Source: Deltaproteobacteria bacterium
GTDB taxonomy: Bacteria > UBA10199 > GCA-002796325 > JACPFF01
Direction of reading: 5' to 3'
Assembly: GCA_016183065.1 (NCBI GenBank)
Contig: JACPFF010000017.1
Span: 1-57,549, forward strand
DNA length: 57,549 nucleotides
Below are positions 1 through 57,549 of this stretch, piece by piece. Both the position numbers and the translations under genes were made by a program. Below the pieces are notes generated by a model. It was not told where the DNA came from. It saw nothing but the letters and a program-made list of their open reading frames with translations, and made no database searches. Positions within the stretch are counted from its first letter, which is position 1. The number at the start of each line of letters is the position of its first letter.

Positions 1-125
1 ACGAGGTGGAACGATTCTTTCGCCGCCTCAAAGGGTATCGCCGCATCTTTAGTCGCTTTGAGAAGCTCGATCTACTGTTTATCGGATTCTTACTCTTTGT
101 CCTTATCGTGGAGGCGTTGCGATAG
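1..125 (+). CDS. IS5-like transposase, C-terminal end (partial)
   Basis: An open frame enters from the left edge (first full codon at base 3) and stops with TAG at 123-125. The 40 visible residues contain ERFFRRLKGYRRI followed by RFEKLD and a hydrophobic LLFIGFLLFVLIVEALR end. This is the usual C-terminus of IS5-type DDE transposases, where the glutamate of the ERFFRRLK segment is the last catalytic acid. The rest of the element lies outside the window, so completeness and activity cannot be judged. A short palindrome at 145-157 may be part of its right end. Confidence 0.75.
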   Translation, partial: EVERFFRRLKGYRRIFSRFEKLDLLFIGFLLFVLIVEALR

Positions 126-144
126 TGTTAACACGCCCTAAGTT

Positions 145-157
145 AGGGTCAGACCCT
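145..157. repeat. AGGGTCAGACCCT palindrome, possible IS right end
   Basis: A 13-base near-perfect palindrome lies 20 bp after the transposase stop and 15 bp before the 3' end of the convergent ATP-grasp gene. The same terminal bases, AGGGTCTGACC, open both ends of the MITE-like element at 38050-38231. It could be the terminal inverted repeat of the IS element; a target site duplication cannot be checked because the left end is outside the window. Confidence 0.35.
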
Positions 158-171
158 CACGCGATTTCGCG

Positions 172-1179
172 TCACGCAAGGGCCAATCGCAGGAGGCTGG
201 CGATGAGGGCCTCGAAGGTGAGGCCGCCTTTTTCTGCGGACTCGGCGAAGTCCTCGACACTGGAGAGGAAGGGATTGGGATTGGCTTCGAGGAGGAAGAT
301 CTGGCCATCGGCGCGGACACGTACGTCCAGGCGCCCATACCCGCGGATTTGCAGGATGCGATAGGCCCGTTTGCAGACATTGTGGATCTGCCGCTCCAAT
401 CCCGCCGGCAGATCGGTGGCAAAGCGGTACCGGATCTTCCAGCGCTTGCGGTAGTCCTCGTCCCATTTGATTTTGTACGTGGCAAAGCGGGGTTCATCGG
501 GCGGGATCTTGCCGAAATCGAGCTCGCGGAGGGGAAACGCGGTGAGACGCGTGTTGCCAAGGATGCTCACATAGCACTCGCGTCCGTCGATGTATTGTTC
601 GACGAGGGCGTCTTGATTGAGATGGTCGTGAATGAAGAGGACGCGTTCCTTGAGTTCGGCGTCATTTTCGACAAACGAGGATTTGGCAATCCCGACCGAT
701 CCCTCAATGCGGAGCCCCTTGACAAAGAGGGGATATTCCATCTTTGCCGGGCGACGAATGGTTTCCCCCCGATGAAAGACGGTAAACTTGGGGACGCGAA
801 TGCGGTGATAGGCCAGCAACGATTGCGCGACGCCCTTGTGTTTGCACAGTGTTAGACCCACCGTCCCGGTTCCTGTGATGGGGATGCCCAAGAGTTCAAT
901 GAGTGCGGCAATGTTCTTCTCAAAGACCGGATTGTCATCGAATTGTTCCACGAGATTGAAGATGAGATCCGGTTTTTGTGCGGCGATCGCATCCAGCAGC
1001 GGCTGGATGCTCTTGTAGAGACAGATGAGCTGTGCTGTGTGCCCCAGGGTCTGCAACGCGGCCAGGACATCGTGCTCGGTTTTCCAGGCCTCGTCGGTCT
1101 CAAGTTCCTTCCCGAAATCCTGACCCGTCGGATCAGAAGAGATGTCAGAGAGGACGATGATGTTGAGTCGCTGTTTCAT
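172..1179 (-). CDS. ATP-grasp ligase, D-Ala-D-Ala ligase-like
   Basis: The 335-residue protein has the ATP-grasp arrangement of D-alanine--D-alanine ligases. An N-terminal Rossmann-like part includes KPDLIFNLVEQ, a central segment has GIPITGTGTVGLTLCKHK, and a C-terminal ATP/Mg part has GRECYVSIL, GYGRLDVRVRADG and a LLEANPNPFL metal-ligand motif. Ligases of this group join an amino acid or peptide amine to a carboxyl through an acyl phosphate. The substrate is not predictable here, and divergence from true Ddl argues against a simple cell-wall role. It is the second gene of a leftward pair with the metallopeptidase. Before a repeat was inserted, its ATG would have been only 7 nt from the metallopeptidase stop. 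Confidence 0.75.
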   Translation of the reverse strand: MKQRLNIIVLSDISSDPTGQDFGKELETDEAWKTEHDVLAALQTLGHTAQLICLYKSIQPLLDAIAAQKPDLIFNLVEQFDDNPVFEKNIAALIELLGIPITGTGTVGLTLCKHKGVAQSLLAYHRIRVPKFTVFHRGETIRRPAKMEYPLFVKGLRIEGSVGIAKSSFVENDAELKERVLFIHDHLNQDALVEQYIDGRECYVSILGNTRLTAFPLRELDFGKIPPDEPRFATYKIKWDEDYRKRWKIRYRFATDLPAGLERQIHNVCKRAYRILQIRGYGRLDVRVRADGQIFLLEANPNPFLSSVEDFAESAEKGGLTFEALIASLLRLALA

Positions 1180-1186
1180 GGTCGGG

Positions 1187-1223
1187 TCATCGCTTGAACT
1201 TCCCCGTGTGCAAGTAGGTCATC
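1187..1223. repeat. 37-bp direct repeat, copy 1 (target duplication)
   Basis: These 37 bases are identical to 1346-1382, the last codons and stop of the metallopeptidase gene. This copy stands next to the ATP-grasp start codon, where the 3' end of the metallopeptidase gene would originally have been. Together the two copies bracket the hairpin repeat at 1224-1345. Confidence 0.85.
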
Positions 1224-1345
1224 TATTGGCGGGGCTCGCGTCGCCCCCTCCACGGGCAAAGCCCGTGGAGCCTCCCCCTCTCGCTCGCGGAGCTCGCTGA
1301 CCGCCTTCGGCGGTCCGGACACCTGTGGCGACAAGAGCGTGGTCC
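1224..1345. repeat. Hairpin-rich interspersed repeat, copy A
   Basis: This 122-bp copy of the window's GC-rich repeat family opens with TATTGGCGGGGCTCGCGTCG. It contains a perfect 10-bp stem (CTCCACGGGC pairing with GCCCGTGGAG around an AAA loop) and a 7-bp stem GACCGCC/GGCGGTC with a TTC loop. Near the right end it has GTGGCGAC, the complement of the GTCGCCAC end word of other copies. It sits exactly between the two 37-bp direct repeats, so it looks like an insertion that duplicated its target. Confidence 0.8.
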
Positions 1346-1382
1346 TCATCGCTTGAACTTCCCCGTGTGCAAGTAGGTCATC
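1346..1382. repeat. 37-bp direct repeat, copy 2 (within metallopeptidase 3' end)
   Basis: Second, coding copy of the 37-bp duplication. It supplies the final codons and TGA stop of the metallopeptidase, so the inserted repeat did not truncate the protein. Confidence 0.85.
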
Positions 1383-2356
1383 ATCAGTGCGGTCAGATAA
1401 ATCGACACATCCATGATCAGTTCGTGTTCGGGGCGGGCGACTCGGAGATCGAGTGTGCGGCAGCGCTCCATCAGTTGTCGGAGGATTGTGGCAATATGGT
1501 ATTTTCGCGTCTTCGTCCAGCGATTGACTGCGGCAAGGATCGGGCGCCGGTGCGTGCGCAAAAAGATCGCGGCGCTTCCGCGCGCAACACCTTCGGCTGC
1601 CGCCGGAAAGAGTCTGCGGAGATCATTGTCGTAAAAATCGGGAAAATCGGCGGCGTAGGTCTTGCGCTTCCGCTGATAGTGTGTCTTCAATCGTCGCGTG
1701 AGTCGCGATGCCTCATGCGCAAAATGTGTGGCCGTCACACGTGGCGCCGTGCCCGCGATCTCGCGCATCATCTGGTCAAGGGCCATGAGCTTTTCAAGCG
1801 CCTTCCAACCGACATAGCGTGCACGCCAGTCCTGATCGGGGGTCAGCCAGACCGCGAAGGTTTCGGCGAAGTCCTCGTCGGGGTGGCTCTGAGCGTACCA
1901 GTTGTCGAGATGGATGACATAGCTTTTGCTGTAGGGCCGCGGATGATAATTCTCCTCGTACGGTTCTGCGGAAGAACCGAAAATGGCACGAAACCGTCGC
2001 GTCCGGTTCAGGCGGTAGGCATACATAAGGGCGTGTCCCATTTCATGGCGGAGCAGCTTGAGGCATTCCTCCCTGGTGCCGCCTTCAACGTTGAGCATGA
2101 GCTTTTCTTCCAGGCGACTTAAACGGGAATGGGCGAGGTAAAAGGGAATACTGATGGCAGGGACACCTTCCTCGCAAAACCACTCATCTCCGAGATAACA
2201 GGGGGGTCTGGCCACGATTCCCTGCGTGGCAATCTCCTGGTGCAATTGTGTGATGAGTGGTTCGAGGCTTGAGTCGGCGAGCGAGAGGCGCAGATCGCAG
2301 ATGCGCCATTCCAGGAGGGCGTCATCGGCGAGCTCGGTCCACGGGGTGGAACTCAT
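1346..2356 (-). CDS. Putative zinc-binding metallopeptidase
   Basis: This 336-residue protein carries an HEMGH zinc signature at about residues 104-108 (RHEMGHALMYAY). A downstream acidic HPDEDFAETFAVWL segment probably supplies the third ligand and completes a gluzincin-like site. It matches the general type annotated as putative zinc-binding metallopeptidase in deltaproteobacterial genomes. There is no signal peptide, so it is probably cytoplasmic. It is the first gene of a leftward pair with an ATP-grasp ligase. The recurring pairing of a ligase with a peptidase suggests making and trimming of an unusual peptide bond, which is inference. Its 3' end is duplicated around repeat copy A. Confidence 0.75.
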   Translation of the reverse strand: MSSTPWTELADDALLEWRICDLRLSLADSSLEPLITQLHQEIATQGIVARPPCYLGDEWFCEEGVPAISIPFYLAHSRLSRLEEKLMLNVEGGTREECLKLLRHEMGHALMYAYRLNRTRRFRAIFGSSAEPYEENYHPRPYSKSYVIHLDNWYAQSHPDEDFAETFAVWLTPDQDWRARYVGWKALEKLMALDQMMREIAGTAPRVTATHFAHEASRLTRRLKTHYQRKRKTYAADFPDFYDNDLRRLFPAAAEGVARGSAAIFLRTHRRPILAAVNRWTKTRKYHIATILRQLMERCRTLDLRVARPEHELIMDVSIYLTALMMTYLHTGKFKR

Positions 2357-2476
2357 ACCGAGGGCTTAGCAGAACTGCGGTGTCTGCGCCACTGTCACGG
2401 GTCCGGAGGTTCTGGGTCCGGCATGACGGAGATCATGCTGCTCTCTCCCGAAAGATCGAGCAAACAGGCCCCGATC

Positions 2477-2505
2477 TTGACGCGCGGGGGGCCGCATGCT
2501 AGCGG
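2477..2505 (+). promoter_or_regulatory. Predicted promoter of glyS, leaderless layout
   Basis: TTGACG at 2477-2482 is followed after 17 nt by TAGCGG at 2500-2505, preceded by an extended TGC. The ATG of glyS begins 9 nt after the -10 box and has no Shine-Dalgarno sequence. The -10 is weak. The call rests mainly on the spacing shared with ten other promoters here. Confidence 0.4.
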
Positions 2506-2514
2506 CCACGCGAT

Positions 2515-3825
2515 ATGGTCGACATGGAGACCCTCGCCTCACTCTGCAAACGACGCGGGATCATTTTTCAGAGCAGCGAAATTTACGGTGGTATCAACGG
2601 ATTCTGGGACTATGGCCCGGTGGGGACGGAGCTGCGCCGGCGCATCAAGGAGACGTGGTGGCGCAACATGGTCCAGTGGCGGGAGAACGTGGTGGGGCTC
2701 GATACCACGATCATTGCGCATCCGCGCACGTGGGAGGCCTCGGGCCATCTGCAGAGTTTCTCCGATCCCATGGTGGATTGCAAACAGTGCAAACGACGGT
2801 TTCGGGCCGATGAACTCGCGGAAGGGGCGCAAGTCTGCCCGGAGTGCGGTGGAGCGTTGACGGCGTTGCGCCAGTTCAATCTCATGTTCCAGACCCATGT
2901 CGGGGCCGCGGTCGATGCCGCATCGATCGCGTATTTACGTCCAGAGACCTGCCAGTCCATCTTCACCCAATTTCGCAATGTGTTGGGGACGAGCCGCATG
3001 AAAGTTCCCTTCGGTATCGCGCAGATCGGCAAGGCCTTTCGCAATGAAATCACGCCGCGCAATTTCATCTTTCGTTCGCGGGAATTCGAGCAGATGGAAA
3101 TGGAATTTTTCTGTCATCCGGACGACAGCCGGCAATGGCACGAATACTGGGTCTCGGAACGGCTGGCATGGTTCCGGTCGGTCGGCATCCGCGCCACCTC
3201 GCTTCGCATACGGTTCCATGCGGCCGATGAACTCGCCCATTACGCCAAGGCCTGCAGCGATATCGAATTCGAGATGCCGTTTGGATGGTCCGAGATGGAG
3301 GGGATTGCCGACCGGAGTACCTACGACCTGACACAGCATAGTACGCACTCAGGGACCCCCCTGGAATATTTTGACCAAGAGACGAATTCGCGATTTGTCC
3401 CCGCCGTGGTTGAGACCTCGGTGGGGGTCGATCGGACGCTCCTGGCCATCCTGGTCGATGCCTATCGTGAGGAAGAGGTGCGCGGGGAAACGCGCGTCCT
3501 CCTGGCGTTGCATCCCACCATTGCGCCCGTGCAGGTGGCGGTTTTGCCGTTATCGCAGAAGTTGGGAGACGTCGCGCTCCCACTGGCACAAGATCTTCGC
3601 CGCGAGTTTGCCACCGAGTTCGATGTGGCCGGGAGTATCGGTCGACGGTATCGCCGCCAGGACGAGATCGGGACGCCCTTCTGCGTGACCTACGATTTTC
3701 AATCGAATGAGGACCACGCCGTGACCGTGCGTCATCGCGACTCCATGCAGCAGGATCGTATGGCGATCGGGCAGGTGCAGCAATATCTGCGGGAGCATTT
3801 GACCACCGCTCTGGTGCAGTCCTGA
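2515..3825 (+). CDS. glyS: Glycyl-tRNA synthetase, single-chain class II type
   Basis: This enzyme charges tRNA-Gly with glycine in the cytoplasm. The 436-residue chain is the alpha2 (eukaryote/archaeal-like, also many bacteria) type, not the alpha2beta2 GlyQ/GlyS form. The N-terminus has SSEIYGGINGFWDYGPVG. A four-cysteine zinc-finger-like insert (CKQCKRRF ... CPECGG) follows, then class II motif 2 (FRNEITPRNFIFRSREFEQ), motif 3 (GVDRTLLAIL) and a C-terminal anticodon-binding domain. The start is taken at 2515; an in-frame ATG at 2524 is the alternative. No Shine-Dalgarno is present, which agrees with the leaderless promoter just upstream. ppdK follows on the same strand. Confidence 0.93.
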   Translation: MVDMETLASLCKRRGIIFQSSEIYGGINGFWDYGPVGTELRRRIKETWWRNMVQWRENVVGLDTTIIAHPRTWEASGHLQSFSDPMVDCKQCKRRFRADELAEGAQVCPECGGALTALRQFNLMFQTHVGAAVDAASIAYLRPETCQSIFTQFRNVLGTSRMKVPFGIAQIGKAFRNEITPRNFIFRSREFEQMEMEFFCHPDDSRQWHEYWVSERLAWFRSVGIRATSLRIRFHAADELAHYAKACSDIEFEMPFGWSEMEGIADRSTYDLTQHSTHSGTPLEYFDQETNSRFVPAVVETSVGVDRTLLAILVDAYREEEVRGETRVLLALHPTIAPVQVAVLPLSQKLGDVALPLAQDLRREFATEFDVAGSIGRRYRRQDEIGTPFCVTYDFQSNEDHAVTVRHRDSMQQDRMAIGQVQQYLREHLTTALVQS

Positions 3826-3910
3826 ACAGAGAGCGACTGTGCAACCTCGTGCAGCCGCCCGGTCGGTGGCGGTGCGCCATGTGCAACAGGGAGTAAAGGA
3901 GATGCCCGGT

Positions 3911-6598
3911 ATGGGAAAGAAAGCCCTCTATGTCTATCGATTCGGCGGTGGGAAGGCCGATGGGAATGCGAAGTTGCGGGACCTGCTTGGCGGGAAGGGG
4001 GCGAATCTCGCCGAGATGGCGTCGCTCGGGATTCCCGTCCCGCCCGGATTCACCATGACCACGGAGGTGTGTCGGCACTATCAGCACAATAACGGGAGCT
4101 ATCCGGAGGAACTCGCGGCCCAGGTCGACGAAGGGCTGCGCGGTATTGAAAAACAGGTGGGACGCAAATTCGGCGATCCGCGATCGCCGTTGCTCCTCTC
4201 CATTCGTTCCGGCGCTGCATCGAGCATGCCAGGAATGATGGATACGATCCTGAATCTCGGTCTGAACGATGAGACGGTCGAAGGCCTGATCCGTGAGACC
4301 GGGGATCAGCGGTTCAGTTTCGACAACTACCGCCGTTTCATCCAGATGTATGGCGATGTCGTGCTTGGTGTGCATTCAGAACATTTTGAAGAACAGATCC
4401 GCGTGATCAAGACCAAGCGCGGCATCACCCTCGATACTGAGCTGACCGCCGAAGATCTGCAACAGTTGGTGCAGGCATTCAAGGCCGTTGTCGGGGAGAA
4501 GGGGGCGACCTTTCCGCAAGAACCGCGCGAGCAACTTTGGGGCGCGATTGGTGCGGTGTTCGGTTCGTGGAATGGAGATCGCGCCGTGGAGTATCGGCGC
4601 ATCGCCAATATTCCGGATGACCTCGGGACGGCGTGCAATGTGCAGGCCATGGTCTTTGGAAATCGCGGCGAACACTCCGCCACCGGCGTGGCCTTTACGC
4701 GCGATCCGGCCACGGGGGCCAATTGTTTCTTCGGTGAATATCTGATGAACGCGCAGGGCGAAGACGTGGTGGCGGGTATTCGCACGCCGCAACCGATCAA
4801 CCGCGCAAGTGCCGCCGCCCTTGGCATGTCGGCGACGCACCAGATGGAAACACTCGAAGAGCTCCTTCCCGCCTGTTATACAGAGTTGGACCAGATCCGC
4901 CATACCCTGGAAAAACATTATCGGGACATGCAGGACGTGGAGTTCACCATCGAATCGGGCAAGCTCTGGATGCTCCAGACCCGCGCGGCCAAACGGACGG
5001 CCGCCGCCGCTGTGAAAGCGGCGGTCGATTTTGTCGAGGAGGGCCTGATTTCGCAGGAAGAGGCCATACAGCGCGTGAAATCGGAGCAGATCGAGCAATT
5101 GTTGCATCATACCTTCGATCCGAATGCCAAGCAGGCGACACCGCCGATGGCCAAGGGGTTGGCCGCGTCGCCCGGGGCCGCGGTCGGCAAGGTCGTCTTT
5201 ACCGCAGACGACGCGGTTGCGTGGTGCGAGCGTGGAGAACCGGTCATCCTGGTGCGTCATGAGACCTCGCCGGAAGATATCCATGGCATGAACGTCGCCC
5301 AGGGGATCCTCACCGCCTGCGGTGGGGTGACTTCGCATGCAGCGGTCGTCGCGCGCGGGATGGGGAAGCCGTGCGTGGCCGGCTGCCACGGTATCGCGAT
5401 CGATTTGGCAAAGAAGACGGCGCACGCCGGGGCCGTCACCGTGCGCGAGGGGGAATGGCTCTCCATCGACGGAGCCACGGGCGAGGTGTTTGCGACCAGG
5501 CTCCCGCTGCAGCCGCCGGTAATGACCGCGGCCTTTCAGCGGATCATGGAATGGGCCGATCTCTTCCGCAAACTGGGCGTGCGGACCAATGCCGAAACGG
5601 CGCGCGATGTCCAGGTTGCTTTGGAGTTTGGTGCCGAGGGGATTGGCCTGGCGCGCACGGAACATATGTTTTTTGAACCGGGACGGATTGAGATCGTGCG
5701 GGAGATGATCCTGGCCGAGTCCCTCGAGGCGCGAAAAAAGGCCCTTGCCAAGCTGCTGCCGATGCAAAAAGGGGATTTCCGGAAAATTCTGGCCTTGATG
5801 GACGGTCGCCCGGTCACCATTCGCCTGCTTGATCCCCCCTTGCATGAATTTCTCCCGCACACCGACGACGAAGTGGCGGAAGTGGCCTCAGTAAGCGGCA
5901 TTGCGCCGCACAAGATTCGGGAGATCACCAAGGCCTTGCATGAGCAGAATCCGATGCTGGGGCATCGGGGCTGCCGGCTGGGCGTGACGTTTCCCGAAAT
6001 CTATGCCATGCAGGCACAGGCCATGCTGGAGGCAGCCTCTGAACTCCAGCAAGAGGAAGATATCGAGAGTGATCTCGAAATCGAGATCCCGCTCGTGGGC
6101 CATGTGAATGAGTTGCGCAAGCTGCGCAGTGTCGTGGAACATGTGGCCGCCGAGGTGATGAAACAGACCGGTGCCACCGTGAAGTATACGGTTGGCGCCA
6201 TGCTGGAATTACCGCGGGCCTGTTTGATCACCGACCAACTGGCGAAGTACGCCGACTTTTTTTCCTTCGGCACCAATGACCTGACACAAACGACGATGGG
6301 GGTTTCACGGGATGATGCAGGACGGTTCTTGAATCCCTATATCGAGGAAAAAATCGTGACCCGCGACCCCTTTGCGACGATCGATGAATCCGGGGTTGGC
6401 CGCTTGATGGGGCTGGCGGTGGAGAGCGGAAAAAAAGCCAAAAAGACCCTGTTGTTTGGCATTTGTGGCGAGCATGGAGGCGATCCGCAATCGATCGATT
6501 TTTGTCATCGATTAGGACTCGACTATGTCAGCTGTTCTCCCTATCGTGTCCCTGTGGCACGGCTTGCTGCCGCGCATGCCGCGTTACGACACCGGTAG
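3911..6598 (+). CDS. ppdK: Pyruvate, phosphate dikinase
   Basis: PPDK interconverts ATP, phosphate and pyruvate with AMP, diphosphate and phosphoenolpyruvate. The 895-residue length is normal. An N-terminal ATP-binding part contains LLGGKGANLAEMASLGIPVP and SIRSGAASSMPGMMDTILNL. The swivelling domain has the phosphohistidine motif GGVTSHAAVVARGMGKPC. The C-terminal PEP/pyruvate barrel has GIGLARTEHMF, FGTNDLTQ and the catalytic-cysteine motif GICGEHGGDP. The start at 3911 is chosen because AAGGAG at 3896-3901 lies 9 nt before it; the ATG at 3902 directly abuts the site. An open frame extends upstream to 3839 but has no ribosome site. Confidence 0.96.
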   Translation: MGKKALYVYRFGGGKADGNAKLRDLLGGKGANLAEMASLGIPVPPGFTMTTEVCRHYQHNNGSYPEELAAQVDEGLRGIEKQVGRKFGDPRSPLLLSIRSGAASSMPGMMDTILNLGLNDETVEGLIRETGDQRFSFDNYRRFIQMYGDVVLGVHSEHFEEQIRVIKTKRGITLDTELTAEDLQQLVQAFKAVVGEKGATFPQEPREQLWGAIGAVFGSWNGDRAVEYRRIANIPDDLGTACNVQAMVFGNRGEHSATGVAFTRDPATGANCFFGEYLMNAQGEDVVAGIRTPQPINRASAAALGMSATHQMETLEELLPACYTELDQIRHTLEKHYRDMQDVEFTIESGKLWMLQTRAAKRTAAAAVKAAVDFVEEGLISQEEAIQRVKSEQIEQLLHHTFDPNAKQATPPMAKGLAASPGAAVGKVVFTADDAVAWCERGEPVILVRHETSPEDIHGMNVAQGILTACGGVTSHAAVVARGMGKPCVAGCHGIAIDLAKKTAHAGAVTVREGEWLSIDGATGEVFATRLPLQPPVMTAAFQRIMEWADLFRKLGVRTNAETARDVQVALEFGAEGIGLARTEHMFFEPGRIEIVREMILAESLEARKKALAKLLPMQKGDFRKILALMDGRPVTIRLLDPPLHEFLPHTDDEVAEVASVSGIAPHKIREITKALHEQNPMLGHRGCRLGVTFPEIYAMQAQAMLEAASELQQEEDIESDLEIEIPLVGHVNELRKLRSVVEHVAAEVMKQTGATVKYTVGAMLELPRACLITDQLAKYADFFSFGTNDLTQTTMGVSRDDAGRFLNPYIEEKIVTRDPFATIDESGVGRLMGLAVESGKKAKKTLLFGICGEHGGDPQSIDFCHRLGLDYVSCSPYRVPVARLAAAHAALRHR

Positions 6599-6652
6599 GG
6601 CCTGTTTGCGGCCATGAGCAGTGTTCGCGGTGTCCGTGAAAGGAGTCACCCA

Positions 6653-7795
6653 GTGAGAGGACGATGTGCAATCGGTGGAATCATCGGCGTGGTCGGTTTG
6701 AGCGTCGGGTGCACGACGGCGTCGATTTTTTCTGACATCGGTACCAATATGGCCAATCCGCTCACGGTCGCGGTCAACCCCACGCTGCAGCGCGCCTATA
6801 TCGTCAATTCCAACGCCAAATATCTCTACACCGCCGGATCGCTCCATGTGGTCGATCTCTCCACCATTACCTCGCCGACTCTGGTGCAGTCGAAGGCATT
6901 GGAGAGCTTTGGCGGCGGGATCTCTCTCGATGCGACCAACAACATGGCCTACATCGCCGACCGGTTGAGCGACGACGATCTCGACACGACCGATCAACTC
7001 CTGCAGATCAATGTCGCCGAGGGGAGCAGTGCTTTTCTTTCGGTCTCGGCCAGTGAAGCCAATGACGATCCCTTTGGTGTGGCCTTTGATGCCACCAATA
7101 ATCAGCTGGCAGTGGCCACGCGTGCCGGGACGCTCGACATCTATACCGTGAGCGGGAGTGGGGCCACGCGTGTCGCGCAGGTCGATCTCAATCGGGCATT
7201 GGATAACGGCGAGGACTTAAGCAGTGTGGAGGCCATCGAGGCCGTTATCATGGGGACGCAGGCCGTCGTGACCCTGGCCGATGGGGGCGTGTTGGTCGTC
7301 AATATGACTGAAGCCACGGCCAGCGGGGTGAATCCGGTCGACTATTACATCAGCGATATCGAGAGTCCGCGCGGAATTGCGGTGAGCGGAACCACGCTCT
7401 TTGTCGTCTCGGTCACTGCCGATGGCGAAAATCTCCTCCTGCAACTCGATGTGAGCAGTCTGGCCGCCGATGACAGTAACACCACGACCGCGGTCAAAGA
7501 CAAAGACACCGCCGGTCTCCTCGTTACGAGTTATACCGTCGGCGAGAATCCGCAGGAGGTGGTCGTGAGTGGTACGACCGCGTATGTGAGCAATCTCGAT
7601 GCCGATTCGGTGTCGGTCGTGGACACCGGTGCGGCATCGGTCAGTACGATTACGGTGGGAGAGGAACCCTTCGGTCTCGCCATCTACCAGGAGGTCGTCG
7701 GTACCGACTCGCACGTGTTGGTTTGCAATCTGCAGAGCAATTCCGTCTCCATCATCGCCCTAGCGTCGAATGCCGTGGTCGCAACGTATCCATAA
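6653..7795 (+). CDS. Beta-propeller (YVTN-like) lipoprotein
   Basis: A 380-residue predicted lipoprotein. The GTG start at 6653 follows AAGGAG (6639-6644) by 8 nt. The signal peptide ends in the lipobox LSVGC near residue 20. The mature part has repeated blades in which a run such as AYIVNSN, AYIADRL, LFVVSVT, AYVSNLDADSVSVVDT or VLVCNLQSNSVSII recurs every 40-50 residues. These are typical of YVTN/LVIVD surface propellers. The role is unknown; propellers of this sort are usually cell-surface binding proteins. It is monocistronic between ppdK and a convergent peptidase. Confidence 0.75.
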   Translation: MRGRCAIGGIIGVVGLSVGCTTASIFSDIGTNMANPLTVAVNPTLQRAYIVNSNAKYLYTAGSLHVVDLSTITSPTLVQSKALESFGGGISLDATNNMAYIADRLSDDDLDTTDQLLQINVAEGSSAFLSVSASEANDDPFGVAFDATNNQLAVATRAGTLDIYTVSGSGATRVAQVDLNRALDNGEDLSSVEAIEAVIMGTQAVVTLADGGVLVVNMTEATASGVNPVDYYISDIESPRGIAVSGTTLFVVSVTADGENLLLQLDVSSLAADDSNTTTAVKDKDTAGLLVTSYTVGENPQEVVVSGTTAYVSNLDADSVSVVDTGAASVSTITVGEEPFGLAIYQEVVGTDSHVLVCNLQSNSVSIIALASNAVVATYP

Positions 7796-7838
7796 AGAAA
7801 AATTCGGGTACGTCATACGGTCTATAACTGCTTGGAAT

Positions 7839-9770
7839 TCAAGGTGTTTTTTCGATGTCCGCGAGATGCTGTTCGATGGCCTGGAGTGTCGAGAACGCCA
7901 CACCTTGCCGCAACAAATGGATCAGCATCTTTCCCTGTCGCTGCAACGCCGCTGTATCGTCATGGGCCAATGCTGTGGCAATCGGTGCGGTCACACGCGT
8001 GGCCAACGGAAGCCCGCCGCCATAGACGACATAATATCCGGGTGACGTGGCAAAGTGCGGCGTGGCGTAGATGCGCCCGCCCGCCGTTCCCGGCAGGGCC
8101 GCGACATGGAGGTATTGCGCGGCGAGCGTGGGCCACCGGTTGAGACGTTCGGTCAGGGGGCCATCGTCATACCACCCCATTTCGAAGGCGGCCCGGAGTA
8201 ATGTGAGCATGGTGTCGTACCGGGCGAGCGGTTCATGGACGCCGGCCATCGCCCGGCGCACGTCGGGATCGGCAAACTGCGACAGCGGCGAGAGATAGCG
8301 GTCCATCCAGGCCCGTGACACGACCAACTGGTCGAGTGCCGAGGCGATCCCTTCTCTCCACGGCTTCGGGGTGGCGGCCATCCCCATGGCGCCATTTCCG
8401 TGGCCCTCTTCAGCCGAGAGGAGGATATGTGCGGCATGGGCCAGTTCATGGACGAGTGTCTGGAGATCCGCGAGCGTGAGCGGGGCATCCGGGGCAAAGT
8501 TGGTATGCATCCAGACTGTATTGCCGGCACCAAGTCGCGTCACAAACGCATTGCCATATTTGTCCTCCCGTTTTTTCGTGTCATAATGGATGGCCTGCGC
8601 CAATGGGGCGGCCGCGAAGTCGATGCCAAGGTCGCGATAAAAGGCCTGTGCCGCATGCAGGGCCTCTGTAAAGGTCAGCGTTGGGAGCTCTCCACCGCCC
8701 AATGCCATGCGGATTTTTTTGTTGGCCAGATAGTGGACATCCCATTCATGCACGCGGGCGTCGTGGAGGAGCGTCCGCAGCGTATCAACGAAACCGGCAA
8801 TCGTGCGATCATGCGCCAGATGATATGCCTCGAGAATATCCAAAAACCGCGCGGGCGGAAGGTCATATTGGATGGCGCCCACATACGCGGGATAATTCGC
8901 AAAACCATGTGTCCGTGCCACGGCATTCAGTCGGGGCAGCGCGGGGAAAAGGGCCTGCTGATATGCTGATAACACCGCCCCGGAATATTCGCGCACCAGC
9001 CTCTCGCGCGCGGAGGCCTCTTCCGTGGTGGCCAACAGTCGATAAAATTCCCCGCGGGTGAGAGGCGTGCCGTTCCAGCGAAAGTCTGCCAGTGCCTGTT
9101 GGGCGGTGGCACTCGACTCCGCAATGATGGCCGCGATCTCCGCATGCTCTTCTTCTGCAAAGAGGAGGTGCTGCCGTGCCGATTGGAGCATGCTCTGCAT
9201 CTGCATGAGCAACCCGGGTCGCCTGGCGTTGTAATACTGCCTGAGCCCGTGTGTCGCGACAATCGCCGCGTATCGCCCGCCGAGGTGCCGCAACATTGCG
9301 GCGAGGCGGCGATAGAGGATCGGTTCTACCAGATCGGCCTGCTTACGTGCCTTATGACTGTGCGAAAATCGCGCCCCCTTCAGGATCGAAAAATAGCCGA
9401 GACTGTTGACTGCATGGGCCTGCAGTTGCCAGAGCACATCAAAAAGAGCCGCATCTTTTTCATATTGGACGCGCGGCGCATCCGTTGCGGCACCGCGCAT
9501 CTCCGTGACCATCGGCGCGTGGCCTGGCACGGTGACGGCAATCTCGAGGAGGTCGGCGCGTTCGAGCTCCGATTCTGCAGGTACCGTGGTGCCGTGCGCC
9601 CCGGCGAGCGCAAGGGTGCAGCGGATCATGGCCGTGCCGATATCGAATGTCCGCGTGACAATGAGCGGCGACGGCCCGGAAGAGGAATGGGACTGTGTCA
9701 CGAGTCGTGTGGTGATCGGGATGGTGACAGCATCCCAATCGACCTCGACCAGAGTGTGGCCACGAACCAT
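7839..9770 (-). CDS. M3-like zinc oligopeptidase
   Basis: The 643-residue protein has the HEXXH signature HELAHAAHI at about residue 440, followed by acidic and glycine-rich segments (SAEEGHGNGAMGMAATPKP, REGIASALDQ) in the place of the third zinc ligand. The alpha-helical upstream half is like peptidase families M3 and M2 (oligopeptidase F, thimet-type, ACE-type). These enzymes cut short peptides inside a closed channel. No signal peptide is seen, so it is probably cytoplasmic. It is divergent from smc across about 190 bp and convergent with the propeller lipoprotein. Subfamily assignment is uncertain. Confidence 0.78.
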   Translation of the reverse strand: MVRGHTLVEVDWDAVTIPITTRLVTQSHSSSGPSPLIVTRTFDIGTAMIRCTLALAGAHGTTVPAESELERADLLEIAVTVPGHAPMVTEMRGAATDAPRVQYEKDAALFDVLWQLQAHAVNSLGYFSILKGARFSHSHKARKQADLVEPILYRRLAAMLRHLGGRYAAIVATHGLRQYYNARRPGLLMQMQSMLQSARQHLLFAEEEHAEIAAIIAESSATAQQALADFRWNGTPLTRGEFYRLLATTEEASARERLVREYSGAVLSAYQQALFPALPRLNAVARTHGFANYPAYVGAIQYDLPPARFLDILEAYHLAHDRTIAGFVDTLRTLLHDARVHEWDVHYLANKKIRMALGGGELPTLTFTEALHAAQAFYRDLGIDFAAAPLAQAIHYDTKKREDKYGNAFVTRLGAGNTVWMHTNFAPDAPLTLADLQTLVHELAHAAHILLSAEEGHGNGAMGMAATPKPWREGIASALDQLVVSRAWMDRYLSPLSQFADPDVRRAMAGVHEPLARYDTMLTLLRAAFEMGWYDDGPLTERLNRWPTLAAQYLHVAALPGTAGGRIYATPHFATSPGYYVVYGGGLPLATRVTAPIATALAHDDTAALQRQGKMLIHLLRQGVAFSTLQAIEQHLADIEKTP

Positions 9771-9960
9771 ACGTGACGTGAGTGGCCCCGTGGCATGCGC
9801 ATTTCTCGGCCCATTTCAGAAAATTCGGAGGAGAGCCAATCTGTTGACGCATCGACAATCTCCGAGTGAGAGCACCTACATTACTTCTTTACTCCTTTCA
9901 ATGAGTTATGATACTTTCTGCGCAAAATAAAGCTGCTGCCGTGGGGGGCGATAAAATATT

Positions 9961-12900
9961 ATGCGTCTTAAGTCTTTGGAATTAATTGGGTTTAAGTCCT
10001 TTGTCGATCGGACGGTGATCCACTTTGAACCCGGAGTGACTGGCGTGGTCGGTCCCAATGGGTCTGGAAAATCGAACGTCGTGGATGCCATCCGCTGGGT
10101 CATGGGCGAGCAATCGGCCAAACATTTGCGCGGTGGTGCCATGCAAGACGTCATTTTTGCGGGGAGTCAAAAACGCCCCGCGCTCGGCATGGCGAGTGTC
10201 TTTTTGACGTTCGACAATAGTGACGGACGTGCCCCCGCCGAATATAGCAACTATGCAGAAATCACGGTCGGACGGCGACTCTATCGGTCCGGCGAGAGTG
10301 AATATTACATCAACAAGACGCCGTGTCGGCTGAAAGATGTCATCGATCTCTTTTTGGGGACCGGGACCGGAACCAAGGCCTATTCCATTGTCGAACAGGG
10401 GCAGATCGGGCTGATTGTCTCGGCCAAACCGGAAGATCGCCGCTTGCTGATCGAAGAGGCCGCCGGTATCTCGAAGTTTAAGTATCGCCGCGAGGCCGCC
10501 CAGCGCAAAATGGAGGCCACGCGGGGAAACCTGCTCCGGTTGCGCGACATTACCAGCGAGCTCGACCGCCAGATTCAGTCGCTGCAGCGGCAGGTCAAAA
10601 AGGCGGAGCGGTATCAGCGTCTGACCGAAGAACTCCGCCAATTGGAGCTCTCCGAGGCGTCGCATCAGTGGACGACATGGCGATCCACCGTGACAGAGAT
10701 TGAAACACGCTGTGTAGCCCTGCGGGAAGAAGAAGGGAGCGTGGCAGCGCAGCTGGGGCAATGTGAAACAGCGATCGAGACCGGTCGATTGACGCTGGCG
10801 GAGATCGAGCGCGAATTGTCGGCGACGCAAGAACGGGCCTATGCATTGCAAAATACGATTCATCTGTTGGAGGCGACGATCACCCACAAGACGCAGGAGA
10901 TCGAGGACGTCGAAGCGCGCGGAAAGACTGCGGTGGAAGAGGTGACGCAGCTCGCCGTGCGTCGTGAAGAATGGCTGCATGCCTTGACGACCGCGAATGA
11001 CGAAAAGGTGACCGTCGATCTGGCCACGGCGGTGGCCAGCGAAGAGGCCGAACAACTGGAGCAGGAGGTGGCACAGGTCAATGCCCAGTTGGCGGCGATG
11101 GCGACGACCGCGCAGGATGTGCAGCAGCGCGTCGTGCAGTGCGTGCAGCACATTTCGGTGGCCGAGACGGGCCGACAACATGCCACGCAGCGTGCAGAGG
11201 AATTCGCGGCCGACGTAGCCGATGGCGAGACGCAGGTGACGGCGCTGGAATTGCAACTCACTGAGACGCGCAGATTGGCGGGCGAAGAGGCGACTGCTCT
11301 CGATACGTATCGTCAGCTCTCCATGCGTCTCGATGAAGAACGCGATACCTTGGTGGCGACGCTGCAGCAGCAGGAGGCCGAGCTGGCACGCCTGGAGGGC
11401 GAGCTGGAGGAACAACGATCGGTGTTGGAGCGTGCGGCCTCGCGGCTTCATTCGCTCGAAGAACTCGCGGGGAACTTTGAGGGGTATCACGAAGGCGTCC
11501 GCGCCATTCTGCAGCAGCAGGGCGGCGCGTCCCCGCTCGCGGGTGTCTTGGGCGATGTGGCGCAGATTGTGGAGACTGCTCCGGAGTACGAACGTGCCGT
11601 TGGTGCAATACTGGGCGAGCGAATCCAGGGGATCGTGGTCGAATCGCATCAGAGTGGGGTGGCGGCACTGGCCTTCCTGAAAGAGGCGTCCCGCGGGCGG
11701 GGGACGTTTATCCCGCGCACGTTGCGCACCACCTCGCGGGTCTGGCCTGATATCGCGGATGCCGGAGTGGTGGGACCGCTCACCCATTTTGTCCGTTTTC
11801 ATGACGACGATGCCGCCGTCGGCCAGTATCTCATCGGGGATGTGCTCCTCGTGCGGGACCTGACCACGGCACTCCGGTTGTGGGAAGAGGAGACGCCGCC
11901 GGCGACCTACGTGACGCTCGATGGAGAAATGGTCGATGCCGCGGGCGTCATCACGGGGGGCGGGAGCGCGGATCATGCCGCGGGGATTCTGGCCCGCCGC
12001 CGGGAGCTCGAGGGGCTCCGTCCCGATGTCATCCGCCTGCGGACGGCCGTGGAGGCCACAGAAAACATTCGTCAGCGAGTGGTTGAGCGGGTCCAGCATC
12101 TGCAGGCACAGGTCGGTGCCCTCTCCCAAAGTCGGCACGATACTGAAATCGATCTGGTCAATCGCCAGAAAGATCTCGATCACCGCCAGCGCGAGGTTGA
12201 GCGAATTTCCGCCGAGCAGGCGCAGGCCGCGCATGATCTTGCGGAGCGGCGACGCCTGCAGGCGCAGGCCGTGCGCGAAGGCGAGATGCTCCGCGTGACG
12301 CTGTGCGACGCCATCGCGGCGCGGGAAGCGGCAGAGGCACAATTGGCGCAATGCCGTGCCGGGGAGGCGGCCTGTGTAGTGCGTCGCGATGCCATGCAGG
12401 CGGCCCTGCACGAACGACGGACCATTCTCGCCTCGCACGAAGAACGCGCCCGTGCGGTGGAAAAGGAGATCCAGCGTCTCGTGGAGGTGACCACCGATGC
12501 GGTCTGCACCATGGAACGAAAGCAGCTCGACATTGAAGAGGGAAAGACGGTGGTCGTGGCCGCACGCCGGGAAATTGTGCGGCAACGCGAGGAGCTCGGT
12601 GGTGCGGTGCAGCAGGCGGAAGAAGGGTCCCGGCGACAGCAGGAAATCCAGCAGCGCTATCAGGGGCTCAGCGAAGAGGTGCGCCAGCATGAGGCATCCC
12701 TGCGCCTCGTCCGCAAACGGCATGACGAGGCGACCGCGGCGAAGCATGCCATCGAAATCGAATTGACGCAGCAGCGCGAACGGATCGGTTTTCTGGAACG
12801 GGAGATCTCCGAGAAATATCACGTCTTCCTTGCCGAACAGGCCGCGGATTTTCTCCAGGCATCCTTCGATGCTGAAACCGTCGGCACCCAGGTCGGCGAA

Positions 12901-13554
12901 CTCCGTCAAAAGATCGAACGGCTTGGTGGCGTAAATACCGATGCCATCGGCGAATGGGAAGAGTTGCAGCAGCGGCACACGTTTTTGGTCCAGCAGGGAG
13001 AAGATCTCGAGCAGTCGATCGAGGCCCTGCACCGGGCCATCCAGAAAATCAATCGCATCAGCCGGGAACGGTTCCGGGAAACCTTTGACGAGATCCGCGG
13101 GCGTTTCCAGCTCCTCTTCCCGAAACTCTTTCGTGGCGGGCAAGCCGATCTCGTGTTGACCGATGAAGATCAGGTGCTCGAGTCGGGGATCGAAATTGTC
13201 GCGCAGCCGCCGGGCAAAAAGTTGCAGAGCGTGACGCTCTTGTCGGGTGGTGAGAAGGCGTTGACCGCGGTGGCCCTGATCTTTGCCATGTTTCTCGTCC
13301 GGCCGAGTCCCTTCTGTCTCCTCGATGAGGTGGACGCCCCGCTCGACGATGCCAATATCGATCGCTTTAACGACCTCATCCGTGAGATGACCGGCTATTC
13401 GCAATTCATTTTGATCACCCATAACAAGCGGACCATGGAACTGGCCGACTCGCTCTACGGTGTGACCATGGAGGAGCCGGGCGTTTCGAAACTCGTTTCC
13501 GTGCGACTCAATCAGGAACAGACCGGCCCGGCCTCCGAAACCGTTGCGGCTTAG
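9961..13554 (+). CDS. smc: Chromosome segregation ATPase SMC
   Basis: SMC forms the condensin-like ring that organises and segregates the chromosome. The 1197-residue protein is full length. It has the canonical N-terminus MRLKSLELIGFKSFVDRT, Walker A GPNGSGKSN near residue 32, two long coiled-coil arms, and a hinge around residues 500-680 (FEGYHEGVRAIL ... DGEMVDAAGVITGGG). The ABC signature LLSGGEKALTAVAL and Walker B FCLLDEVDAPLDDAN are near the C-terminus. The start matches the family; no clear Shine-Dalgarno is seen, although TAAAAT lies just upstream. A hairpin repeat begins 4 bp after the stop. Confidence 0.96.
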   Translation: MRLKSLELIGFKSFVDRTVIHFEPGVTGVVGPNGSGKSNVVDAIRWVMGEQSAKHLRGGAMQDVIFAGSQKRPALGMASVFLTFDNSDGRAPAEYSNYAEITVGRRLYRSGESEYYINKTPCRLKDVIDLFLGTGTGTKAYSIVEQGQIGLIVSAKPEDRRLLIEEAAGISKFKYRREAAQRKMEATRGNLLRLRDITSELDRQIQSLQRQVKKAERYQRLTEELRQLELSEASHQWTTWRSTVTEIETRCVALREEEGSVAAQLGQCETAIETGRLTLAEIERELSATQERAYALQNTIHLLEATITHKTQEIEDVEARGKTAVEEVTQLAVRREEWLHALTTANDEKVTVDLATAVASEEAEQLEQEVAQVNAQLAAMATTAQDVQQRVVQCVQHISVAETGRQHATQRAEEFAADVADGETQVTALELQLTETRRLAGEEATALDTYRQLSMRLDEERDTLVATLQQQEAELARLEGELEEQRSVLERAASRLHSLEELAGNFEGYHEGVRAILQQQGGASPLAGVLGDVAQIVETAPEYERAVGAILGERIQGIVVESHQSGVAALAFLKEASRGRGTFIPRTLRTTSRVWPDIADAGVVGPLTHFVRFHDDDAAVGQYLIGDVLLVRDLTTALRLWEEETPPATYVTLDGEMVDAAGVITGGGSADHAAGILARRRELEGLRPDVIRLRTAVEATENIRQRVVERVQHLQAQVGALSQSRHDTEIDLVNRQKDLDHRQREVERISAEQAQAAHDLAERRRLQAQAVREGEMLRVTLCDAIAAREAAEAQLAQCRAGEAACVVRRDAMQAALHERRTILASHEERARAVEKEIQRLVEVTTDAVCTMERKQLDIEEGKTVVVAARREIVRQREELGGAVQQAEEGSRRQQEIQQRYQGLSEEVRQHEASLRLVRKRHDEATAAKHAIEIELTQQRERIGFLEREISEKYHVFLAEQAADFLQASFDAETVGTQVGELRQKIERLGGVNTDAIGEWEELQQRHTFLVQQGEDLEQSIEALHRAIQKINRISRERFRETFDEIRGRFQLLFPKLFRGGQADLVLTDEDQVLESGIEIVAQPPGKKLQSVTLLSGGEKALTAVALIFAMFLVRPSPFCLLDEVDAPLDDANIDRFNDLIREMTGYSQFILITHNKRTMELADSLYGVTMEEPGVSKLVSVRLNQEQTGPASETVAA

Positions 13555-13557
13555 CGT

Positions 13558-13789
13558 CTATTGGAGGGGCTCACGTCGCCCCCCCAACGGGCAAAGCCCG
13601 TTGGGTCCCCCCCTCTCGCGCGCGGTGCGCGCTGGGTCCCCGGACTCGGTCGTCGCCACTGCCCCCCCAACGGGCAAAGCCTGGTCAAGGCCCAGCTGTG
13701 CTGGGCCGCGAAGCAAAGTCGAAGACTTTGCGGAGTGTAATGGAGCCCCCCCTCTCGCGCGCGGTGCGCGCTGGGCCGTGGGGCCCCAC
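13558..13789. repeat. Hairpin-rich interspersed repeat, copy B (long form)
   Basis: A 232-bp composite copy opens with CTATTGGAGGGGCTCACGTC and closes with the perfect palindrome GTGGGGCCCCAC. Modules in order are: a 10-bp stem CCCAACGGGC/GCCCGTTGGG with an AAA loop; a GCGCG/CGCGC stem; the word GGACTCGGTCGTCGCCAC; a degenerate second copy of the first stem; the palindrome GGCCCAGC/GCTGGGCC; AAAGTC/GACTTT; and a second GCGCG/CGCGC stem. It fills the gap between smc and the nucleotidyltransferase gene. Copy F is its closest relative. Confidence 0.85.
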
Positions 13790-13814
13790 TATTGCACGCC
13801 TTCTCAGGGGATTC

Positions 13815-13843
13815 TTGTCATGTGCGTCGAGAGCTGTTAGTCT
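13815..13843 (+). promoter_or_regulatory. Predicted promoter of the nucleotidyltransferase-HEPN pair, leaderless layout
   Basis: TTGTCA at 13815-13820, a 17-nt spacer and TAGTCT at 13838-13843 stand 7 nt before the ATG at 13851, with no Shine-Dalgarno sequence. The layout matches the other leaderless promoters of the window and starts just beyond repeat copy B. Confidence 0.45.
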
Positions 13844-13850
13844 TGTCATT

Positions 13851-14183
13851 ATGGCAATGTTGACTCCGCAAGAAGAAAATGCGATCCGCAGTTTTCAGGA
13901 CGCCCTCAAGGGTATTTGTGGTGCGTGGGGTTGGGAAGTCCGTTTATTTGGGTCGCGTGCCCGTGGTCACGGCGGGGAAGACTCTGACCTCGACCTCCTC
14001 GTTCTTCTCGATCATTATGAAGAGGCGACAAAACTGCGCATCTGGGATGCTGCCTATCACGTGTTTTCGACGACCGATATCCTCTTGTCTCCTCTCGTCA
14101 TTGCGCGGGAGCGCTTTGAGCAACTGAAACGGCGTGAGCGATTGGTCGCACAAGATATTGAACGGGAGGGCATTCGGCTATGA
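13851..14183 (+). CDS. MNT-type nucleotidyltransferase (antitoxin-like)
   Basis: A 110-residue minimal nucleotidyltransferase of the polymerase-beta fold. The signature GSRARGHGGEDSDLDLLVLL holds the Gly-Ser pair and the two metal-binding aspartates. Proteins like this pair with HEPN proteins as toxin-antitoxin modules, in which the MNT protein can AMPylate or otherwise neutralise its partner. The HEPN gene follows with a 4-nt ATGA overlap, showing translational coupling. An open frame extends upstream into repeat copy B, but the leaderless promoter and family length favour the start at 13851; ATG at 13857 is an alternative. Confidence 0.85.
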   Translation: MAMLTPQEENAIRSFQDALKGICGAWGWEVRLFGSRARGHGGEDSDLDLLVLLDHYEEATKLRIWDAAYHVFSTTDILLSPLVIARERFEQLKRRERLVAQDIEREGIRL

Positions 14184-14596
14184 ATGCAACAAATCGGGAA
14201 GAAAATGCAATACTCGAACAGGCAAAGGGTGATGGTGCCTTTGAAGAGGCCGAAATCCTTTTCCGGCATGGAAAATGCGATGGCGCCGTCTCGAGGGGGT
14301 ATTACGCTGCATTTCACTATGCCTGCGCCTGCTTGCTTACAAAGGGGTTGGAGGCGCGTTCTCATCATGCACTTCAGCGGTTGTTTCACTTGCATTTCGT
14401 GAGGAGCAAGATTTTTCACGAGAAGACAGGTGTCCTGCTGAGTCACGCCCAAAAGGCCCGTGAAGAGGCCGATTATTTTCCGGAGGTGACATTTACCGTC
14501 GAAATTGCCGGGGATCGATTGGAGGAAGTTCGGCAATTCATAGCCACGGCACGGCAGTATCTCTCGCAGGCGAGATTGTCACATCCCGATGGATGA
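14180..14596 (+). CDS. HEPN domain protein (UPF0332-like toxin partner)
   Basis: A 138-residue helical protein with the HEPN pattern SRGYYAAFHYACACLLTKG and the C-terminal AREEADYF segment typical of UPF0332-like HEPN proteins. Its ATG overlaps the nucleotidyltransferase stop by 4 nt, the standard layout of MNT-HEPN toxin-antitoxin pairs. A possible RNase-type Rx4H motif is present (RSKIFH), but this subgroup often lacks it, so catalytic activity is not assured. The convergent secreted-protein gene overlaps its 3' end by 59 bp because that gene has been frameshifted and reads past its original stop. Confidence 0.8.
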   Translation: MNATNREENAILEQAKGDGAFEEAEILFRHGKCDGAVSRGYYAAFHYACACLLTKGLEARSHHALQRLFHLHFVRSKIFHEKTGVLLSHAQKAREEADYFPEVTFTVEIAGDRLEEVRQFIATARQYLSQARLSHPDG

Positions 14597-16436
14597 CCAT
14601 TGACTTACCGGACGATGAGTGAACAGCCGCCGCCTCCCTTTGTTGCCGCCTGTGGTGCGGGTTGTGGCGGGACGGTTGAGGCGGGACGGTTGAGGCGGGC
14701 GGTCCAGGTTCGTACGGCGGACTGACCGTTGGCACGACCTCGCACAGTCCGGTGAGCGGGTTGAAAGTCTCGGCGACATTGCTGCAACAGACGAGACCGG
14801 TGAGGATCGTCTCCACACTGGTGCACCCGTCGGTCGGTGGCGGCGGTGTTGGATCATCATCACCTTCTTCCTCTTCATCGTCGGTCTGGTCTTCGTCGTC
14901 TGCCGGCGGATCGTCGCCCTCGTCGTCTCCTCCCTTCGGCATGACGCATGTCCCAAAGGGGTCTGGGGTGGATCCATCCGTGCACTGACAGACGCTTTTG
15001 GTGATGGTGAAGCCTTCTGCGGTGCTGCCACACTTCGCGAGGGTTTCCGTGAGTGTTACGGGCATTGAGTACGAGGGGAGCTTGCCAGTCTCGCTGGCGC
15101 GCAGGCGGATGGCGGCATTGACCAGCGTTGCACCGTTCTCTTCAGTACCAAACCCACTGGTCGTCACGGTGCAATCGACTGTTCCCCCATTGACTTGGCA
15201 CGTGCTGTTTGTGTTCGAGATCGGCAGAAAGGCCTCATAGTCGGCACTTCCTGTGGGATGCTGGACCACACTGACCTGAACGGACTTGATGGTCGTCACA
15301 CCGAGGATGCGATATGTATCGTCATTTTTGTACGCGTGGACCTCTGTGATGGCAGGGGTTGTGGCAAGTGCCGTGCTTTCGTTCTCAATCGGCTTCGTCC
15401 CTTTCGGTCCCCAGAAGATCAACTTTTCATTCGAGAATGTTGGCATCTCTGCGCCGGCTTCGAGCAAAATTCCACCTTTGGTATTGTCGGCGACTTGAAT
15501 CGTGCCGAGCGTCACATTACTCGCCTCCTTACCAATGACGATGCCATACGTCCCATTCTCACGGTATGAGCCCGCTATCGTGATATTTTTCCCCTTCTTG
15601 ATGTAAATTCCCGCTTGACCCATCTTGGCAACATTCACCGTATCGAGCATGACATTGTCTGCCTCGATGCAGATCCCATGGCCGGGCCATGTTGCCTTGA
15701 GATTGGCTGGCATAACGGTTTCTGCATCAGCCACTGGTGATTTGCAGTTTTGATTGGCCTTATCAAATTGCGGCTGACAGTCTGCTGTAACAGCTTCTCC
15801 TGCTTTTGGTCGGCATTCCTGAGCTATATTCTCATCGATACACGCATAAAATATCTTGAATGCTTCCTTATTCCAATTCTTGTACCAATAGGGATAATCC
15901 CAGATCGGGTTTTTCAGTACGGTTACGCGGATCGCCGTGCCGGTGAATTTGTCCTGTGAAATGGTCACCAGGCAGGCATCTGTCGCCGGAGCTGATTGCT
16001 GCCGATCGACGTAGAAAAAATTGAGGAAATGGGCCCCGTTAAGAATGTATCCTCCTGAATTGATGGTGAGACTCGTTGCAGAGCTTGATGTCAATGCAAT
16101 ACCCGAGGTCAATGGCACGTTGACTGATGTGAATGACCGCTCTTCTTGAGAAGACTTTCCTTCTTCATCGTAGATCGTCTCTGTATAGGTCGTCGTTTCC
16201 GATAATTTGTCAGACAGTGTGAGTGGCATTTGCGCATTCCCGGTACAGGTCGAGAGCGTGCTCAGAAAGTCTTCTTGGGAGAGGTCGAGATTGGAATAAT
16301 CGACACGAGGATAGGAGAAACCGGTTGTATGATTTTGCGAGTATCCAACAACTGTGCATGGCGCCTCTCCCCGCGCGAGTGTCGGAACACTGGCAACCAT
16401 AGGAAAGAGTAATAGGGGTATCAGGCGTTTCAGCAT
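14538..16436 (-). CDS. Secreted parallel beta-helix protein, C-terminus frameshifted
   Basis: A 632-residue secreted protein. The ATG at 16436 has a GAGGTG site just upstream and begins a signal peptide (MLKRLIPLLLFPMVASVPTL). The middle has right-handed beta-helix-like repeats (GIYIKKGKNITIAGSY, YGIVIGKEASNVTLGTI, GGILLEAG), then a Cys-containing tail domain and an acidic Asp/Glu-Pro linker. A 14-bp tandem duplication at 14666-14693 shifts the frame. Without it the protein would end at 14605 in KGGGGCSLIVR. With it the tail becomes an unrelated basic stretch that runs into the neighbouring HEPN gene. Function is unknown; it may be a surface-anchored polysaccharide-binding or modifying protein. 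Confidence 0.7.
   Translation of the reverse strand: MLKRLIPLLLFPMVASVPTLARGEAPCTVVGYSQNHTTGFSYPRVDYSNLDLSQEDFLSTLSTCTGNAQMPLTLSDKLSETTTYTETIYDEEGKSSQEERSFTSVNVPLTSGIALTSSSATSLTINSGGYILNGAHFLNFFYVDRQQSAPATDACLVTISQDKFTGTAIRVTVLKNPIWDYPYWYKNWNKEAFKIFYACIDENIAQECRPKAGEAVTADCQPQFDKANQNCKSPVADAETVMPANLKATWPGHGICIEADNVMLDTVNVAKMGQAGIYIKKGKNITIAGSYRENGTYGIVIGKEASNVTLGTIQVADNTKGGILLEAGAEMPTFSNEKLIFWGPKGTKPIENESTALATTPAITEVHAYKNDDTYRILGVTTIKSVQVSVVQHPTGSADYEAFLPISNTNSTCQVNGGTVDCTVTTSGFGTEENGATLVNAAIRLRASETGKLPSYSMPVTLTETLAKCGSTAEGFTITKSVCQCTDGSTPDPFGTCVMPKGGDDEGDDPPADDEDQTDDEEEEGDDDPTPPPPTDGCTSVETILTGLVCCSNVAETFNPLTGLCEVVPTVSPPYEPGPPASTVPPQPSRHNPHHRRQQREAAAVHSSSGKSMVIHRDVTISPARDTAVPWL
14666..14693. 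repeat. 14-bp tandem duplication causing a frameshift
   Basis: GGCGGGACGGTTGA occurs twice in direct succession at 14666-14679 and 14680-14693. Removing one copy restores a frame that ends in a glycine-rich GGGGCS tail at 14605 and abolishes the overlap with the HEPN gene. It may be a true mutation, a slippage switch or an assembly error. Confidence 0.8.
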
Positions 16437-16645
16437 AAGCACCTCATGTCGGATAAGCAGCAATCTGTGTGCCAAGCCAGCATGATTAAAATAATCAATG
16501 GGATCATTATGTTATAGGACATATCATGACCTGTTGCTCCGCAGATCGAGGTCTCATGACCCCATGACAGGACCCATCCCTTCCCGCCCTGGCATGGCAA
16601 TGCCACAGTTTACAGACCGTGCGGACTCCCCTACAAGGACGGCCC

Positions 16646-17488
16646 ATGTGGCAGCGGCTCAAAAATCTGCTCCGGCGGCGCGAGGCCGACGCGGCGTTCT
16701 TCGCGGAACTCGAGGCTACGCTTCTGGCCGCCGACGTGGGGCCTGCGCTGACCGAACGCTGGCTGCAGCAGGTGCGGAAATGGAAGCGTGGGGAAGATGT
16801 GGAACGGGAGCTGCGTGAGGCCATGCTCATGCTCTTGCAAAAGGTCGCCCAGCCACCGCAACCCGTCAAGGTGCGACCGCGTGTGGTGATGGTGCTCGGG
16901 GTCAATGGCGCGGGGAAGACGACGACGATTGCCAAGTTGGCATCCCGGGCGATGGCGCAGGGACAACAGCCACTCCTCGTGGCCGCCGATACCTTTCGTG
17001 CCGCAGCCATCGAGCAATTGCAGGTGTGGGGCAATCGGCTCGGTGTCCCGGTCATCGCGCAAAAAATGGGATCTGATGCCGCCGCCGTGGCCTTTGATGG
17101 TGTGAAGGCGGCCACAGCGAGAAGCTGCGACGTGGTTTTTGTCGATACCGCCGGACGGTTGCATACGAAAACGCCACTGATGGATGAACTGGCCAAGGTC
17201 CGGCGCGTGATGGGGAAGGCACTGGAGGGCGCGCCCCACGAACGCTGGTGCGTGCTCGACGCCATGATCGGCCAGAACGCGATCCCGCAGGCCCGCCATT
17301 TTCACGAAACCGTGCAGCTCACGGGACTCATCGTCACCAAGCTCGATGGGACCGCACGTGCCGGCGTCCTCTTCACGCTGGCCGATACGCTGGCCCTTCC
17401 GGTGCACTATCTCGGCCGTGGCGAAACGGCCCACGACCTGGAACTCTTCGACCCGGCATCTTTTATCGACGCGATTCTCAGCCACTAG
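16646..17488 (+). CDS. ftsY: Signal recognition particle receptor FtsY
   Basis: FtsY is the membrane-associated SRP receptor GTPase that docks ribosome-nascent chains to the translocon. The 280-residue NG-domain form lacks the long acidic A domain of E. coli. An N helical bundle (residues 1-70) precedes the G domain with P-loop GVNGAGKTTTIAKLA, DTFRAAAIEQL, DTAGRLHTK, TKLDGTARAG and the terminal FDPASFIDAIL. The start at 16646 (MWQRLKNLL) has AAGGA 7 nt upstream. The RNA partner of the pathway, 4.5S RNA, is encoded at 21790. Confidence 0.93.
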   Translation: MWQRLKNLLRRREADAAFFAELEATLLAADVGPALTERWLQQVRKWKRGEDVERELREAMLMLLQKVAQPPQPVKVRPRVVMVLGVNGAGKTTTIAKLASRAMAQGQQPLLVAADTFRAAAIEQLQVWGNRLGVPVIAQKMGSDAAAVAFDGVKAATARSCDVVFVDTAGRLHTKTPLMDELAKVRRVMGKALEGAPHERWCVLDAMIGQNAIPQARHFHETVQLTGLIVTKLDGTARAGVLFTLADTLALPVHYLGRGETAHDLELFDPASFIDAILSH

Positions 17489-17591
17489 GGCGAGCCGACC
17501 GCGTACGCGACGAGCGATCCCCAGACCATATGGAGATGGCGAGGTCAGGATCCGCCCACCCGTGTACCACTTCCGCACACGCGCCATCATC

Positions 17592-17620
17592 TTGCAGAAT
17601 GTTTCATTCTTCAGTACACC
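17592..17620 (+). promoter_or_regulatory. Predicted promoter of the Na/Pi symporter gene, leaderless layout
   Basis: TTGCAG at 17592-17597, a 17-nt spacer and TACACC at 17615-17620 lie 9 nt before the ATG at 17630. There is no Shine-Dalgarno sequence in front of the ATG. Confidence 0.4.
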
Positions 17621-17629
17621 TCACCGACA

Positions 17630-19285
17630 ATGCAAATCATTTCCTGGGCCATCCTCTGGGGTGGCATGGCATTTTTCTTTTACGGCCTCTTTCTTCTCCG
17701 CGAGGGGTTGCAACATGTGGCGGGCGATCGGCTCCGCGGTCTCTTGCTCCGTCTGACGAACAATCGCCTGAAGGGCTTCGGGTTTGGGGCGCTGGTGACG
17801 ATGATTTTCCAGAGCAGCTCGGCCACGACCGCCATGTTGGTCAGTTTTGCCGGCGCAGGGCTCCTCTCGTTGCCACAGGCCTTTGCCGTGATTCTCGGTT
17901 CGGATGTTGGCACCACCGCCGTGGTGTTTGTGATCGCGGAGCGACAACTGACGCACTATGCGCTCTTCGGTGTGGCGGTTGGCGTTGGCCTGCGGTTGTG
18001 GGGCCCCCGCAGCTGGTGGCGCTATCTCGGTGAAGTGCTCTTCGGTTTCGGTCTCGTTTGTTACGGGATCTCGCTGATGGTCGAGGCCATGCAGCCCCTG
18101 CGGGAGAGCGAACTCGTTTCCATCGTCTTTGCCCATCTGGCGACACATCCGCTCCTCTCCATTGTTGGGGCCGCACTCTTTGCCGCCGCCGTCCATTCGA
18201 GCGCCGCTACACTCGGCGTGGCCTTGAGTCTTGCCATGGCCGGGATTGTCGATCTGGCCGGCGCGCTCCCGATCGTGCTCGGCGCCAATATCGGCACGAC
18301 GATTACGGCGGTGATGGCGGCCGTGGGGCGCGACCTCAATTCGCAACGGGTGGCGGCAGCACATGTCATCACGAAGCTGGGTGGGGCCATCGCGGTATTT
18401 CCGCTCCTGCCGCTGGCGGCGGCCAGTCTGCAACATGTGACCAACACATTGCCATGGCTGCAAGGACCGTTTCACGGTGCACTGAGTCTCCAGATCGCCC
18501 TGGCCCACCTCTCTTTTAATCTGGCAATCGCGCTCCTTTTCCTCCCCTTTCTCCCCCTCGGATTGCGTCTGGTCATCCGTCTCCTTCCGGGCGAGCCGCA
18601 ACCGATCGCGGCCTTTACGCCGCGCTATCTCGACGCGCGCACGCTCGAGACGCCGTCGCTGGCCTTCACGCAGGTGCATCGGGAGGTGGTGCGACTCGGC
18701 AACATTGCGCATGAGCTCTTTCTCAACTCTCTCGATCTCTTTGAGAAAAAGGAAAAAGTGGAACAGTTGATTGCCGATGTGGATCAACAAGACGACTATA
18801 TCGATCGCCTGGAAAAAGCGATCCGCTTCTTTTTGGCACGCCTTTCACAGGAATCCCTGACACCGCAGCAGAGCCGGACACAAATTCGTCTGCTGCGCAT
18901 TGCGGGTAATTTTGAGGAGATTGGCGATGCCATCTCCAAAGAGATGAAAGTCCTTGCGCGCAAGCAGTGTGACAAACAATGTACATTTTCCGGGGAAGGG
19001 TGGCGGGAACTCCGGAATTTCCACAGTCATGTGGATGAAATTTTTACCATGACCATTGCCTGTCTGACAACGCGCGATGCGGTCCTGGCGGGAAAGATCG
19101 AGGTCAAAACCGAGGCATTGACCGAACTGGAGACGTACTCGCGCGCCACCCATTTGCAGCGACTCAACGAAAAACTACGGGAAAGCATTGAGACGAGTTC
19201 AATCCACCTCGATCTCCTCCGGATTCTCGCGCGGGTGGCCGCAAAACTCCAGCAGATCGCCAAACTCGCCATTAGTGGGGATTAG
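17630..19285 (+). CDS. Na+/phosphate symporter with C-terminal PhoU-like domain
   Basis: This 551-residue inner-membrane protein belongs to the NptA/YjbB Na/Pi cotransporter family. About eight hydrophobic segments occupy the first 330 residues. The two diagnostic inverted-repeat motifs are present: FQSSSATTAMLVSFAGAG and the partner HSSAATLGVALSLA, followed by GANIGTTITAV. From about residue 345 to the end there is a helical PhoU-like domain (ELFLNSLDLF, LLRIAGNFEEIGDAISKE). In bacteria these transporters often export or balance intracellular phosphate. Its stop overlaps the end of the convergent HEPN gene by 4 bp. Confidence 0.88.
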   Translation: MQIISWAILWGGMAFFFYGLFLLREGLQHVAGDRLRGLLLRLTNNRLKGFGFGALVTMIFQSSSATTAMLVSFAGAGLLSLPQAFAVILGSDVGTTAVVFVIAERQLTHYALFGVAVGVGLRLWGPRSWWRYLGEVLFGFGLVCYGISLMVEAMQPLRESELVSIVFAHLATHPLLSIVGAALFAAAVHSSAATLGVALSLAMAGIVDLAGALPIVLGANIGTTITAVMAAVGRDLNSQRVAAAHVITKLGGAIAVFPLLPLAAASLQHVTNTLPWLQGPFHGALSLQIALAHLSFNLAIALLFLPFLPLGLRLVIRLLPGEPQPIAAFTPRYLDARTLETPSLAFTQVHREVVRLGNIAHELFLNSLDLFEKKEKVEQLIADVDQQDDYIDRLEKAIRFFLARLSQESLTPQQSRTQIRLLRIAGNFEEIGDAISKEMKVLARKQCDKQCTFSGEGWRELRNFHSHVDEIFTMTIACLTTRDAVLAGKIEVKTEALTELETYSRATHLQRLNEKLRESIETSSIHLDLLRILARVAAKLQQIAKLAISGD

Positions 19286-19719
19286 GGGGTTCTCTCCGAC
19301 CTCGCGACGTAGAGAAAAAAATCCTCCGCTGCGGAGACCAGTTTTCGGGCGCCGGATTCCGAGAAGTGGGCTTCATAATCAGCGTTTTCTCGGAGTTCCT
19401 TAGCAACCTGGAACGCGTCAACAATATGTACCGGGAGATCACCATCTTCGACGTACAGTGCCTCGAGGGCGACGCGAAGGCAATAGTGACTTTTCTCTCT
19501 ATACCCCTTTGCGTAGAGCAAGGCACGCGCCAAATGGAACATGGCATAATAACTTTGGATAGTGCTCCATTTATATGACTGCCGCGCCAGCCCGGCCTTG
19601 GCTTCTTGCAGATCGGTTGCTGCCGCCTCTATTTCTTTCCCGACCAATTGTGTTGCAGCAGACGCAATTTTCAATCCATTTTTCTTCAGGCACTTTTCAA
19701 ATGCTACTTTCGATCCCAT
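19282..19719 (-). CDS. HEPN domain protein (UPF0332-like), second pair
   Basis: A 145-residue HEPN protein with the motif SYYAMFHLARALLYAKGYREKSHYCL and a C-terminal RENADYEAHFSE segment, as in UPF0332-like HEPN partners. It is the downstream gene of a leftward pair; its ATG at 19719 overlaps the nucleotidyltransferase stop (19704) by 16 nt. The likely role is the toxin or effector half of an MNT-HEPN toxin-antitoxin module. It is related to, but clearly different from, the HEPN protein at 14180. Confidence 0.8.
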   Translation of the reverse strand: MGSKVAFEKCLKKNGLKIASAATQLVGKEIEAAATDLQEAKAGLARQSYKWSTIQSYYAMFHLARALLYAKGYREKSHYCLRVALEALYVEDGDLPVHIVDAFQVAKELRENADYEAHFSESGARKLVSAAEDFFLYVARSERTP

Positions 19720-20246
19720 AGCACGATTCCTTGTTGGAGGGATTGATAGAATTCGGGTTCCGTGTGCCGCAGGTCGAGCCATTCCTCGGGAGTTTTCAAT
19801 ATCAATTGAACATGCCTTTTCAACGTGCTCTGTGAGAGTTTTCGGCGCACCTCCCTGTCCCGTGCACTCACGACGAAGAGATCATAATCGCTGGTGGAGG
19901 TATACTGACCGGTGGCGCGACTACCAAAGAGGAGAACCTTCACGGCAATAGGCGCAAGGGTCTGTATGAGGGGCTGGAGGGTAAGAAGCGTGTCTGCCAC
20001 CATGAGATAGCGAAGCCAGGCATGATCGATGTTGAGTGAAAAACCATCGCGATTTTTTTCCCGTATCAATACGCCGATTTTTTCCAATGCCCGTATAGCA
20101 TTATAAATAGACGATTGCGAAATGTTTGGAAGGAGGGTCGTAATCTGGGAACCTCGCATCATGAGATCTGGATGGTGCAATACGCAACCCAGAACCTTCC
20201 ATAATGGGGTATTGTAGAGCGTTTTTTTTATTTTAGACGATTTCAT
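19704..20246 (-). CDS. Nucleotidyltransferase with N-terminal winged helix
   Basis: This 180-residue protein begins with a winged-helix DNA-binding domain (residues 1-75, MMRGSQITTLLPNISQSSIYNAIRALEKIGVL). It ends with a minimal nucleotidyltransferase domain whose motif GSRATGQYTSTSDYDLFVV keeps the catalytic Gly-Ser and the metal aspartates. It heads the HEPN pair. The DNA-binding domain together with a TATTCC-N8-GGAATA palindrome inside its own promoter suggests that it autorepresses the operon, which is inference. It diverges from pyrF across 87 bp of AT-rich DNA. Confidence 0.85.
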   Translation of the reverse strand: MKSSKIKKTLYNTPLWKVLGCVLHHPDLMMRGSQITTLLPNISQSSIYNAIRALEKIGVLIREKNRDGFSLNIDHAWLRYLMVADTLLTLQPLIQTLAPIAVKVLLFGSRATGQYTSTSDYDLFVVSARDREVRRKLSQSTLKRHVQLILKTPEEWLDLRHTEPEFYQSLQQGIVLWDRK

Positions 20247-20254
20247 ATATATAG

Positions 20255-20283
20255 AATATATTCCTTTTATATGGAATAGTCAC
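20255..20283 (-). promoter_or_regulatory. Predicted promoter and operator of the second nucleotidyltransferase-HEPN pair
   Basis: On the minus strand GTGACT (20278-20283), a 17-nt spacer and TATATT (20255-20260) lie 8 nt before the ATG at 20246, again without a Shine-Dalgarno site. The palindrome TATTCC-N8-GGAATA (20259-20278) covers the spacer, a position where a bound repressor would block RNA polymerase. The winged-helix nucleotidyltransferase is the obvious candidate. Confidence 0.5.
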
Positions 20284-20296
20284 GGGTTTTTTCAAA

Positions 20297-20325
20297 TTGC
20301 CTTTATCGTGTGGCTGAATTACAGT
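20297..20325 (+). promoter_or_regulatory. Predicted promoter of pyrFE, leaderless layout
   Basis: TTGCCT at 20297-20302, a 17-nt spacer and TACAGT at 20320-20325 stand 8 nt before the pyrF ATG at 20334. No Shine-Dalgarno sequence is present. Confidence 0.4.
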
Positions 20326-20333
20326 GAGCTACC

Positions 20334-21068
20334 ATGCAGCCGAAGGATCGCATCTTTGTTGCGCTTGACGTTCCAAATCTCCCGAGGGCACTGGGCATCG
20401 TCGCTGCGGTGCAGGATCAGATTGGGGGCGTGAAGGTGGGGCTCGAGCTCCTGACTAGTGTCGGGGCTCCGACGGTGGTCGAAGCCATGTCGGCCTCGGG
20501 GCTCCCGATTTTTTTTGATGCCAAATTTTGCGACATGCCCAATACGGTTGCCGGGGCCGTCGAGGCCGCGACACGCCTTGGTGTGGCCATGATGACCGTG
20601 CATGCCCTCGGGGGGATCCCGATGCTGGAGGCCGCTGTGGCCGCAGCAGACCGGGCTGCGTTATTGGGACCGCGGCCGAAAATCCTGGCAGTGACCATAT
20701 TGACAAGCCTGACGTGGGAGGCCCTCGGCCAGTTGCGTGTCGCACCGCTCGCGAGTGAAGAGGCCCTGCAAGAGTATGTCGTCCATCTCGCGTGCATGGC
20801 CCAGCAGGCCGGTTGTCACGGCGTGGTGGCCTCGCCGCACGAAGTGGCGGCGATCCGTGCCGCGTGCGGGCCGGATCTCACCATCGTGACGCCGGGGGTT
20901 CGTCCGGCATGGAGTGTGCGTGGCGACCAGCAGCGTTTTTCAAGCCCGCGCGATGCGTGCGAAGCCGGCGCAGATTATCTCGTGATCGGCCGGCCGATCA
21001 CCCAGCCGCCCCCGGAAATCGGGACCCCGGCTGCGGCCGTGGCACGCATTGTCGGGGAACTGGCATGA
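20334..21068 (+). CDS. pyrF: Orotidine 5'-phosphate decarboxylase
   Basis: PyrF converts OMP to UMP, the last step of pyrimidine synthesis. The 244-residue TIM barrel has the substrate strand IFVALDVPN and the catalytic charge network FFDAKFCDMPNTV (D-x-K-x-x-D). It also has TVHALGG, VVASPHE, the phosphate-binding IVTPGVRP and the terminal DYLVIGRPITQ. Its stop overlaps the pyrE start by 4 nt (ATGA), so the two steps are translationally coupled. Length and motifs are intact. Confidence 0.95.
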   Translation: MQPKDRIFVALDVPNLPRALGIVAAVQDQIGGVKVGLELLTSVGAPTVVEAMSASGLPIFFDAKFCDMPNTVAGAVEAATRLGVAMMTVHALGGIPMLEAAVAAADRAALLGPRPKILAVTILTSLTWEALGQLRVAPLASEEALQEYVVHLACMAQQAGCHGVVASPHEVAAIRAACGPDLTIVTPGVRPAWSVRGDQQRFSSPRDACEAGADYLVIGRPITQPPPEIGTPAAAVARIVGELA

Positions 21069-21781
21069 CGACCTCCTCCATTGAGCAACTTCTCATGACA
21101 TCGGGAGCACTCTTGAGAGACGGCCATTTTCTCTATGCCTCCGGACGGCATGGCAATGCCTACTTCAACAAGGATGCCCTCTATACCGATCCCGTGCTGA
21201 TGAAACAGCTCGGTGAGGCCATGGCCTTGCCGTTTATCGGGACAGCGATCGAGGCCGTGGCTGGGCCGACGGTGGGTGGGGTCATCCTGGCACAGTGGGT
21301 GGCCTATCATCTGCAAGAGAAGACCGGACGCCGCATTGTGGCCTGCTTTGCCGAGGAGCGCCCCACTATTGGAGGGGCTCACGTACCCTGCGGCTCCGCC
21401 TCCGGGTACTCCCTCGTCCACCCGCTTCGTGGGTGCCCGGACTCGGTCGTCGCCACTGCGGCAGGCACAAAGGAGCGCTTTTTTGGTCGGGGGTATGATC
21501 GCCTGATTGCCAGTCGCCGGGTCTTGGTGGTGGAGGATGTCCTGACCACTGGTGGGTCCGTGCGGCAGGTTGTGGATGCCGTGCGACGTGTCGGTGGCAT
21601 TCCCGTGGGGGTCAGCGCCCTCTGTAATCGTGGAGGTGTGACGATAGAGTCGCTCGCGGTCCCCACATTACACGCCCTATTGTCCCTGATCCTGGAGAGT
21701 TGGCCCGCGCAAGATTGTCCCTTGTGTCGCCGCGGTATTCCGATTAATACCTCGCTCGGAAAAGGTGGGAAATCCGCCTGA
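21065..21781 (+). CDS. pyrE: Orotate phosphoribosyltransferase carrying an in-frame repeat insert
   Basis: PyrE joins orotate and PRPP to make OMP, the substrate for PyrF. The 238-residue chain has normal OPRT landmarks: GHFLYASGRHGNAYFNK, a substrate/dimer segment AGPTVGGVILAQW, and the PRPP motif VLVVEDVLTTGGSV. Between FAEER and KERFFGRGYDR, the region of the mobile active-site loop, lie 30 extra residues encoded by hairpin repeat copy C. The insert is exactly 90 nt between two CCACT words and keeps the frame. Deleting it gives an ordinary loop (FAEERPTAAGTKERFF). The C-terminal CPLCRRG pair of cysteines is also distinctive. The gene is probably functional because it is the only pyrE seen and shows no other damage. 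Confidence 0.92.
   Translation: MTTSSIEQLLMTSGALLRDGHFLYASGRHGNAYFNKDALYTDPVLMKQLGEAMALPFIGTAIEAVAGPTVGGVILAQWVAYHLQEKTGRRIVACFAEERPTIGGAHVPCGSASGYSLVHPLRGCPDSVVATAAGTKERFFGRGYDRLIASRRVLVVEDVLTTGGSVRQVVDAVRRVGGIPVGVSALCNRGGVTIESLAVPTLHALLSLILESWPAQDCPLCRRGIPINTSLGKGGKSA
21363..21457. repeat. Hairpin-rich interspersed repeat, copy C, inside pyrE
   Basis: The copy reads CCACTATTGGAGGGGCTCAC at its left and GGACTCGGTCGTCGCCACT at its right, so CCACT stands at both borders exactly 90 nt apart. Inside are an imperfect stem TACCCTGCGGC/GCCTCCGGGTA and a 7-bp stem CACCCGC/GTGGGTG with a TTC loop that includes one G-T pair. It is read as TIGGAHVPCGS and onward in the PyrE frame, the same frame used by copy E in the lytic transglycosylase. 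Confidence 0.9.
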
Positions 21782-21789
21782 AGAAATAA

Positions 21790-21891
<102 letters not shown>

Positions 21892-21902
21892 TTTATTCCT
21901 TT

Positions 21903-22080
21903 ACTAAGGAGTTTGTACCCCACTATACAGATGACACAGGATGATGAGCCGAGACAAGGAAGATGAGCGAAAAAATTCGAGGCGTAGCCGTCGCTACGTT
22001 GAGGATTTTTTCGTGAAATCTGACGCAGTCGCAGGCCATCAGCCGAAGTCAGATGTATAGTGGGGTATGAACTCCTTAGT
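21903..22080. mobile_element. MITE-like long palindrome abutting dnaX
   Basis: A 178-bp element with near-identical 26-bp terminal inverted repeats (ACTAAGGAGTTTGTACCCCA on the left, its complement on the right with about three mismatches). Nearly the whole length can fold back on itself. The central hairpin has arms AAAAATCCTCAACGTAGC and GCTACGCCTCGAATTTTTT. No protein is encoded. Its right end touches the dnaX ATG, so it supplies the entire dnaX leader. A second element with different ends but the same kind of core is at 38050-38231. Confidence 0.75.
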
Positions 22081-23778
22081 ATGTACCAAGCTCTCGCACG
22101 AAAATATCGCCCCCAAACCTGGGGCGAGGTGATCGGTCAAGACCATGTGACGCAGACGCTGCAGAACGCTGTTGTGCAGCAGCGACTGCATCATGCCTAT
22201 CTCTTTTGCGGCGCGCGCGGGGTCGGAAAGACGACAGTGGCACGGCTCCTGGCCAAGACGGTCAATTGCGTGCAGCGCGGCGCGTCGAGCGAACCGTGCA
22301 ATGCGTGCGAGAGCTGCCGCGAGATCACCAATGGCCATGCCCTCGATGTGCAGGAGATCGACGGGGCCTCCAATACGGGCGTCGACGACGTGCGGGAAAT
22401 CCGCGAACGGATCCAGTATCTCCCCGCGGAGACGCGCTACAAGGTCTATATCATCGATGAAGTGCACATGTTGTCCAAGGCGGCTTTCAATGCTCTCCTC
22501 AAGACACTGGAAGAACCGCCACCCCATGTCCTCTTTATCTTTGCGACGACCGAGCCGCAAAAAATTCCTGCCACGATCCTGTCGCGCTGCCAACGCTACG
22601 ATTTTCGCCGGGTTGCGGCGGAAGAGATCGTCTCGACACTTCGTCATATTGCGACCGCCGAGGGGATGACCGTGGGTGATGATCTCCTCCATCTCCTGGC
22701 TTACGAGGCCGAGGGGGGATTACGCGATGCGGAATCGCTCTTTGATCAGGTCATTGCCGCGTGCGGGACGGCCGTCACGGTCCCCCAGGTACGCAATTTG
22801 CTGGGATTGACTGATCGCATCATGCTGCTCGAATTGGTCCGCGCCATTGTGAAGCGTGACGCAAAGACGGCACTGGGCCATCTGGAGACCGCATTTCAGA
22901 GCGGGGGGAATCTCCCCCAATTGGCCCACGATCTTCTCGAATTTTTTCGCCATCTCTGGGTGCGGGTCTCCTGCGGCGAGCTCCCGCATCGTGCCACTAT
23001 GCCGACCGATGAAGTCGAGGCGGTGGAGACCCTGGCGTGCGGGATGACCGTGGAAGAGGGAGCGCAGTGGTTTGCCATCCTCTTTCGCGGCATCGACAGC
23101 GTGATTCGCGGGCGATTCCCCAAACTGGCCATGGAAGCGGTCCTGCTCCAGATGGTGCAAGTCACGCCGATGACGTCCATTTCGGCGTTAATCGATCGTG
23201 TGGAGGCGATGCTCGCCACGGGCGCTGGGACGCAAACGCCGACCTCAGCTGCCACCATGCCGCAGACACCCACGTCGCGTGCGTCGGCACCGAGTGCAGC
23301 GGCACAGGGGAGAGCCCCCATCAACGCACCGTCTCCTGCGCCTTCGGTGGCGGGGTCCGCGGAGGCATCCGCAGGCGAACCGGGATTTGCCTGGAATGCG
23401 TTTTTCCAGAAACTGAGGAGGTCGCGTCCGCAACTGGCCTCCATCGTTGAGCACGGGCACGTGCAGCGTGCGGATGTGGAGCGGGTGGAACTCCGGTTTC
23501 CGCGCGATTCATTGTATGCGGCCATGTTGCAGGAAGCGGACCGGTTGGCACAATTCGAGGCATTGGTGCACGAACAGTTTGGGAGCACGTGCCGGGTACA
23601 GATTCGTCAGATCGACGGACTGACCTCGGCCGAGCGGCAGGCCACAGTGCGGGCCGAGCGGCAGAAGGACCAGCATCGCCGGCATTCGGCGGCGCTTGAG
23701 CACGCGTTGGTGCGGGAGGCCGGGGAAGTTTTTGGGGCAGAGATTGCCGAGGTCAAGGTCTATGGTGAATCCACTTGA
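22081..23778 (+). CDS. dnaX: DNA polymerase III subunit gamma/tau
   Basis: DnaX is the clamp-loader ATPase of the replicase. The 565-residue protein starts MYQALARKYRPQTWGEVIGQ, the classic N-terminus, fixing the start at 22081. Walker A is GARGVGKTTVARLLAK. A zinc module contains CNACESC and an upstream cysteine. Walker B is YIIDEVHMLSK, and sensor/arginine-finger segments follow (TTEPQKIPATILSRCQRYDF). A Pro/Ala/Thr-rich linker near residues 385-435 leads to a C-terminal tau domain. No slippery A-run for programmed gamma production was seen. recR overlaps its 3' end by 17 nt. Confidence 0.95.
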   Translation: MYQALARKYRPQTWGEVIGQDHVTQTLQNAVVQQRLHHAYLFCGARGVGKTTVARLLAKTVNCVQRGASSEPCNACESCREITNGHALDVQEIDGASNTGVDDVREIRERIQYLPAETRYKVYIIDEVHMLSKAAFNALLKTLEEPPPHVLFIFATTEPQKIPATILSRCQRYDFRRVAAEEIVSTLRHIATAEGMTVGDDLLHLLAYEAEGGLRDAESLFDQVIAACGTAVTVPQVRNLLGLTDRIMLLELVRAIVKRDAKTALGHLETAFQSGGNLPQLAHDLLEFFRHLWVRVSCGELPHRATMPTDEVEAVETLACGMTVEEGAQWFAILFRGIDSVIRGRFPKLAMEAVLLQMVQVTPMTSISALIDRVEAMLATGAGTQTPTSAATMPQTPTSRASAPSAAAQGRAPINAPSPAPSVAGSAEASAGEPGFAWNAFFQKLRRSRPQLASIVEHGHVQRADVERVELRFPRDSLYAAMLQEADRLAQFEALVHEQFGSTCRVQIRQIDGLTSAERQATVRAERQKDQHRRHSAALEHALVREAGEVFGAEIAEVKVYGEST

Positions 23779-24352
23779 TCGTCTCGTACATGCGCTCTGC
23801 AAGTTGCCGGGCGTTGGGGAGAAGAGCGCCACACGGTATGCCTTTCATCTCCTGCGGTCGTCGCGGGACGACGTGCGCGAGCTGGCCGAAGCCCTGCTCG
23901 CCGTCACCCGCGAGATGCGCTATTGTGCCGAGTGCCTTGTCCCTTCACCGACCGATCCCTGTCGCATCTGCCGCGACCACCAACGCGACCGCGATTGCAT
24001 TTGCGTGGTCGAAGAACCGGCCGATGTCACGGCCATTGAAAAAAGCGGGGCCTTTCGCGGGGTCTATCATATTCTCCATGGGGCTCTCTCTCCCCTCGAG
24101 GGTGTCGGCCCCGATGCGCTCAAGGTTCACGAACTGATCCATCGTCTGCGCAGCAATGTCGTGGGAGAGGTCATCCTGGCGACCAACGCAACGGTGGAGG
24201 GGGAGGCGACGGCGGCCTATGTGGCGCAGATGATCCGTCCCATGGGCATCCGGATCACCCGCCTGGCGAGTGGCATGCCGGCGGGCGCGGAAGTCGAGTA
24301 TGTCGACGCTCGCACGCTGGCCTATGCACTCCACGAGCGGCGCACGTTTTGA
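23762..24352 (+). CDS. recR: Recombination protein RecR
   Basis: RecR works with RecF/RecO to load RecA at single-strand gaps. The 196-residue protein is full length. It has an N-terminal helix-hairpin-helix (LCKLPGVGEKSATRYAFHLL), a four-cysteine zinc finger (CAECLVPSPTDPCRIC), a Toprim domain (CVVEEPADVTAIEKSG, LHGALSPLEGVGPD) and the C-terminal ITRLASGMPAGAEVEYVD. It overlaps dnaX by 17 nt, the conserved dnaX-recR order. Start is ATG 23762, with GTG 23765 as an alternative. Confidence 0.95.
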   Translation: MVNPLDRLVHALCKLPGVGEKSATRYAFHLLRSSRDDVRELAEALLAVTREMRYCAECLVPSPTDPCRICRDHQRDRDCICVVEEPADVTAIEKSGAFRGVYHILHGALSPLEGVGPDALKVHELIHRLRSNVVGEVILATNATVEGEATAAYVAQMIRPMGIRITRLASGMPAGAEVEYVDARTLAYALHERRTF

Positions 24353-24371
24353 CAAGAGTGTGCGAAGATGC

Positions 24372-24401
24372 TTGACACCCGCTTCTCCCGGCCCGTACAA
24401 T
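24372..24401 (+). promoter_or_regulatory. Strong sigma70 promoter of mglA, leaderless layout
   Basis: Consensus TTGACA (24372-24377), an 18-nt spacer and TACAAT (24396-24401) end 9 nt before the ATG at 24411. Transcription would start about 2-4 nt before the ATG, leaving no room for a ribosome site; none is present. This is one of the clearest examples of the leaderless pattern. Confidence 0.7.
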
Positions 24402-24410
24402 TTCCCGTCT

Positions 24411-24998
24411 ATGTCATTTGTCAACGATTCGACCAAGGAAATTAACTGCAAAGTGGTCTATTTCGGGCCGGCCTTGTGCGGCAAGTCGACGTCGCTCCGG
24501 TCCATTTACGATCAAGTGAAAGAAAAATCGAAGGGGGAGATGATCTCGCTCGCCACGGACGACGATCGGACCCTCTTTTTTGATTTTATTCCCCTCTATC
24601 TGGGCCAGATCAAAAACTACACGATCCGGCTCCATCTCTACACCGTCCCCGGCCAGGTGGCCTACGATGCCCAGCGCTCCCTCATTGCCAAGGGGACCGA
24701 TGGGGTGGTCTTTGTCGCCGACTCGCAGATTCCGCGGATGGAGGCCAACCTCGCGAGCCTTGTCGATTTGCGCCGCATTCTGAAACGGGAGTTGGAAGAT
24801 GATGAGGTGGTCGAGACCTTTCCACTGGTGATACAATACAACAAACGCGACCTTCCGCAGGCCGCGCCCCTCAATGAGATGCGGGACCTCCTGAATACGC
24901 GCCGTGTCCCGGACTTTGAAAGCGTGGCCACCTCGGGCGACGGGGTCTTCGATGCCCTCAAGGCCATCAGCGTCCAGGTCCTGCAGGCCATTCGGTAG
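24411..24998 (+). CDS. mglA: MglA-type small Ras-like GTPase
   Basis: MglA is the bacterial polarity and gliding-motility GTPase, switched off by the GAP MglB. The 195-residue protein has the long MglA N-terminus (MSFVNDSTKEINCKVVYFGP), P-loop GPALCGKSTSLRSIY, the switch region with RLHLYTVPGQVAYDAQR, VVFVADSQ and the base-specificity motif NKRDLP. MglA sets cell polarity in Myxococcus and Thermus and is widespread in deltaproteobacteria-like lineages. No mglB is adjacent. It has its own strong promoter. Confidence 0.93.
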   Translation: MSFVNDSTKEINCKVVYFGPALCGKSTSLRSIYDQVKEKSKGEMISLATDDDRTLFFDFIPLYLGQIKNYTIRLHLYTVPGQVAYDAQRSLIAKGTDGVVFVADSQIPRMEANLASLVDLRRILKRELEDDEVVETFPLVIQYNKRDLPQAAPLNEMRDLLNTRRVPDFESVATSGDGVFDALKAISVQVLQAIR

Positions 24999-25003
24999 GT
25001 ATC

Positions 25004-27244
25004 CTATTGCAGCACGCCGCCGATCACGGCGGGGGCAGTGGTCACTGTCGGTGCCGCGTCGAGTTCCGGATCGGTAAAGCCGTTGGTTGGCGCCTCGATC
25101 CCCTCCGTGCTTAAACCGGCACAGGTACTCACATCCACCTCGGCCATGGTCTGCTCAATCGCCATCGCCTTGGTGTACATGGGAGTTCCGTCACAATCGA
25201 GTTCGGTCCCTTCATCAAGGATAAACTGTGCGATCCAGAGTGTGAACTCACCGTCTTCACTCGCCACTTCCTCGAACGGGATACCAAAGAGCCGTCCTTC
25301 CCCATGGTAATCGAGATAATAGGTGCCATTCTCGGCGTTCTGGTAGAGACACTTGAGTGGCGCTTCGAACTCGACGGCTTCCCCGTTCGCATCGAGGAGA
25401 CCGGTGTAAAAGTTCCAGGTGTTGGGGCCCGCCTCCCACATGTACTGTGTCTCTTGCGACCAGGCCTCCCAGAAATTTTCGAGGGTGGCGCTGGTGGGGA
25501 GCATGGCCCCACTGCGCATGCCCCAGAAGTTCGGGCTCGATGCGTCGACCTCGGCTCCCAAGGCAATGCTGACGTCCTCCCCTTCACGTTTCAGCGTCAT
25601 GTCATCGGCGCTGACGGTGTAGGTGTACGGTGCTGTGTCATTATCCATGATATCCTCTTCAAAGAGGGCGCCGGTGTCGAAAAGCTCTGCCGTCAATGGG
25701 GCTACGGGGCACATGGAATAACACTTGAGGTCGAGATCGCCGGAGGCAAAAATCGCGTCGCTCGGCGTGACGAACTCCTCCTTGTACAGTGGCACCGACA
25801 GGTCGTTCGAGAGGACGCCACTTTCCGGGACCACAATGTCCAGATTCCCCAGCCCTTGTTTCCAGAGCCCGATAAAGGCAAAGGGGGTGAGCGTCACGAC
25901 TTCTTCGGGGATCGTTATCTGACTGCAACCGGTCGGGCCGCATTGGTCGATGGCGAATTTGACGAGGTTTGTTCCGTCCCAGCGGACCAGATAGGTCTGT
26001 GCTGATTCCTGTTCCCACAGATAGAAGATGTCGTTGAGAAAATCTCCCAGGGTCAAGTCTTCCCGCGTGCGCCGGATCAACCGGCCACCACCCTGGAAAA
26101 TGGTATAGGAAGCTGTTCCATCCCCATTGGTCACGGTATCGCCCGGCGACAAGGCCCCCAGATGTTCCGGCAGCCAGACGCCATAATAATCGGCCCATCC
26201 AAAATCTTCCTCCGAACTCCCCACGCGAATTTCCATCCCTGAATCTCGCGCCACCCGGGCGCCATCCGCCGTATAGAGATTGTACTCCCAGACATTCTTT
26301 CGAAAATTTTCACGATCCAGACATTTTGTCTTATCCCCAAAATCCGCCAAATAATGCGCGCTATCGAAGGCCACGCTCACCGTCTCATGGAACGCCCCCC
26401 CGCCGTCCTTCCCCATTGCTCCGCTGTTGTTCACATACGCCGTTCCCGAAGAACCATCTGGCGTAATTATGGCGTGCGTCTCTTCCTGAAAAAATTCTCC
26501 TCCGTCGATGACCATCTGGAAATCGGCGAGGCCATCCTCGGTATTTGACGATGTCAGGTTTCCGGTCATGAGTGCGGCACCATCGAGATAGCCGACAAAA
26601 TTCATCGAAAAAATCCCGAAGGGATTGGTGTCGCTTTTCCCCTCCGTAATCGTCAACTCGGCACGAATTTCCTCAAAGGGGTCCTCTTGGGTCGGTTCGC
26701 TTTCAACCCAGAATCTGACGATCTGCGGACTTGCATCGTCGGTCCGGGAGGAATTCACCACCCAGCTCTCGAATTCCCGCTGCTCGCCCGATGACTGGTT
26801 GGATCCTTCGCTCGACTGGTCTTCATGTCGTCCACTGCAGGCGTCGATATCGATCATGGCCAGATAGTTTCCATCATTCACCATATCCCCGTATTTTGTC
26901 TGTTCGACACTGCACAGAATCTCGTTGATCAGATCGAGGACCTGCATCGACTCATCGTACACCCACAGTTCCGCCTCATCGGTCTCGTAATCACTCCCGG
27001 ACGGTGCGGTGAATTTCATCAGCGACACCAGCTTGGAGAGGTTTGCCGCCGTCCCACTCTCAGCTGCGGTTACAAGGGACATTTGATCGGCAATCTCAAG
27101 TGCGGTGCCATTGCCCGTTGTCGTTGTGGTCGTGCTCGAACCGCTGCCGCTACCGCAACCTCCGGCACCACCGAGAGTCACGGCCGTGCCAAGCATCGTG
27201 ATGAACGTCAAATAGGTGATACGCCACCGGAGTGTTCTGTTCAT
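25004..27244 (-). CDS. Large uncharacterised lipoprotein
   Basis: A 746-residue secreted protein of unknown function. The ATG at 27244 follows an AAGGGGG site. The signal peptide ends near GGAGGC, a weak lipobox, followed by a Gly/Ser and poly-Thr linker (CGSGSGSSTTTTTTGNG). The rest is acidic and beta-rich, with recurrent segments such as GTAYVNNSGAMGKDGGGAF and TYYLDYHGEGRLFGIPFEE, and a scattering of cysteines suited to periplasmic disulfides. It contains no catalytic motif that I recognise. It probably sits in the outer membrane or on the surface. It is monocistronic, 3' to 3' with mglA. Confidence 0.7.
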   Translation of the reverse strand: MNRTLRWRITYLTFITMLGTAVTLGGAGGCGSGSGSSTTTTTTGNGTALEIADQMSLVTAAESGTAANLSKLVSLMKFTAPSGSDYETDEAELWVYDESMQVLDLINEILCSVEQTKYGDMVNDGNYLAMIDIDACSGRHEDQSSEGSNQSSGEQREFESWVVNSSRTDDASPQIVRFWVESEPTQEDPFEEIRAELTITEGKSDTNPFGIFSMNFVGYLDGAALMTGNLTSSNTEDGLADFQMVIDGGEFFQEETHAIITPDGSSGTAYVNNSGAMGKDGGGAFHETVSVAFDSAHYLADFGDKTKCLDRENFRKNVWEYNLYTADGARVARDSGMEIRVGSSEEDFGWADYYGVWLPEHLGALSPGDTVTNGDGTASYTIFQGGGRLIRRTREDLTLGDFLNDIFYLWEQESAQTYLVRWDGTNLVKFAIDQCGPTGCSQITIPEEVVTLTPFAFIGLWKQGLGNLDIVVPESGVLSNDLSVPLYKEEFVTPSDAIFASGDLDLKCYSMCPVAPLTAELFDTGALFEEDIMDNDTAPYTYTVSADDMTLKREGEDVSIALGAEVDASSPNFWGMRSGAMLPTSATLENFWEAWSQETQYMWEAGPNTWNFYTGLLDANGEAVEFEAPLKCLYQNAENGTYYLDYHGEGRLFGIPFEEVASEDGEFTLWIAQFILDEGTELDCDGTPMYTKAMAIEQTMAEVDVSTCAGLSTEGIEAPTNGFTDPELDAAPTVTTAPAVIGGVLQ

Positions 27245-27370
27245 GGGATCCCCCTTCATCGTAACGACATGAAGACAGCAAAAATTGCACCAAGGTCCCC
27301 GGATTCAATCTTCCTGCGATATCAACGTATTGAACGCTATTCGGTGCGATAAGTGGGTGATGATTCACTG

Positions 27371-27409
27371 AAAACATACCGAAATCGCTGGGATCTGGAG
27401 GTATGTTTT
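27371..27409. repeat. 10-bp inverted repeat in the gap before the ParB-like gene
   Basis: AAAACATACC (27371-27380) and GGTATGTTTT (27400-27409) form a perfect 10-bp inverted repeat with a 19-nt spacer in the 277-bp gap between two divergent genes. It may be an operator or an RNA hairpin. Apart from it I see nothing gene-like in this gap. Confidence 0.4.
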
Positions 27410-27521
27410 ACCCATGCAGGGTTGCCAACGGCGGTCCCCCGATCGCACACAACTTTTCCGGCATCTTGCCGATACTCTCCATAAGGGGGCATATTGCCCG
27501 TTTTGGCCTTTCTGGTAGAGC

Positions 27522-29363
27522 ATGGGTGCATCGTCCAACATATCGCCATCGCCCGTAACGGTCCGGCAGGCCCGGAGCGCACTGACGCCCGTCCGGGTGG
27601 AACAGCTCTGGCGGAGACGACCGCCACTGCTGGCGTCATCGCTACAACAGGCCGGGGCCGACCACTATCTTCGGGCACTTCCGCAGTGGCGAGATCCGCT
27701 CGATGTCCCGCCGCGGCAGTTCCATGGCCCCTTTCAGGTGCCACCGGTGCGGGTCTACAGTAACAGGGGGTTGGTCCCTGTGGGTGAGGAGCATGCCCAG
27801 GTCGTGGAGATGGTCTGTGACGTCCTCCCATTTATGCGAACAGCCCTTGTCGATGCGCGCTTGATCCGTCCGGCCCATTCGCTCTCCGAAGGACGGGCCT
27901 CTGATCTTGTCGCAGAGAAGGTCGCCGGCATGCGTGCCACATTGGCGCGCTGGCAGGGACGCTATCCGCGCGATTGGGAACGCCGTGGCGTGCGGATTAT
28001 GGAGGCGCTGACGCGTGGCGACAAATCCGGGAAAAATAGTCGGCTCCTCATCGGTGGCGTTGCGGATGATCCGGCCTCCTGCTTCCTGCTGAATGGGCAC
28101 CGCCGCTTTGCGGCGCTCCTCTTCCTCGCAGCAACCGGTGAAATCCCCCTCGAATGGCTACGGCATATCCCGGTCTATTTTGTCGAACTCCACTCTCATC
28201 GGGAAATCGAGAAAATGTTACGGGGTACTCGACTCTCCCTCTCCGAAGTGCTTGCCGAAATCTGGGTGGAGGAGACCACGCCAGCCACAGCCCTTGCGGC
28301 ATTGCGTGCCTCGTGTTCCGCACCGAAGATGTTTTTGGGACCTGTGGACCTCCGATTGTGGCTCAAGGGCCCGATGTTGACCAATTGGGCCATGCAGAGG
28401 CTCCTTGCCCTCCATCAGGCCAACAAACTCGTCGGGGTGGCCGATGTGGAGGCAACCCTCTTTGCCATGTTTCTCCATTTCGACGTGATTCCGCTGAAAG
28501 ATGAACAGGACATTATTCAATGGCTCTCTGCCCGTCCGCACTGTGTGGAACAGATCTTCGAACGTATTCGCGGGGATTGGCGGTCGATCCTCACCTACTT
28601 TGAAGTGCTCCGGGTATGGGATGAGGCATCGGTCATCCTCCTGCTCCGCGAGGGATTGGCGTGCGCCATCTCTCCGGCGATTTTTCTCGAGAAGAGCATT
28701 GAGTATCTCGCAGAGCACCCACAGCCGGAGATGGCCCTTTTGTTTCTTCCGCACTATGTCTCACCGATTTTACACGCGCGCTATGCCATGATGGATCGCA
28801 ATCCGGCCCGGTTGCCGATTGCGGAGGTCATCCGGTGCGTGTCACAGCCATGGAGCTCCGGCAGTCCTGATGACGTGGCGAGTTTAGAGGATCGGATCCG
28901 TGCGTATCTCGGTTCGTTGGTCGATCCATTGGAGAAACAGCCTGGATGGCCCATGGCCACGCCCAATTTCTGGCATGCAGCGCGCGATGAAGAGACCGTG
29001 CGTGCGATCGCAGGCGATTTGACATCGTACTGGGGAACGGCCGCGCAGTGGCACGCACTGGTGACGCAGTTTCCGTCTTCAGGTGCAATATGCCATAGCT
29101 CGACCGAAGATATCCAACAGTATTGCCACAACATTGCCGAGGATCTTGCGTGGTGGGAGAGTATCGACCGTGAAGAGGTTCGTCAGCATACCGCGCGGCG
29201 CATCTGGTGGGTGAACCGCATCCTCGATTCGACGGACTCCGCTGCATGGATGGAACTACGCGATTATTATCAGAGCCGTGGGTACGCCGAGGCCGTCGAG
29301 TGGGCTGAGGGGTGGCGACAAGAACTCGTTCTCAGGGAGGACTCGGAGCCGAAGGGTCAGTAG
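27522..29363 (+). CDS. ParB/sulfiredoxin-like-fold protein of unknown function
   Basis: A 613-residue cytoplasmic protein. Residues about 175-225 (RLLIGGVADDPASCFLLNGHRRFAALL ends with IPVYFVE) resemble the ParB/Srx fold, with NGHRR at 191-195 in the position of the ParB GERR box. That fold binds CTP in ParB and cuts DNA or transfers phosphate in relatives. The remaining two-thirds is helical, Trp-rich and has no recognised motif. The gene is single and ends 8 bp from a convergent RNA ligase gene. The start at 27522 has no clear Shine-Dalgarno or leaderless promoter, so the true start may be downstream. The domain call is tentative. Confidence 0.55.
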   Translation: MGASSNISPSPVTVRQARSALTPVRVEQLWRRRPPLLASSLQQAGADHYLRALPQWRDPLDVPPRQFHGPFQVPPVRVYSNRGLVPVGEEHAQVVEMVCDVLPFMRTALVDARLIRPAHSLSEGRASDLVAEKVAGMRATLARWQGRYPRDWERRGVRIMEALTRGDKSGKNSRLLIGGVADDPASCFLLNGHRRFAALLFLAATGEIPLEWLRHIPVYFVELHSHREIEKMLRGTRLSLSEVLAEIWVEETTPATALAALRASCSAPKMFLGPVDLRLWLKGPMLTNWAMQRLLALHQANKLVGVADVEATLFAMFLHFDVIPLKDEQDIIQWLSARPHCVEQIFERIRGDWRSILTYFEVLRVWDEASVILLLREGLACAISPAIFLEKSIEYLAEHPQPEMALLFLPHYVSPILHARYAMMDRNPARLPIAEVIRCVSQPWSSGSPDDVASLEDRIRAYLGSLVDPLEKQPGWPMATPNFWHAARDEETVRAIAGDLTSYWGTAAQWHALVTQFPSSGAICHSSTEDIQQYCHNIAEDLAWWESIDREEVRQHTARRIWWVNRILDSTDSAAWMELRDYYQSRGYAEAVEWAEGWRQELVLREDSEPKGQ

Positions 29364-29371
29364 ACCACTGG

Positions 29372-30337
29372 TTATGATTTGGACGACTTGAGGTATGCCA
29401 TCAGCAGCTGCTTCGTCTGCTGCACGATCAACGGGCTCACGGTTTTCCACTCGAGGCCGGTCTGTTCCAGGGCCCGCGCGCCTTCGCGTTTGATATCCTG
29501 GCCCATCCGTTTCATCACCTCGCCCATGGCCGCCATGGTGATTGGGATGCCGGCCTCGCGCAATTGGTCGAGGACGTGCTGCAGGCGCATGTCGGTGACA
29601 AACTCCTCGACAAATGCCGTGGCGGATGGTGGCGCGGCTTCGCGCGGTTTCTTGGGCGTCTTGGGGTGACGCTGTTGGGAGGCGCGCTCCGCCCATTTGC
29701 CGACCTTGTATTTGGCAATGAGCATGTTCCCCTTGTCGTCCCACATCGGCACCGGTGGCCGGATGACGATCCCCTCGATTGTGTTCTCCGGATCGACGAT
29801 ACCGTTTTCCTCGCCGACGCGCGACATGGTATCGATCAGGCCATCGAACGCGGCCTGATCGGGCCGTCCCCGGTAGAGGATCGGCATGGTGCGGAGGCCC
29901 ACCCGCGCGGCCAGGGCGGGGAGCGCATCCTGCGGCACGTATTGGCCGTCCATCTTGGCATCGAAGAGCCGAAAGTCATTTCCCTGGCAGTAACGGATCC
30001 CTTTCTGGATCTGCGGCCACCCCTTTTCGGGCGTCCCGCTCCCGTGCCATTCGCCAAAGAGGAGGGCATCGTGCCCCTCGAAGGCCGTCCATATCCGCAC
30101 GCCCAGGCCGGTGTCGAGGACCCACGCGACAAATCCCTGCCCCTCTTTGGACGTCGGCGTCAGGTTGGCAAATTCGAGCCGGCGGCCGCCGATCCGCAAG
30201 ACGCCGTCGATCCAGCCGATCCGCATGGCACTGCCGTGCACTTTTTCCGTGGCAATGACTTCGGGCCACTCAAAGAGCGTGGTGACTTCCTCGATATTTT
30301 CGATGTGCGGATATTGCGTGAATTTGTCTCGCGTCAT
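29372..30337 (-). CDS. RNA ligase, Rnl2-like nucleotidyltransferase
   Basis: The 321-residue protein has the covalent nucleotidyltransferase motifs of T4 Rnl2-type RNA ligases. Motif I is EKVHGSAMRIG (lysine at about residue 32, AMPylated in the family), motif III-like segments include DALLFGEWHG, motif IV is EGIVIRPP and motif V is AKYKVGKW. A helical C-terminal domain follows (residues 215-321). Such enzymes seal nicks or ends in RNA with ATP. The ATG at 30337 is 5 nt after the transaldolase stop, so it appears to be the last gene of the dap-folK-tal operon. Its substrate is unknown; RNA repair is the likely role. Confidence 0.82.
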   Translation of the reverse strand: MTRDKFTQYPHIENIEEVTTLFEWPEVIATEKVHGSAMRIGWIDGVLRIGGRRLEFANLTPTSKEGQGFVAWVLDTGLGVRIWTAFEGHDALLFGEWHGSGTPEKGWPQIQKGIRYCQGNDFRLFDAKMDGQYVPQDALPALAARVGLRTMPILYRGRPDQAAFDGLIDTMSRVGEENGIVDPENTIEGIVIRPPVPMWDDKGNMLIAKYKVGKWAERASQQRHPKTPKKPREAAPPSATAFVEEFVTDMRLQHVLDQLREAGIPITMAAMGEVMKRMGQDIKREGARALEQTGLEWKTVSPLIVQQTKQLLMAYLKSSKS

Positions 30338-30342
30338 ACGGC

Positions 30343-30993
30343 CTACGATCGCTTCGGCACCTTTTCCCAGTCGGCCAGAAACTTGGCCAGACCGGTATCG
30401 GTCAGCGGATGTTTCACCAACTGGGCAAAGACGCTCCACGGGATCGTGCAGACATCTGCGCCGAGGAGTGCGGCATCGCGGACATGGAGCGGGTTGCGGA
30501 CACTCGCGACCAGGACCTTCGTGGCGAAATCGTAGTTGTGGTAGATCGTCACGATCTCCTCGATCAACTCCATCCCCTCTGCGGAGATGTCGTCGAGCCG
30601 GCCGATGAACGGACTCACGTAGGTCGCACCCGCCTTGGCGGCGAGGAGGGCCTGCGTGGGAGAGAAGCAGAGCGTCACATTGGTGTTGATCCCCGCTTTG
30701 GTCAGGGTACGGACGGCCTTCAGACCTTCGGCGATCAAGGGGACCTTGACCACGACGTTGGACCCCAGTTCAACGAGTTGATGGGCCTCCGCAACAATGC
30801 CGTCGTGCTCCGTGCCGACCACTTCGAGACTCACGGGACCTTTGACCTCGGCCAGGATCTCCCGCACCACGCCGTGAAAATCCCGCCCGGTCTTGGCGAC
30901 CAGGCTCGGATTGGTCGTAACGCCGTCGAGCAGGCCCATAGCATTGGCCTGGCGAATTTCATGAATATCAGCGGTATCTAAGAAGAACTCCAT
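30343..30993 (-). CDS. tal: Transaldolase, short (TalC/Fsa-like) type
   Basis: Transaldolase moves a dihydroxyacetone unit between sugar phosphates in the pentose phosphate pathway. This 216-residue protein is the short form ([32 protein letters not shown]). It has the Schiff-base lysine in [45 protein letters not shown] and the terminal FLADWEK. The start at 30993 has a GGAGG site and overlaps folK by 16 nt. The close relatives with fructose-6-phosphate aldolase activity cannot be excluded. Confidence 0.92.
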
Positions 30994-31463
30994 AGTGCCT
31001 CCAATAACGCGGTTGCGGTCCGCTTGAGGATCGGATGTTCCCAGTCGGGTGCGATCTCCGCGAGCGGCTCTAGCACAAACGGGCGCTGATGCAACTCCGG
31101 ATGTGGCAAGGTGGGCCGGCCCTGCGCCGGTGTCCACACCAGATCGTCATAGGCCAGGAGATCGATATCGATCGGCCGAGGTCCCCATCGACGCCCTGAC
31201 CGCACCCGTCCCAGACGCTTTTCGATATCATCGCAGATATCAAGGAGGAGTTCGGGCATGAGTGACGTCCGAATGGCGATCACCCCGTTGATATAGGGGG
31301 CCTGCATGTCATGCGGATCTGGCGTCAGGGCCGGGTACTCGCGCAACTGCGACTGGGCCACCAGATCGATCCCGCTGTGCCGGCTCAATGTGTCGATGGC
31401 CGCCTGGCACAGCCTGCGCCGATTCCCCTCGTTTGACCCGATGCCGAGATAGACAAGCGCCAT
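30978..31463 (-). CDS. folK: 6-hydroxymethyl-7,8-dihydropterin pyrophosphokinase
   Basis: FolK transfers diphosphate from ATP to the pterin in folate synthesis. The 161-residue protein begins [15 protein letters not shown] and has the family signature [17 protein letters not shown] with the metal-binding aspartates, then [21 protein letters not shown]. It sits between dapL and tal in the same leftward run, 32 bp after dapL. Confidence 0.95.
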
Positions 31464-31495
31464 GCGCGGAATATCCTAGTTTTTTCAACCACCTG

Positions 31496-32659
31496 CTAGA
31501 GGACCCTGGCGATACGATCGGCCGCTTCCTCCAGCCGGTCGGCGTCCGCCGTGAGTGTGAAGCGGACGTATCCTTCGCCATGTGCACCAAAACCGACGCC
31601 CGGTGTCAGAATGACTCCGGCCTGTTCCATGATGCGTGTGACAAAAGTCGTGGAGCTCTCCGATGTGGGGACCCGCGTCCAAAGATAGAAGGTTGCCTTG
31701 GGCACGGCAACATCCCACCCTCCTTTGCGCAGGCGGTCGACAAACCGGTCCCGGCGATGCTGGTACGAGGCGCGAATGCTCTCCACCGTCGGTGCGGCAA
31801 TGGTGAGCGCTGTCACACCAGCGTCTTGCACGGCCGTGAAGACGCCCGAGTCGACATTCGTCTTGATCTTTGCCAGGCCACTGACGAGGCTTTGGTGCCC
31901 CACGGCAAATCCGATCCGCCAGCCGGTCATGTTGAAGGTCTTCGAGAGTGAATGAAATTCGATGGCCACATCGCGCGCGCCCTCCACCTCGAAAATCGAG
32001 GGGGGGCGCTCGTTGTCGAAGAAGATTTCCATGTAGGCCGCATCATGCACGATGCAGAGCCGATGCGCGCGCGCAAAGGCGACCGCCTCGGCAAAAAATG
32101 TCCGCGTGGCACAGGCCGCTGTGGGATTGTTGGGATAGTTGAGAAAGAGGATCCGTGCGCGGGCCGCAATATCGGCCGGGATCTCCCGGAACGACGGGAG
32201 AAACCCGTGCTCCGCGCGGAGAGGGAGATAGTACGGCACGGCACCGCAAAATTGCGTGCTCGTGTTGTAGACCGGATATCCCGGATCGGGGAGAAGCGCG
32301 ATGTCGCCGGGATTCAAAAAGGCGAGGGGAAAGTGCGCAATCCCTTCCTTGCTCCCGATCAGCGCGATGCACTCTTCCTCTGGTGAGAATGCCGCACGGT
32401 AATGCCGCTCGATCCAGTCGCACGCCGCCTGCCGAAATGCATGTGCGCCGATATAGGAGGGATATTGATGGTAGGCGGGGCGCCGAATGGCCGTTCCCAT
32501 GGCCTCCACAATCGGTGCCGGTGTCGGTTGATCCGGATCGCCGATGCTCAAGCTGATCAGGTTGATTCCCTTTGCCTGGAGTGCGGCCTTTTTTTTATCG
32601 AGATCGGCAAAGAGATAGGGCGGTAAATCACGAACGCGGTCCGCCAGGGGGAATGTCAT
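31496..32659 (-). CDS. dapL: LL-diaminopimelate aminotransferase
   Basis: DapL converts tetrahydrodipicolinate directly to LL-diaminopimelate in one PLP-dependent step, bypassing the acylated DapD/E route. The 387-residue fold-type I aminotransferase has ISLSIGDPDQPTP, NYPNNPTAA, the PLP-lysine motif SLSKTFNMTGWRIGF and a C-terminal YVRFTL. A purely aspartate/alanine aminotransferase role is possible by sequence, but its place between dapB and folK in a dapF-dapA-dapB cluster supports DapL. The ATG at 32659 has GGAGA upstream. Confidence 0.88.
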   Translation of the reverse strand: MTFPLADRVRDLPPYLFADLDKKKAALQAKGINLISLSIGDPDQPTPAPIVEAMGTAIRRPAYHQYPSYIGAHAFRQAACDWIERHYRAAFSPEEECIALIGSKEGIAHFPLAFLNPGDIALLPDPGYPVYNTSTQFCGAVPYYLPLRAEHGFLPSFREIPADIAARARILFLNYPNNPTAACATRTFFAEAVAFARAHRLCIVHDAAYMEIFFDNERPPSIFEVEGARDVAIEFHSLSKTFNMTGWRIGFAVGHQSLVSGLAKIKTNVDSGVFTAVQDAGVTALTIAAPTVESIRASYQHRRDRFVDRLRKGGWDVAVPKATFYLWTRVPTSESSTTFVTRIMEQAGVILTPGVGFGAHGEGYVRFTLTADADRLEEAADRIARVL

Positions 32660-32672
32660 CGTGGTCTCCAGA

Positions 32673-33431
32673 TTACGGCTTCGTGAGCCCCAACATGTCG
32701 GCCATGGCATAACGCCCGGCGGGTTTTCCCACGAGCCATTGGGCGGCGGCCACGGCGCCACGGGCAAAAATCACCCGTTCCTTGGCCTGATGCCGAATGG
32801 TGATGACATCGCCAGGGCTTTCAAACGTGATGGTGTGATCGCCGATGACCTCACCTTCGCGATACGATTGCATACGCACGGACTCCGGTGTACGCCCGGC
32901 CGCGGCCGTGACGAGTTCACGCAATTTTTTTGCCGTTCCGCTCGGGGCATCCTTCTTGTGGACGTGATGCGTCTCGTCAATGCGGATGGCATAATCGCCA
33001 CCGCAGACGTTGGCCAGTCGCTCCGCCACATGCCAGAAGAGATTGACCCCTATGCTCATGTTGGGACTCAGGAGGATGGCCGTGTGCGCGGCGGTCTTGC
33101 GCAAGCCGGTCAGTTGCTCAGTCGAGAAACCGGTCGTGCCGATGACCAACGGCACGTGCTCCTCAGCAGCGCATGCAGCATGGACGACCGAGGCCTCCGG
33201 CGCGGTAAAGTCGATGACGACATCGCACCGGGCCATCACGGCGTGCGGGCGGTCGGCAAAGGTCACCCCGAGTGCGCCATGCCCGAGTGCGGTCCCGACA
33301 TCCTGGCCAATGAGCGCATGGCCGGCGTGTTCAGTGACCCCGGTGAGGGTGCACGCCGGCGACTCCAACACGGCCGCCACCAACGCGCGTCCCATCCGTC
33401 CGGCTCCTCCCACAATCGCCACGCGGATCAT
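32673..33431 (-). CDS. dapB: 4-hydroxy-tetrahydrodipicolinate reductase
   Basis: DapB reduces the DapA product with NAD(P)H. The 252-residue protein has the Rossmann start MIRVAIVGGAGRMGRAL, DFTAPEA, GTTGF, the substrate-binding ETHHVHKKDAPSGTA segment and a C-terminal GRYAMADMLGL. Its ATG overlaps the dapA stop by 4 nt and it is followed by dapL 13 nt later. Confidence 0.95.
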   Translation of the reverse strand: MIRVAIVGGAGRMGRALVAAVLESPACTLTGVTEHAGHALIGQDVGTALGHGALGVTFADRPHAVMARCDVVIDFTAPEASVVHAACAAEEHVPLVIGTTGFSTEQLTGLRKTAAHTAILLSPNMSIGVNLFWHVAERLANVCGGDYAIRIDETHHVHKKDAPSGTAKKLRELVTAAAGRTPESVRMQSYREGEVIGDHTITFESPGDVITIRHQAKERVIFARGAVAAAQWLVGKPAGRYAMADMLGLTKP

Positions 33432-34324
33432 GCGCACTCCCTGGCCGATGGTGTCAGCACTCCGGCCGCGCGCAAGACTTGCGCGAGCCGCTCGCGAGTG
33501 CCCGGTTCCATGGCGCACAAGGGGAGGCGCCACTCTTCCGCACAACGTCCCATCATGGCGAGTGCGGTTTTGACAGGTATCGGATTTGGTTCATAGAACA
33601 TGGCGGCATCGATCGGGAGGAGGGTCTCTTGCCACTGTTTTGCCGCAGCGGCCTTTCCCGCATGCCATGCCTCCCAGCAGTCGGCGACCTCTTTGGGCAT
33701 CACGTTTGCCGTCACGGAAATCGCACCCCGATAGCCGAGTTGATAGAGGGGGAGATTGAAATCGTCATTCCCCGAAAAAAGGGTGAAACCGGCGGGAACG
33801 CTCTGCATATGGGCACGGGACTGATCCATGTTTCCTGCCGCATCCTTCAGGCCGACAATGTTTTCCACCGTGGCCAGGTGTGTCACGGTTTCCGGCAGCA
33901 TGTTGACGCCGGTCCGGCCCGGGACATTGTAAAGGATAATGGGGAGCGGGGTCGCCCGCGCAACGGCCTCAAAATGGAGCCGGAGTCCGCGTTGCGTCGG
34001 CTTGTTGTAGTAGGGGGTCACATGGAGCAGTCCGTCGGCGCCGCAGTCGGCGCACAGTTTCGACCACTCGATGGCCTTGGCGGTGATATTGGCGCCTGCA
34101 CCGGCAACAACCGGCACGCGACCACGCGCGGTTTCCACGGCCAGCGTCACCACGCGACGATATTCGTCCGGCGTGAGGGCACCGGCCTCGCCGGTCGTGC
34201 CGCACGGTACAATCCCGTGGACGCCCGACGCAATGACCCACTCAATGTGACGCCGCAACGCGGCTTCGTCGAGGAGACCATGATGCATGGGGGTGATGAG
34301 GGCGGGAAAGACACCTGTCAACAT
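33428..34324 (-). CDS. dapA: 4-hydroxy-tetrahydrodipicolinate synthase
   Basis: DapA condenses pyruvate with aspartate semialdehyde to open lysine and diaminopimelate synthesis. The 298-residue TIM barrel has GTTGEAGALTPDEY, HVTPYYNKPTQRGL, the catalytic tyrosine in YNVPGRTGVN and the Schiff-base lysine in IVGLKDAAGN. The ATG at 34324 is preceded by AGGAGG. It follows dapF by 10 nt. Confidence 0.96.
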   Translation of the reverse strand: MLTGVFPALITPMHHGLLDEAALRRHIEWVIASGVHGIVPCGTTGEAGALTPDEYRRVVTLAVETARGRVPVVAGAGANITAKAIEWSKLCADCGADGLLHVTPYYNKPTQRGLRLHFEAVARATPLPIILYNVPGRTGVNMLPETVTHLATVENIVGLKDAAGNMDQSRAHMQSVPAGFTLFSGNDDFNLPLYQLGYRGAISVTANVMPKEVADCWEAWHAGKAAAAKQWQETLLPIDAAMFYEPNPIPVKTALAMMGRCAEEWRLPLCAMEPGTRERLAQVLRAAGVLTPSARECA

Positions 34325-34334
34325 CGACAACCTC

Positions 34335-35177
34335 CTAAATCTCCACTGTGCCGGAAAAGAGTTGCTGCGCCGGTCCGGCCAATGTGACTTCATTGGATGT
34401 GCGGTCCCATGTCACGTTGACCTTCCCGCCGGGCATGTTGACGCTCACCTCGCGATCGGTCAGGCCGTTGAGCACTGCGGCAATGACGGTGGCGCACGCA
34501 CCAGTGCCGCATCCGAAGGTCTCCCCGGTGCCGCGCTCCCAGACGCGCATGTCGATTTCCGTGTTGGACAACACCTCCGCAAACTCCACGTTGATGCGTC
34601 GCGGAAAGGCATGATACGTCTCGATCATCGGTCCGTATTTGATGACCGGGAACTCTTTTGGGCGCTCAATGAAAATGACGCAGTGGGGATTGCCGAGTCC
34701 GCAACAGGTGATGCGGAACTCGCGGCCCTCCATTTTGAGCGGCCGGTTGATGACACGCCCGTTGAGATTGATGCCAATTTCTTTCCCCTTTACCGCCGGT
34801 TCGCCCATATTGACAACATAGTGTTTGCCGCGCTGTTGCACTGTTCGCATGCCACCTTTGGTCTCAAAGGGAATGATTTTTTTGCGGGAGAGGTTGTTGT
34901 CGAAGATATATTTGGCAATGGCGCGAATCCCGTTGCCGCACATCTCGGCCTCACCCCCATCGGGATTGAAGAACTGGGCCTTGAACTCCGTGTCCTTTCG
35001 TCGTGACTTGGTCAGCAGCAGGAGCTGATCGCCGCCGATGCCAAAGGGACGGTTAAGCAAGGCCTTGGCGGTTTTCTGCGGGACCGCGAGTGTCCAGCCG
35101 AGGGCGTCGAGCAAGATGAAATCATTCCCCGTGGCATACATTTTGACAAACGGGCGTGGTTTCGTTTTTGAGGCCAT
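34335..35177 (-). CDS. dapF: Diaminopimelate epimerase
   Basis: DapF turns LL- into meso-diaminopimelate for peptidoglycan and lysine. The 280-residue protein has both active-site cysteines in GGEAEMCGNGIRA and FGCGTGACAT, plus GNDFILLD near the start and the GNPHC segment. It is first in the operon dapF-dapA-dapB-dapL-folK-tal-RNA ligase. The AT-rich DNA upstream (35200-35250) holds several TATATT/TATAGT candidates for a promoter; no lysine riboswitch fold is recognisable there. Confidence 0.95.
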   Translation of the reverse strand: MASKTKPRPFVKMYATGNDFILLDALGWTLAVPQKTAKALLNRPFGIGGDQLLLLTKSRRKDTEFKAQFFNPDGGEAEMCGNGIRAIAKYIFDNNLSRKKIIPFETKGGMRTVQQRGKHYVVNMGEPAVKGKEIGINLNGRVINRPLKMEGREFRITCCGLGNPHCVIFIERPKEFPVIKYGPMIETYHAFPRRINVEFAEVLSNTEIDMRVWERGTGETFGCGTGACATVIAAVLNGLTDREVSVNMPGGKVNVTWDRTSNEVTLAGPAQQLFSGTVEI

Positions 35178-35224
35178 ATGGAGGCTCCCGGCTGTGGATA
35201 AGATCTCGTAAGTTATTGAAAATA

Positions 35225-35443
35225 CTATATAAATATAACTGGCGAAAGATTGTAACAATGCACGACCGGTTTGTCAAAGAATTCTCGTGACAAGAAAACT
35301 CGGCGCGCCGTCTGTTCCGGCGGCTCCTCCAAGAGCAATAAGGTATGCAGCACATTTTCGCGATCCGCTTCCCTCAAGGCCTGCTCGAGTGTCAGCCCGT
35401 GGTGTTTGAGGAGCTTTTGAATCATGTGTCGATCGATCTGCAC
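35225..35443 (-). CDS. Small hypothetical protein
   Basis: A possible 72-residue protein from a GTG start, or 66 residues from ATG at 35425. The sequence (MIQKLLKHHGLTLEQALREA) is helical and acidic and looks protein-like up to about residue 58, then loses character. No ribosome site or convincing promoter precedes it, and it may be fortuitous. If real it would be read just before dapF. Confidence 0.3.
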   Translation of the reverse strand: MQIDRHMIQKLLKHHGLTLEQALREADRENVLHTLLLLEEPPEQTARRVFLSREFFDKPVVHCYNLSPVIFI

Positions 35444-35571
35444 GGTCTGAATGTGCTAAAATATAGCACAGCATACAACGGGAATCTTTTGCCGTCCCTA
35501 TGGACCTCCCCGTACGCATTGGCAATATTCCCGACTTTACTCGATGCCGACACTCCCAGTATGGGTTGGGG

Positions 35572-36501
35572 ATGATGAGATACCGATGGGTCTGTGGAGT
35601 GGTATTCATGGTGTGGAGTCTCACGACGTGGTCCGCCCATGCCGATCCACTCCCCCGTTTTCGCGTCACAGGCGATGGTGTCCTCCATGTGCAACGCGGG
35701 CGCGAAGTGGTGAGCGTTCACTATCGTCAGGGCGATGGGGCATATTCCCCGGAGGGAGCGACGCAGCTCGCGCGGTTATGGGGCGTGCGCGGTCATGATC
35801 CGATGCGTATAGAACCGCGGTTGCTCGAGGCGCTCGATCATCTCCAGGATCATTTTGCGAATCGGCCATTCGTCATTGTCTCGGGCTATCGCAGTCGGGA
35901 GCAGAATGCTGGGCTGCGGCGCCGACGCCTGCTGGCTGCACAGTCGAGCATGCACATCGAAGGGGGCGCGGTCGATCTCTTTTTTCCCGGGCTGGCGTCG
36001 GCAACCGTGGCCGAATACGCGCGGTCGCTCGAGTGTTGCGGGGTGGGCTATTATCACGGGAAGACGATTCACATCGATACCGGACCCGTCCGCTTCTGGG
36101 ATGAAAAGACCTCTGGCACCGAAGACCAGACGCCGCAGCGCAATGCCAAGATCATTGCGCGAACGGTGTATGATCGATACCCGCGCGATGAACCGGTGGT
36201 GATTCGTCTCATGCGGATTACCGAGTTCCCGGTGGTCGTTGCGACGGAGTGGACGCTGGAATGTGGGCGTGACAAGACATGGGATCGCGTCGGTCGGGTG
36301 CGGATCGGCTACCGGAATGTCTCCGGAAGGTGCGCCGTGCTGTCAGATCCGACGGTGGCGCGTGAGGGGATGTGGCTTCAAGCGTCTACCGACCGACACT
36401 GTCGTAACAAGGCGTATCGACTTGCCATTCCTTTTTGCCAGCGCACTGCCGAGACCATGCCGACCGAGATCGTGACCAATCATTTTGAAATCGGGAGTTG
36501 A
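35572..36501 (+). CDS. Secreted M15-like (DUF882/YcbK) peptidase
   Basis: A 309-residue exported protein. The signal peptide (MMRYRWVCGVVFMVWSL ... SAHA) is followed by a zinc D,D-carboxypeptidase-like domain at residues 65-190. That domain contains FVIVSGYRSREQNAG, SMHIEGGAVDLFF (zinc His and Asp) and KTIHIDTGPVRFW (third zinc His). This is the DUF882/YcbK branch of M15 enzymes, which act on peptidoglycan peptides. A C-terminal domain of about 110 residues with several cysteines is added and is unassigned. ATG 35575 is an equally good start. It is divergent from the dap operon. Confidence 0.82.
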   Translation: MMRYRWVCGVVFMVWSLTTWSAHADPLPRFRVTGDGVLHVQRGREVVSVHYRQGDGAYSPEGATQLARLWGVRGHDPMRIEPRLLEALDHLQDHFANRPFVIVSGYRSREQNAGLRRRRLLAAQSSMHIEGGAVDLFFPGLASATVAEYARSLECCGVGYYHGKTIHIDTGPVRFWDEKTSGTEDQTPQRNAKIIARTVYDRYPRDEPVVIRLMRITEFPVVVATEWTLECGRDKTWDRVGRVRIGYRNVSGRCAVLSDPTVAREGMWLQASTDRHCRNKAYRLAIPFCQRTAETMPTEIVTNHFEIGS

Positions 36502-36659
36502 CGTCTCCGGTGATCTCGGCCATACTCTCCTCCGCCTAGAGACGTCGATTGGCCAGGTAGGACGCATCCCCGACAAGCAAATGGATCACACAACCGCCTG
36601 ACGCATCGAAACCTTTCGTATCTCCACATGAACCGCATGAGTCCTGCAGGAGGCCAGCA

Positions 36660-37910
36660 ATGCATTTGAGTGAATTGAAGCGGAAAAAAATCGGCGATCT
36701 CGTCCAATTGGCCAGCGAGCTCAACATCGACAATGCGTCCGGATTACGCAAACAGGATCTGATCTTTGCCTTGTTGCAACATCAGGCCGACCAAAAAAAG
36801 TCGATCTACGGCGAAGGGGTGCTGGAAATCCTGCCGGACGGATTCGGCTTCCTGCGGTCACCCGACTACAGCTATCTCCCCGGTCCGGACGATATCTATG
36901 TCTCGCCGTCGCAGATTCGGCGGTTTGCCTTGCGTACGGGCGACACCATTGCCGGCGAAATCCGGCCACCGAAAGAGGGTGAACGCTATTTTGCCTTGTT
37001 GAAAGTGTCGACGATCAACTTTGAAACGCCGGAAAAAGCGAAGACGAAAATTTTGTTCGACAACCTGACGCCACTCTATCCGAACGAACGGTTCAAGATG
37101 GAGGTCGAGGATCCGAAGTCGTTTTCCACGCGGATCATCGATCTGCTGACACCGCTCGGCAAGGGACAGCGGGCGCTGATTGTGTCGCCGCCGCGCGCGG
37201 GCAAGACCGTGCTCTTGCAAAACATTGCCAACGCGCTCACCAAAAACCATCCGCAAGTGAAGTTGATTGTGTTGCTCATCGACGAGCGTCCGGAAGAGGT
37301 CACGGACATGCAGCGCTCGGTCGAGGGCGAGGTCGTCAGCTCGACGTTCGACGAACAGGCCTCGCGCCACGTGCAGGTCGCGGAAATGGTCCTCGAAAAG
37401 GCGAAGCGATTGGTCGAGCATCAGAACGATGTCGTCATTCTTCTCGACAGCATCACGCGGCTCGCGCGTGCGTACAACGCGGTCGTGCCGCCGTCGGGCA
37501 AGATCCTCTCCGGCGGTGTCGATGCCAACGCACTCCATAAACCGAAGCGTTTCTTTGGGGCGGCACGCAATATCGAAGAGGGCGGGAGTCTCACGATCAT
37601 CGGGACGGCGCTGGTCGATACCGGGAGTCGCATGGATGAAGTCATCTTCGAGGAATTCAAGGGGACCGGCAACATGGAGATCCACCTTGATCGGAAACTG
37701 ATGGAAAAGCGGATCTTCCCCTGCATGGACATCAACAAATCCGGCACGCGGAAGGAGGAGCTGCTTCTGGAAGACAACATCCTCAAGCGCGTCTGGCTCT
37801 TGCGCAAGCTCTTACAGCCACTCAACCAGATCGACTCCATGGAGTTCCTCCTCAACAAAATGGAACCGTGCAAGACGAATCAGGACTTTCTCGATAGCAT
37901 GAACAAATAG
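36660..37910 (+). CDS. rho: Transcription termination factor Rho
   Basis: Rho is the hexameric RNA helicase that ends transcription at untranslated RNA. The 416-residue chain is full length. It has an N-terminal helical region ([20 protein letters not shown]), RNA-binding cold-shock-like domain ([23 protein letters not shown]), P-loop [21 protein letters not shown]-loop/R-loop segments ([33 protein letters not shown]) and the terminal [14 protein letters not shown] strong GGAGG site precedes the ATG at 36660. Confidence 0.97.
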
Positions 37911-37918
37911 CCCTGCGG

Positions 37919-38002
37919 CTATTACAGGGGCTCACGTACCCTGCAGCGAAGCCTCCGGGGACTTTCTCGTCCACCCCGCTGCGCTGGGTCGTGGGGCCCC
38001 AC
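37919..38002. repeat. Hairpin-rich interspersed repeat, copy D
   Basis: An 84-bp short copy lies 9 bp after the rho stop. It opens CTATTACAGGGGCTCACGTA, has the ACCCCGC/GCTGGGT stem with a TGC loop (one mismatch) and ends in the palindrome GTGGGGCCCCAC. It keeps the left-end and right-end words but lacks the first AAA-loop stem. It might help to end rho transcription, though no T-run follows. Confidence 0.75.
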
Positions 38003-38049
38003 TCTCCGCCGGAGGAGATCGAATGCGAAATTTGTTGATGCGGGATCTT

Positions 38050-38231
38050 AGGGTCTGACCGGAAATACCTATTCATTTTGGCATCTCATCTTGGGACCAT
38101 CTTTGCCCGATCTTCACTCGCAAAATCCTCAACATAGCCTGGCTATGCCTCCGGTTTTGCTCCCTCAGATCGGCCACATCTGGCCCCAAGCTGAGCGCCA
38201 AAACAGAACAGGTATTTCCGGTCAGACCCTT
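38050..38231. mobile_element. MITE-like long palindrome
   Basis: A non-coding element of about 182 bp with terminal inverted repeats AGGGTCTGACCGGAAATACC (one side then TATTC, the other TGTTC). The interior folds back along its length. The core hairpin has arms AAAATCCTCAACATAGCC and GGCTATGCCTCCGGTTTT, the same design as the core of the element at 21903-22080. The right end supplies the TAA stop of the phosphodiester glycosidase gene. Confidence 0.75.
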
Positions 38232-39009
38232 ACTTTGGCACGACAATGACCGCATCGGTGACGGTGCTCAAGTTTGGCACATGCACACGGAACCTGCCGA
38301 TGCGGGCGTAGAGTTGCGTGGAGCGGCCACCGTCAAGATTGAGGGCATCGCGACAGGCAAAACCGCCCTCGGCCGTCGCACGGCGGAGGAGGTCCGCCAG
38401 GGTGCTGGTCGACATGGGGGCGTTTTCGGTGGCGGCAACAACGATGCGATGTTCAGGGGTAATGCAGAGTGCGGAGCGTTCGGCCATGCCCTCTTTGAGG
38501 GGGGGCACCCGTCCGTCGACAATGAGGCGCGGGCCGGACTGGACAGCCATGCGCGTTTGCGACGAGGGCCGATAGGCCCATGGTGGGGCAATGTGTGGCG
38601 TGGTCCCTTCAAGCGAAAAGATCCCCCACCAACTGGTCGATTTGAGGGGCGTGCGTCTCTTCCCGTTTTGAATGCGCAGGCCGAGTGGCTGGAGTTCCGG
38701 GCTGAAAAACCCGCCGTTGATGGCAACGCGTGCCTTGGTTCGCTCGGCGAGTTCTCTGACCGATGCGCTCTGTTGGCCAAAGTCGCTGGCAAAGGCCACG
38801 TCGAGGCGATAGTGTTGGGGATCCACGCGGAAGGCGTGCAGAAAGCTCCCCATGTTATCGCTGCCGAACGAGACCATGGCATATTCGAGACCGGGCGCCA
38901 GGGTCCGCCACGTCGTGGCCTTGGCGTGGGCCGTACATGGTGCACAGATCACCATGCAACACAACGCGAGGAGGCGGGAATATGGTGCGTTAACTTTTCC
39001 TGAGTACAT
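38230..39009 (-). CDS. Secreted phosphodiester glycosidase (NAGPA) family protein
   Basis: A 259-residue exported protein. An N-terminal signal peptide (LLALCCMVICAPCTAHA) leads to a NAGPA-like domain. It contains VAINGGFFSPELQPLGL, a central RPSSQTRMAVQSGPRLIVDG and the signature DALNLDGGRSTQLY. In the family this fold cleaves GlcNAc-phosphodiesters; bacterial members act on envelope glycans and their substrates are mostly unknown. The stop codon is contributed by the adjoining MITE end, so the original C-terminus may have been slightly altered. Confidence 0.8.
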   Translation of the reverse strand: MYSGKVNAPYSRLLALCCMVICAPCTAHAKATTWRTLAPGLEYAMVSFGSDNMGSFLHAFRVDPQHYRLDVAFASDFGQQSASVRELAERTKARVAINGGFFSPELQPLGLRIQNGKRRTPLKSTSWWGIFSLEGTTPHIAPPWAYRPSSQTRMAVQSGPRLIVDGRVPPLKEGMAERSALCITPEHRIVVAATENAPMSTSTLADLLRRATAEGGFACRDALNLDGGRSTQLYARIGRFRVHVPNLSTVTDAVIVVPK

Positions 39010-39027
39010 GCGTTTTACTGTACCATA

Positions 39028-39080
39028 AGTATTTCTAACGTTTCATGAGCACATGTGTACTCATGAAACGTTGAAATACT
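39028..39080. repeat. Long inverted repeat between adaptor and glycosidase genes
   Basis: AACGTTTCATGAG (39037-39049) and CTCATGAAACGTT (39060-39072) pair perfectly around a 10-nt loop. The stem extends by AGTATTTC/GAAATACT with one bulged base. It is located 18 bp before the glycosidase start and 35 bp after the adaptor stop, both leftward genes. It could end adaptor transcription or regulate the glycosidase. No T-run follows on either strand, so a simple intrinsic terminator is not supported. Confidence 0.6.
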
Positions 39081-39115
39081 ATATTGTCGGACATTTCGTC
39101 TGCGCATCACCATCG

Positions 39116-40180
39116 CTATCGCCGCATATCGACAATGGCACCGTCGGCCAGGTCCTCTTGACCCTTCACCGCCACCCACGCGTTGGCCGTGACTCCGCCC
39201 GTCAAGACCGCTTCCTGTTTGGTGATCGACTTGACAACGACGCGCCGCAATCGGGCAATCCCCTCCTCGATGACGAAGAGATGGGGTTGATTTCGCTGCA
39301 TGACGATGGCCGAGGCCGGGATCACATAGACGTCGTGCTCCTTTGTGGAATTGAATTCCGCAAAGCCGCGCATGCCGAGTTTGAGCGTCCGCTCCGGATT
39401 GGGGATGATCGCCCAGACGGCAAACGTGCGGTCCGGCAGATGGAGTTCCGGACCGACAAAGCGGACGCTCGCATCAAAGGTCTCCCCGCCGAGTTCGTCG
39501 ATGCGCACCTTCACTGTATCGCCAATCGCAATGCCGCCGGCCTCATCGGCATCGAGGTGAAAGGTCGCGAGAATGGGGTCGACATTGACCAATTCGAGGA
39601 TCGGTTTCTCGGCCCCCACGGTCTCATTGGGCGCCACATGCCGCTTGATGACCATCCCATTCAGCGGACTGGGGACGGTGGTCTGACTGAGGGCGTGTTC
39701 GATCGCCGCGATATCGGCATCAACCCGTGCGAGTTCCGCTTCATCGAGTGCCACCTCTTTTTCGATGCCGGTCGATTGAATGTCCGACATTTTCCCCGCC
39801 TCACGCAGTTCACTGCGATGTTCGAGCAGGTACTGGTTTTTTTCCGTCCGTGCCTGGACCTCGCGACGCGCAGTGCGTTCTTGGTGCAATTGCGTGCGGA
39901 GCTCGCTCTCGTCGAGATGGAGCAGGGGATCGCCTTTTAGGACTTCATCGCCCACATCGGCCGCAAATTTCTCCACGCGGACATCCTGGGGAAAATTGAT
40001 GGTGGCCGTGTCGCTGGCATTCAGCGTTGCCGTGACGGTCATGGTGGGTGCGGTCTTGCGCGTTTCCACCTGGGCCACGGTCACGGCCTGTCCGAGCCCG
40101 CCGCGCGAAAAAAAATTCCGGCATCCGCTGGCGGTGGATGCGAGGACGATCAAACCGATGATCAGAGAAAAATGCCCCAC
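39116..40180 (-). CDS. Periplasmic adaptor (HlyD/RND membrane fusion family) lipoprotein
   Basis: A 354-residue membrane-fusion protein that would bridge an inner-membrane pump to an outer-membrane channel. The GTG start at 40180 gives a 20-residue lipoprotein signal (GHFSLIIGLIVLASTASGC). It is backed by a near-consensus promoter 7 nt upstream. Then follow the lipoyl half-motif, an alpha-hairpin (residues 85-145, RTARREVQARTEKNQYLLEH), the second lipoyl half (TTVPSPLNGMVIKRHVAPNETV) and beta-barrel and proximal domains. No pump gene is adjacent on this strand; the divergent ABC operon is a possible partner. Longer upstream frames run antisense to that operon and are not credible. Confidence 0.85.
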   Translation of the reverse strand: MGHFSLIIGLIVLASTASGCRNFFSRGGLGQAVTVAQVETRKTAPTMTVTATLNASDTATINFPQDVRVEKFAADVGDEVLKGDPLLHLDESELRTQLHQERTARREVQARTEKNQYLLEHRSELREAGKMSDIQSTGIEKEVALDEAELARVDADIAAIEHALSQTTVPSPLNGMVIKRHVAPNETVGAEKPILELVNVDPILATFHLDADEAGGIAIGDTVKVRIDELGGETFDASVRFVGPELHLPDRTFAVWAIIPNPERTLKLGMRGFAEFNSTKEHDVYVIPASAIVMQRNQPHLFVIEEGIARLRRVVVKSITKQEAVLTGGVTANAWVAVKGQEDLADGAIVDMRR

Positions 40181-40187
40181 GGCGCGA

Positions 40188-40216
40188 ATTGTAGAGAGCG
40201 CCGCAGAAAATATCAA
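40188..40216 (-). promoter_or_regulatory. Promoter of the adaptor gene, leaderless layout
   Basis: On the minus strand TTGATA (40211-40216), a 17-nt spacer and TACAAT (40188-40193) end 7 nt before the GTG at 40180. The two boxes are close to consensus and decide the start codon. It is back to back with the promoter at 40242-40270. Confidence 0.65.
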
Positions 40217-40241
40217 CCAGAGACTGGATGGTGAGTAGGGC

Positions 40242-40270
40242 TTGACACTCACCGAAGTTTTGATCAGAAT
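40242..40270 (+). promoter_or_regulatory. Promoter of the ABC/Gld-like operon, leaderless layout
   Basis: Consensus TTGACA (40242-40247), 17 nt and CAGAAT (40265-40270) end 8 nt before the ATG at 40279. No Shine-Dalgarno sequence is present. Confidence 0.6.
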
Positions 40271-40278
40271 CCGCCGCC

Positions 40279-41202
40279 ATGATTGAGGTCTCGGAAGTGT
40301 CCAAACGGTTTGGTCCGGTCTCTGCCGTTGATCAGGTCTCCATGATGGTCGCGCGCGGTGAGATCGTGGGCCTGTTGGGCCCGAACGGTGCGGGGAAGAC
40401 GACGACCATGCGGATGATGACCGGTTTTCTCCAGGCCGATGCCGGGAGATTGCGCATTGACGAGATCGATGTCGCCAGCGAGCCGCTGCGAGCCCGCAGT
40501 CGGATTGGATATCTGCCGGAGAATGCGCCGCTCTACCATGACATGGAGGTGACCGACTTTCTCCGCTACGTGGCGCGTCTGCGCAAACTCCCGCGCGGCG
40601 AGCATCTCCCCCGCTTGCGCGACATGGTGGAGCGTTGCAGTCTCGGAGAGGTCGTTGGGCGCCCCATCGGGCAACTGTCGAAAGGGTATCGTCAGCGGGT
40701 CGGTCTGGCAGCGGCCATGTTGCATCGGCCACCGGTGCTGATTCTGGATGAACCGACGAGCGGCCTCGACCCGAACCAGATCCAGGAGATCCGGCAGTTG
40801 ATCCGTGAAATCGGCCGGGAATGCACCGTGGTTTTGTCGACCCATATCCTGCAGGAGGTCGAGGCCGTCTGTCAGCGGGCCGTAATCATCAATCGGGGGA
40901 AAGTCGTGGGCGAGGGGACCATTGGGGAGCTGATGGCCCGTGGGCGTGGTCGCGTTCGTTACCACCTCCATCTCCAGGCCACCGAACCTGCGGTGCGCGA
41001 GCATGCCAGGGCCTTGCACGGCGCACAACTCATCGACTGCCGGTCCACCAATGGGGAGTGGCATGAAGTGGTTTTCGAAGCAACCAATGGCATGGCCGGT
41101 ACGGATTTTTTTGACTGGACTGTGGCGCACGGCTGGAAGCTGCAGGAGTTACGCCGCGAGGCGGCGAGTTTGGAAGAGGTCTTCCGTCAATTAACCGCAT
41201 AG
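40279..41202 (+). CDS. ABC transporter ATPase, GldA/CcmA-like
   Basis: The 307-residue nucleotide-binding subunit has Walker A GPNGAGKTTTMRMM, a Q-loop region with YLPENAPLYHDMEVTDFL, signature QLSKGYRQRVGLAAAML, Walker B LILDEPTSGLDPNQ and the switch histidine in VVLSTHILQEVEAV. The YLPENAPLYxDM segment and the C-terminal extension resemble GldA of the Flavobacterium gliding ABC complex. It drives the permease encoded next; these operons are widespread and do not by themselves prove gliding. Confidence 0.92.
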   Translation: MIEVSEVSKRFGPVSAVDQVSMMVARGEIVGLLGPNGAGKTTTMRMMTGFLQADAGRLRIDEIDVASEPLRARSRIGYLPENAPLYHDMEVTDFLRYVARLRKLPRGEHLPRLRDMVERCSLGEVVGRPIGQLSKGYRQRVGLAAAMLHRPPVLILDEPTSGLDPNQIQEIRQLIREIGRECTVVLSTHILQEVEAVCQRAVIINRGKVVGEGTIGELMARGRGRVRYHLHLQATEPAVREHARALHGAQLIDCRSTNGEWHEVVFEATNGMAGTDFFDWTVAHGWKLQELRREAASLEEVFRQLTA

Positions 41203-41258
41203 TACTACAGGTGGAGAGAGACTAGAGACCACTGTAGTTATAGGAGCATTGCAGATCC

Positions 41259-41969
41259 ATGCAGACCATCGTGGCAGTCGCACAACGGGAGTTTTTGGCC
41301 TACTTTCGATCCCCCATCGCCTACATTTTTGTGACGACCTTCCTCGTTTTGACCTATTTTCTCTTCTTTCGGGGATTTTTTCTCATGGGTGAGGCTGATT
41401 TGCGGCCTTTTTTCAGTCTGATGCCCTGGATTTTCCTTTTTTATATTCCGGCCGTGGCCATGGGGAAGTGGGCCGAAGAACGTCGACAGGGGACGTTGGA
41501 ATTGCTCCTGACCCTCCCGGTGGCGGACCGCGACGTGGTCTTGGGGAAATTTTTTGCCGGACTGGGACTCATCGCCACGGCAATCATGGGGACGTTGCCG
41601 CTTGCCGTGACGGTCAGCCTCCTGGGGAATCTCGATTGGGGCCCCGTCATTGGCGGCTATTTGGGCCTTCTCTTTTTGGGCGGGGCCTATTTGTCGGTCG
41701 GCTTGGTCGTGTCGAGTGGTACACAGAATCAGATCATTGCCTTTATTGTCAGCGTTATCGCCGCCTTTGTCCTGTTGATCATCGGCGAACCGATTGTCAC
41801 AGTGGCCGTTCCGAAGGTCTTGGTGACAGCGATCCAATATTTCGGCCTGACCTATCATTTTGAATCGATTCGGCGGGGCGTGATCGACTCGAGCGATCTC
41901 CTCTATTACCTCTCGGTGATCGGATTCTTTTTGTGGGTCAATTGCCGGATTGTGCGGGAGCGGCGATGA
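41259..41969 (+). CDS. ABC-2 permease, GldF-like
   Basis: The 236-residue inner-membrane permease has about six hydrophobic segments and the ABC-2 features VAQREFLAYFRSPIAYIF near the start, then KWAEERRQGTLELLLTLPV in the cytoplasmic coupling region. It pairs with the preceding ATPase. Its stop overlaps the next start by 4 nt. Confidence 0.9.
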   Translation: MQTIVAVAQREFLAYFRSPIAYIFVTTFLVLTYFLFFRGFFLMGEADLRPFFSLMPWIFLFYIPAVAMGKWAEERRQGTLELLLTLPVADRDVVLGKFFAGLGLIATAIMGTLPLAVTVSLLGNLDWGPVIGGYLGLLFLGGAYLSVGLVVSSGTQNQIIAFIVSVIAAFVLLIIGEPIVTVAVPKVLVTAIQYFGLTYHFESIRRGVIDSSDLLYYLSVIGFFLWVNCRIVRERR

Positions 41970-43543
41970 AGCGGAACATGGTCATCACGGGGATCACCCT
42001 TGCCATCCTCATGATTGTGGGGAACTATCTGGCCTCCCGACATTTTTTCCGGATCGATCTGACGGAAAACCGGGAATTCACCTTGTCCGAGTCGACCAAG
42101 ACCATCCTCCGCAACCTCAAGGATGTGGTCACGATGCGGGTCTATTTCAGCACGAATCTTCCCCCGCAACTCACCCCCATGCAGCGTGGCATTGAGGACC
42201 TCTTGGCGGAATATCGGCAGTATGCCGGGGAGAATTTTCAGGTGGAATACCACGATCCGCAGGCCGACCCCCAGACCGAGCGAGAACTGATGATGCTGGG
42301 GATCCAGCCGATGCAACTCAACGTGGTCGAACGCGACAAACAGGAGGTCGCCCGGATTTTCCTGGGGCTCGTCCTCTTTCACAACGATCGCAAAGAGGTC
42401 ATCCCGGTCAACCCCCGGGAGCCGACACGGCATCTGGAAGAGTGGATGACCGGGGCGGTTGTGAAACTGACGCGGGAGAAGCCGCCGACCATCGGGTGGT
42501 GGGCCGCAGAGACGCGGGCCGAGGGGGAAGGCTTTACCCTGGTGCGTCAGCTCCTGGCCCAACGCTATACCATCACGGAGGTTCCGCTCACGACCGAGGC
42601 CTTGTCGCCGGCAAAGCTCGAGGCCGCAGTCCTTTTTGCACCAAAGACTCTGACCCCCGAACAACTGGCGGCCATCGATCAGTACCTCGATCAGGGGGGA
42701 TCCGTGCTGATGCTCGTCGGCTCCGTCGAATTGGGGGGGAACGCGGCGGCGGTGAAGCGGGAGACCGGATTGGAACCGCTCCTTGCCGCCTATGGCCTCG
42801 AAGTCCCGGCACGACTTGTGGCCGATGCCGTCAGCGATTATGCCACGTTCCGTTCCGGGTATTTCAATTATACGGTCCCCTATCCCCTCTGGCCGGCAGT
42901 GCGTGGAGCGGGGTTGCATCCAGAGAATCCGGTGGTCAGTCAGTTGGAATCGCTCACCCTCCCATGGGTGAGTCCGATTTATGTGAAGGACCCACTCCCG
43001 CAGGGATTGCAGGCCACCGTTTTGGCCAAGAGTTCCCCCAAGTCGGCAGAAACGCCGGGAGAGCCCCCGTTTGCGCTCGACCCGGAGGCTGCAGGGCTCC
43101 TGGTGCCACGGTCCGAGGCGACACCACGTAACCTGATCGTCTCCCTCCATGGCGTGTTCCCGGATCCGTACGGCGATGCGCTCCCCCGACCGAAGCAAGT
43201 CCCTGCCACCCGTGCGGGGAAGGAGGGGACCGTCATCGTTGTCGGGACGGCCGCATTTTTGGAAGATCGCTTTGCCGGTCAGGGGCAATTTCAGGATGGG
43301 CTGACCTTTTTTGAAAATGTGGTCGATCATTTCACGGTGGGCGATGAACTCTTGGGGATCCGCTCCAGACCGGTCTCGCGACGGCCCCTGGCCCAACTGA
43401 CTGCAGGAGAGATGGGAGCCATCCGCTATGCCCATATGTTGGGCATTCCGCTGCTGGTGATTAGTGGTGGTCTGGGGGGACTCGTCGCACGTCGACGTCG
43501 GTGGCAGCGGTTGCGCTCCCTCTTTGCCCCATCATCGAGGTGA
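41966..43543 (+). CDS. GldG-like ABC auxiliary membrane protein
   Basis: A 525-residue protein with one N-terminal transmembrane helix (MVITGITLAILMIVGNYL), the motif RIDLTENREFTLSESTKTILRNL and a large extracytoplasmic domain of the ABC-auxiliary (GldG) type. A second transmembrane helix is near the C-terminus (LGIPLLVISGGLGGLVA) before a basic tail. The start at 41966 overlaps the permease stop (ATGA). In this gene set GldG is thought to form the periplasmic part of the transporter; the substrate is unknown. Confidence 0.9.
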   Translation: MKRNMVITGITLAILMIVGNYLASRHFFRIDLTENREFTLSESTKTILRNLKDVVTMRVYFSTNLPPQLTPMQRGIEDLLAEYRQYAGENFQVEYHDPQADPQTERELMMLGIQPMQLNVVERDKQEVARIFLGLVLFHNDRKEVIPVNPREPTRHLEEWMTGAVVKLTREKPPTIGWWAAETRAEGEGFTLVRQLLAQRYTITEVPLTTEALSPAKLEAAVLFAPKTLTPEQLAAIDQYLDQGGSVLMLVGSVELGGNAAAVKRETGLEPLLAAYGLEVPARLVADAVSDYATFRSGYFNYTVPYPLWPAVRGAGLHPENPVVSQLESLTLPWVSPIYVKDPLPQGLQATVLAKSSPKSAETPGEPPFALDPEAAGLLVPRSEATPRNLIVSLHGVFPDPYGDALPRPKQVPATRAGKEGTVIVVGTAAFLEDRFAGQGQFQDGLTFFENVVDHFTVGDELLGIRSRPVSRRPLAQLTAGEMGAIRYAHMLGIPLLVISGGLGGLVARRRRWQRLRSLFAPSSR

Positions 43544-43545
43544 GT

Positions 43546-44610
43546 ATGTGGAAGCGTTTTCGTCCCTATGGCTACCTCCTGGGCGCGATTGCCCTTGCGG
43601 GCATCGTCTTCGCCCTCGAGCGACCGGAATCCCCGCGCGTCGCGACCGAGGCTACCGTCCTCTTCCCTGGGTTGTTGCCGGACGCTGTGGAGACCATTGA
43701 AATCGAACAACTGCTCGACGGTGTCCGTTTGGAACGTCGGGCGTCCGTATGGGAGGTCAAGACACTCCAGACCGATCTGCAGAAAGAGGTGATACATGCC
43801 GAGCACGCCGCGGCGGACAAGAAGGAGGCCGCCGAGAGATCGACAGCGGACGCACAGGATGCACAGGCGTCGCCCGAGAGTGCCACCGAGGCCGGGCCTT
43901 TCTTCCGTGCGGAGGGCGATCGCGTGGAACGCCTGTTGACCCTGCTTCAGACCTTGCAGGTCGGCGCAGCAGCGAGTCGCAGCGCCGACGCCCACAACAC
44001 GCTCCAGGTGGGGGCCGTCGGTCTGCAGGTCCGCGTGTATGGGGCGATGGGTAAGGTCTTGGCCCATCTCTATGTCGGCAAACAGGGGCCCGACTACTTT
44101 AGCACCTACATCCGTCGCAGTGACGACATCACCAGTTATCTGATTCGGGAGACCTTGGCAGGACGATTTCCCACGCAGCTCGACGCCTGGCGCGACAAGG
44201 AAGTCTGGGCCCTCGATGCGGACCAGGTCGCATCAATCCGGATCGATCGCAAAGATGGTGGCCTCGTCTTGGAGCGCGACCCCAGTGATCATTTTGTGGC
44301 CACCGACGCCAAGGCAACCTCGCTCGACGACGAACGCCTCCGCGGGTGGTTCGCCCGTTGGCTCCAGTTCGATGCCTTGGAGATCGTGCAGGGGGTGAGC
44401 GCCGAGCAGGCAGGGCTGGAAAAGCCGGCCATGACCGTCACAGTGACCATGAAAGATGGAGAGATGCACACGCTCCTTCTGGGGAGCGAGTCACCCCGTG
44501 GGGCGCTCTATGGCAAGCGGCTCGAGGGGAACGAATTGGTGATCATCCCCCAAGATGTGGCACAGGCCCTGCGGTCCGATGTGGAATCCTTGACCAAGGA
44601 TGAAGGATAG
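43546..44610 (+). CDS. DUF4340 family protein
   Basis: A 354-residue protein anchored by one N-terminal helix (FRPYGYLLGAIALAGIVFAL). DUF4340 repeats follow (VGLQVRVYGAMGKVLAHLYVGKQGPDY, DKEVWALDADQVASIRIDR, EMHTLLLGSES). DUF4340 genes regularly follow GldG-like genes in this operon type. An Ala/Asp/Glu-rich stretch at residues 80-125 is probably a flexible insertion. ATG 43546 has GAGGTGAG just upstream. Confidence 0.85.
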   Translation: MWKRFRPYGYLLGAIALAGIVFALERPESPRVATEATVLFPGLLPDAVETIEIEQLLDGVRLERRASVWEVKTLQTDLQKEVIHAEHAAADKKEAAERSTADAQDAQASPESATEAGPFFRAEGDRVERLLTLLQTLQVGAAASRSADAHNTLQVGAVGLQVRVYGAMGKVLAHLYVGKQGPDYFSTYIRRSDDITSYLIRETLAGRFPTQLDAWRDKEVWALDADQVASIRIDRKDGGLVLERDPSDHFVATDAKATSLDDERLRGWFARWLQFDALEIVQGVSAEQAGLEKPAMTVTVTMKDGEMHTLLLGSESPRGALYGKRLEGNELVIIPQDVAQALRSDVESLTKDEG

Positions 44611-44745
44611 CGTTTGACAGGCCATCAAGGTGATTCCTGTGGATTATTATCTATAATTGTTTGATATCATTATCAGATTAAGAAATAACTGTTTTGTGGA
44701 CAACTTGTTGACGAATGGGCCGATCTGGTACACGAAGGAGGTCCC

Positions 44746-45648
44746 ATGCGACAACGAGTCTTCACGCGACTATTTTGGATCGGTCTCGGATCCCTTGTCT
44801 CTCTGACCAGTCCCCATGCCACTATTGGAGGGGCTCACGTTGCCCCCTCCAGCGGCAAAGCCGCTGGAGCCTCCCCCTCAGCGCCGCGGTGCGGCTGGGT
44901 CGTGGGGCCCCGGACGTCAATCCGGGGGGTGTCGTGCCCAGGCGAAGCCTCCTCCCAGGGTGCCACGGGCGTGAGCCCGTGGGGCCCCACGATCATCACC
45001 CTGCTCAAACGGACAATTCCCCCGACCGCCGTGACGACCGCCGCCTGGATGGACGATGAATTCCGGGCGATCATCCAGGAGGTGGCACGTCTCTATGCCA
45101 TCGATCCGGCGATCATCGCGGCCATCATCCATGTGGAGTCGAACTTTAACCCGCGGGCCCGCTCGCATCGAGGGGCGATGGGACTGATGCAGCTGATGCC
45201 GGGGACGGCCCGGATGATGGGGGTCTCGGCGCCTTTTGACCCCGTCCAAAATATTCGGGGGGGGACCCGGTATTTCCGGTCGCTGCTCGACCAATTTGAG
45301 GGAGATATCCTGCTGGCGCTGGCCGCCTATAATGCCGGACCTGGGGCGGTCGCCCGCTACGGACGGATTCCCCCATATGGGGAAACGGAGCGGTACGTCC
45401 CCAAGGTCGTCCACTATTACCACCGCTTTGCCAGACTATTACAGGGGCTCGCGTCGCCCCCCCAACGGGCAAAGCCCGTTGGGTCCCCCCCTCTCGCGCG
45501 CAGTGCGCGCTGGGGTACTTCCTCGTCCACCCAGCTTCGCTGGGTCCCCGGACTCGGTCGTCGCCACACCCCCCTCCAGCGGCACAGCCGGGTCAAGGCC
45601 CAGCTTTGCTGGGCCGCGAAGCAAAGTCGAAGACTTTGCGGAGTGTGA
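44746..45648 (+). CDS. Lytic transglycosylase (SLT) with two repeat-encoded segments
   Basis: The enzyme cleaves peptidoglycan strands to 1,6-anhydro ends in the periplasm. The catalytic domain at residues 100-230 is intact, with glutamate 131 in HVESNFNPRARS, GAMGLMQLMPGTARMMG and ALAAYNAGPGAVARYG. The 300-residue chain is unusual at both ends. After the signal peptide (RLFWIGLGSLVSLTSPHA), 56 residues are encoded by hairpin repeat copy E, inserted in frame. From about residue 231 onward the 70-residue tail is encoded by copy F. Removing copy E restores SPHATIITLLKR. AAGGAGG precedes the ATG by 5 nt. The upstream 135 bp is AT-rich without a gene. Confidence 0.88.
   Translation: MRQRVFTRLFWIGLGSLVSLTSPHATIGGAHVAPSSGKAAGASPSAPRCGWVVGPRTSIRGVSCPGEASSQGATGVSPWGPTIITLLKRTIPPTAVTTAAWMDDEFRAIIQEVARLYAIDPAIIAAIIHVESNFNPRARSHRGAMGLMQLMPGTARMMGVSAPFDPVQNIRGGTRYFRSLLDQFEGDILLALAAYNAGPGAVARYGRIPPYGETERYVPKVVHYYHRFARLLQGLASPPQRAKPVGSPPLARSARWGTSSSTQLRWVPGLGRRHTPLQRHSRVKAQLCWAAKQSRRLCGV
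44819..44990. repeat. Hairpin-rich interspersed repeat, copy E, inside the transglycosylase gene
   Basis: The copy starts CCACTATTGGAGGGGCTCAC and ends in GTGGGGCCCCAC. The CCAC words at 44819 and 44987 are 168 nt apart, so the insert is 56 codons. Stems include CTCCAGCGGC/GCCGCTGGAG with an AAA loop, GCCGC/GCGGC, two GTGGGGCCCC palindromes and CACGGGC/GCCCGTG. It is read in the same phase as copy C in pyrE (TIGGAHV). Confidence 0.9.
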
Positions 45649-45695
45649 TGGAGCCCCCCCCCTCTCGCGCGCAGTGCGCGCTGGGTCGTAGTGTA
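45436..45695. repeat. Hairpin-rich interspersed repeat, copy F (long form)
   Basis: A composite of about 260 bp that shares with copy B the CCCAACGGGC/GCCCGTTGGG stem, GCGCGCA/TGCGCGC, GGACTCGGTCGTCGCCAC, the GGCCCAGC/GCTGGGCC palindrome and the AAAGTC/GACTTT stem. It adds ACCCAGC/GCTGGGT with a TTC loop. It begins inside the transglycosylase gene and encodes that protein's last 70 residues in a phase different from copies C and E. It ends just before the 3' end of the convergent nucleotidyltransferase gene. The right end is approximate. Confidence 0.85.
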
Positions 45696-45721
45696 GTCGT
45701 CCCTGATAAGAGCCTAAACTT

Positions 45722-46024
45722 TTAGCGGGTATAGAGGACCTGACCGTATCGATCGATGTGGTGCCGCAGTTCGGCATTGGTGATGGTATGGTAATCGATG
45801 ACATCGAAGAAATAGGGTAATGGGATTTCTTCATTCAATTTGGCGCTGACTTGCGTCACGAGACTGGCGATGGCGTCGCCCTTGAGGGCAAGATCGATGT
45901 CAGAACCCCTTTTATAATTTCCCATTGCCCGAGAGCCGAAGAGCGTCACCGTTGCGATATGAGGGAAGGAGTGGAATACCTGTCGCACCTGCTTGATGTC
46001 GTCGTCGGTCAACCCAAATGGCAT
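45722..46024 (-). CDS. MNT-type nucleotidyltransferase, third pair
   Basis: A 100-residue minimal nucleotidyltransferase with the motif FGSRAMGNYKRGSDIDLAL, keeping the Gly-Ser and Asp-x-Asp pattern. It is like HI0073-type proteins, whose partner HI0074 is encoded immediately upstream here (gap of 4 nt). The start at 46024 (MPFGLTDDDI) fits the family. The two are expected to form a complex and a toxin-antitoxin or nucleotidyl-transfer system. Confidence 0.87.
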   Translation of the reverse strand: MPFGLTDDDIKQVRQVFHSFPHIATVTLFGSRAMGNYKRGSDIDLALKGDAIASLVTQVSAKLNEEIPLPYFFDVIDYHTITNAELRHHIDRYGQVLYTR

Positions 46025-46028
46025 AGGA

Positions 46029-46424
46029 TCACATCTTACTCTTGAGGACGCCATAGAGCGCTTGGAAGAGCGGGAAATAGGTTTCTTTTACAAGCTTTTC
46101 TACTTTGAGACTTGTGGCCTCATCGTACGTGTGCGCCGTTAAATGACGATCTTCCAGCATTTTCATCCACTGCTGGCCATCGTCAATCAGGTCGATCTGG
46201 AACGCGTGTTTGATGGCCTCGCGCGGCGTTCCGGCCGTCAGTCCCTGCGCCTCGAGATAATCCTTCAGGGTCTTCCACGAGAGCTCGAAAACGGTTTCGA
46301 AAAACTGGATCAGTCCCCCACGTTCAGCGGGAGAAGGATGAACAATTCCTCTGGCTTGTTCCAGAAGGCGATACGCCTTTTCCAAATTGGCAAAACGCTG
46401 CCGCCAGCGAATATCCTTGTTCAT
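46029..46424 (-). CDS. HI0074-like nucleotidyltransferase substrate-binding protein
   Basis: A 131-residue all-helical protein with the family signature QFFETVFELSWKTLKDYLEAQG, TPREAIKHAF and RHLTAHTYDE. HI0074 proteins are HEPN-like and bind the nucleotidyltransferase made by the neighbouring gene. The ATG at 46424 has GAGGGGA upstream. The HEPN-type gene is first in this pair, the reverse of the pairs at 13.9 and 19.7 kb. Confidence 0.88.
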   Translation of the reverse strand: MNKDIRWRQRFANLEKAYRLLEQARGIVHPSPAERGGLIQFFETVFELSWKTLKDYLEAQGLTAGTPREAIKHAFQIDLIDDGQQWMKMLEDRHLTAHTYDEATSLKVEKLVKETYFPLFQALYGVLKSKM

Positions 46425-46499
46425 TTCGGGTCCCCTCGCATATTTGCCGCCGGGATGTCGAGGGCAATTTCGAGAGACTGCTGCAGCCTGTATCATCGG

Positions 46500-46529
46500 T
46501 TGCGCAAAACCCCAGGCTCATGGCACAAT
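46500..46529 (+). promoter_or_regulatory. Predicted promoter of the cyclase gene, leaderless layout
   Basis: TTGCGC (46500-46505), 18 nt and CACAAT (46524-46529) stand 9 nt before the GTG at 46539. The pattern helps choose this GTG over upstream starts that run antisense to the HI0074-like gene. Confidence 0.4.
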
Positions 46530-46538
46530 AAACAATAC

Positions 46539-49500
46539 GTGGATGAAAAGAGCCTGAATCTCGGTCAGTTAGCGGAGGATTTCGCCAAGCTTTTGGTCGA
46601 TGTCCCCCACGAGACGGCGCCAGATGAGACCATTGATCTGGAAGAGGGGGAGCGACGCGACGTCACGATCCTCTTTCTCGATCTCGTCGGCTATACCCGT
46701 CTTGCTGAGCGACTCGACCCCGAACAACTCAAGTTTGTCGTCTCGAATACGCTCCAGGTCTTTACCAATCAGATCAAGAAGTGCGGCGGGACCATCGAAA
46801 AGTTTGTGGGGGATGCCATTATGGCCCTTTTTGGCCGCTCGGAGGCGCATGAAGACGATTCGCGACGTGCCATTGTCGCGGCGCGACTGATTCTCGACCG
46901 CATCGACGATATCAACAGCATTTTGTCACAGAAAGAGATCACGCTGAACGCCCGCATCGGGATCAACCGTGGTCTGGTTGTGACCGGCCAGTTGGGAGAA
47001 CACGAGACCGTCACCGGTGAATCGATCAATATTGCCCAGCGTCTTGAGGCCAATGCCCCGGTCGACGGGATTCTCATCTCCGCGCCGGTCTATCGCGACG
47101 TGGCGACCTACTACCGCTGCGAAGCGCTCCCGCCACTGCATGTGAAAAACAAGACGGCGCCGCTGACGGTCTACCGCGTGCGGGACGAAATTCCGAAGCC
47201 AGATCGCCCACCGCACGATCAGACCGGGCCGATTGTGGGACGCGATGCGGAGATCGCGATGCTGAAAGCGGCCTGGGCCCGTGCGGCGGCCGCACAGATG
47301 AGCAGCATGCAACTGGTGGGCGAGGCGGGTGTGGGGAAGCGGGCATTGATCAATGCCATGCTGGAGGGAGTCCACCGCGAGGGGACGGATGTCCAGCCGA
47401 TTTTCGTCACCGCTGATTCGTTCGGCATGACGCCCTATCATGCACTGACCGACATGCTCCAGGCGTATCTGATGCAACACCGGCTCACACTCGACCAATT
47501 GGTGGTGGAGAGTGATGAGGTCACGGAAGAGAGTCTTCCGGGATACCAGTACTACCTCGAGGATTTGTTGGGCCGTGTGCACGAACCATCACAGCGGGCG
47601 CAGCTCGAACAGATGGATCCCCACGCCCGGCAACAGGAGACCATCCTGGCCGTGAAGCATTTTCTGCGCATTGCGGCGGCACGCGAGATGCGCGCGTCGC
47701 GGGGACCCTTAGTGGTTGTCGTGACCCATTGCGAATGGATGACCCATGCGTCACAGGGTGCCCTGCGACAATTGATCGAGATACTTCCGGAGCACCTGGC
47801 TCTGCTCTGGATCCTGAGTGGCCGTCAGCAGGAGGCCATGCAATGGATCCCGACACGGGCCTCCGTCTCCACTCTGCACCTGGGGCCCCTGACCCGTGAG
47901 GCCACGGCCGCATGGCTCGCCGCGCACTTCCCCGATCAGTCGTGGCGCCCCAGCATCATCGCGCAACTCCATGAGCGTACGGGCGGGAATCCGTTCTATC
48001 TTGAAGAACTCCTGCGGGCATTGGTTGGGAGCGGTGGGACATGTGACATCGACCTTGCGCATCTCGATGACCATCTCTCCGGTTCCATCAAGTCACTGGT
48101 GCTCTCCCGGCTCGATCGCCTGCCGCGACCGGTGAAATTTTCGCTACAAGTCAGCGCCGTGGCCGGGCGGGAATTTTCTCTCCCACTCCTTCGCCATATT
48201 CTTTCGCGGGTGCAACTCTCCTATCGTGTCGAGGAGATTGTCGAGGCGCTCCGTACGGAAAATTTGCTGACAGACGCCGGTGAGTGGCTGATCATGCACC
48301 GCCCGATGTTGAGCGAGGTGGCGTATTCGACGATCCTCTACGCGAATCGGCAAAAACTGCACCGGCTCGTGGCGGAATGGGTGGAAGATCAGCAGCGGGA
48401 CCGGTTGACGCAATATGCGCCCTATCTGGCAAGCCAGTGGGAGCGCGCCGAAGAATGGCGCAAGGCCGTCGGGTATTATCTGGAGGCCGGACGTGCGGCG
48501 CGATGGCAATATGCGTATCGCGAGGCCGCGCTCTATCTTGAGCGCGTCCTGCAACTGGCGGCGCGCGATCCGGCCGTATTAAACGCCAACGACACGCTCA
48601 ATGTGCATATGCTGATGAATGATCTGGGCGAGGCATTGGGCGAACCGGATCGATGGCGGATGCACGTGGAAGAAGGCCTCCGCCTTACCAAGCCGGGCGA
48701 CATGGCCCATGCGGCATTGCAACTGCGTCGCATCGAGTATGAGCACCGATACGGAAAACGGTCAGTGGCGCAGGAGGCCATTGCCCAGCTGGTGCTCGAC
48801 GCGCGTCACCATCTGCCACAATGGCCCGAATTGCAGGTGAAGATCCTGCAGACCGCGGCCGCCTTTGCTCTGGAGCGCGGGACCGATGCGACGGCCTATA
48901 TTGAGGCCGCGATCGCCTTGCGCCCGAAATTGCGCGAACCGCGCCATCAATATCTGCTCGATAATGCCGTCTTTAATCATTACAAAAATGCCGATGAACT
49001 CAAGCGCGCCGAGGCCCATCTGACCCGCATGCTCTCGGCATCATCGAACGACACCTATACGCGCCAGAGTAATCAGCTCCTCTCCTGTTCCTATCTGTGG
49101 GATCGGGGCATCGATTTTGCGGTCATTGCCGACCGCGCGGCCCAGGCGGCGGCCTATTTCCGGGAGGTCGGATGGGCGCGCGGTGTCGGGTGGGGGGCCT
49201 TTTATGAAGCCGCGGCCCGGTTGCGGCGGGGCGAATTTACGCAGGTCCGTCGTATCTTGCAGGACGGGCTGCGGGACATGCGCCGCGCCCGCGATGAATA
49301 TATCGTCGGGCTGCTGGAACTCCTGCAGGCCGCCACCGAGCTCTTTTCCGGGGAGATGGTGGCGTATCAGGTGCAACGCAAGGCGATCCTCGACCGTGCG
49401 GCAACGGAAAAGATGGAGATCCAGTTGGCGCTGCAGCGGGAGCTGGCGATGTTTGAGGGGCTGGTCCTTGTACAACCGGAGGAGTTGGGCCGCATCCATG

Positions 49501-49919
49501 AGACGCTGCTGCGCACCGAGTCTGTGCCACTGGCCAAAGTACAACGCGACGAGTATTATGTGATCTTGGCGTTGGTGGTCGTCCAGATCGGCCAGGTGGA
49601 GGGAGGCAAACGCTATCTGGCCGATGTGGTGCCGCATATCGAGGAGAATGAAAAGGGGTGGCTTTCGGGGGTGGTCAGTCAGGTGGAGGGACTCATTGCC
49701 TCGGCACAACAAGATATCGCGACCATGAATCGTCTCTTTGGAGAGAGTGTCGTGCAGTTGCACGCCATTGGCGCGGAATATAGTTGTTATCTCACCTACC
49801 GTTCCTGGCGCGCGGCATTGTGTGGCCACCAGCTCGGAGAGAGCCGGGAAGGGGCCGCCGTGGCACAGCAGCTGGCGCATTTTCCGCACGGACATCATCG
49901 GGAAACGAGGCGCGTATGA
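46539..49919 (+). CDS. Class III adenylate cyclase fused to a degenerate STAND-like ATPase and helical repeats
   Basis: A 1126-residue signalling protein. Residues about 30-215 are a class III cyclase catalytic domain. It has both metal-site segments (TILFLDLVGYTRLAERLD and KFVGDAIMALFG, with a lysine fitting ATP as substrate) and the transition-state Asn/Arg in GESINIAQRLE. An NTPase domain follows from about residue 230, but Walker A reads GEAGVGKR instead of GK[ST], and the Walker B place reads LVVVVTHCEWM. ATP hydrolysis there is doubtful. The last 500 residues are TPR-like helical pairs. The next gene, overlapping by 4 nt, encodes a cyclic-nucleotide-binding-like protein. The start is GTG 46539; longer frames overlap the antisense pair. 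Confidence 0.85.
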   Translation: MDEKSLNLGQLAEDFAKLLVDVPHETAPDETIDLEEGERRDVTILFLDLVGYTRLAERLDPEQLKFVVSNTLQVFTNQIKKCGGTIEKFVGDAIMALFGRSEAHEDDSRRAIVAARLILDRIDDINSILSQKEITLNARIGINRGLVVTGQLGEHETVTGESINIAQRLEANAPVDGILISAPVYRDVATYYRCEALPPLHVKNKTAPLTVYRVRDEIPKPDRPPHDQTGPIVGRDAEIAMLKAAWARAAAAQMSSMQLVGEAGVGKRALINAMLEGVHREGTDVQPIFVTADSFGMTPYHALTDMLQAYLMQHRLTLDQLVVESDEVTEESLPGYQYYLEDLLGRVHEPSQRAQLEQMDPHARQQETILAVKHFLRIAAAREMRASRGPLVVVVTHCEWMTHASQGALRQLIEILPEHLALLWILSGRQQEAMQWIPTRASVSTLHLGPLTREATAAWLAAHFPDQSWRPSIIAQLHERTGGNPFYLEELLRALVGSGGTCDIDLAHLDDHLSGSIKSLVLSRLDRLPRPVKFSLQVSAVAGREFSLPLLRHILSRVQLSYRVEEIVEALRTENLLTDAGEWLIMHRPMLSEVAYSTILYANRQKLHRLVAEWVEDQQRDRLTQYAPYLASQWERAEEWRKAVGYYLEAGRAARWQYAYREAALYLERVLQLAARDPAVLNANDTLNVHMLMNDLGEALGEPDRWRMHVEEGLRLTKPGDMAHAALQLRRIEYEHRYGKRSVAQEAIAQLVLDARHHLPQWPELQVKILQTAAAFALERGTDATAYIEAAIALRPKLREPRHQYLLDNAVFNHYKNADELKRAEAHLTRMLSASSNDTYTRQSNQLLSCSYLWDRGIDFAVIADRAAQAAAYFREVGWARGVGWGAFYEAAARLRRGEFTQVRRILQDGLRDMRRARDEYIVGLLELLQAATELFSGEMVAYQVQRKAILDRAATEKMEIQLALQRELAMFEGLVLVQPEELGRIHETLLRTESVPLAKVQRDEYYVILALVVVQIGQVEGGKRYLADVVPHIEENEKGWLSGVVSQVEGLIASAQQDIATMNRLFGESVVQLHAIGAEYSCYLTYRSWRAALCGHQLGESREGAAVAQQLAHFPHGHHRETRRV

Positions 49920-50548
49920 TTGATCTCTTTGTCGGACTCAATGTACCGCAGCGGGATGGATTGGCCCGACTCATGCGGCACGAGCAACACAAGGCCGATG
50001 TCATTGTCATCCGTGCCGGGGATCCCGGGGAGACGTTGTATTTCGTCGAAGACGGGGCTGTTGCGGTCACCACGCGCGGAGAAAACGGCAAGATGGAGCT
50101 CCTGAACCTCCTCTCGCATGGCGATTGTTTTGGCGAGATGGCCCTGCTCAATGTCGAGCCCTATTCGGCGACGGTGACCACGGTTGAGCCGACGACCCTC
50201 ACCGCGATCACGCACGAGGCACTGCGACAGTTTGTCGATGCCGACCCTTCGGCCGGCCGGGAGATATATCGGACGTTTGCGTTGACGCTGAGTGAACGGT
50301 TGCGCCAGCTCACGGCGCGGGTCGATCTCTGGTTGGCGCGGGGGAAACACGCAGAACCGGTTCTGACCGGCGAGACTGCCACATTTGCCGCCAACGAACT
50401 GCGATCGGCGACGATCCTGTTGAAAGGGATGACGGATCTCCTGTTGGTGCGGGATCTGCCCAAAGAACGGGTGGCGTTTTTTTTGAAGACCATGCAAGCA
50501 CAGGCCGAACACGTGGCGACGGCCATCCGGTCTCTGCAACCGGGCTGA
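49916..50548 (+). CDS. Cyclic-nucleotide-binding-domain protein
   Basis: A 210-residue soluble protein. Residues 20-130 form a CRP-type cNMP-binding jelly roll (GDPGETLYFVEDGAVAVTT, GDCFGEMALLNVEPYSATV). In the phosphate-binding cassette the usual PRxATV arginine is replaced (PYSATV), so cAMP binding may be weak or lost. The C-terminal 80 residues are helical with no HTH motif. The ATG overlaps the cyclase stop by 4 nt. A dedicated reader or partner of the cyclase is likely but not proven. Confidence 0.83.
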   Translation: MIDLFVGLNVPQRDGLARLMRHEQHKADVIVIRAGDPGETLYFVEDGAVAVTTRGENGKMELLNLLSHGDCFGEMALLNVEPYSATVTTVEPTTLTAITHEALRQFVDADPSAGREIYRTFALTLSERLRQLTARVDLWLARGKHAEPVLTGETATFAANELRSATILLKGMTDLLLVRDLPKERVAFFLKTMQAQAEHVATAIRSLQPG

Positions 50549-50560
50549 TGGGAGCGCGTC

Positions 50561-50992
50561 ATGCGGTCGACCGTTTTTCTCCTGGTGGTGCTGACGATTG
50601 CGGGATGGTACTCGGGCGGATGCCGCGATCGGCGCCCCTATGCAGGTCCGGAGGCGCTTATCCTGGACGCAACACCCGTGGATGTCGAGGATCTGCTGCA
50701 ACTCACGGTGAAAGGGATGGTCACCTGTCCGACCTGCCCGCATGCCTCGTCATCGATGATCCTCGAGGTCTACTCGCAGCAATCCTTTGCAGACGGACCG
50801 ATTGCGCAGTTTCTCTTTCCCTTTGTGGGGGCCTATGAGATCAGCGTTAATGTGCGGTATGGCGAGACGCTGACGATCACGGCGCGGATCTTTACCGATG
50901 GCGGCGTGCGTACTGCGTCCGAAGACCTTGTGACGCCCGACGACGAAAACCTCGAGGAGGCCTTTCTTACGCTGGACCTGAAGACCGAGTAG
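50561..50992 (+). CDS. Small lipoprotein of unknown function
   Basis: A 143-residue predicted lipoprotein: signal STVFLLVVLTIAGWYSGGC with the lipobox at residues 18-21. A beta-rich domain with a CPTC pair (VTCPTCPHASSSMILEVYS) and an acidic C-terminus follow. GGGAG precedes the ATG. It comes 12 nt after the cNMP-binding gene, so it is likely part of the cyclase operon. Its 3' end overlaps the convergent RND gene by 26 bp. No homologous family is recognised. Confidence 0.7.
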   Translation: MRSTVFLLVVLTIAGWYSGGCRDRRPYAGPEALILDATPVDVEDLLQLTVKGMVTCPTCPHASSSMILEVYSQQSFADGPIAQFLFPFVGAYEISVNVRYGETLTITARIFTDGGVRTASEDLVTPDDENLEEAFLTLDLKTE

Positions 50993-53681
50993 GGGCGCGG
51001 CATGCCATGACCTCTGCAGGTGCCAATCGTCGCAGGCGGGCGAGGAGTGCCGGGAGGACGATGGCCGTGGCGATGAGGATACAGAAGGCCCCGAGCGTCA
51101 TGACGATCCCCAGGCCACGGATGCCCCGATGCTGGGCAAAGATGAGCATGCCGAAGCTGACCACGACGGTCAGGGAAGTCAGGAGGACGGCGAGACCCGT
51201 GCTCCGCAGCATCAAGGTTGGACAAAATCCCCCATCCTCCTTAAGTCGATGGATCATCTGCGCACCATTATCGATGCCGAGCCCAATGAGGATGGGGATG
51301 GCGAAAAAATTGGCCAGTGTGAACGGGATACGACACCACCCCATGAGGGCGAAGAGCCACAGGAGCCCGAGGGCCAGGGGAAATGCCGCAAGGAGGGCCA
51401 ATGTCACCGAACGGAGATCGATCCACGCAATGAGGAGGATGGCCACAAAGGCCATGACCGCCACGCGCAGAAAACTCTGCTCGAGGAGTCGACTCGATTC
51501 ATGCACCTCGATCGGGACCCCCGTGACCATGGGGTCGATCCGGCGCAGATCGGTCACGAACGCCGCGAGCAAGCCGGGGTCCCAGACATTCTCCCGGGGC
51601 GTGCTGTAGATCGCGAATTTTCCGGAACGACTGATATAATGTTGCAGGAACACCGTGGGGAGTTGTTTGAGGAGGTCGGGCTGCGGATGAAGGCCGGCCA
51701 GAAAATGCCCGAGCACCCCTTGATAGCGCTCCATAAACATTGTCTGGTAGGCCGTGAGGGCCTTGAGCGTCGCGGGATTGCCGCGTCGCAGCAGCCCACG
51801 CAGGGTCTCGAGCTGGTCGGCAATATGCTGGAGGGCAAGGACCCCCTCCGCATCGCCGCTGCGGAGGGCCTGATCGGCAAGGGTCATGCATCGATGATGG
51901 AGCGCCGTGAATGTCGTGAGCAGGGCGGGGACCTGCATGGTCGCGCGAACCGGCGGTAAGGCCACGTGGCCCACTGCTTCGGCGAGTTCCGCAATCAGCG
52001 GCATCTTTTCCGGGATCTCTCCGGGAACGAGCGAACGGATGGAATCCACCGATGCCACCGTTGGGAGGGCCTGTAGTCGCGCAGCAAGTGCCGCGGCATC
52101 GTCCGGGGTGTCGACAATCGAGACCGCCTGCCACGTCGATTCTTCCGTCTCCTTGAGGAGCCGTTGTTCAAATTGGACCGACTCCAATCCCTCGGCCTGC
52201 AGATTGAGGAGATTGTGATCGATGGTGAGCCACAGCAAGCCCGGCAGCAGCAGGAGGGTCAGCACGACGGTCCCGCGCATGACCGGTCGCGGACGGCGGG
52301 CGCATTGTTCCAACCACCGCAGCGATACGTGCGCGGGACTCGTGAGCGGACGGTGTGGCACGCGCTCGGTCACGGCAATCATGGCGGGGAGGACGAGGAG
52401 CATGGAAAGGAGGGAGAAGAGAATGCCGCTCCCCGCAATGATGCCGAGCTCGCGCAGGGCAAGAAAGTCGGTGAAAAGGGCCGAGAAAAACGCCGCGGCC
52501 GTGGTGAGCGCGGCCACCAGGTTCCCGCGTCCCGTCTGCATGATAGTGGTCCTGAGCGCAGCAGCCGCTTCCGCTCCGGCGAGACGTTCTTCCCGGTATC
52601 GCGCAATAATATGGAGCCCGAATTCCATGCCGGAGCCGACGAGGATCACGGTAAAGATGCTCGAGAGGAGATTGAGCGAGCCGACGGCAAGTGTTGTGAG
52701 TCCATAGGTCCAGGCAATGCCCATGGTCAGTGCGAGCGCGGCAAAGACCGGATGCCAGAGTTGACGAAAATAGGCGACAAAGAGGAGGAGCGCAGCAGCA
52801 AAGGCCAGGAGTGTCGCGATGGTCATGTCCCTCCGGGTGATCGCCATTTCGTCGGCTGCGAGGACCGGTCGACCGGTGAGGCCCGCCGTAATATCGGGAA
52901 ACTCGCGGCGCGTCAGGTCGAGTGCATGACGGATTTTTTCGAGCGGTGCGGCAATGACTTCGAGCGTGGTGTAATCTTTTTCCGGCATGACCAACACGAG
53001 ATGAAATCGACCGTGTCCCAGCGTCAGGTAGCCATCACGGTCTACCGGCGCAGCGGCAAGGGCCTCGGTCATGGGGGCGAGCGGTGTCTCCGGCGGCGGC
53101 GAACCTGTGGCTGCAGCGAGCATGCCGTCGATCATGCGCGAAAAAAAATCGAAACCCTCCGTGAGGAGCGCGCGATCCTGTGGCGCGAACGACTGTGAGA
53201 GCGCGCGGGTCATGGTCTCGAGCAGTGAGGTCAGATCGGGCGCGGTCAGGAGGGCCGTGAACGGGATACGGTCATCGGCGGCCAGGGTCGTCAGTTGTTG
53301 CAGGTCCTTGGTGCCCAGATGGAGCAGGGCATTGCGCGAGAGGAATGTCGGGTCGATCCGCGTCACGACTTCCTTGATTTCGGGGATGGCTGTGAGTCGC
53401 GTGGTCAGGTTGTTGACAAACTGTCGCGCGGTGTCGGGCGTGCCACCCCGTTCAACGAGGATGTAGAGGAATTCCTGGTCGCCGAAATCGCGCAAGTACG
53501 CCTTGTACCGTTGATGATAGGGGAGCGTCTCGGAGACGAGTTCGTCCTGATCCGTGTTTGTCTGCAAACGGGTCGCCGCAAGCCAGAGCGAGACGACCAT
53601 GAGCACGCCGCCGATGGTGAGCACCGAGCGCGGCCACCGCAGGACCACGGACGCGCACCATCGCAGAAATCTCTCTTGCAT
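50967..53681 (-). CDS. RND/MMPL-family exporter (HpnN-like)
   Basis: A 904-residue inner-membrane transporter with the MMPL layout. A first helix (SVLTIGGVLMVVSLWLAATRL) precedes a periplasmic domain, five or six helices around residues 265-445 (sterol-sensing-like), then a second helix, a second periplasmic domain and five final helices from about residue 725. NTDQDELVSETLPYHQRY near the start is typical of hydrophobe exporters such as HpnN, which moves hopanoids to the outer membrane. The aminotransferase upstream on the same strand makes an HpnN-HpnO-like pair conceivable, but no other hopanoid gene is in the window. Start ATG 53681 is preferred over TTG 53696. Confidence 0.83.
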   Translation of the reverse strand: MQERFLRWCASVVLRWPRSVLTIGGVLMVVSLWLAATRLQTNTDQDELVSETLPYHQRYKAYLRDFGDQEFLYILVERGGTPDTARQFVNNLTTRLTAIPEIKEVVTRIDPTFLSRNALLHLGTKDLQQLTTLAADDRIPFTALLTAPDLTSLLETMTRALSQSFAPQDRALLTEGFDFFSRMIDGMLAAATGSPPPETPLAPMTEALAAAPVDRDGYLTLGHGRFHLVLVMPEKDYTTLEVIAAPLEKIRHALDLTRREFPDITAGLTGRPVLAADEMAITRRDMTIATLLAFAAALLLFVAYFRQLWHPVFAALALTMGIAWTYGLTTLAVGSLNLLSSIFTVILVGSGMEFGLHIIARYREERLAGAEAAAALRTTIMQTGRGNLVAALTTAAAFFSALFTDFLALRELGIIAGSGILFSLLSMLLVLPAMIAVTERVPHRPLTSPAHVSLRWLEQCARRPRPVMRGTVVLTLLLLPGLLWLTIDHNLLNLQAEGLESVQFEQRLLKETEESTWQAVSIVDTPDDAAALAARLQALPTVASVDSIRSLVPGEIPEKMPLIAELAEAVGHVALPPVRATMQVPALLTTFTALHHRCMTLADQALRSGDAEGVLALQHIADQLETLRGLLRRGNPATLKALTAYQTMFMERYQGVLGHFLAGLHPQPDLLKQLPTVFLQHYISRSGKFAIYSTPRENVWDPGLLAAFVTDLRRIDPMVTGVPIEVHESSRLLEQSFLRVAVMAFVAILLIAWIDLRSVTLALLAAFPLALGLLWLFALMGWCRIPFTLANFFAIPILIGLGIDNGAQMIHRLKEDGGFCPTLMLRSTGLAVLLTSLTVVVSFGMLIFAQHRGIRGLGIVMTLGAFCILIATAIVLPALLARLRRLAPAEVMACRAPTRSSGPA

Positions 53682-53719
53682 GGCGTTTTCTCTCAATCCG
53701 TCCGAGGCGGGTCTTCAGT

Positions 53720-55093
53720 TTACGAGGCCCGCAGCGCCCGTTTTGCCAGATCCATACCGACATCCCACACGCCGCCGGGAAAACGATGGGCCTCGGCAAT
53801 GACGGCGCGCAGGGCGGTGAGGAGATGTTCAACATCGGCATCGCCGAGTGTCAAGGGGGGGAGGAGTTTGACAATGGCATTGTGTCCAGCGACCTGGGTC
53901 AGGATGCGGTGCTTCGTGAAGAGCGGTACAACAATCAATTGCCCAAAGAGATTGGCATTCAATGTGTGAATGAGTTTCCAGCCCGTACGGAGTCGGAGCG
54001 ATTGCGGCTCGCCAAACTCGATCCCGATCATGCATCCCTCTCCGCGGACCTCCTTGATCATCTCGAATTCTGTCGCGAGCGTGCGCAGGCCGTCGAGGAT
54101 GGCTCTCCCACGGTGCACCGCGTTTTCCACGAGCCCATCGTCCTGGGTGACCTCGAGGGCTGCGAGTCCCGCGACCATGGCCAGCGTGTTCCGACCGAAC
54201 GTGTTCGAATGGACCACGCAACGGTCCATGGACGAGTAGACGCGGTCATAGATGGTCCGCGAATAACAGAGCGCCCCCACCGGGACATAGCCCCCGGAGA
54301 GGGCCTTGGCCACGCAGAGGAGGTCGGGCGGTTCCTGCCAGGCCTGGCAGGCAAACCACCGTCCTGTGCGGCCCAGGCCGGTCTGCACCTCGTCCGCGAT
54401 GACGAGCGTGCCATGCTGACGGCAGAGATGGATCGCCTCGTTGAAATAGGTCGTGGGTGCGGTGTAGACCCCTTTCCCCTGGATCGGCTCGACAATAAAC
54501 GCCGCGATCGTGCGCGACGCCAGGGCCGTGCGGAGCGCGTCCAGATCGCCGAAGGGGACACGCCGGCCCGGGAGGAGCGGTTCGAATCCATCGCGAAACT
54601 CGGCATTGCCATTGCAGGAGAGCGATCCGTTGGTGAGTCCGTGAAAGGCGTGCTCTGTGCAGAGGATCTCGCCCCGTCCGGTGGCGCATTTCGCGAATTT
54701 GATCGCGGCCTCCACGGCCTCGGTCCCGGAGTTGGTGAAGAAGACGGTATCGAGTGCCGGGAGGGCGACACGTGCCAGGAGACGTTCGGCAAGGAGGCCG
54801 GCGAGTGGTGGCGCATGCATCTGGAGCATATTCGGCAGATCGAGTTCCAGCGCGCGCTGCAACGCCGCCTTGATGCGGGGATGATTGCGCCCCATGTTGA
54901 AGACGCCGTAGCCGGCCAGGCAGTCGAGATATTGATTCCCCCGGGCATCGTAGAGATAGGCCCCATTGGCCCGGGTAAACGCGATGTCGAACCCGATGGT
55001 ACGCAAGACCTTGGCGAATTGCGGGTTGACGTACTGGCTGTAGCGGGCGAGTGGGTGATCGGTTGCGGCATGTAGCCATTGGTCCAGAGGCAT
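53720..55093 (-). CDS. Class III PLP aminotransferase
   Basis: A 457-residue fold-type I, class III aminotransferase (ornithine/acetylornithine/GABA type). Motifs are FFTNSGTEAVEAAIKFA, the AFHGLTNGSLS segment, FIVEPIQGKGVY, ADEVQTGLGRTGRW and the PLP lysine in VAKALSGGYVPVGA. The substrate amine is not evident. Upstream coupling to the RND gene 38 bp downstream suggests a role in making or modifying what the exporter carries; aminobacteriohopanetriol synthase HpnO belongs to this class. A GGGAGA site precedes the ATG. Confidence 0.87.
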   Translation of the reverse strand: MPLDQWLHAATDHPLARYSQYVNPQFAKVLRTIGFDIAFTRANGAYLYDARGNQYLDCLAGYGVFNMGRNHPRIKAALQRALELDLPNMLQMHAPPLAGLLAERLLARVALPALDTVFFTNSGTEAVEAAIKFAKCATGRGEILCTEHAFHGLTNGSLSCNGNAEFRDGFEPLLPGRRVPFGDLDALRTALASRTIAAFIVEPIQGKGVYTAPTTYFNEAIHLCRQHGTLVIADEVQTGLGRTGRWFACQAWQEPPDLLCVAKALSGGYVPVGALCYSRTIYDRVYSSMDRCVVHSNTFGRNTLAMVAGLAALEVTQDDGLVENAVHRGRAILDGLRTLATEFEMIKEVRGEGCMIGIEFGEPQSLRLRTGWKLIHTLNANLFGQLIVVPLFTKHRILTQVAGHNAIVKLLPPLTLGDADVEHLLTALRAVIAEAHRFPGGVWDVGMDLAKRALRAS

Positions 55094-55151
55094 GGAGGTC
55101 TCTCCCTATTCTCCGTGGCCATAGCAGTGGAGGGAGTGAAAAGAAACAGCT

Positions 55152-55168
55152 TTTTAAGTCGTATAACC
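55152..55168. repeat. 17-bp imperfect direct repeat, left copy
   Basis: TTTTAAGTCGTATAACC here and TTTTAAGTCGCATAACC at 57205-57221 differ at one base. They bracket about 2 kb holding the AAA ATPase and the XRE/broken toxin pair. They may mark the ends of an acquired cassette. Confidence 0.45.
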
Positions 55169-55173
55169 GCAAT

Positions 55174-55222
55174 ATGCCAAATTGTTATAAATATTTACAT
55201 TTGGCATGCCAAGTGATAATAC
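55174..55222 (+). promoter_or_regulatory. Promoter and inverted-repeat operator of the AAA ATPase gene
   Basis: TTTACA (55194-55199), 17 nt and TAATAC (55217-55222) end 9 nt before the ATG at 55232, without a Shine-Dalgarno site. A perfect 9-bp inverted repeat ATGCCAAAT-N16-ATTTGGCAT (55174-55207) covers the -35 box and is a plausible operator. Confidence 0.5.
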
Positions 55223-55231
55223 GTATTTACA

Positions 55232-56386
55232 ATGGGTGTTGACCGAAATATTTTTCATTCCATCGATACCGACCTTCAAAAGAAGTTCGTTTTTCTCTCC
55301 GGTCCGAGGCAGGTGGGGAAAACCACGCTGGCCAAAAGACTTATTCGAGAAAGAAAGGGGACGTATTTACTGTATGACGATAATGACGATCGACGTGTGA
55401 TCCTGGAAAAAAACTATGTGACCCAACAATGGGTCTGTCTCGATGAATTTCACAAGTATCCCCGCTGGAAGAACCATATCAAGTCCATCTTTGATAAGTA
55501 CCATGAGACGTTGCACCTTCTTCTTACAGGGAGTGCGCGACTCGATATCTTTCAAAAGTCCGGCGACAGTCTTTTCGGGCGTTATTATTTGCATCATCTC
55601 CACCCGTTGAGTCTGGGAGAGCTCCACACCAACACCATCCCCAAGTTTTCCGCGGATCTGTGCAATGCCCATGAACCCTTGTCTCACATGGCGGAGTTGA
55701 TGCGCTTTGGCGGATTTCCGGAACCGTTTTTTGCGCAGTCGCAGGAAGAACATTTGCGATGGTCCAATATGCGTCGCCAATTGCTCGTACGGGAAGATTT
55801 GAGGGAACTGACGCATATTGAATTGTTGGTCTTGTTGGAACAATTGATGTTGCTCCTGCCAAGACGCATCGGGTCGTTGTTTAGCTACAGATCGCTTGCA
55901 GAGGACATTCAGGTGAGTCCACCAACCATCCAGCACTGGATGCAGGTGTTCGAGCATCTCTTTATCGTCTTCAAGATCCAGCCATATTCCAAAAATATTA
56001 CCCGCTCGATTCGGAAACAACCAAAATATTTTCTGACCGATTGGTCACAGATTGATGACGAGGGGGCGCGGTTTGAAAATTTTATTGCCAGCCATCTGTG
56101 GAAGGCCGTTCAGGTCTGGACCGATTTGGGGAAAGCGAATGCGGGATTGTATTTTATTCGGGATCGTGACCAACGAGAAGTGGACTTTCTGTTGACCCGT
56201 GATCAAAAGCCGATGTTATTGATCGAAACTAAAATTGCCGATGCGCAACCTTCCTCCACGCTACAATACTTTTGTCGGCGCCTACAAATACCGGCGATGC
56301 AATTACTGCAAAAACCAGGCATTGTCACTAAGCGCGACGGTATTTTTGTGGCGAGCGCCGATCAGTGGCTCGCCCAATTGCCATGA
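55232..56386 (+). CDS. AAA ATPase with DUF4143 domain
   Basis: A 384-residue member of the common prokaryotic AAA/DUF4143 group. The N-terminal ATPase has Walker A SGPRQVGKTTLAKRL, Walker B WVCLDEFHKYPRW and sensor LLLTGSARLDIF. The DUF4143 part has YYLHHLHPLSLGEL, FGGFPEPFF and, toward the C-terminus, the nuclease-like FIRDRDQREVDFLL ... LIETKIAD pattern (E-x-D-x17-E-x-K) of restriction-endonuclease folds. These genes are highly mobile and of uncertain function, possibly defence or toxin related. Lower GC than the neighbouring genes and the flanking repeats suggest transfer. Confidence 0.85.
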   Translation: MGVDRNIFHSIDTDLQKKFVFLSGPRQVGKTTLAKRLIRERKGTYLLYDDNDDRRVILEKNYVTQQWVCLDEFHKYPRWKNHIKSIFDKYHETLHLLLTGSARLDIFQKSGDSLFGRYYLHHLHPLSLGELHTNTIPKFSADLCNAHEPLSHMAELMRFGGFPEPFFAQSQEEHLRWSNMRRQLLVREDLRELTHIELLVLLEQLMLLLPRRIGSLFSYRSLAEDIQVSPPTIQHWMQVFEHLFIVFKIQPYSKNITRSIRKQPKYFLTDWSQIDDEGARFENFIASHLWKAVQVWTDLGKANAGLYFIRDRDQREVDFLLTRDQKPMLLIETKIADAQPSSTLQYFCRRLQIPAMQLLQKPGIVTKRDGIFVASADQWLAQLP

Positions 56387-56571
56387 ATCAGCGTGGCAAC
56401 AGACGTGCGCACTGCAGAAGCCAATTTTTTGACAAGTTTCAGGCGCGTCTGCAAGGTCTCGGTATGGACCACGTTGTGGTTGATCAGGGCACGACAGAAT
56501 TCCACATCCTTCCGGCGATGGGCAATGGCTCCGGCGGCGCGAATGGTATGGACAAATTCACGCCGTTTCAT
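56362..56571 (-). pseudogene. Internally deleted nucleotidyltransferase toxin remnant (AbiEii/DUF6036-like)
   Basis: A 69-residue open frame that overlaps the XRE antitoxin stop by 4 nt, where the toxin gene normally lies. Its first 14 residues (MKRREFVHTIRAAG) resemble the N-terminus of toxin nucleotidyltransferases of this group. The following RRKDVEFCRALINHN resembles their C-terminal region. The catalytic Gly-Ser ... Asp-x-Asp core of some 100 or more residues is missing, so the gene looks internally deleted in frame. The family match is from memory of the consensus and should be confirmed by search. Confidence 0.5.
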
Positions 56572-57068
56572 GCCGCAGACTCTTTGCGAAACTGCCGCAA
56601 AATTTGGGCACGTTCCTTCGGGGTGAGCACGCCGGCGAAGGGTGTGACCTGCCGCATCTCCCGTGCCGGGACGCCTGGATCGAGGAGGCGGGCGAGTAAC
56701 TCTTCTGTGGGAAGTGCCAGCCACATACGCCAGCGTTTGCAGAGCGCCTCCGTCCCAGGGTGCTCTCTGTGCATCTTCTCCAGGGTCTCTTTCGCCCGCT
56801 TGAGACCGACGACGGGGTCGCGCCGCAATTTTTCTGCCACAACGCGGTGGTAGGCGAGGCTCCTGCGATCCTCCCGTGTCATCCGGGGCGTGTAGGTGAC
56901 GACCAGTTCGAGTCCCAGTGCGGCTGCCAGTCGCTGTACGGTTGCTACGGTGGGGGATTTGCCTCCGGATTCGTAGAGGGCGATGGTGGGCTGCGAGGTC
57001 CCGGCCCGCTCAGCCAGCGTCTGCTGTGTGACCCCGGACTGGGATCGTAAAAGACGGACAACATTCAT
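56568..57068 (-). CDS. XRE-family HTH antitoxin/repressor
   Basis: A 166-residue protein with an N-terminal XRE helix-turn-helix (residues 1-55, SGVTQQTLAERAGTSQPTIA followed by LYESGGKSPTVATVQRLAAALG). A helical extension (MTREDRRSLAYHRVVAEKL) is typical of antitoxins paired with nucleotidyltransferase toxins. The start at 57068 is supported by a strong promoter whose spacer contains the palindrome ATATCCG-N2-CGGATAT, fitting autorepression. The partner gene downstream overlaps by 4 nt but has lost its catalytic core. Confidence 0.85.
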   Translation of the reverse strand: MNVVRLLRSQSGVTQQTLAERAGTSQPTIALYESGGKSPTVATVQRLAAALGLELVVTYTPRMTREDRRSLAYHRVVAEKLRRDPVVGLKRAKETLEKMHREHPGTEALCKRWRMWLALPTEELLARLLDPGVPAREMRQVTPFAGVLTPKERAQILRQFRKESAA

Positions 57069-57075
57069 GGAGGCT

Positions 57076-57104
57076 ATAATATCCGAACGGATATATTCCG
57101 TCAA
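57076..57104 (-). promoter_or_regulatory. Promoter and operator of the XRE gene, leaderless layout
   Basis: On the minus strand TTGACG (57099-57104), 17 nt and TATTAT (57076-57081) end 7 nt before the ATG at 57068, so transcription should start at or next to the A of ATG. The perfect inverted repeat ATATCCG-N2-CGGATAT (57079-57094) fills the spacer. Confidence 0.65.
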
Positions 57105-57204
57105 CAGATCCGCAAAAGTTGTCCGGTGTGACAGCAGTGACATGTAGTGATCTCTTCAACACGGTGTCCTCGGTACACGCTCGGTCCGGACGGTCGTCAC
57201 AGGA

Positions 57205-57221
57205 TTTTAAGTCGCATAACC
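57205..57221. repeat. 17-bp imperfect direct repeat, right copy
   Basis: Partner of 55152-55168, with one mismatch; it marks the right side of the possible AAA ATPase-XRE cassette. Confidence 0.45.
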
Positions 57222-57487
57222 AATTGAATTCATTCTGAATTATCCACAGGGTCTGTTTTTTTTCAGAAAGGACGCAACTTTTTTTCTGCTACGCCGATGT
57301 ACGTATTGCTGAGAGCCGACTTGCGGAAAGTGGCGTCGGCAAACGGAGATCATGCGTGCATTTGCAGGATTTGATGGTGAAGAGATTTTGTGAAGAAAAA
57401 GTGACGGTGACAAATAAATGACGACAGATGTCAAGACTTCAGCAGTGATGAAAATGTGACCAGGGGATTGATGGAAGGAGCGAGGCT
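57222..57487. other. AT-rich non-coding stretch with a DnaA-box-like word
   Basis: No credible gene is seen. A TTATCCACA word (57240-57248) matches the DnaA box, but a single box is not evidence of an origin. A run of eight T residues follows near 57256-57265. The end of the stretch carries an AAGGAG site for the next gene. Confidence 0.5.
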
Positions 57488-57549
57488 ATGGGCACACCGA
57501 ACAGGATAGGTATCATTGGTGAACCGAAGATCAATACATCGGAAACGCG
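57488..57549 (+). CDS. Start of an unidentified gene (partial)
   Basis: ATG at 57488 is preceded at 9 nt by AAGGAG within GGAAGGAGCG. The frame stays open for 20 codons to the window edge (MGTPNRIGIIGEPK ...). Too little is visible to assign a function. Confidence 0.6.
   Translation, partial: MGTPNRIGIIGEPKINTSET

Follow-up and report, generated by a model that had tools for sequence, protein, structure and literature searches.

A palindromic repeat flanked by a 37-nt gene-end duplication at a peptidase/ATP-grasp junction in a deltaproteobacterial genome

For REP- and RPE-like repeats that lack a transposase, copies flanked by duplicated gene ends allow the insertion step to be studied by comparing genomes within this class: they preserve the junction, and synonymous differences between their two ends show whether a pair of alleles came together. 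One such copy, copy A, lies between a peptidase gene and an ATP-grasp gene in the window analyzed here, a stretch of 57,549 nt (positions 1 to 57,549 of contig JACPFF010000017.1, assembly GCA_016183065.1, Deltaproteobacteria bacterium; Table 1). A first-pass annotation had proposed that the element was inserted inside the peptidase gene and that a long target duplication left this gene with an intact 3′ end.

The two flanking segments, 1187-1223 and 1346-1382, were confirmed as an exact 37-nt direct repeat with a spacing of 159 nt (chance expectation in 57.5 kb, about 9e-14). Read on the minus strand, the repeat is GATGACC...AAGCGATGA and comprises the terminal 11 codons (MTYLHTGKFKR) and stop of the peptidase, as had been claimed. 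The claimed bracketing of copy A was also upheld. It is exact on the left because the family 5′ terminus (CTATTGG...) begins at 1223/1224; on the right, the part recognized in comparison with other copies stops near 1315 and is followed by a private tail at 1316-1345. With the duplication collapsed, the peptidase stop falls 7 nt (CCCGACC) from the ATP-grasp ATG at 1179, again as proposed, and the element-free junction would read ...GCGATGACCCGACCATG. Because a 37-nt copy of the peptidase end stands on each side of the element, both genes are intact: nothing is missing from the end of the peptidase, and the 44 nt native to the region upstream of the ATP-grasp gene are still in place. A genome search that allowed up to 3 mismatches found the tail nowhere else, and its local similarity to other loci was no better than shuffled. 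The same held for its weak similarity to a GCAAGCGCGTGGTCCTC module, which was rejected as a source.

Table 1. Features of the copy A junction, in window coordinates, and gene ends or comparable functional stretches duplicated beside copies of the element in relatives, with the length of the duplication.
Feature	Position or length	Strand	Basis or locus
ATP-grasp / D-Ala-D-Ala-ligase-like gene, directly downstream of peptidase	172..1179	-	PF07478 E 5e-30
D1, displaced copy of the last 37 nt of the peptidase gene including stop; now in ATP-grasp leader	1187..1223	-	exact repeat; abuts left terminus of element
Copy A of palindromic repeat	1224..1315	+	49 similar places in this genome; left-end logo; fold
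Private 30-nt tail, between recognizable element and intact gene end	1316..1345	.	no second copy in genome
D2, functional 3′ end and stop of peptidase gene	1346..1382	-	exact repeat; aligns with C-termini of relatives (YLYTGKFKP...)
Zinc-metallopeptidase-like gene (Peptidase_Mx)	1346..2356	-	PF15887 E 7e-8; homologues 43-49% in relatives
tRNA-Arg	47 nt, reaching tRNA end		relative copy
rplL (L7/L12)	44 nt		relative copy, L202
tRNA-Thr	30 nt, 5′ half		relative copy
STAS gene overlapping rsmH	23 nt		relative copy, L208
mraZ	21 nt		relative copy
5S rRNA	21 nt		relative copy, L223
tRNA-Lys	21 nt		relative copy
Short gene just before glyA	17 nt		relative copy, L182
Divergent intergenic region	17 nt		relative copy
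glpA overlapping glpB	13 nt		relative copy, L209

The junction was compared with those of class relatives that carry neither element nor duplication. In one (G015) the peptidase stop lies 7 nt from the ATP-grasp start, and in another (G002) the two genes overlap as ATGA; the peptidase C-termini of relatives align with the C-terminus kept beside copy A. A contiguous, element-free ancestral junction is well supported, as judged only from homologues of 46-49% identity. The proposed arrangement before insertion is therefore supported; as to the placement of the event, a duplication makes "inside the gene" and "just after the stop" equivalent descriptions. Close relatives were sought by a peptidase scan of genome contigs and none was found. 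A repeat-pattern scan returned only three loci, in the MAGs Deltaproteobacteria NC_groundwater_355 and Syntrophobacterales Chersky.21_67.

The palindromic family of which copy A is a member has at least 130 copies in this draft genome of about 2 Mb. The 12-mer core AGGGGCTCRCGT occurred 132 times in the 1.97-Mb draft and 0 times in a reversed-pattern control. Family matches were present in 26 of 40 relatives, all of one class. The copies are modular and predicted to fold into hairpins. Copy A itself consists of the left terminus CTATTGG, a GGGGC/GCCCC stem, a CCACGGGC-AAA-GCCCGTGG hairpin and a GACCGCC-TTC-GGCGGTC hairpin; this last module is common, among close matches, only to the copy inside rlmN. 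The left terminus of the family is fixed (CgCcACTATT[G/A]..AGGGGCTC in the logo of own-genome copies), and the left end of the element begins GGCTATTATAGGGGCTCGCGTC. The right side is modular with variable ends: GGGGCCCCAC in 53, GTGGGAAGCTAT in 9 and GTCGTCGCCAC in 10 of 105 copies, with the other 33 including copy A. Copy A was the own-genome copy closest to the element type of the relatives.

Many copies of the family lie in frame inside conserved genes, namely carA, rlmN, murF, squalene/phytoene synthase, pyrE and a B12-dependent ribonucleotide reductase. The CarA profile (2-358/361) spans the inserted repeat, and the RlmN, MurF, SQS_PSY and B12-dependent ribonucleotide reductase open reading frames keep family matches on both sides of the insert. 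The repeat thus enters conserved proteins without loss of the family match, in the manner of RPEs, and this habit resembles that of the Rickettsia palindromic elements and of intragenic CGTC/GTAG REPs (PMC3733652). By analogy, the in-frame copies can be taken as an RPE-like protein-invading repeat outside Rickettsia. In-frame copies were located at 21362-21460 and 44822-44995 of the window and at L002, L123, L131, L029, L055 and L056, and add roughly 25-110 residues. A lytic transglycosylase is also among the genes with an in-frame repeat, and the ribonucleotide reductase carries an intein besides.

RPE-4, RPE-6 and the CGTC-tagged REPs are, like this family, short high-copy hairpin repeats found also in frame inside conserved genes, and no dedicated transposase was found adjoining the CGTC elements (PMC3733652). 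The likeness drawn here is one of form and placement, and the present family differs in being a longer, modular, class-wide unit. A long flanking duplication of a gene end is not described for RPE or CGTC repeats in that paper, the word stem "duplicat" being absent from the text searched.

The genome-wide survey for long flanking duplications proposed in the first-pass annotation gave opposite outcomes in the own genome and in relatives. Among 105 non-nested own copies a flanking duplication was found at copy A only, and all other similarity between flanks equalled that of permuted flanks; the result was little changed when overlap with the left terminus was allowed. A second, unbiased search of 122 own copies returned only copy A and one internal module repeat. 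Long target duplication as the general insertion mark of the family was therefore rejected for this genome, where 121 of the 122 copies lack it. A short target duplication of fixed length at most copies, the feature of DDE elements and MITEs, was likewise not seen, the flanks of the 105 copies, copy A excepted, resembling permuted flanks down to a resolution of about 7 nt. Flanking duplications, where present, vary from 13 to 47 nt. A duplication so long and so rare is not what a DDE-type event would be expected to leave.

Ten of 132 copies in relatives (about 1 in 13) carried flanking duplications of 13-47 nt, against a permutation expectation below 0.1 and against 1 of 122 in the own genome (Fisher P 0.011). 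Eight came from a first set of 92 copies (expected 0.05 at ≥13 nt) and two from a check set of 40 further copies, which also yielded one tandem element array. At L348 (G023:C29 36-183) the repeat forms a tandem array, and a short unique spacer has been duplicated together with it. The order of parts, in the direction of the element, was constant. The native flank comes first and is followed by D1, the partial copy of the gene end, which touches the left terminus; after the element and a short spacer comes D2, the gene end repeated, which leads into the intact gene. The partial copy always abutted the fixed left end, as the unbiased search also showed, and the intact gene lay on the right. Copy A fits this architecture. 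At STAS/rsmH, glpA/glpB and glyA, as at copy A, the displaced copy overlaps or just precedes the start of the next gene. The suggested comparison of sister genomes revealed empty sites for two copies other than copy A: of two genomes of one genus, G019 has the element and two ends at both rplL and mraZ, and G007 has a single element-free end at both. Every genome used in these comparisons, the own genome included, is a draft.

Four of the flanked copies in relatives have diverged gene-end copies. At L208, L205 and L202 an identical stretch of 21-44 nt lies next to the element, and beyond it the two ends diverge. The differing codons, different stop codons among them, are synonymous in 7 of 7, 8 of 9 and 4 of 4 cases, respectively (P ≤4e-4 each under random substitution); at L209 the count is 2 of 4 (P 0.02). 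A displaced end drifting neutrally would lack this synonymous bias, and both ends being under protein-level selection argues for two alleles. Plain duplication followed by neutral drift of the displaced copy was therefore rejected for L208, L205 and L202, with the caveat that part of the displaced copy at L208 is constrained because it contains the start of rsmH. Outside the shared core the rplL, mraZ and STAS ends are diverged alleles, which simple target duplication cannot fully explain. Read-through of the element and displaced end in frame was rejected as well: the frames are open, but their phase relative to the gene is not consistent. At 414-567 of L202 (G019:C8 4144-5250), D1 is followed, with no element between, by a third, nested rplL end (GCGGCTGGTGCCAAAGTTGAACTAAAATAG), so that gene-end additions happened at least twice at rplL. 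At copy A the two 37-nt copies do not differ, and each terminates precisely at the stop; they provide neither the signature of core plus divergence nor an independent measure of age. Going by their sequence identity, copy A would be either recent or the simple first step.

The reading that we favor, at a probability of about 0.5, is that copy A is a non-autonomous REP/RPE-like repeat that entered the tight junction with a 37-nt duplication, and that rare duplicating insertions of this kind are kept where they spare genes and are later reshuffled between alleles. Most insertions of the family would leave no duplication, and a few, by long-staggered joining or by template switching on re-entry, would duplicate the target. 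Such insertions may survive where both adjoining genes need the duplicated stretch; at copy A the peptidase would have kept its end and the ATP-grasp gene its leader. An identical core followed by synonymous divergence would then arise when a locus already bearing the element underwent recombination with a different allele and the displaced copy was the site of the crossover. A donor allele for this step was not found. The pattern suggests that small repeats may enter crowded genomes without breaking genes by a rare but real route, and how they can separate overlapping genes without damage. More tentatively, gene-less palindromic repeats across the class might insert directionally and leave behind a second target end, in many cases recoded synonymously. 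An element of only about 100 bp would then restore genes in a phage-like way as it enters the ends of essential or overlapping genes, tRNAs and rRNAs.

Homology-facilitated illegitimate recombination during natural transformation joins DNA at one homologous and one non-homologous junction, and would give overlaps like those that flank the repeat. In a corresponding account of these loci, the main rival and a possible though less likely reading, DNA of a related strain consisting of gene end, short flank and element would recombine on one side with the gene end of the resident and be joined at the left end by microhomology or template switching. The resident gene end would be left displaced behind the element, the duplication being an overlap of donor and resident and not a target-site duplication. 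One step would then account for the synonymous divergence of the ends, for homology that stops at stop codons or tRNA ends, for right ends that vary from copy to copy, for the tail peculiar to copy A, and for gene-specific flanks, as at L223, where a different terminator stands after each of the two 5S ends (read by eye). Such capture would require, each time, a donor in which the element already lay directly behind that gene, and no donor was found. Nor does it by itself explain why the non-homologous junction always lies at one exact terminus of the repeat, the left. One-step capture and a duplicating insertion followed by recombination are both compatible with these data.

Uniqueness among 122 own copies means that the duplication at copy A could be an unrelated one-off, either a local tandem duplication independent of the element or an artefact of assembly. 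The draft does hold at least one artefact of the latter kind, a scaffold gap at about 3229-3294 of L037 with CATTGATCCGCACGAC repeated on both sides of the Ns, which mimics a duplication. We consider this explanation improbable, because the copy A junction coincides with the exact left terminus of the family, no Ns occur at the site, and ten copies in relatives share the architecture, four of them with diverged ends that assembly is unlikely to produce. Prophages and islands integrate at the 3′ ends of tRNA or protein genes and restore the gene end. They resemble the family in leaving direct repeats of the gene end, an intact gene on one side, a displaced end on the other and synonymous recoding beyond the core, and differ from it in that the insert here is roughly 100-170 bp without genes and has many unrelated targets. 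Site-specific integration of this type, with a unit made of an attachment core and a recoded gene end by which the target is made whole again, and with the short elements as stripped-down derivatives, would explain the identical core, the recoded end and the several tRNA targets. It is nevertheless very unlikely: attachment cores are integrase-specific, whereas one element here has at least 9 unrelated targets, the short copies are gene-less with no integrase-bearing version seen, and tRNA-Thr is restored at its 5′ half. A viral origin gained no support, the exact 21-nt core being absent from viral contigs.

GTAG REPs and BIMEs mobilized with RAYT transposases are, like this family, mosaic palindromes with more than 100 copies per genome, and IS200/IS605 elements leave no larger target duplications (PMC2817692). 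RAYT-mobilized repeats are mostly extragenic, but quite a few copies of this family are intragenic. Y1 transposases exist in the class. No element match was found in 29 Y1-bearing loci of relatives (~3 kb each, 93 kb in all), and the Y1 gene of the own genome is accompanied by a single element, at a distance of about 1 kb, with none on the other side. A RAYT/REP system was rejected, as none of these Y1 genes lies between inverted copies of the repeat. At L038 (G000:C8 ~65820-66180) a Y1 transposase gene, matched over its N-terminal half only (139-aa open frame), runs straight into repeat copies.

Two further repeats were noted in the window. An inverted repeat with 54-nt arms (TACTAAGGAGTTTGTACCCCACTATACA...) at 21902-22081 lies directly after the small SRP RNA gene (21793-21892) and looks like a separate MITE-like element. 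At 38050-38230 a long imperfect intergenic palindrome of another type has 90-nt arms, 72% complementary, with a 1-nt spacer, and is bounded by AGGGTCTGACCGGAAATACCT.

Follow-up and report, generated by a model that had tools for sequence, protein, structure and literature searches.

The pyrE locus

The window (the whole 57,549-nt stretch of DNA that was analysed) contains a pyrE gene that is interrupted in frame by a copy of a repeat, and further copies are found elsewhere in the window, both within and between genes (Table 1). The gene product is an orotate phosphoribosyltransferase (OPRT) that carries the Pfam domain Pribosyltran (PF00156) and matches OPRT structures in the PDB. The repeat takes up approximately codons 101 to 130, where it encodes TIGGAHVPCGSASGYSLVHPLRGCPDSVVA, flanked by FAEERP and TAAGTKERFFGRGYDRL. 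A sequence-only reading of this DNA had described an exact 30-codon copy between two CCACT words, and this is confirmed, with the two words spaced 90 nt apart. Its description of the insert as a 90-nt palindrome needs amendment. The insert is indeed a palindromic repeat in frame, but, as a single unit within a larger mosaic of modules, it is not a simple palindrome of 90 nt.

Table 1. Features of the pyrE locus and other repeat copies in the window
Feature	Position	Strand	Remarks
pyrE, orotate phosphoribosyltransferase (OPRT)	21065-21781	+	238 codons plus stop; open reading frame, Pfam, PDB matches, nine aligned homologues
Inserted 90-nt repeat unit, 30 aa, in frame	21367-21456	+	Ambiguous junction, within the CCACT words at the two ends
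First CCACT word, 5' junction of the pyrE insert	21363-21367	+	
Second CCACT word, 3' junction of the pyrE insert	21453-21457	+	
Conserved two-hairpin core within the pyrE copy	21384-21454	+	Model R1, 86.1 bits
In-frame copy in a lytic transglycosylase gene, close to the N-terminus	44815-44994	+	Gene 44746-45648; SLT domain PF01464 downstream
Copy that provides the C-terminus, with the stop codon, of this lytic transglycosylase gene	45431-45689	+	
Intergenic copy that follows a long gene, after its stop codon	13549-13791	+	
Partial copy, other module type	1220-1299	+	
Short copy	37914-38010	+	Weak core match, 20.8 bits; adjoins an unrelated 181-nt palindrome

Other palindromes are also present in the window. 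A different, long imperfect palindrome with 54-nt arms (TACTAAGGAGTTTGTACCCCACTATA...) lies at 21900-22083, between the SRP RNA gene (21793-21892) and dnaX, and a 75%-identical copy of it occurs in another genome of the class (locus L102, genome G009). The 181-nt imperfect palindrome at 38050-38230, shortly 3' of the short repeat copy, has 90-nt arms that are 72% complementary, and its ends recur at locus L078.

PyrE with and without the insert

The 30-residue block is found only in the PyrE under study and is absent from all nine of its closest OPRT homologues, among which the length of the loop at this site differs by a few residues. In the same-family relative, FAEERVIIAGSKERCFGRGYD stands opposite FAEERPT-(30 residues)-AAGTKERFFGRGYD, and the lengths are equal, without a gap, once the insert is set aside. 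The loop word of this relative begins with Y (YAEERV), and the sequence of the nearest relative, AEERVIIAGSKERCFGRGYD, has the same length as AEERPT...AAGTKERFFGRGYD minus the block. A protein search against the same-family genome splits at the insert, matching residues 3-104 and 132-235 of 238 to DNA that is contiguous in the relative. The earlier proposals that removal of the repeat restores an ordinary OPRT loop and that the rest of the enzyme is intact are both borne out, as the nearest relative matches gap-free once the insert is removed and homologues align on both sides of it in an otherwise normal OPRT.

The genome comprises 1.97 Mb in 30 contigs and is 88.8% complete. An initial scan of a collection of genome contigs with PyrE gave no match. 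A protein search of the genome returned a single OPRT, the other 60 matches being the repeat-encoded peptide. No second pyrE was found in this search; one is unlikely, and it is not excluded because of the incompleteness of the genome. Homologues sharing these 30 residues, or another intact pyrE, would have refuted the sequence-only reading, and neither was encountered.

Because a homologue profile aligns the PyrE loop (AEE...GRGYD) with RKEAKKHGMQRRIEG of the phosphoribosyltransferase structure 2p1z, at its flexible RKEAKKHG loop, the insert is placed in the catalytic loop. This assignment holds at the level of alignment. The structure is, we assume, that of a Corynebacterium enzyme. The mobile loop had also been said to carry the catalytic lysine, and here only the loop assignment stands. 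Which lysine is catalytic in this divergent OPRT is not established, because the closest PyrE lysine, that of TKER, follows the insert on its 3' side and is missing from some relatives in the alignment. An AlphaFold2 model built from the single PyrE sequence had a mean pLDDT of 35.7 and was not used. Presumably the enzyme still works with 30 extra loop residues, which is inferred in the absence of activity data.

A modular hairpin repeat

About 100 copies of the repeat, a modular hairpin element rich in GC, are present in the 2-Mb genome. Sequence was read only in stretches around copies, approximately 427 kb in all. These contain 109 element starts and 51 near-full-length 90-nt units, whose identity to the pyrE copy is 86-100%, with a median of 93.5%. 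Genome-wide, the structural core is matched at least 97 times. Because the unit recurs this often at the DNA level, alongside the core matches, the pyrE insert is not a chance resemblance.

The 5' start of the element reads (C)nAC-TATT(GG/AC)AGGGGCTC(A/G)CG, with CnAC preceding TATT in most of the 109 copies for which the 5' flank was counted. Full-length copies start with GGGGCTCACG and end with CGTGGGGCCCCAC, which form an imperfect inverted pair. Short copies are without this pair and have GTCGTCGCCAC as their recurrent 3' end. The copy in pyrE is such a minimal unit, and a few other copies end likewise (that in a squalene/phytoene synthase gene and that at L074). Between the ends are exchangeable hairpin modules, with copies ranging from about 80 to more than 300 nt and some arranged in tandem. 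Several copies, including those in pyrE and acpS, have CnAC or CCAC on both sides, while the squalene/phytoene synthase copy has CGAC on one side and CCAC on the other; the CCAC on the 3' side also belongs to the element itself. No clear target-site duplication is apparent in the junction list.

When folded alone as RNA, the pyrE copy performs no better than shuffled sequences (z -0.9), and structure is therefore claimed from covariation only. An alignment of 13 core sequences, 12 of them from relatives, displays a two-hairpin structure with covariation. In this alignment 91.7% of core cells are paired compared with 80% in shuffles, none of 500 shuffles reaching as high, and 11 of the 20 pairs have changes on both sides. 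Slid controls of the same alignment were all far lower.

Copies in other genes

Coding potential was scored on both flanks of every copy, and candidates were checked with Pfam and against relatives. The expectation that the element enters essential genes in frame is met beyond pyrE, in acpS, carA, murF, ribonucleotide reductase (RNR) and others. In acpS and carA the copy is in frame and stop-free, and the insert is absent from all five order-level relatives (G001-G005). The in-frame, stop-free copy in murF is positioned just 3' of the P-loop. Squalene/phytoene synthase and lytic transglycosylase genes, both recognised by Pfam, also contain in-frame, stop-free copies. Class II RNR and type I fatty acid synthase each have two, with one of the RNR copies inside an intein. 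An alpha/beta hydrolase gene is read through a stop-free copy on the sense strand in a frame other than the usual one, and in-frame, open copies are also contained in five less well supported ORFs (L029, L060, L068, L074 and C7:9445-9637). An antisense frame is read in both RNR copies, in the lipoprotein-like ORF at L068 and in mqnA of the relative G001. An exclusive sense reading frame had been suggested by the first eight genes and was dropped after an insertion was found in another frame.

Two of these genes have further features. The RNR (L063, contig C3:4200-14700) contains a LAGLIDADG intein that holds one copy, the other being in the C-terminal region. The type I fatty acid synthase ORF with its two copies (L209, contig C27:72500-77500) is very long, at approximately 3300 aa.

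Four intragenic copies break the gene that contains them, namely a btuF-like gene, the 3' end of cinA, a Y1 transposase gene and a nucleotidyltransferase gene (the last judged by eye). Broken insertions are seen mainly in dispensable genes. In the btuF-like gene (L041, 4263-4439) the copy is in phase, is read in another frame and has one stop codon, making it a natural broken case.

Among the 92 copies whose end could be delimited, the sense frames are open in 79, 61 and 70 copies and the antisense frames in 50, 7 and 12. From these six-frame counts, a random insertion would be in phase and open approximately 17% of the time. The observed figure is 12 of 16 (P of about 5e-7). This P value serves as a guide, since detection favours in-frame cases, and the figure itself is optimistic because out-of-frame insertions are harder to recognise. 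The in-frame excess is most simply attributed to purifying selection acting on insertions that are translated.

Relatives of the element and an association with tRNA genes

Of 46 genomes in the class, 18 contain a match to the core model, with 1 to 11 copies each, compared with at least 97 in the genome under study. Recurrence in other genera was observed directly. G001, from a sister genus in the same family, has a clear in-frame copy in mqnA and a second copy in a ParB-like ORF without Pfam support. In G010, from another family of the class, a bare core is in frame in panE, where homologues split at residues 149 and 177-180 with nearly contiguous DNA. A scan for the exact core pattern in 84,980 species genomes matched only two, both members of this class. 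Two class members have names, Bdellovibrio sp. FI88_57_8 and Deltaproteobacteria RIFCSPHIGHO2_01_FULL_43_49. The latter we take to belong to candidate phylum UBA10199.

A tRNA gene lies within 200 nt of 14 of the relatives' 26 copies, most of them at a distance of 76-84 nt. In the genome under study this is true of 4 of 101 copies. The hairpin core of the relatives' copies often splits a T-arm-like word (GGATTC/GAACC) that copies the adjacent tRNA. It is possible that the copies adjoining tRNA genes are the ancestral form of the element. Among class relatives, loci L115, L122, L124, L125, L169-L171, L175, L176, L183 and L185 have the core 22-152 nt (mostly 76-84 nt) from tRNA genes.

The search for a mobiliser

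The sole transposase family searched was Y1 (PF01797), which has two matches in the genome under study. A Y1 transposase (RAYT) as mobiliser is not supported. The gene on contig C2 ends in unrelated inverted repeats of its own and does not have the element on its flanks, and the other match is cut short at the position of a repeat copy. No autonomous partner of the element was found in this one-family search. At the C2 locus (L161, C2:1100-2700) the Y1 gene lies between inverted GGGTACGTCATAC repeats, and the same word abuts truncated ends of repeat copies at L033 and L059.

Searches of other collections were also negative. Phage and plasmid collections contained no match to the element, viral contigs scanned for the 5' motif gave unrelated short matches only, and no Rfam family matches the element, only SRP RNA and tRNAs being above gathering scores. 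A search of the open literature, with subscription journals falling outside it, did not turn up a description of such elements for this lineage.

Comparison with known palindromic elements

The closest parallel is with the Rickettsia palindromic elements (RPEs), which are palindromes of approximately 100-150 bp found between genes and in frame in conserved genes (Ogata et al. 2000, 2002, via PMC2229807, PMC10969869, PMC3767692). They have an open frame and no transposase of their own, and they insert in tolerated loops. A Rickettsia guanylate kinase bearing an RPE is translated and active (PMC2229807). The element under study is likewise a many-copy palindromic repeat in genes and spacers, inserted in frame in conserved genes and absent from their homologues (pyrE, carA and acpS, and panE in G010). 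The analogy drawn in the sequence-only reading is supported, as the insert is in frame in an otherwise intact essential enzyme, is absent from relatives and recurs in other essential genes. Unlike RPEs, the element belongs to a different phylum, is GC-rich and is a mosaic of exchangeable hairpin modules, and its core covaries across a class, often beside tRNA genes, with the exact pattern in no scanned genome outside that class. It works like an RPE, but homology to RPEs is not shown, the exact-pattern scan being the only comparison, and for this reason the element is not filed as an RPE.

Other small repeats also enter genes. The enterobacterial ERIC/RU-1, RU-2 and RU-3 and the 107-bp Neisseria Correia element are non-autonomous and have open frames that are fused in frame with host genes (PMC2229807). 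These intragenic MITEs resemble the element in both respects. They also have terminal inverted repeats, whereas the ends of the element form an imperfect inverted pair in full-length copies only. They differ in that the element interrupts several central housekeeping enzymes internally in one genome and that target-site duplication is not shown for it. GTAG- and CGTC-tagged REPs with RAYT are high-copy hairpin repeats that form clusters and mosaics and are sometimes intragenic (PMC3733652), all of which applies to the element. However, the element is without a conserved unpaired GTAG or CGTC tag, its CGTC-like position being base-paired and varying between T, C and G with its partner, and the Y1 gene examined is not flanked by it. 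Finally, the byps of Magnusiomyces mitochondria are palindromes in protein genes that are transcribed and bypassed by the ribosome (via PMC6649704). The element shares the palindromic insertion in protein genes, but its frames and stops look translated.

Proposed mechanism and alternative explanations

Very probably, what interrupts pyrE is a copy of a non-autonomous hairpin element, selfish and GC-rich, that is translated and tolerated where the frame is kept. Translation into protein, retained enzyme activity and mobility at the DNA level are inferred, there being no expression, protein or activity data. The element would multiply at the DNA level, probably via single-stranded hairpins and with a moving enzyme that is unidentified, and would enter many sites. 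Copies that keep the frame and are free of stops could survive in essential genes because they would be translated as a tolerated surface-loop extension. For gene-breaking copies, the only lasting sites would be spacers, gene ends and dispensable genes.

Alternatively, the segment may be an intervening sequence at the RNA level, either a miniature intron or a byp-like translational bypass, that is transcribed and absent from the protein. A conserved structured element with real covariation would suit such removal, and untranslated palindromes are known in mitochondrial genes (PMC6649704). However, all insertions backed by a two-sided protein family or by relatives are a multiple of three with an open frame, neither of which a removed sequence needs, and the genes with a broken frame are mostly dispensable or cut at the end. 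The absence of an Rfam match also means that no known ribozyme or intron is involved. Removal or bypass is not needed and would leave unexplained why copies in essential genes are only open and in phase, and we regard it as very unlikely. Still harder to credit is that the insert is an ordinary lineage-specific OPRT loop that happens to resemble the repeat, or an assembly artefact. Although loop length does vary at this site among relatives, the match extends to the DNA and is not confined to the peptide, with dozens of copies at 86-99% identity in spacers and unrelated genes, and the 90-nt unit is in frame in many unrelated enzymes.

Domestication, in which the encoded peptide would be functional across host proteins as a regulatory or localisation tag, draws on the fact that most sense-strand insertions read in one frame (TIGGAHV...), though stops are almost as rare in the remaining two sense frames. 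Against this, at least one sense insertion (alpha/beta hydrolase) uses another frame and several are antisense, host proteins include both cytosolic enzymes and a secreted transglycosylase, and a target motif, CnAC, that is often codon-phased could account for the frame bias. Domestication is thus also highly improbable.

Implications for the lineage and beyond

Under the selfish-element explanation, a history can be proposed that we hold with only slightly better than even confidence. A class-wide hairpin family, first located beside tRNA genes in a copy of the T-arm, would have turned into an RPE-like invader at least three times (in the genome under study, G001 and G010) and exploded in one lineage, entering essential enzymes in frame and even an intein, independently of and far from the Rickettsiales.

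RPEs have been described as a unique but recurrent feature of Rickettsia, which are obligate intracellular bacteria under weak selection. If the interpretation is correct, an unrelated GC-rich lineage with inserts in pyrE, carA, murF, acpS, RNR and fatty acid synthase would show mobile DNA to be capable of repeatedly adding translated segments to core enzymes, and invasion of protein genes by palindromes would be a recurrent evolutionary route. The class-wide covarying core and the tRNA-linked forms offer a route to the origin of the element and to its mover. Matched enzymes with and without inserts would form a set in which to test how such additions are tolerated by proteins and later put to use.
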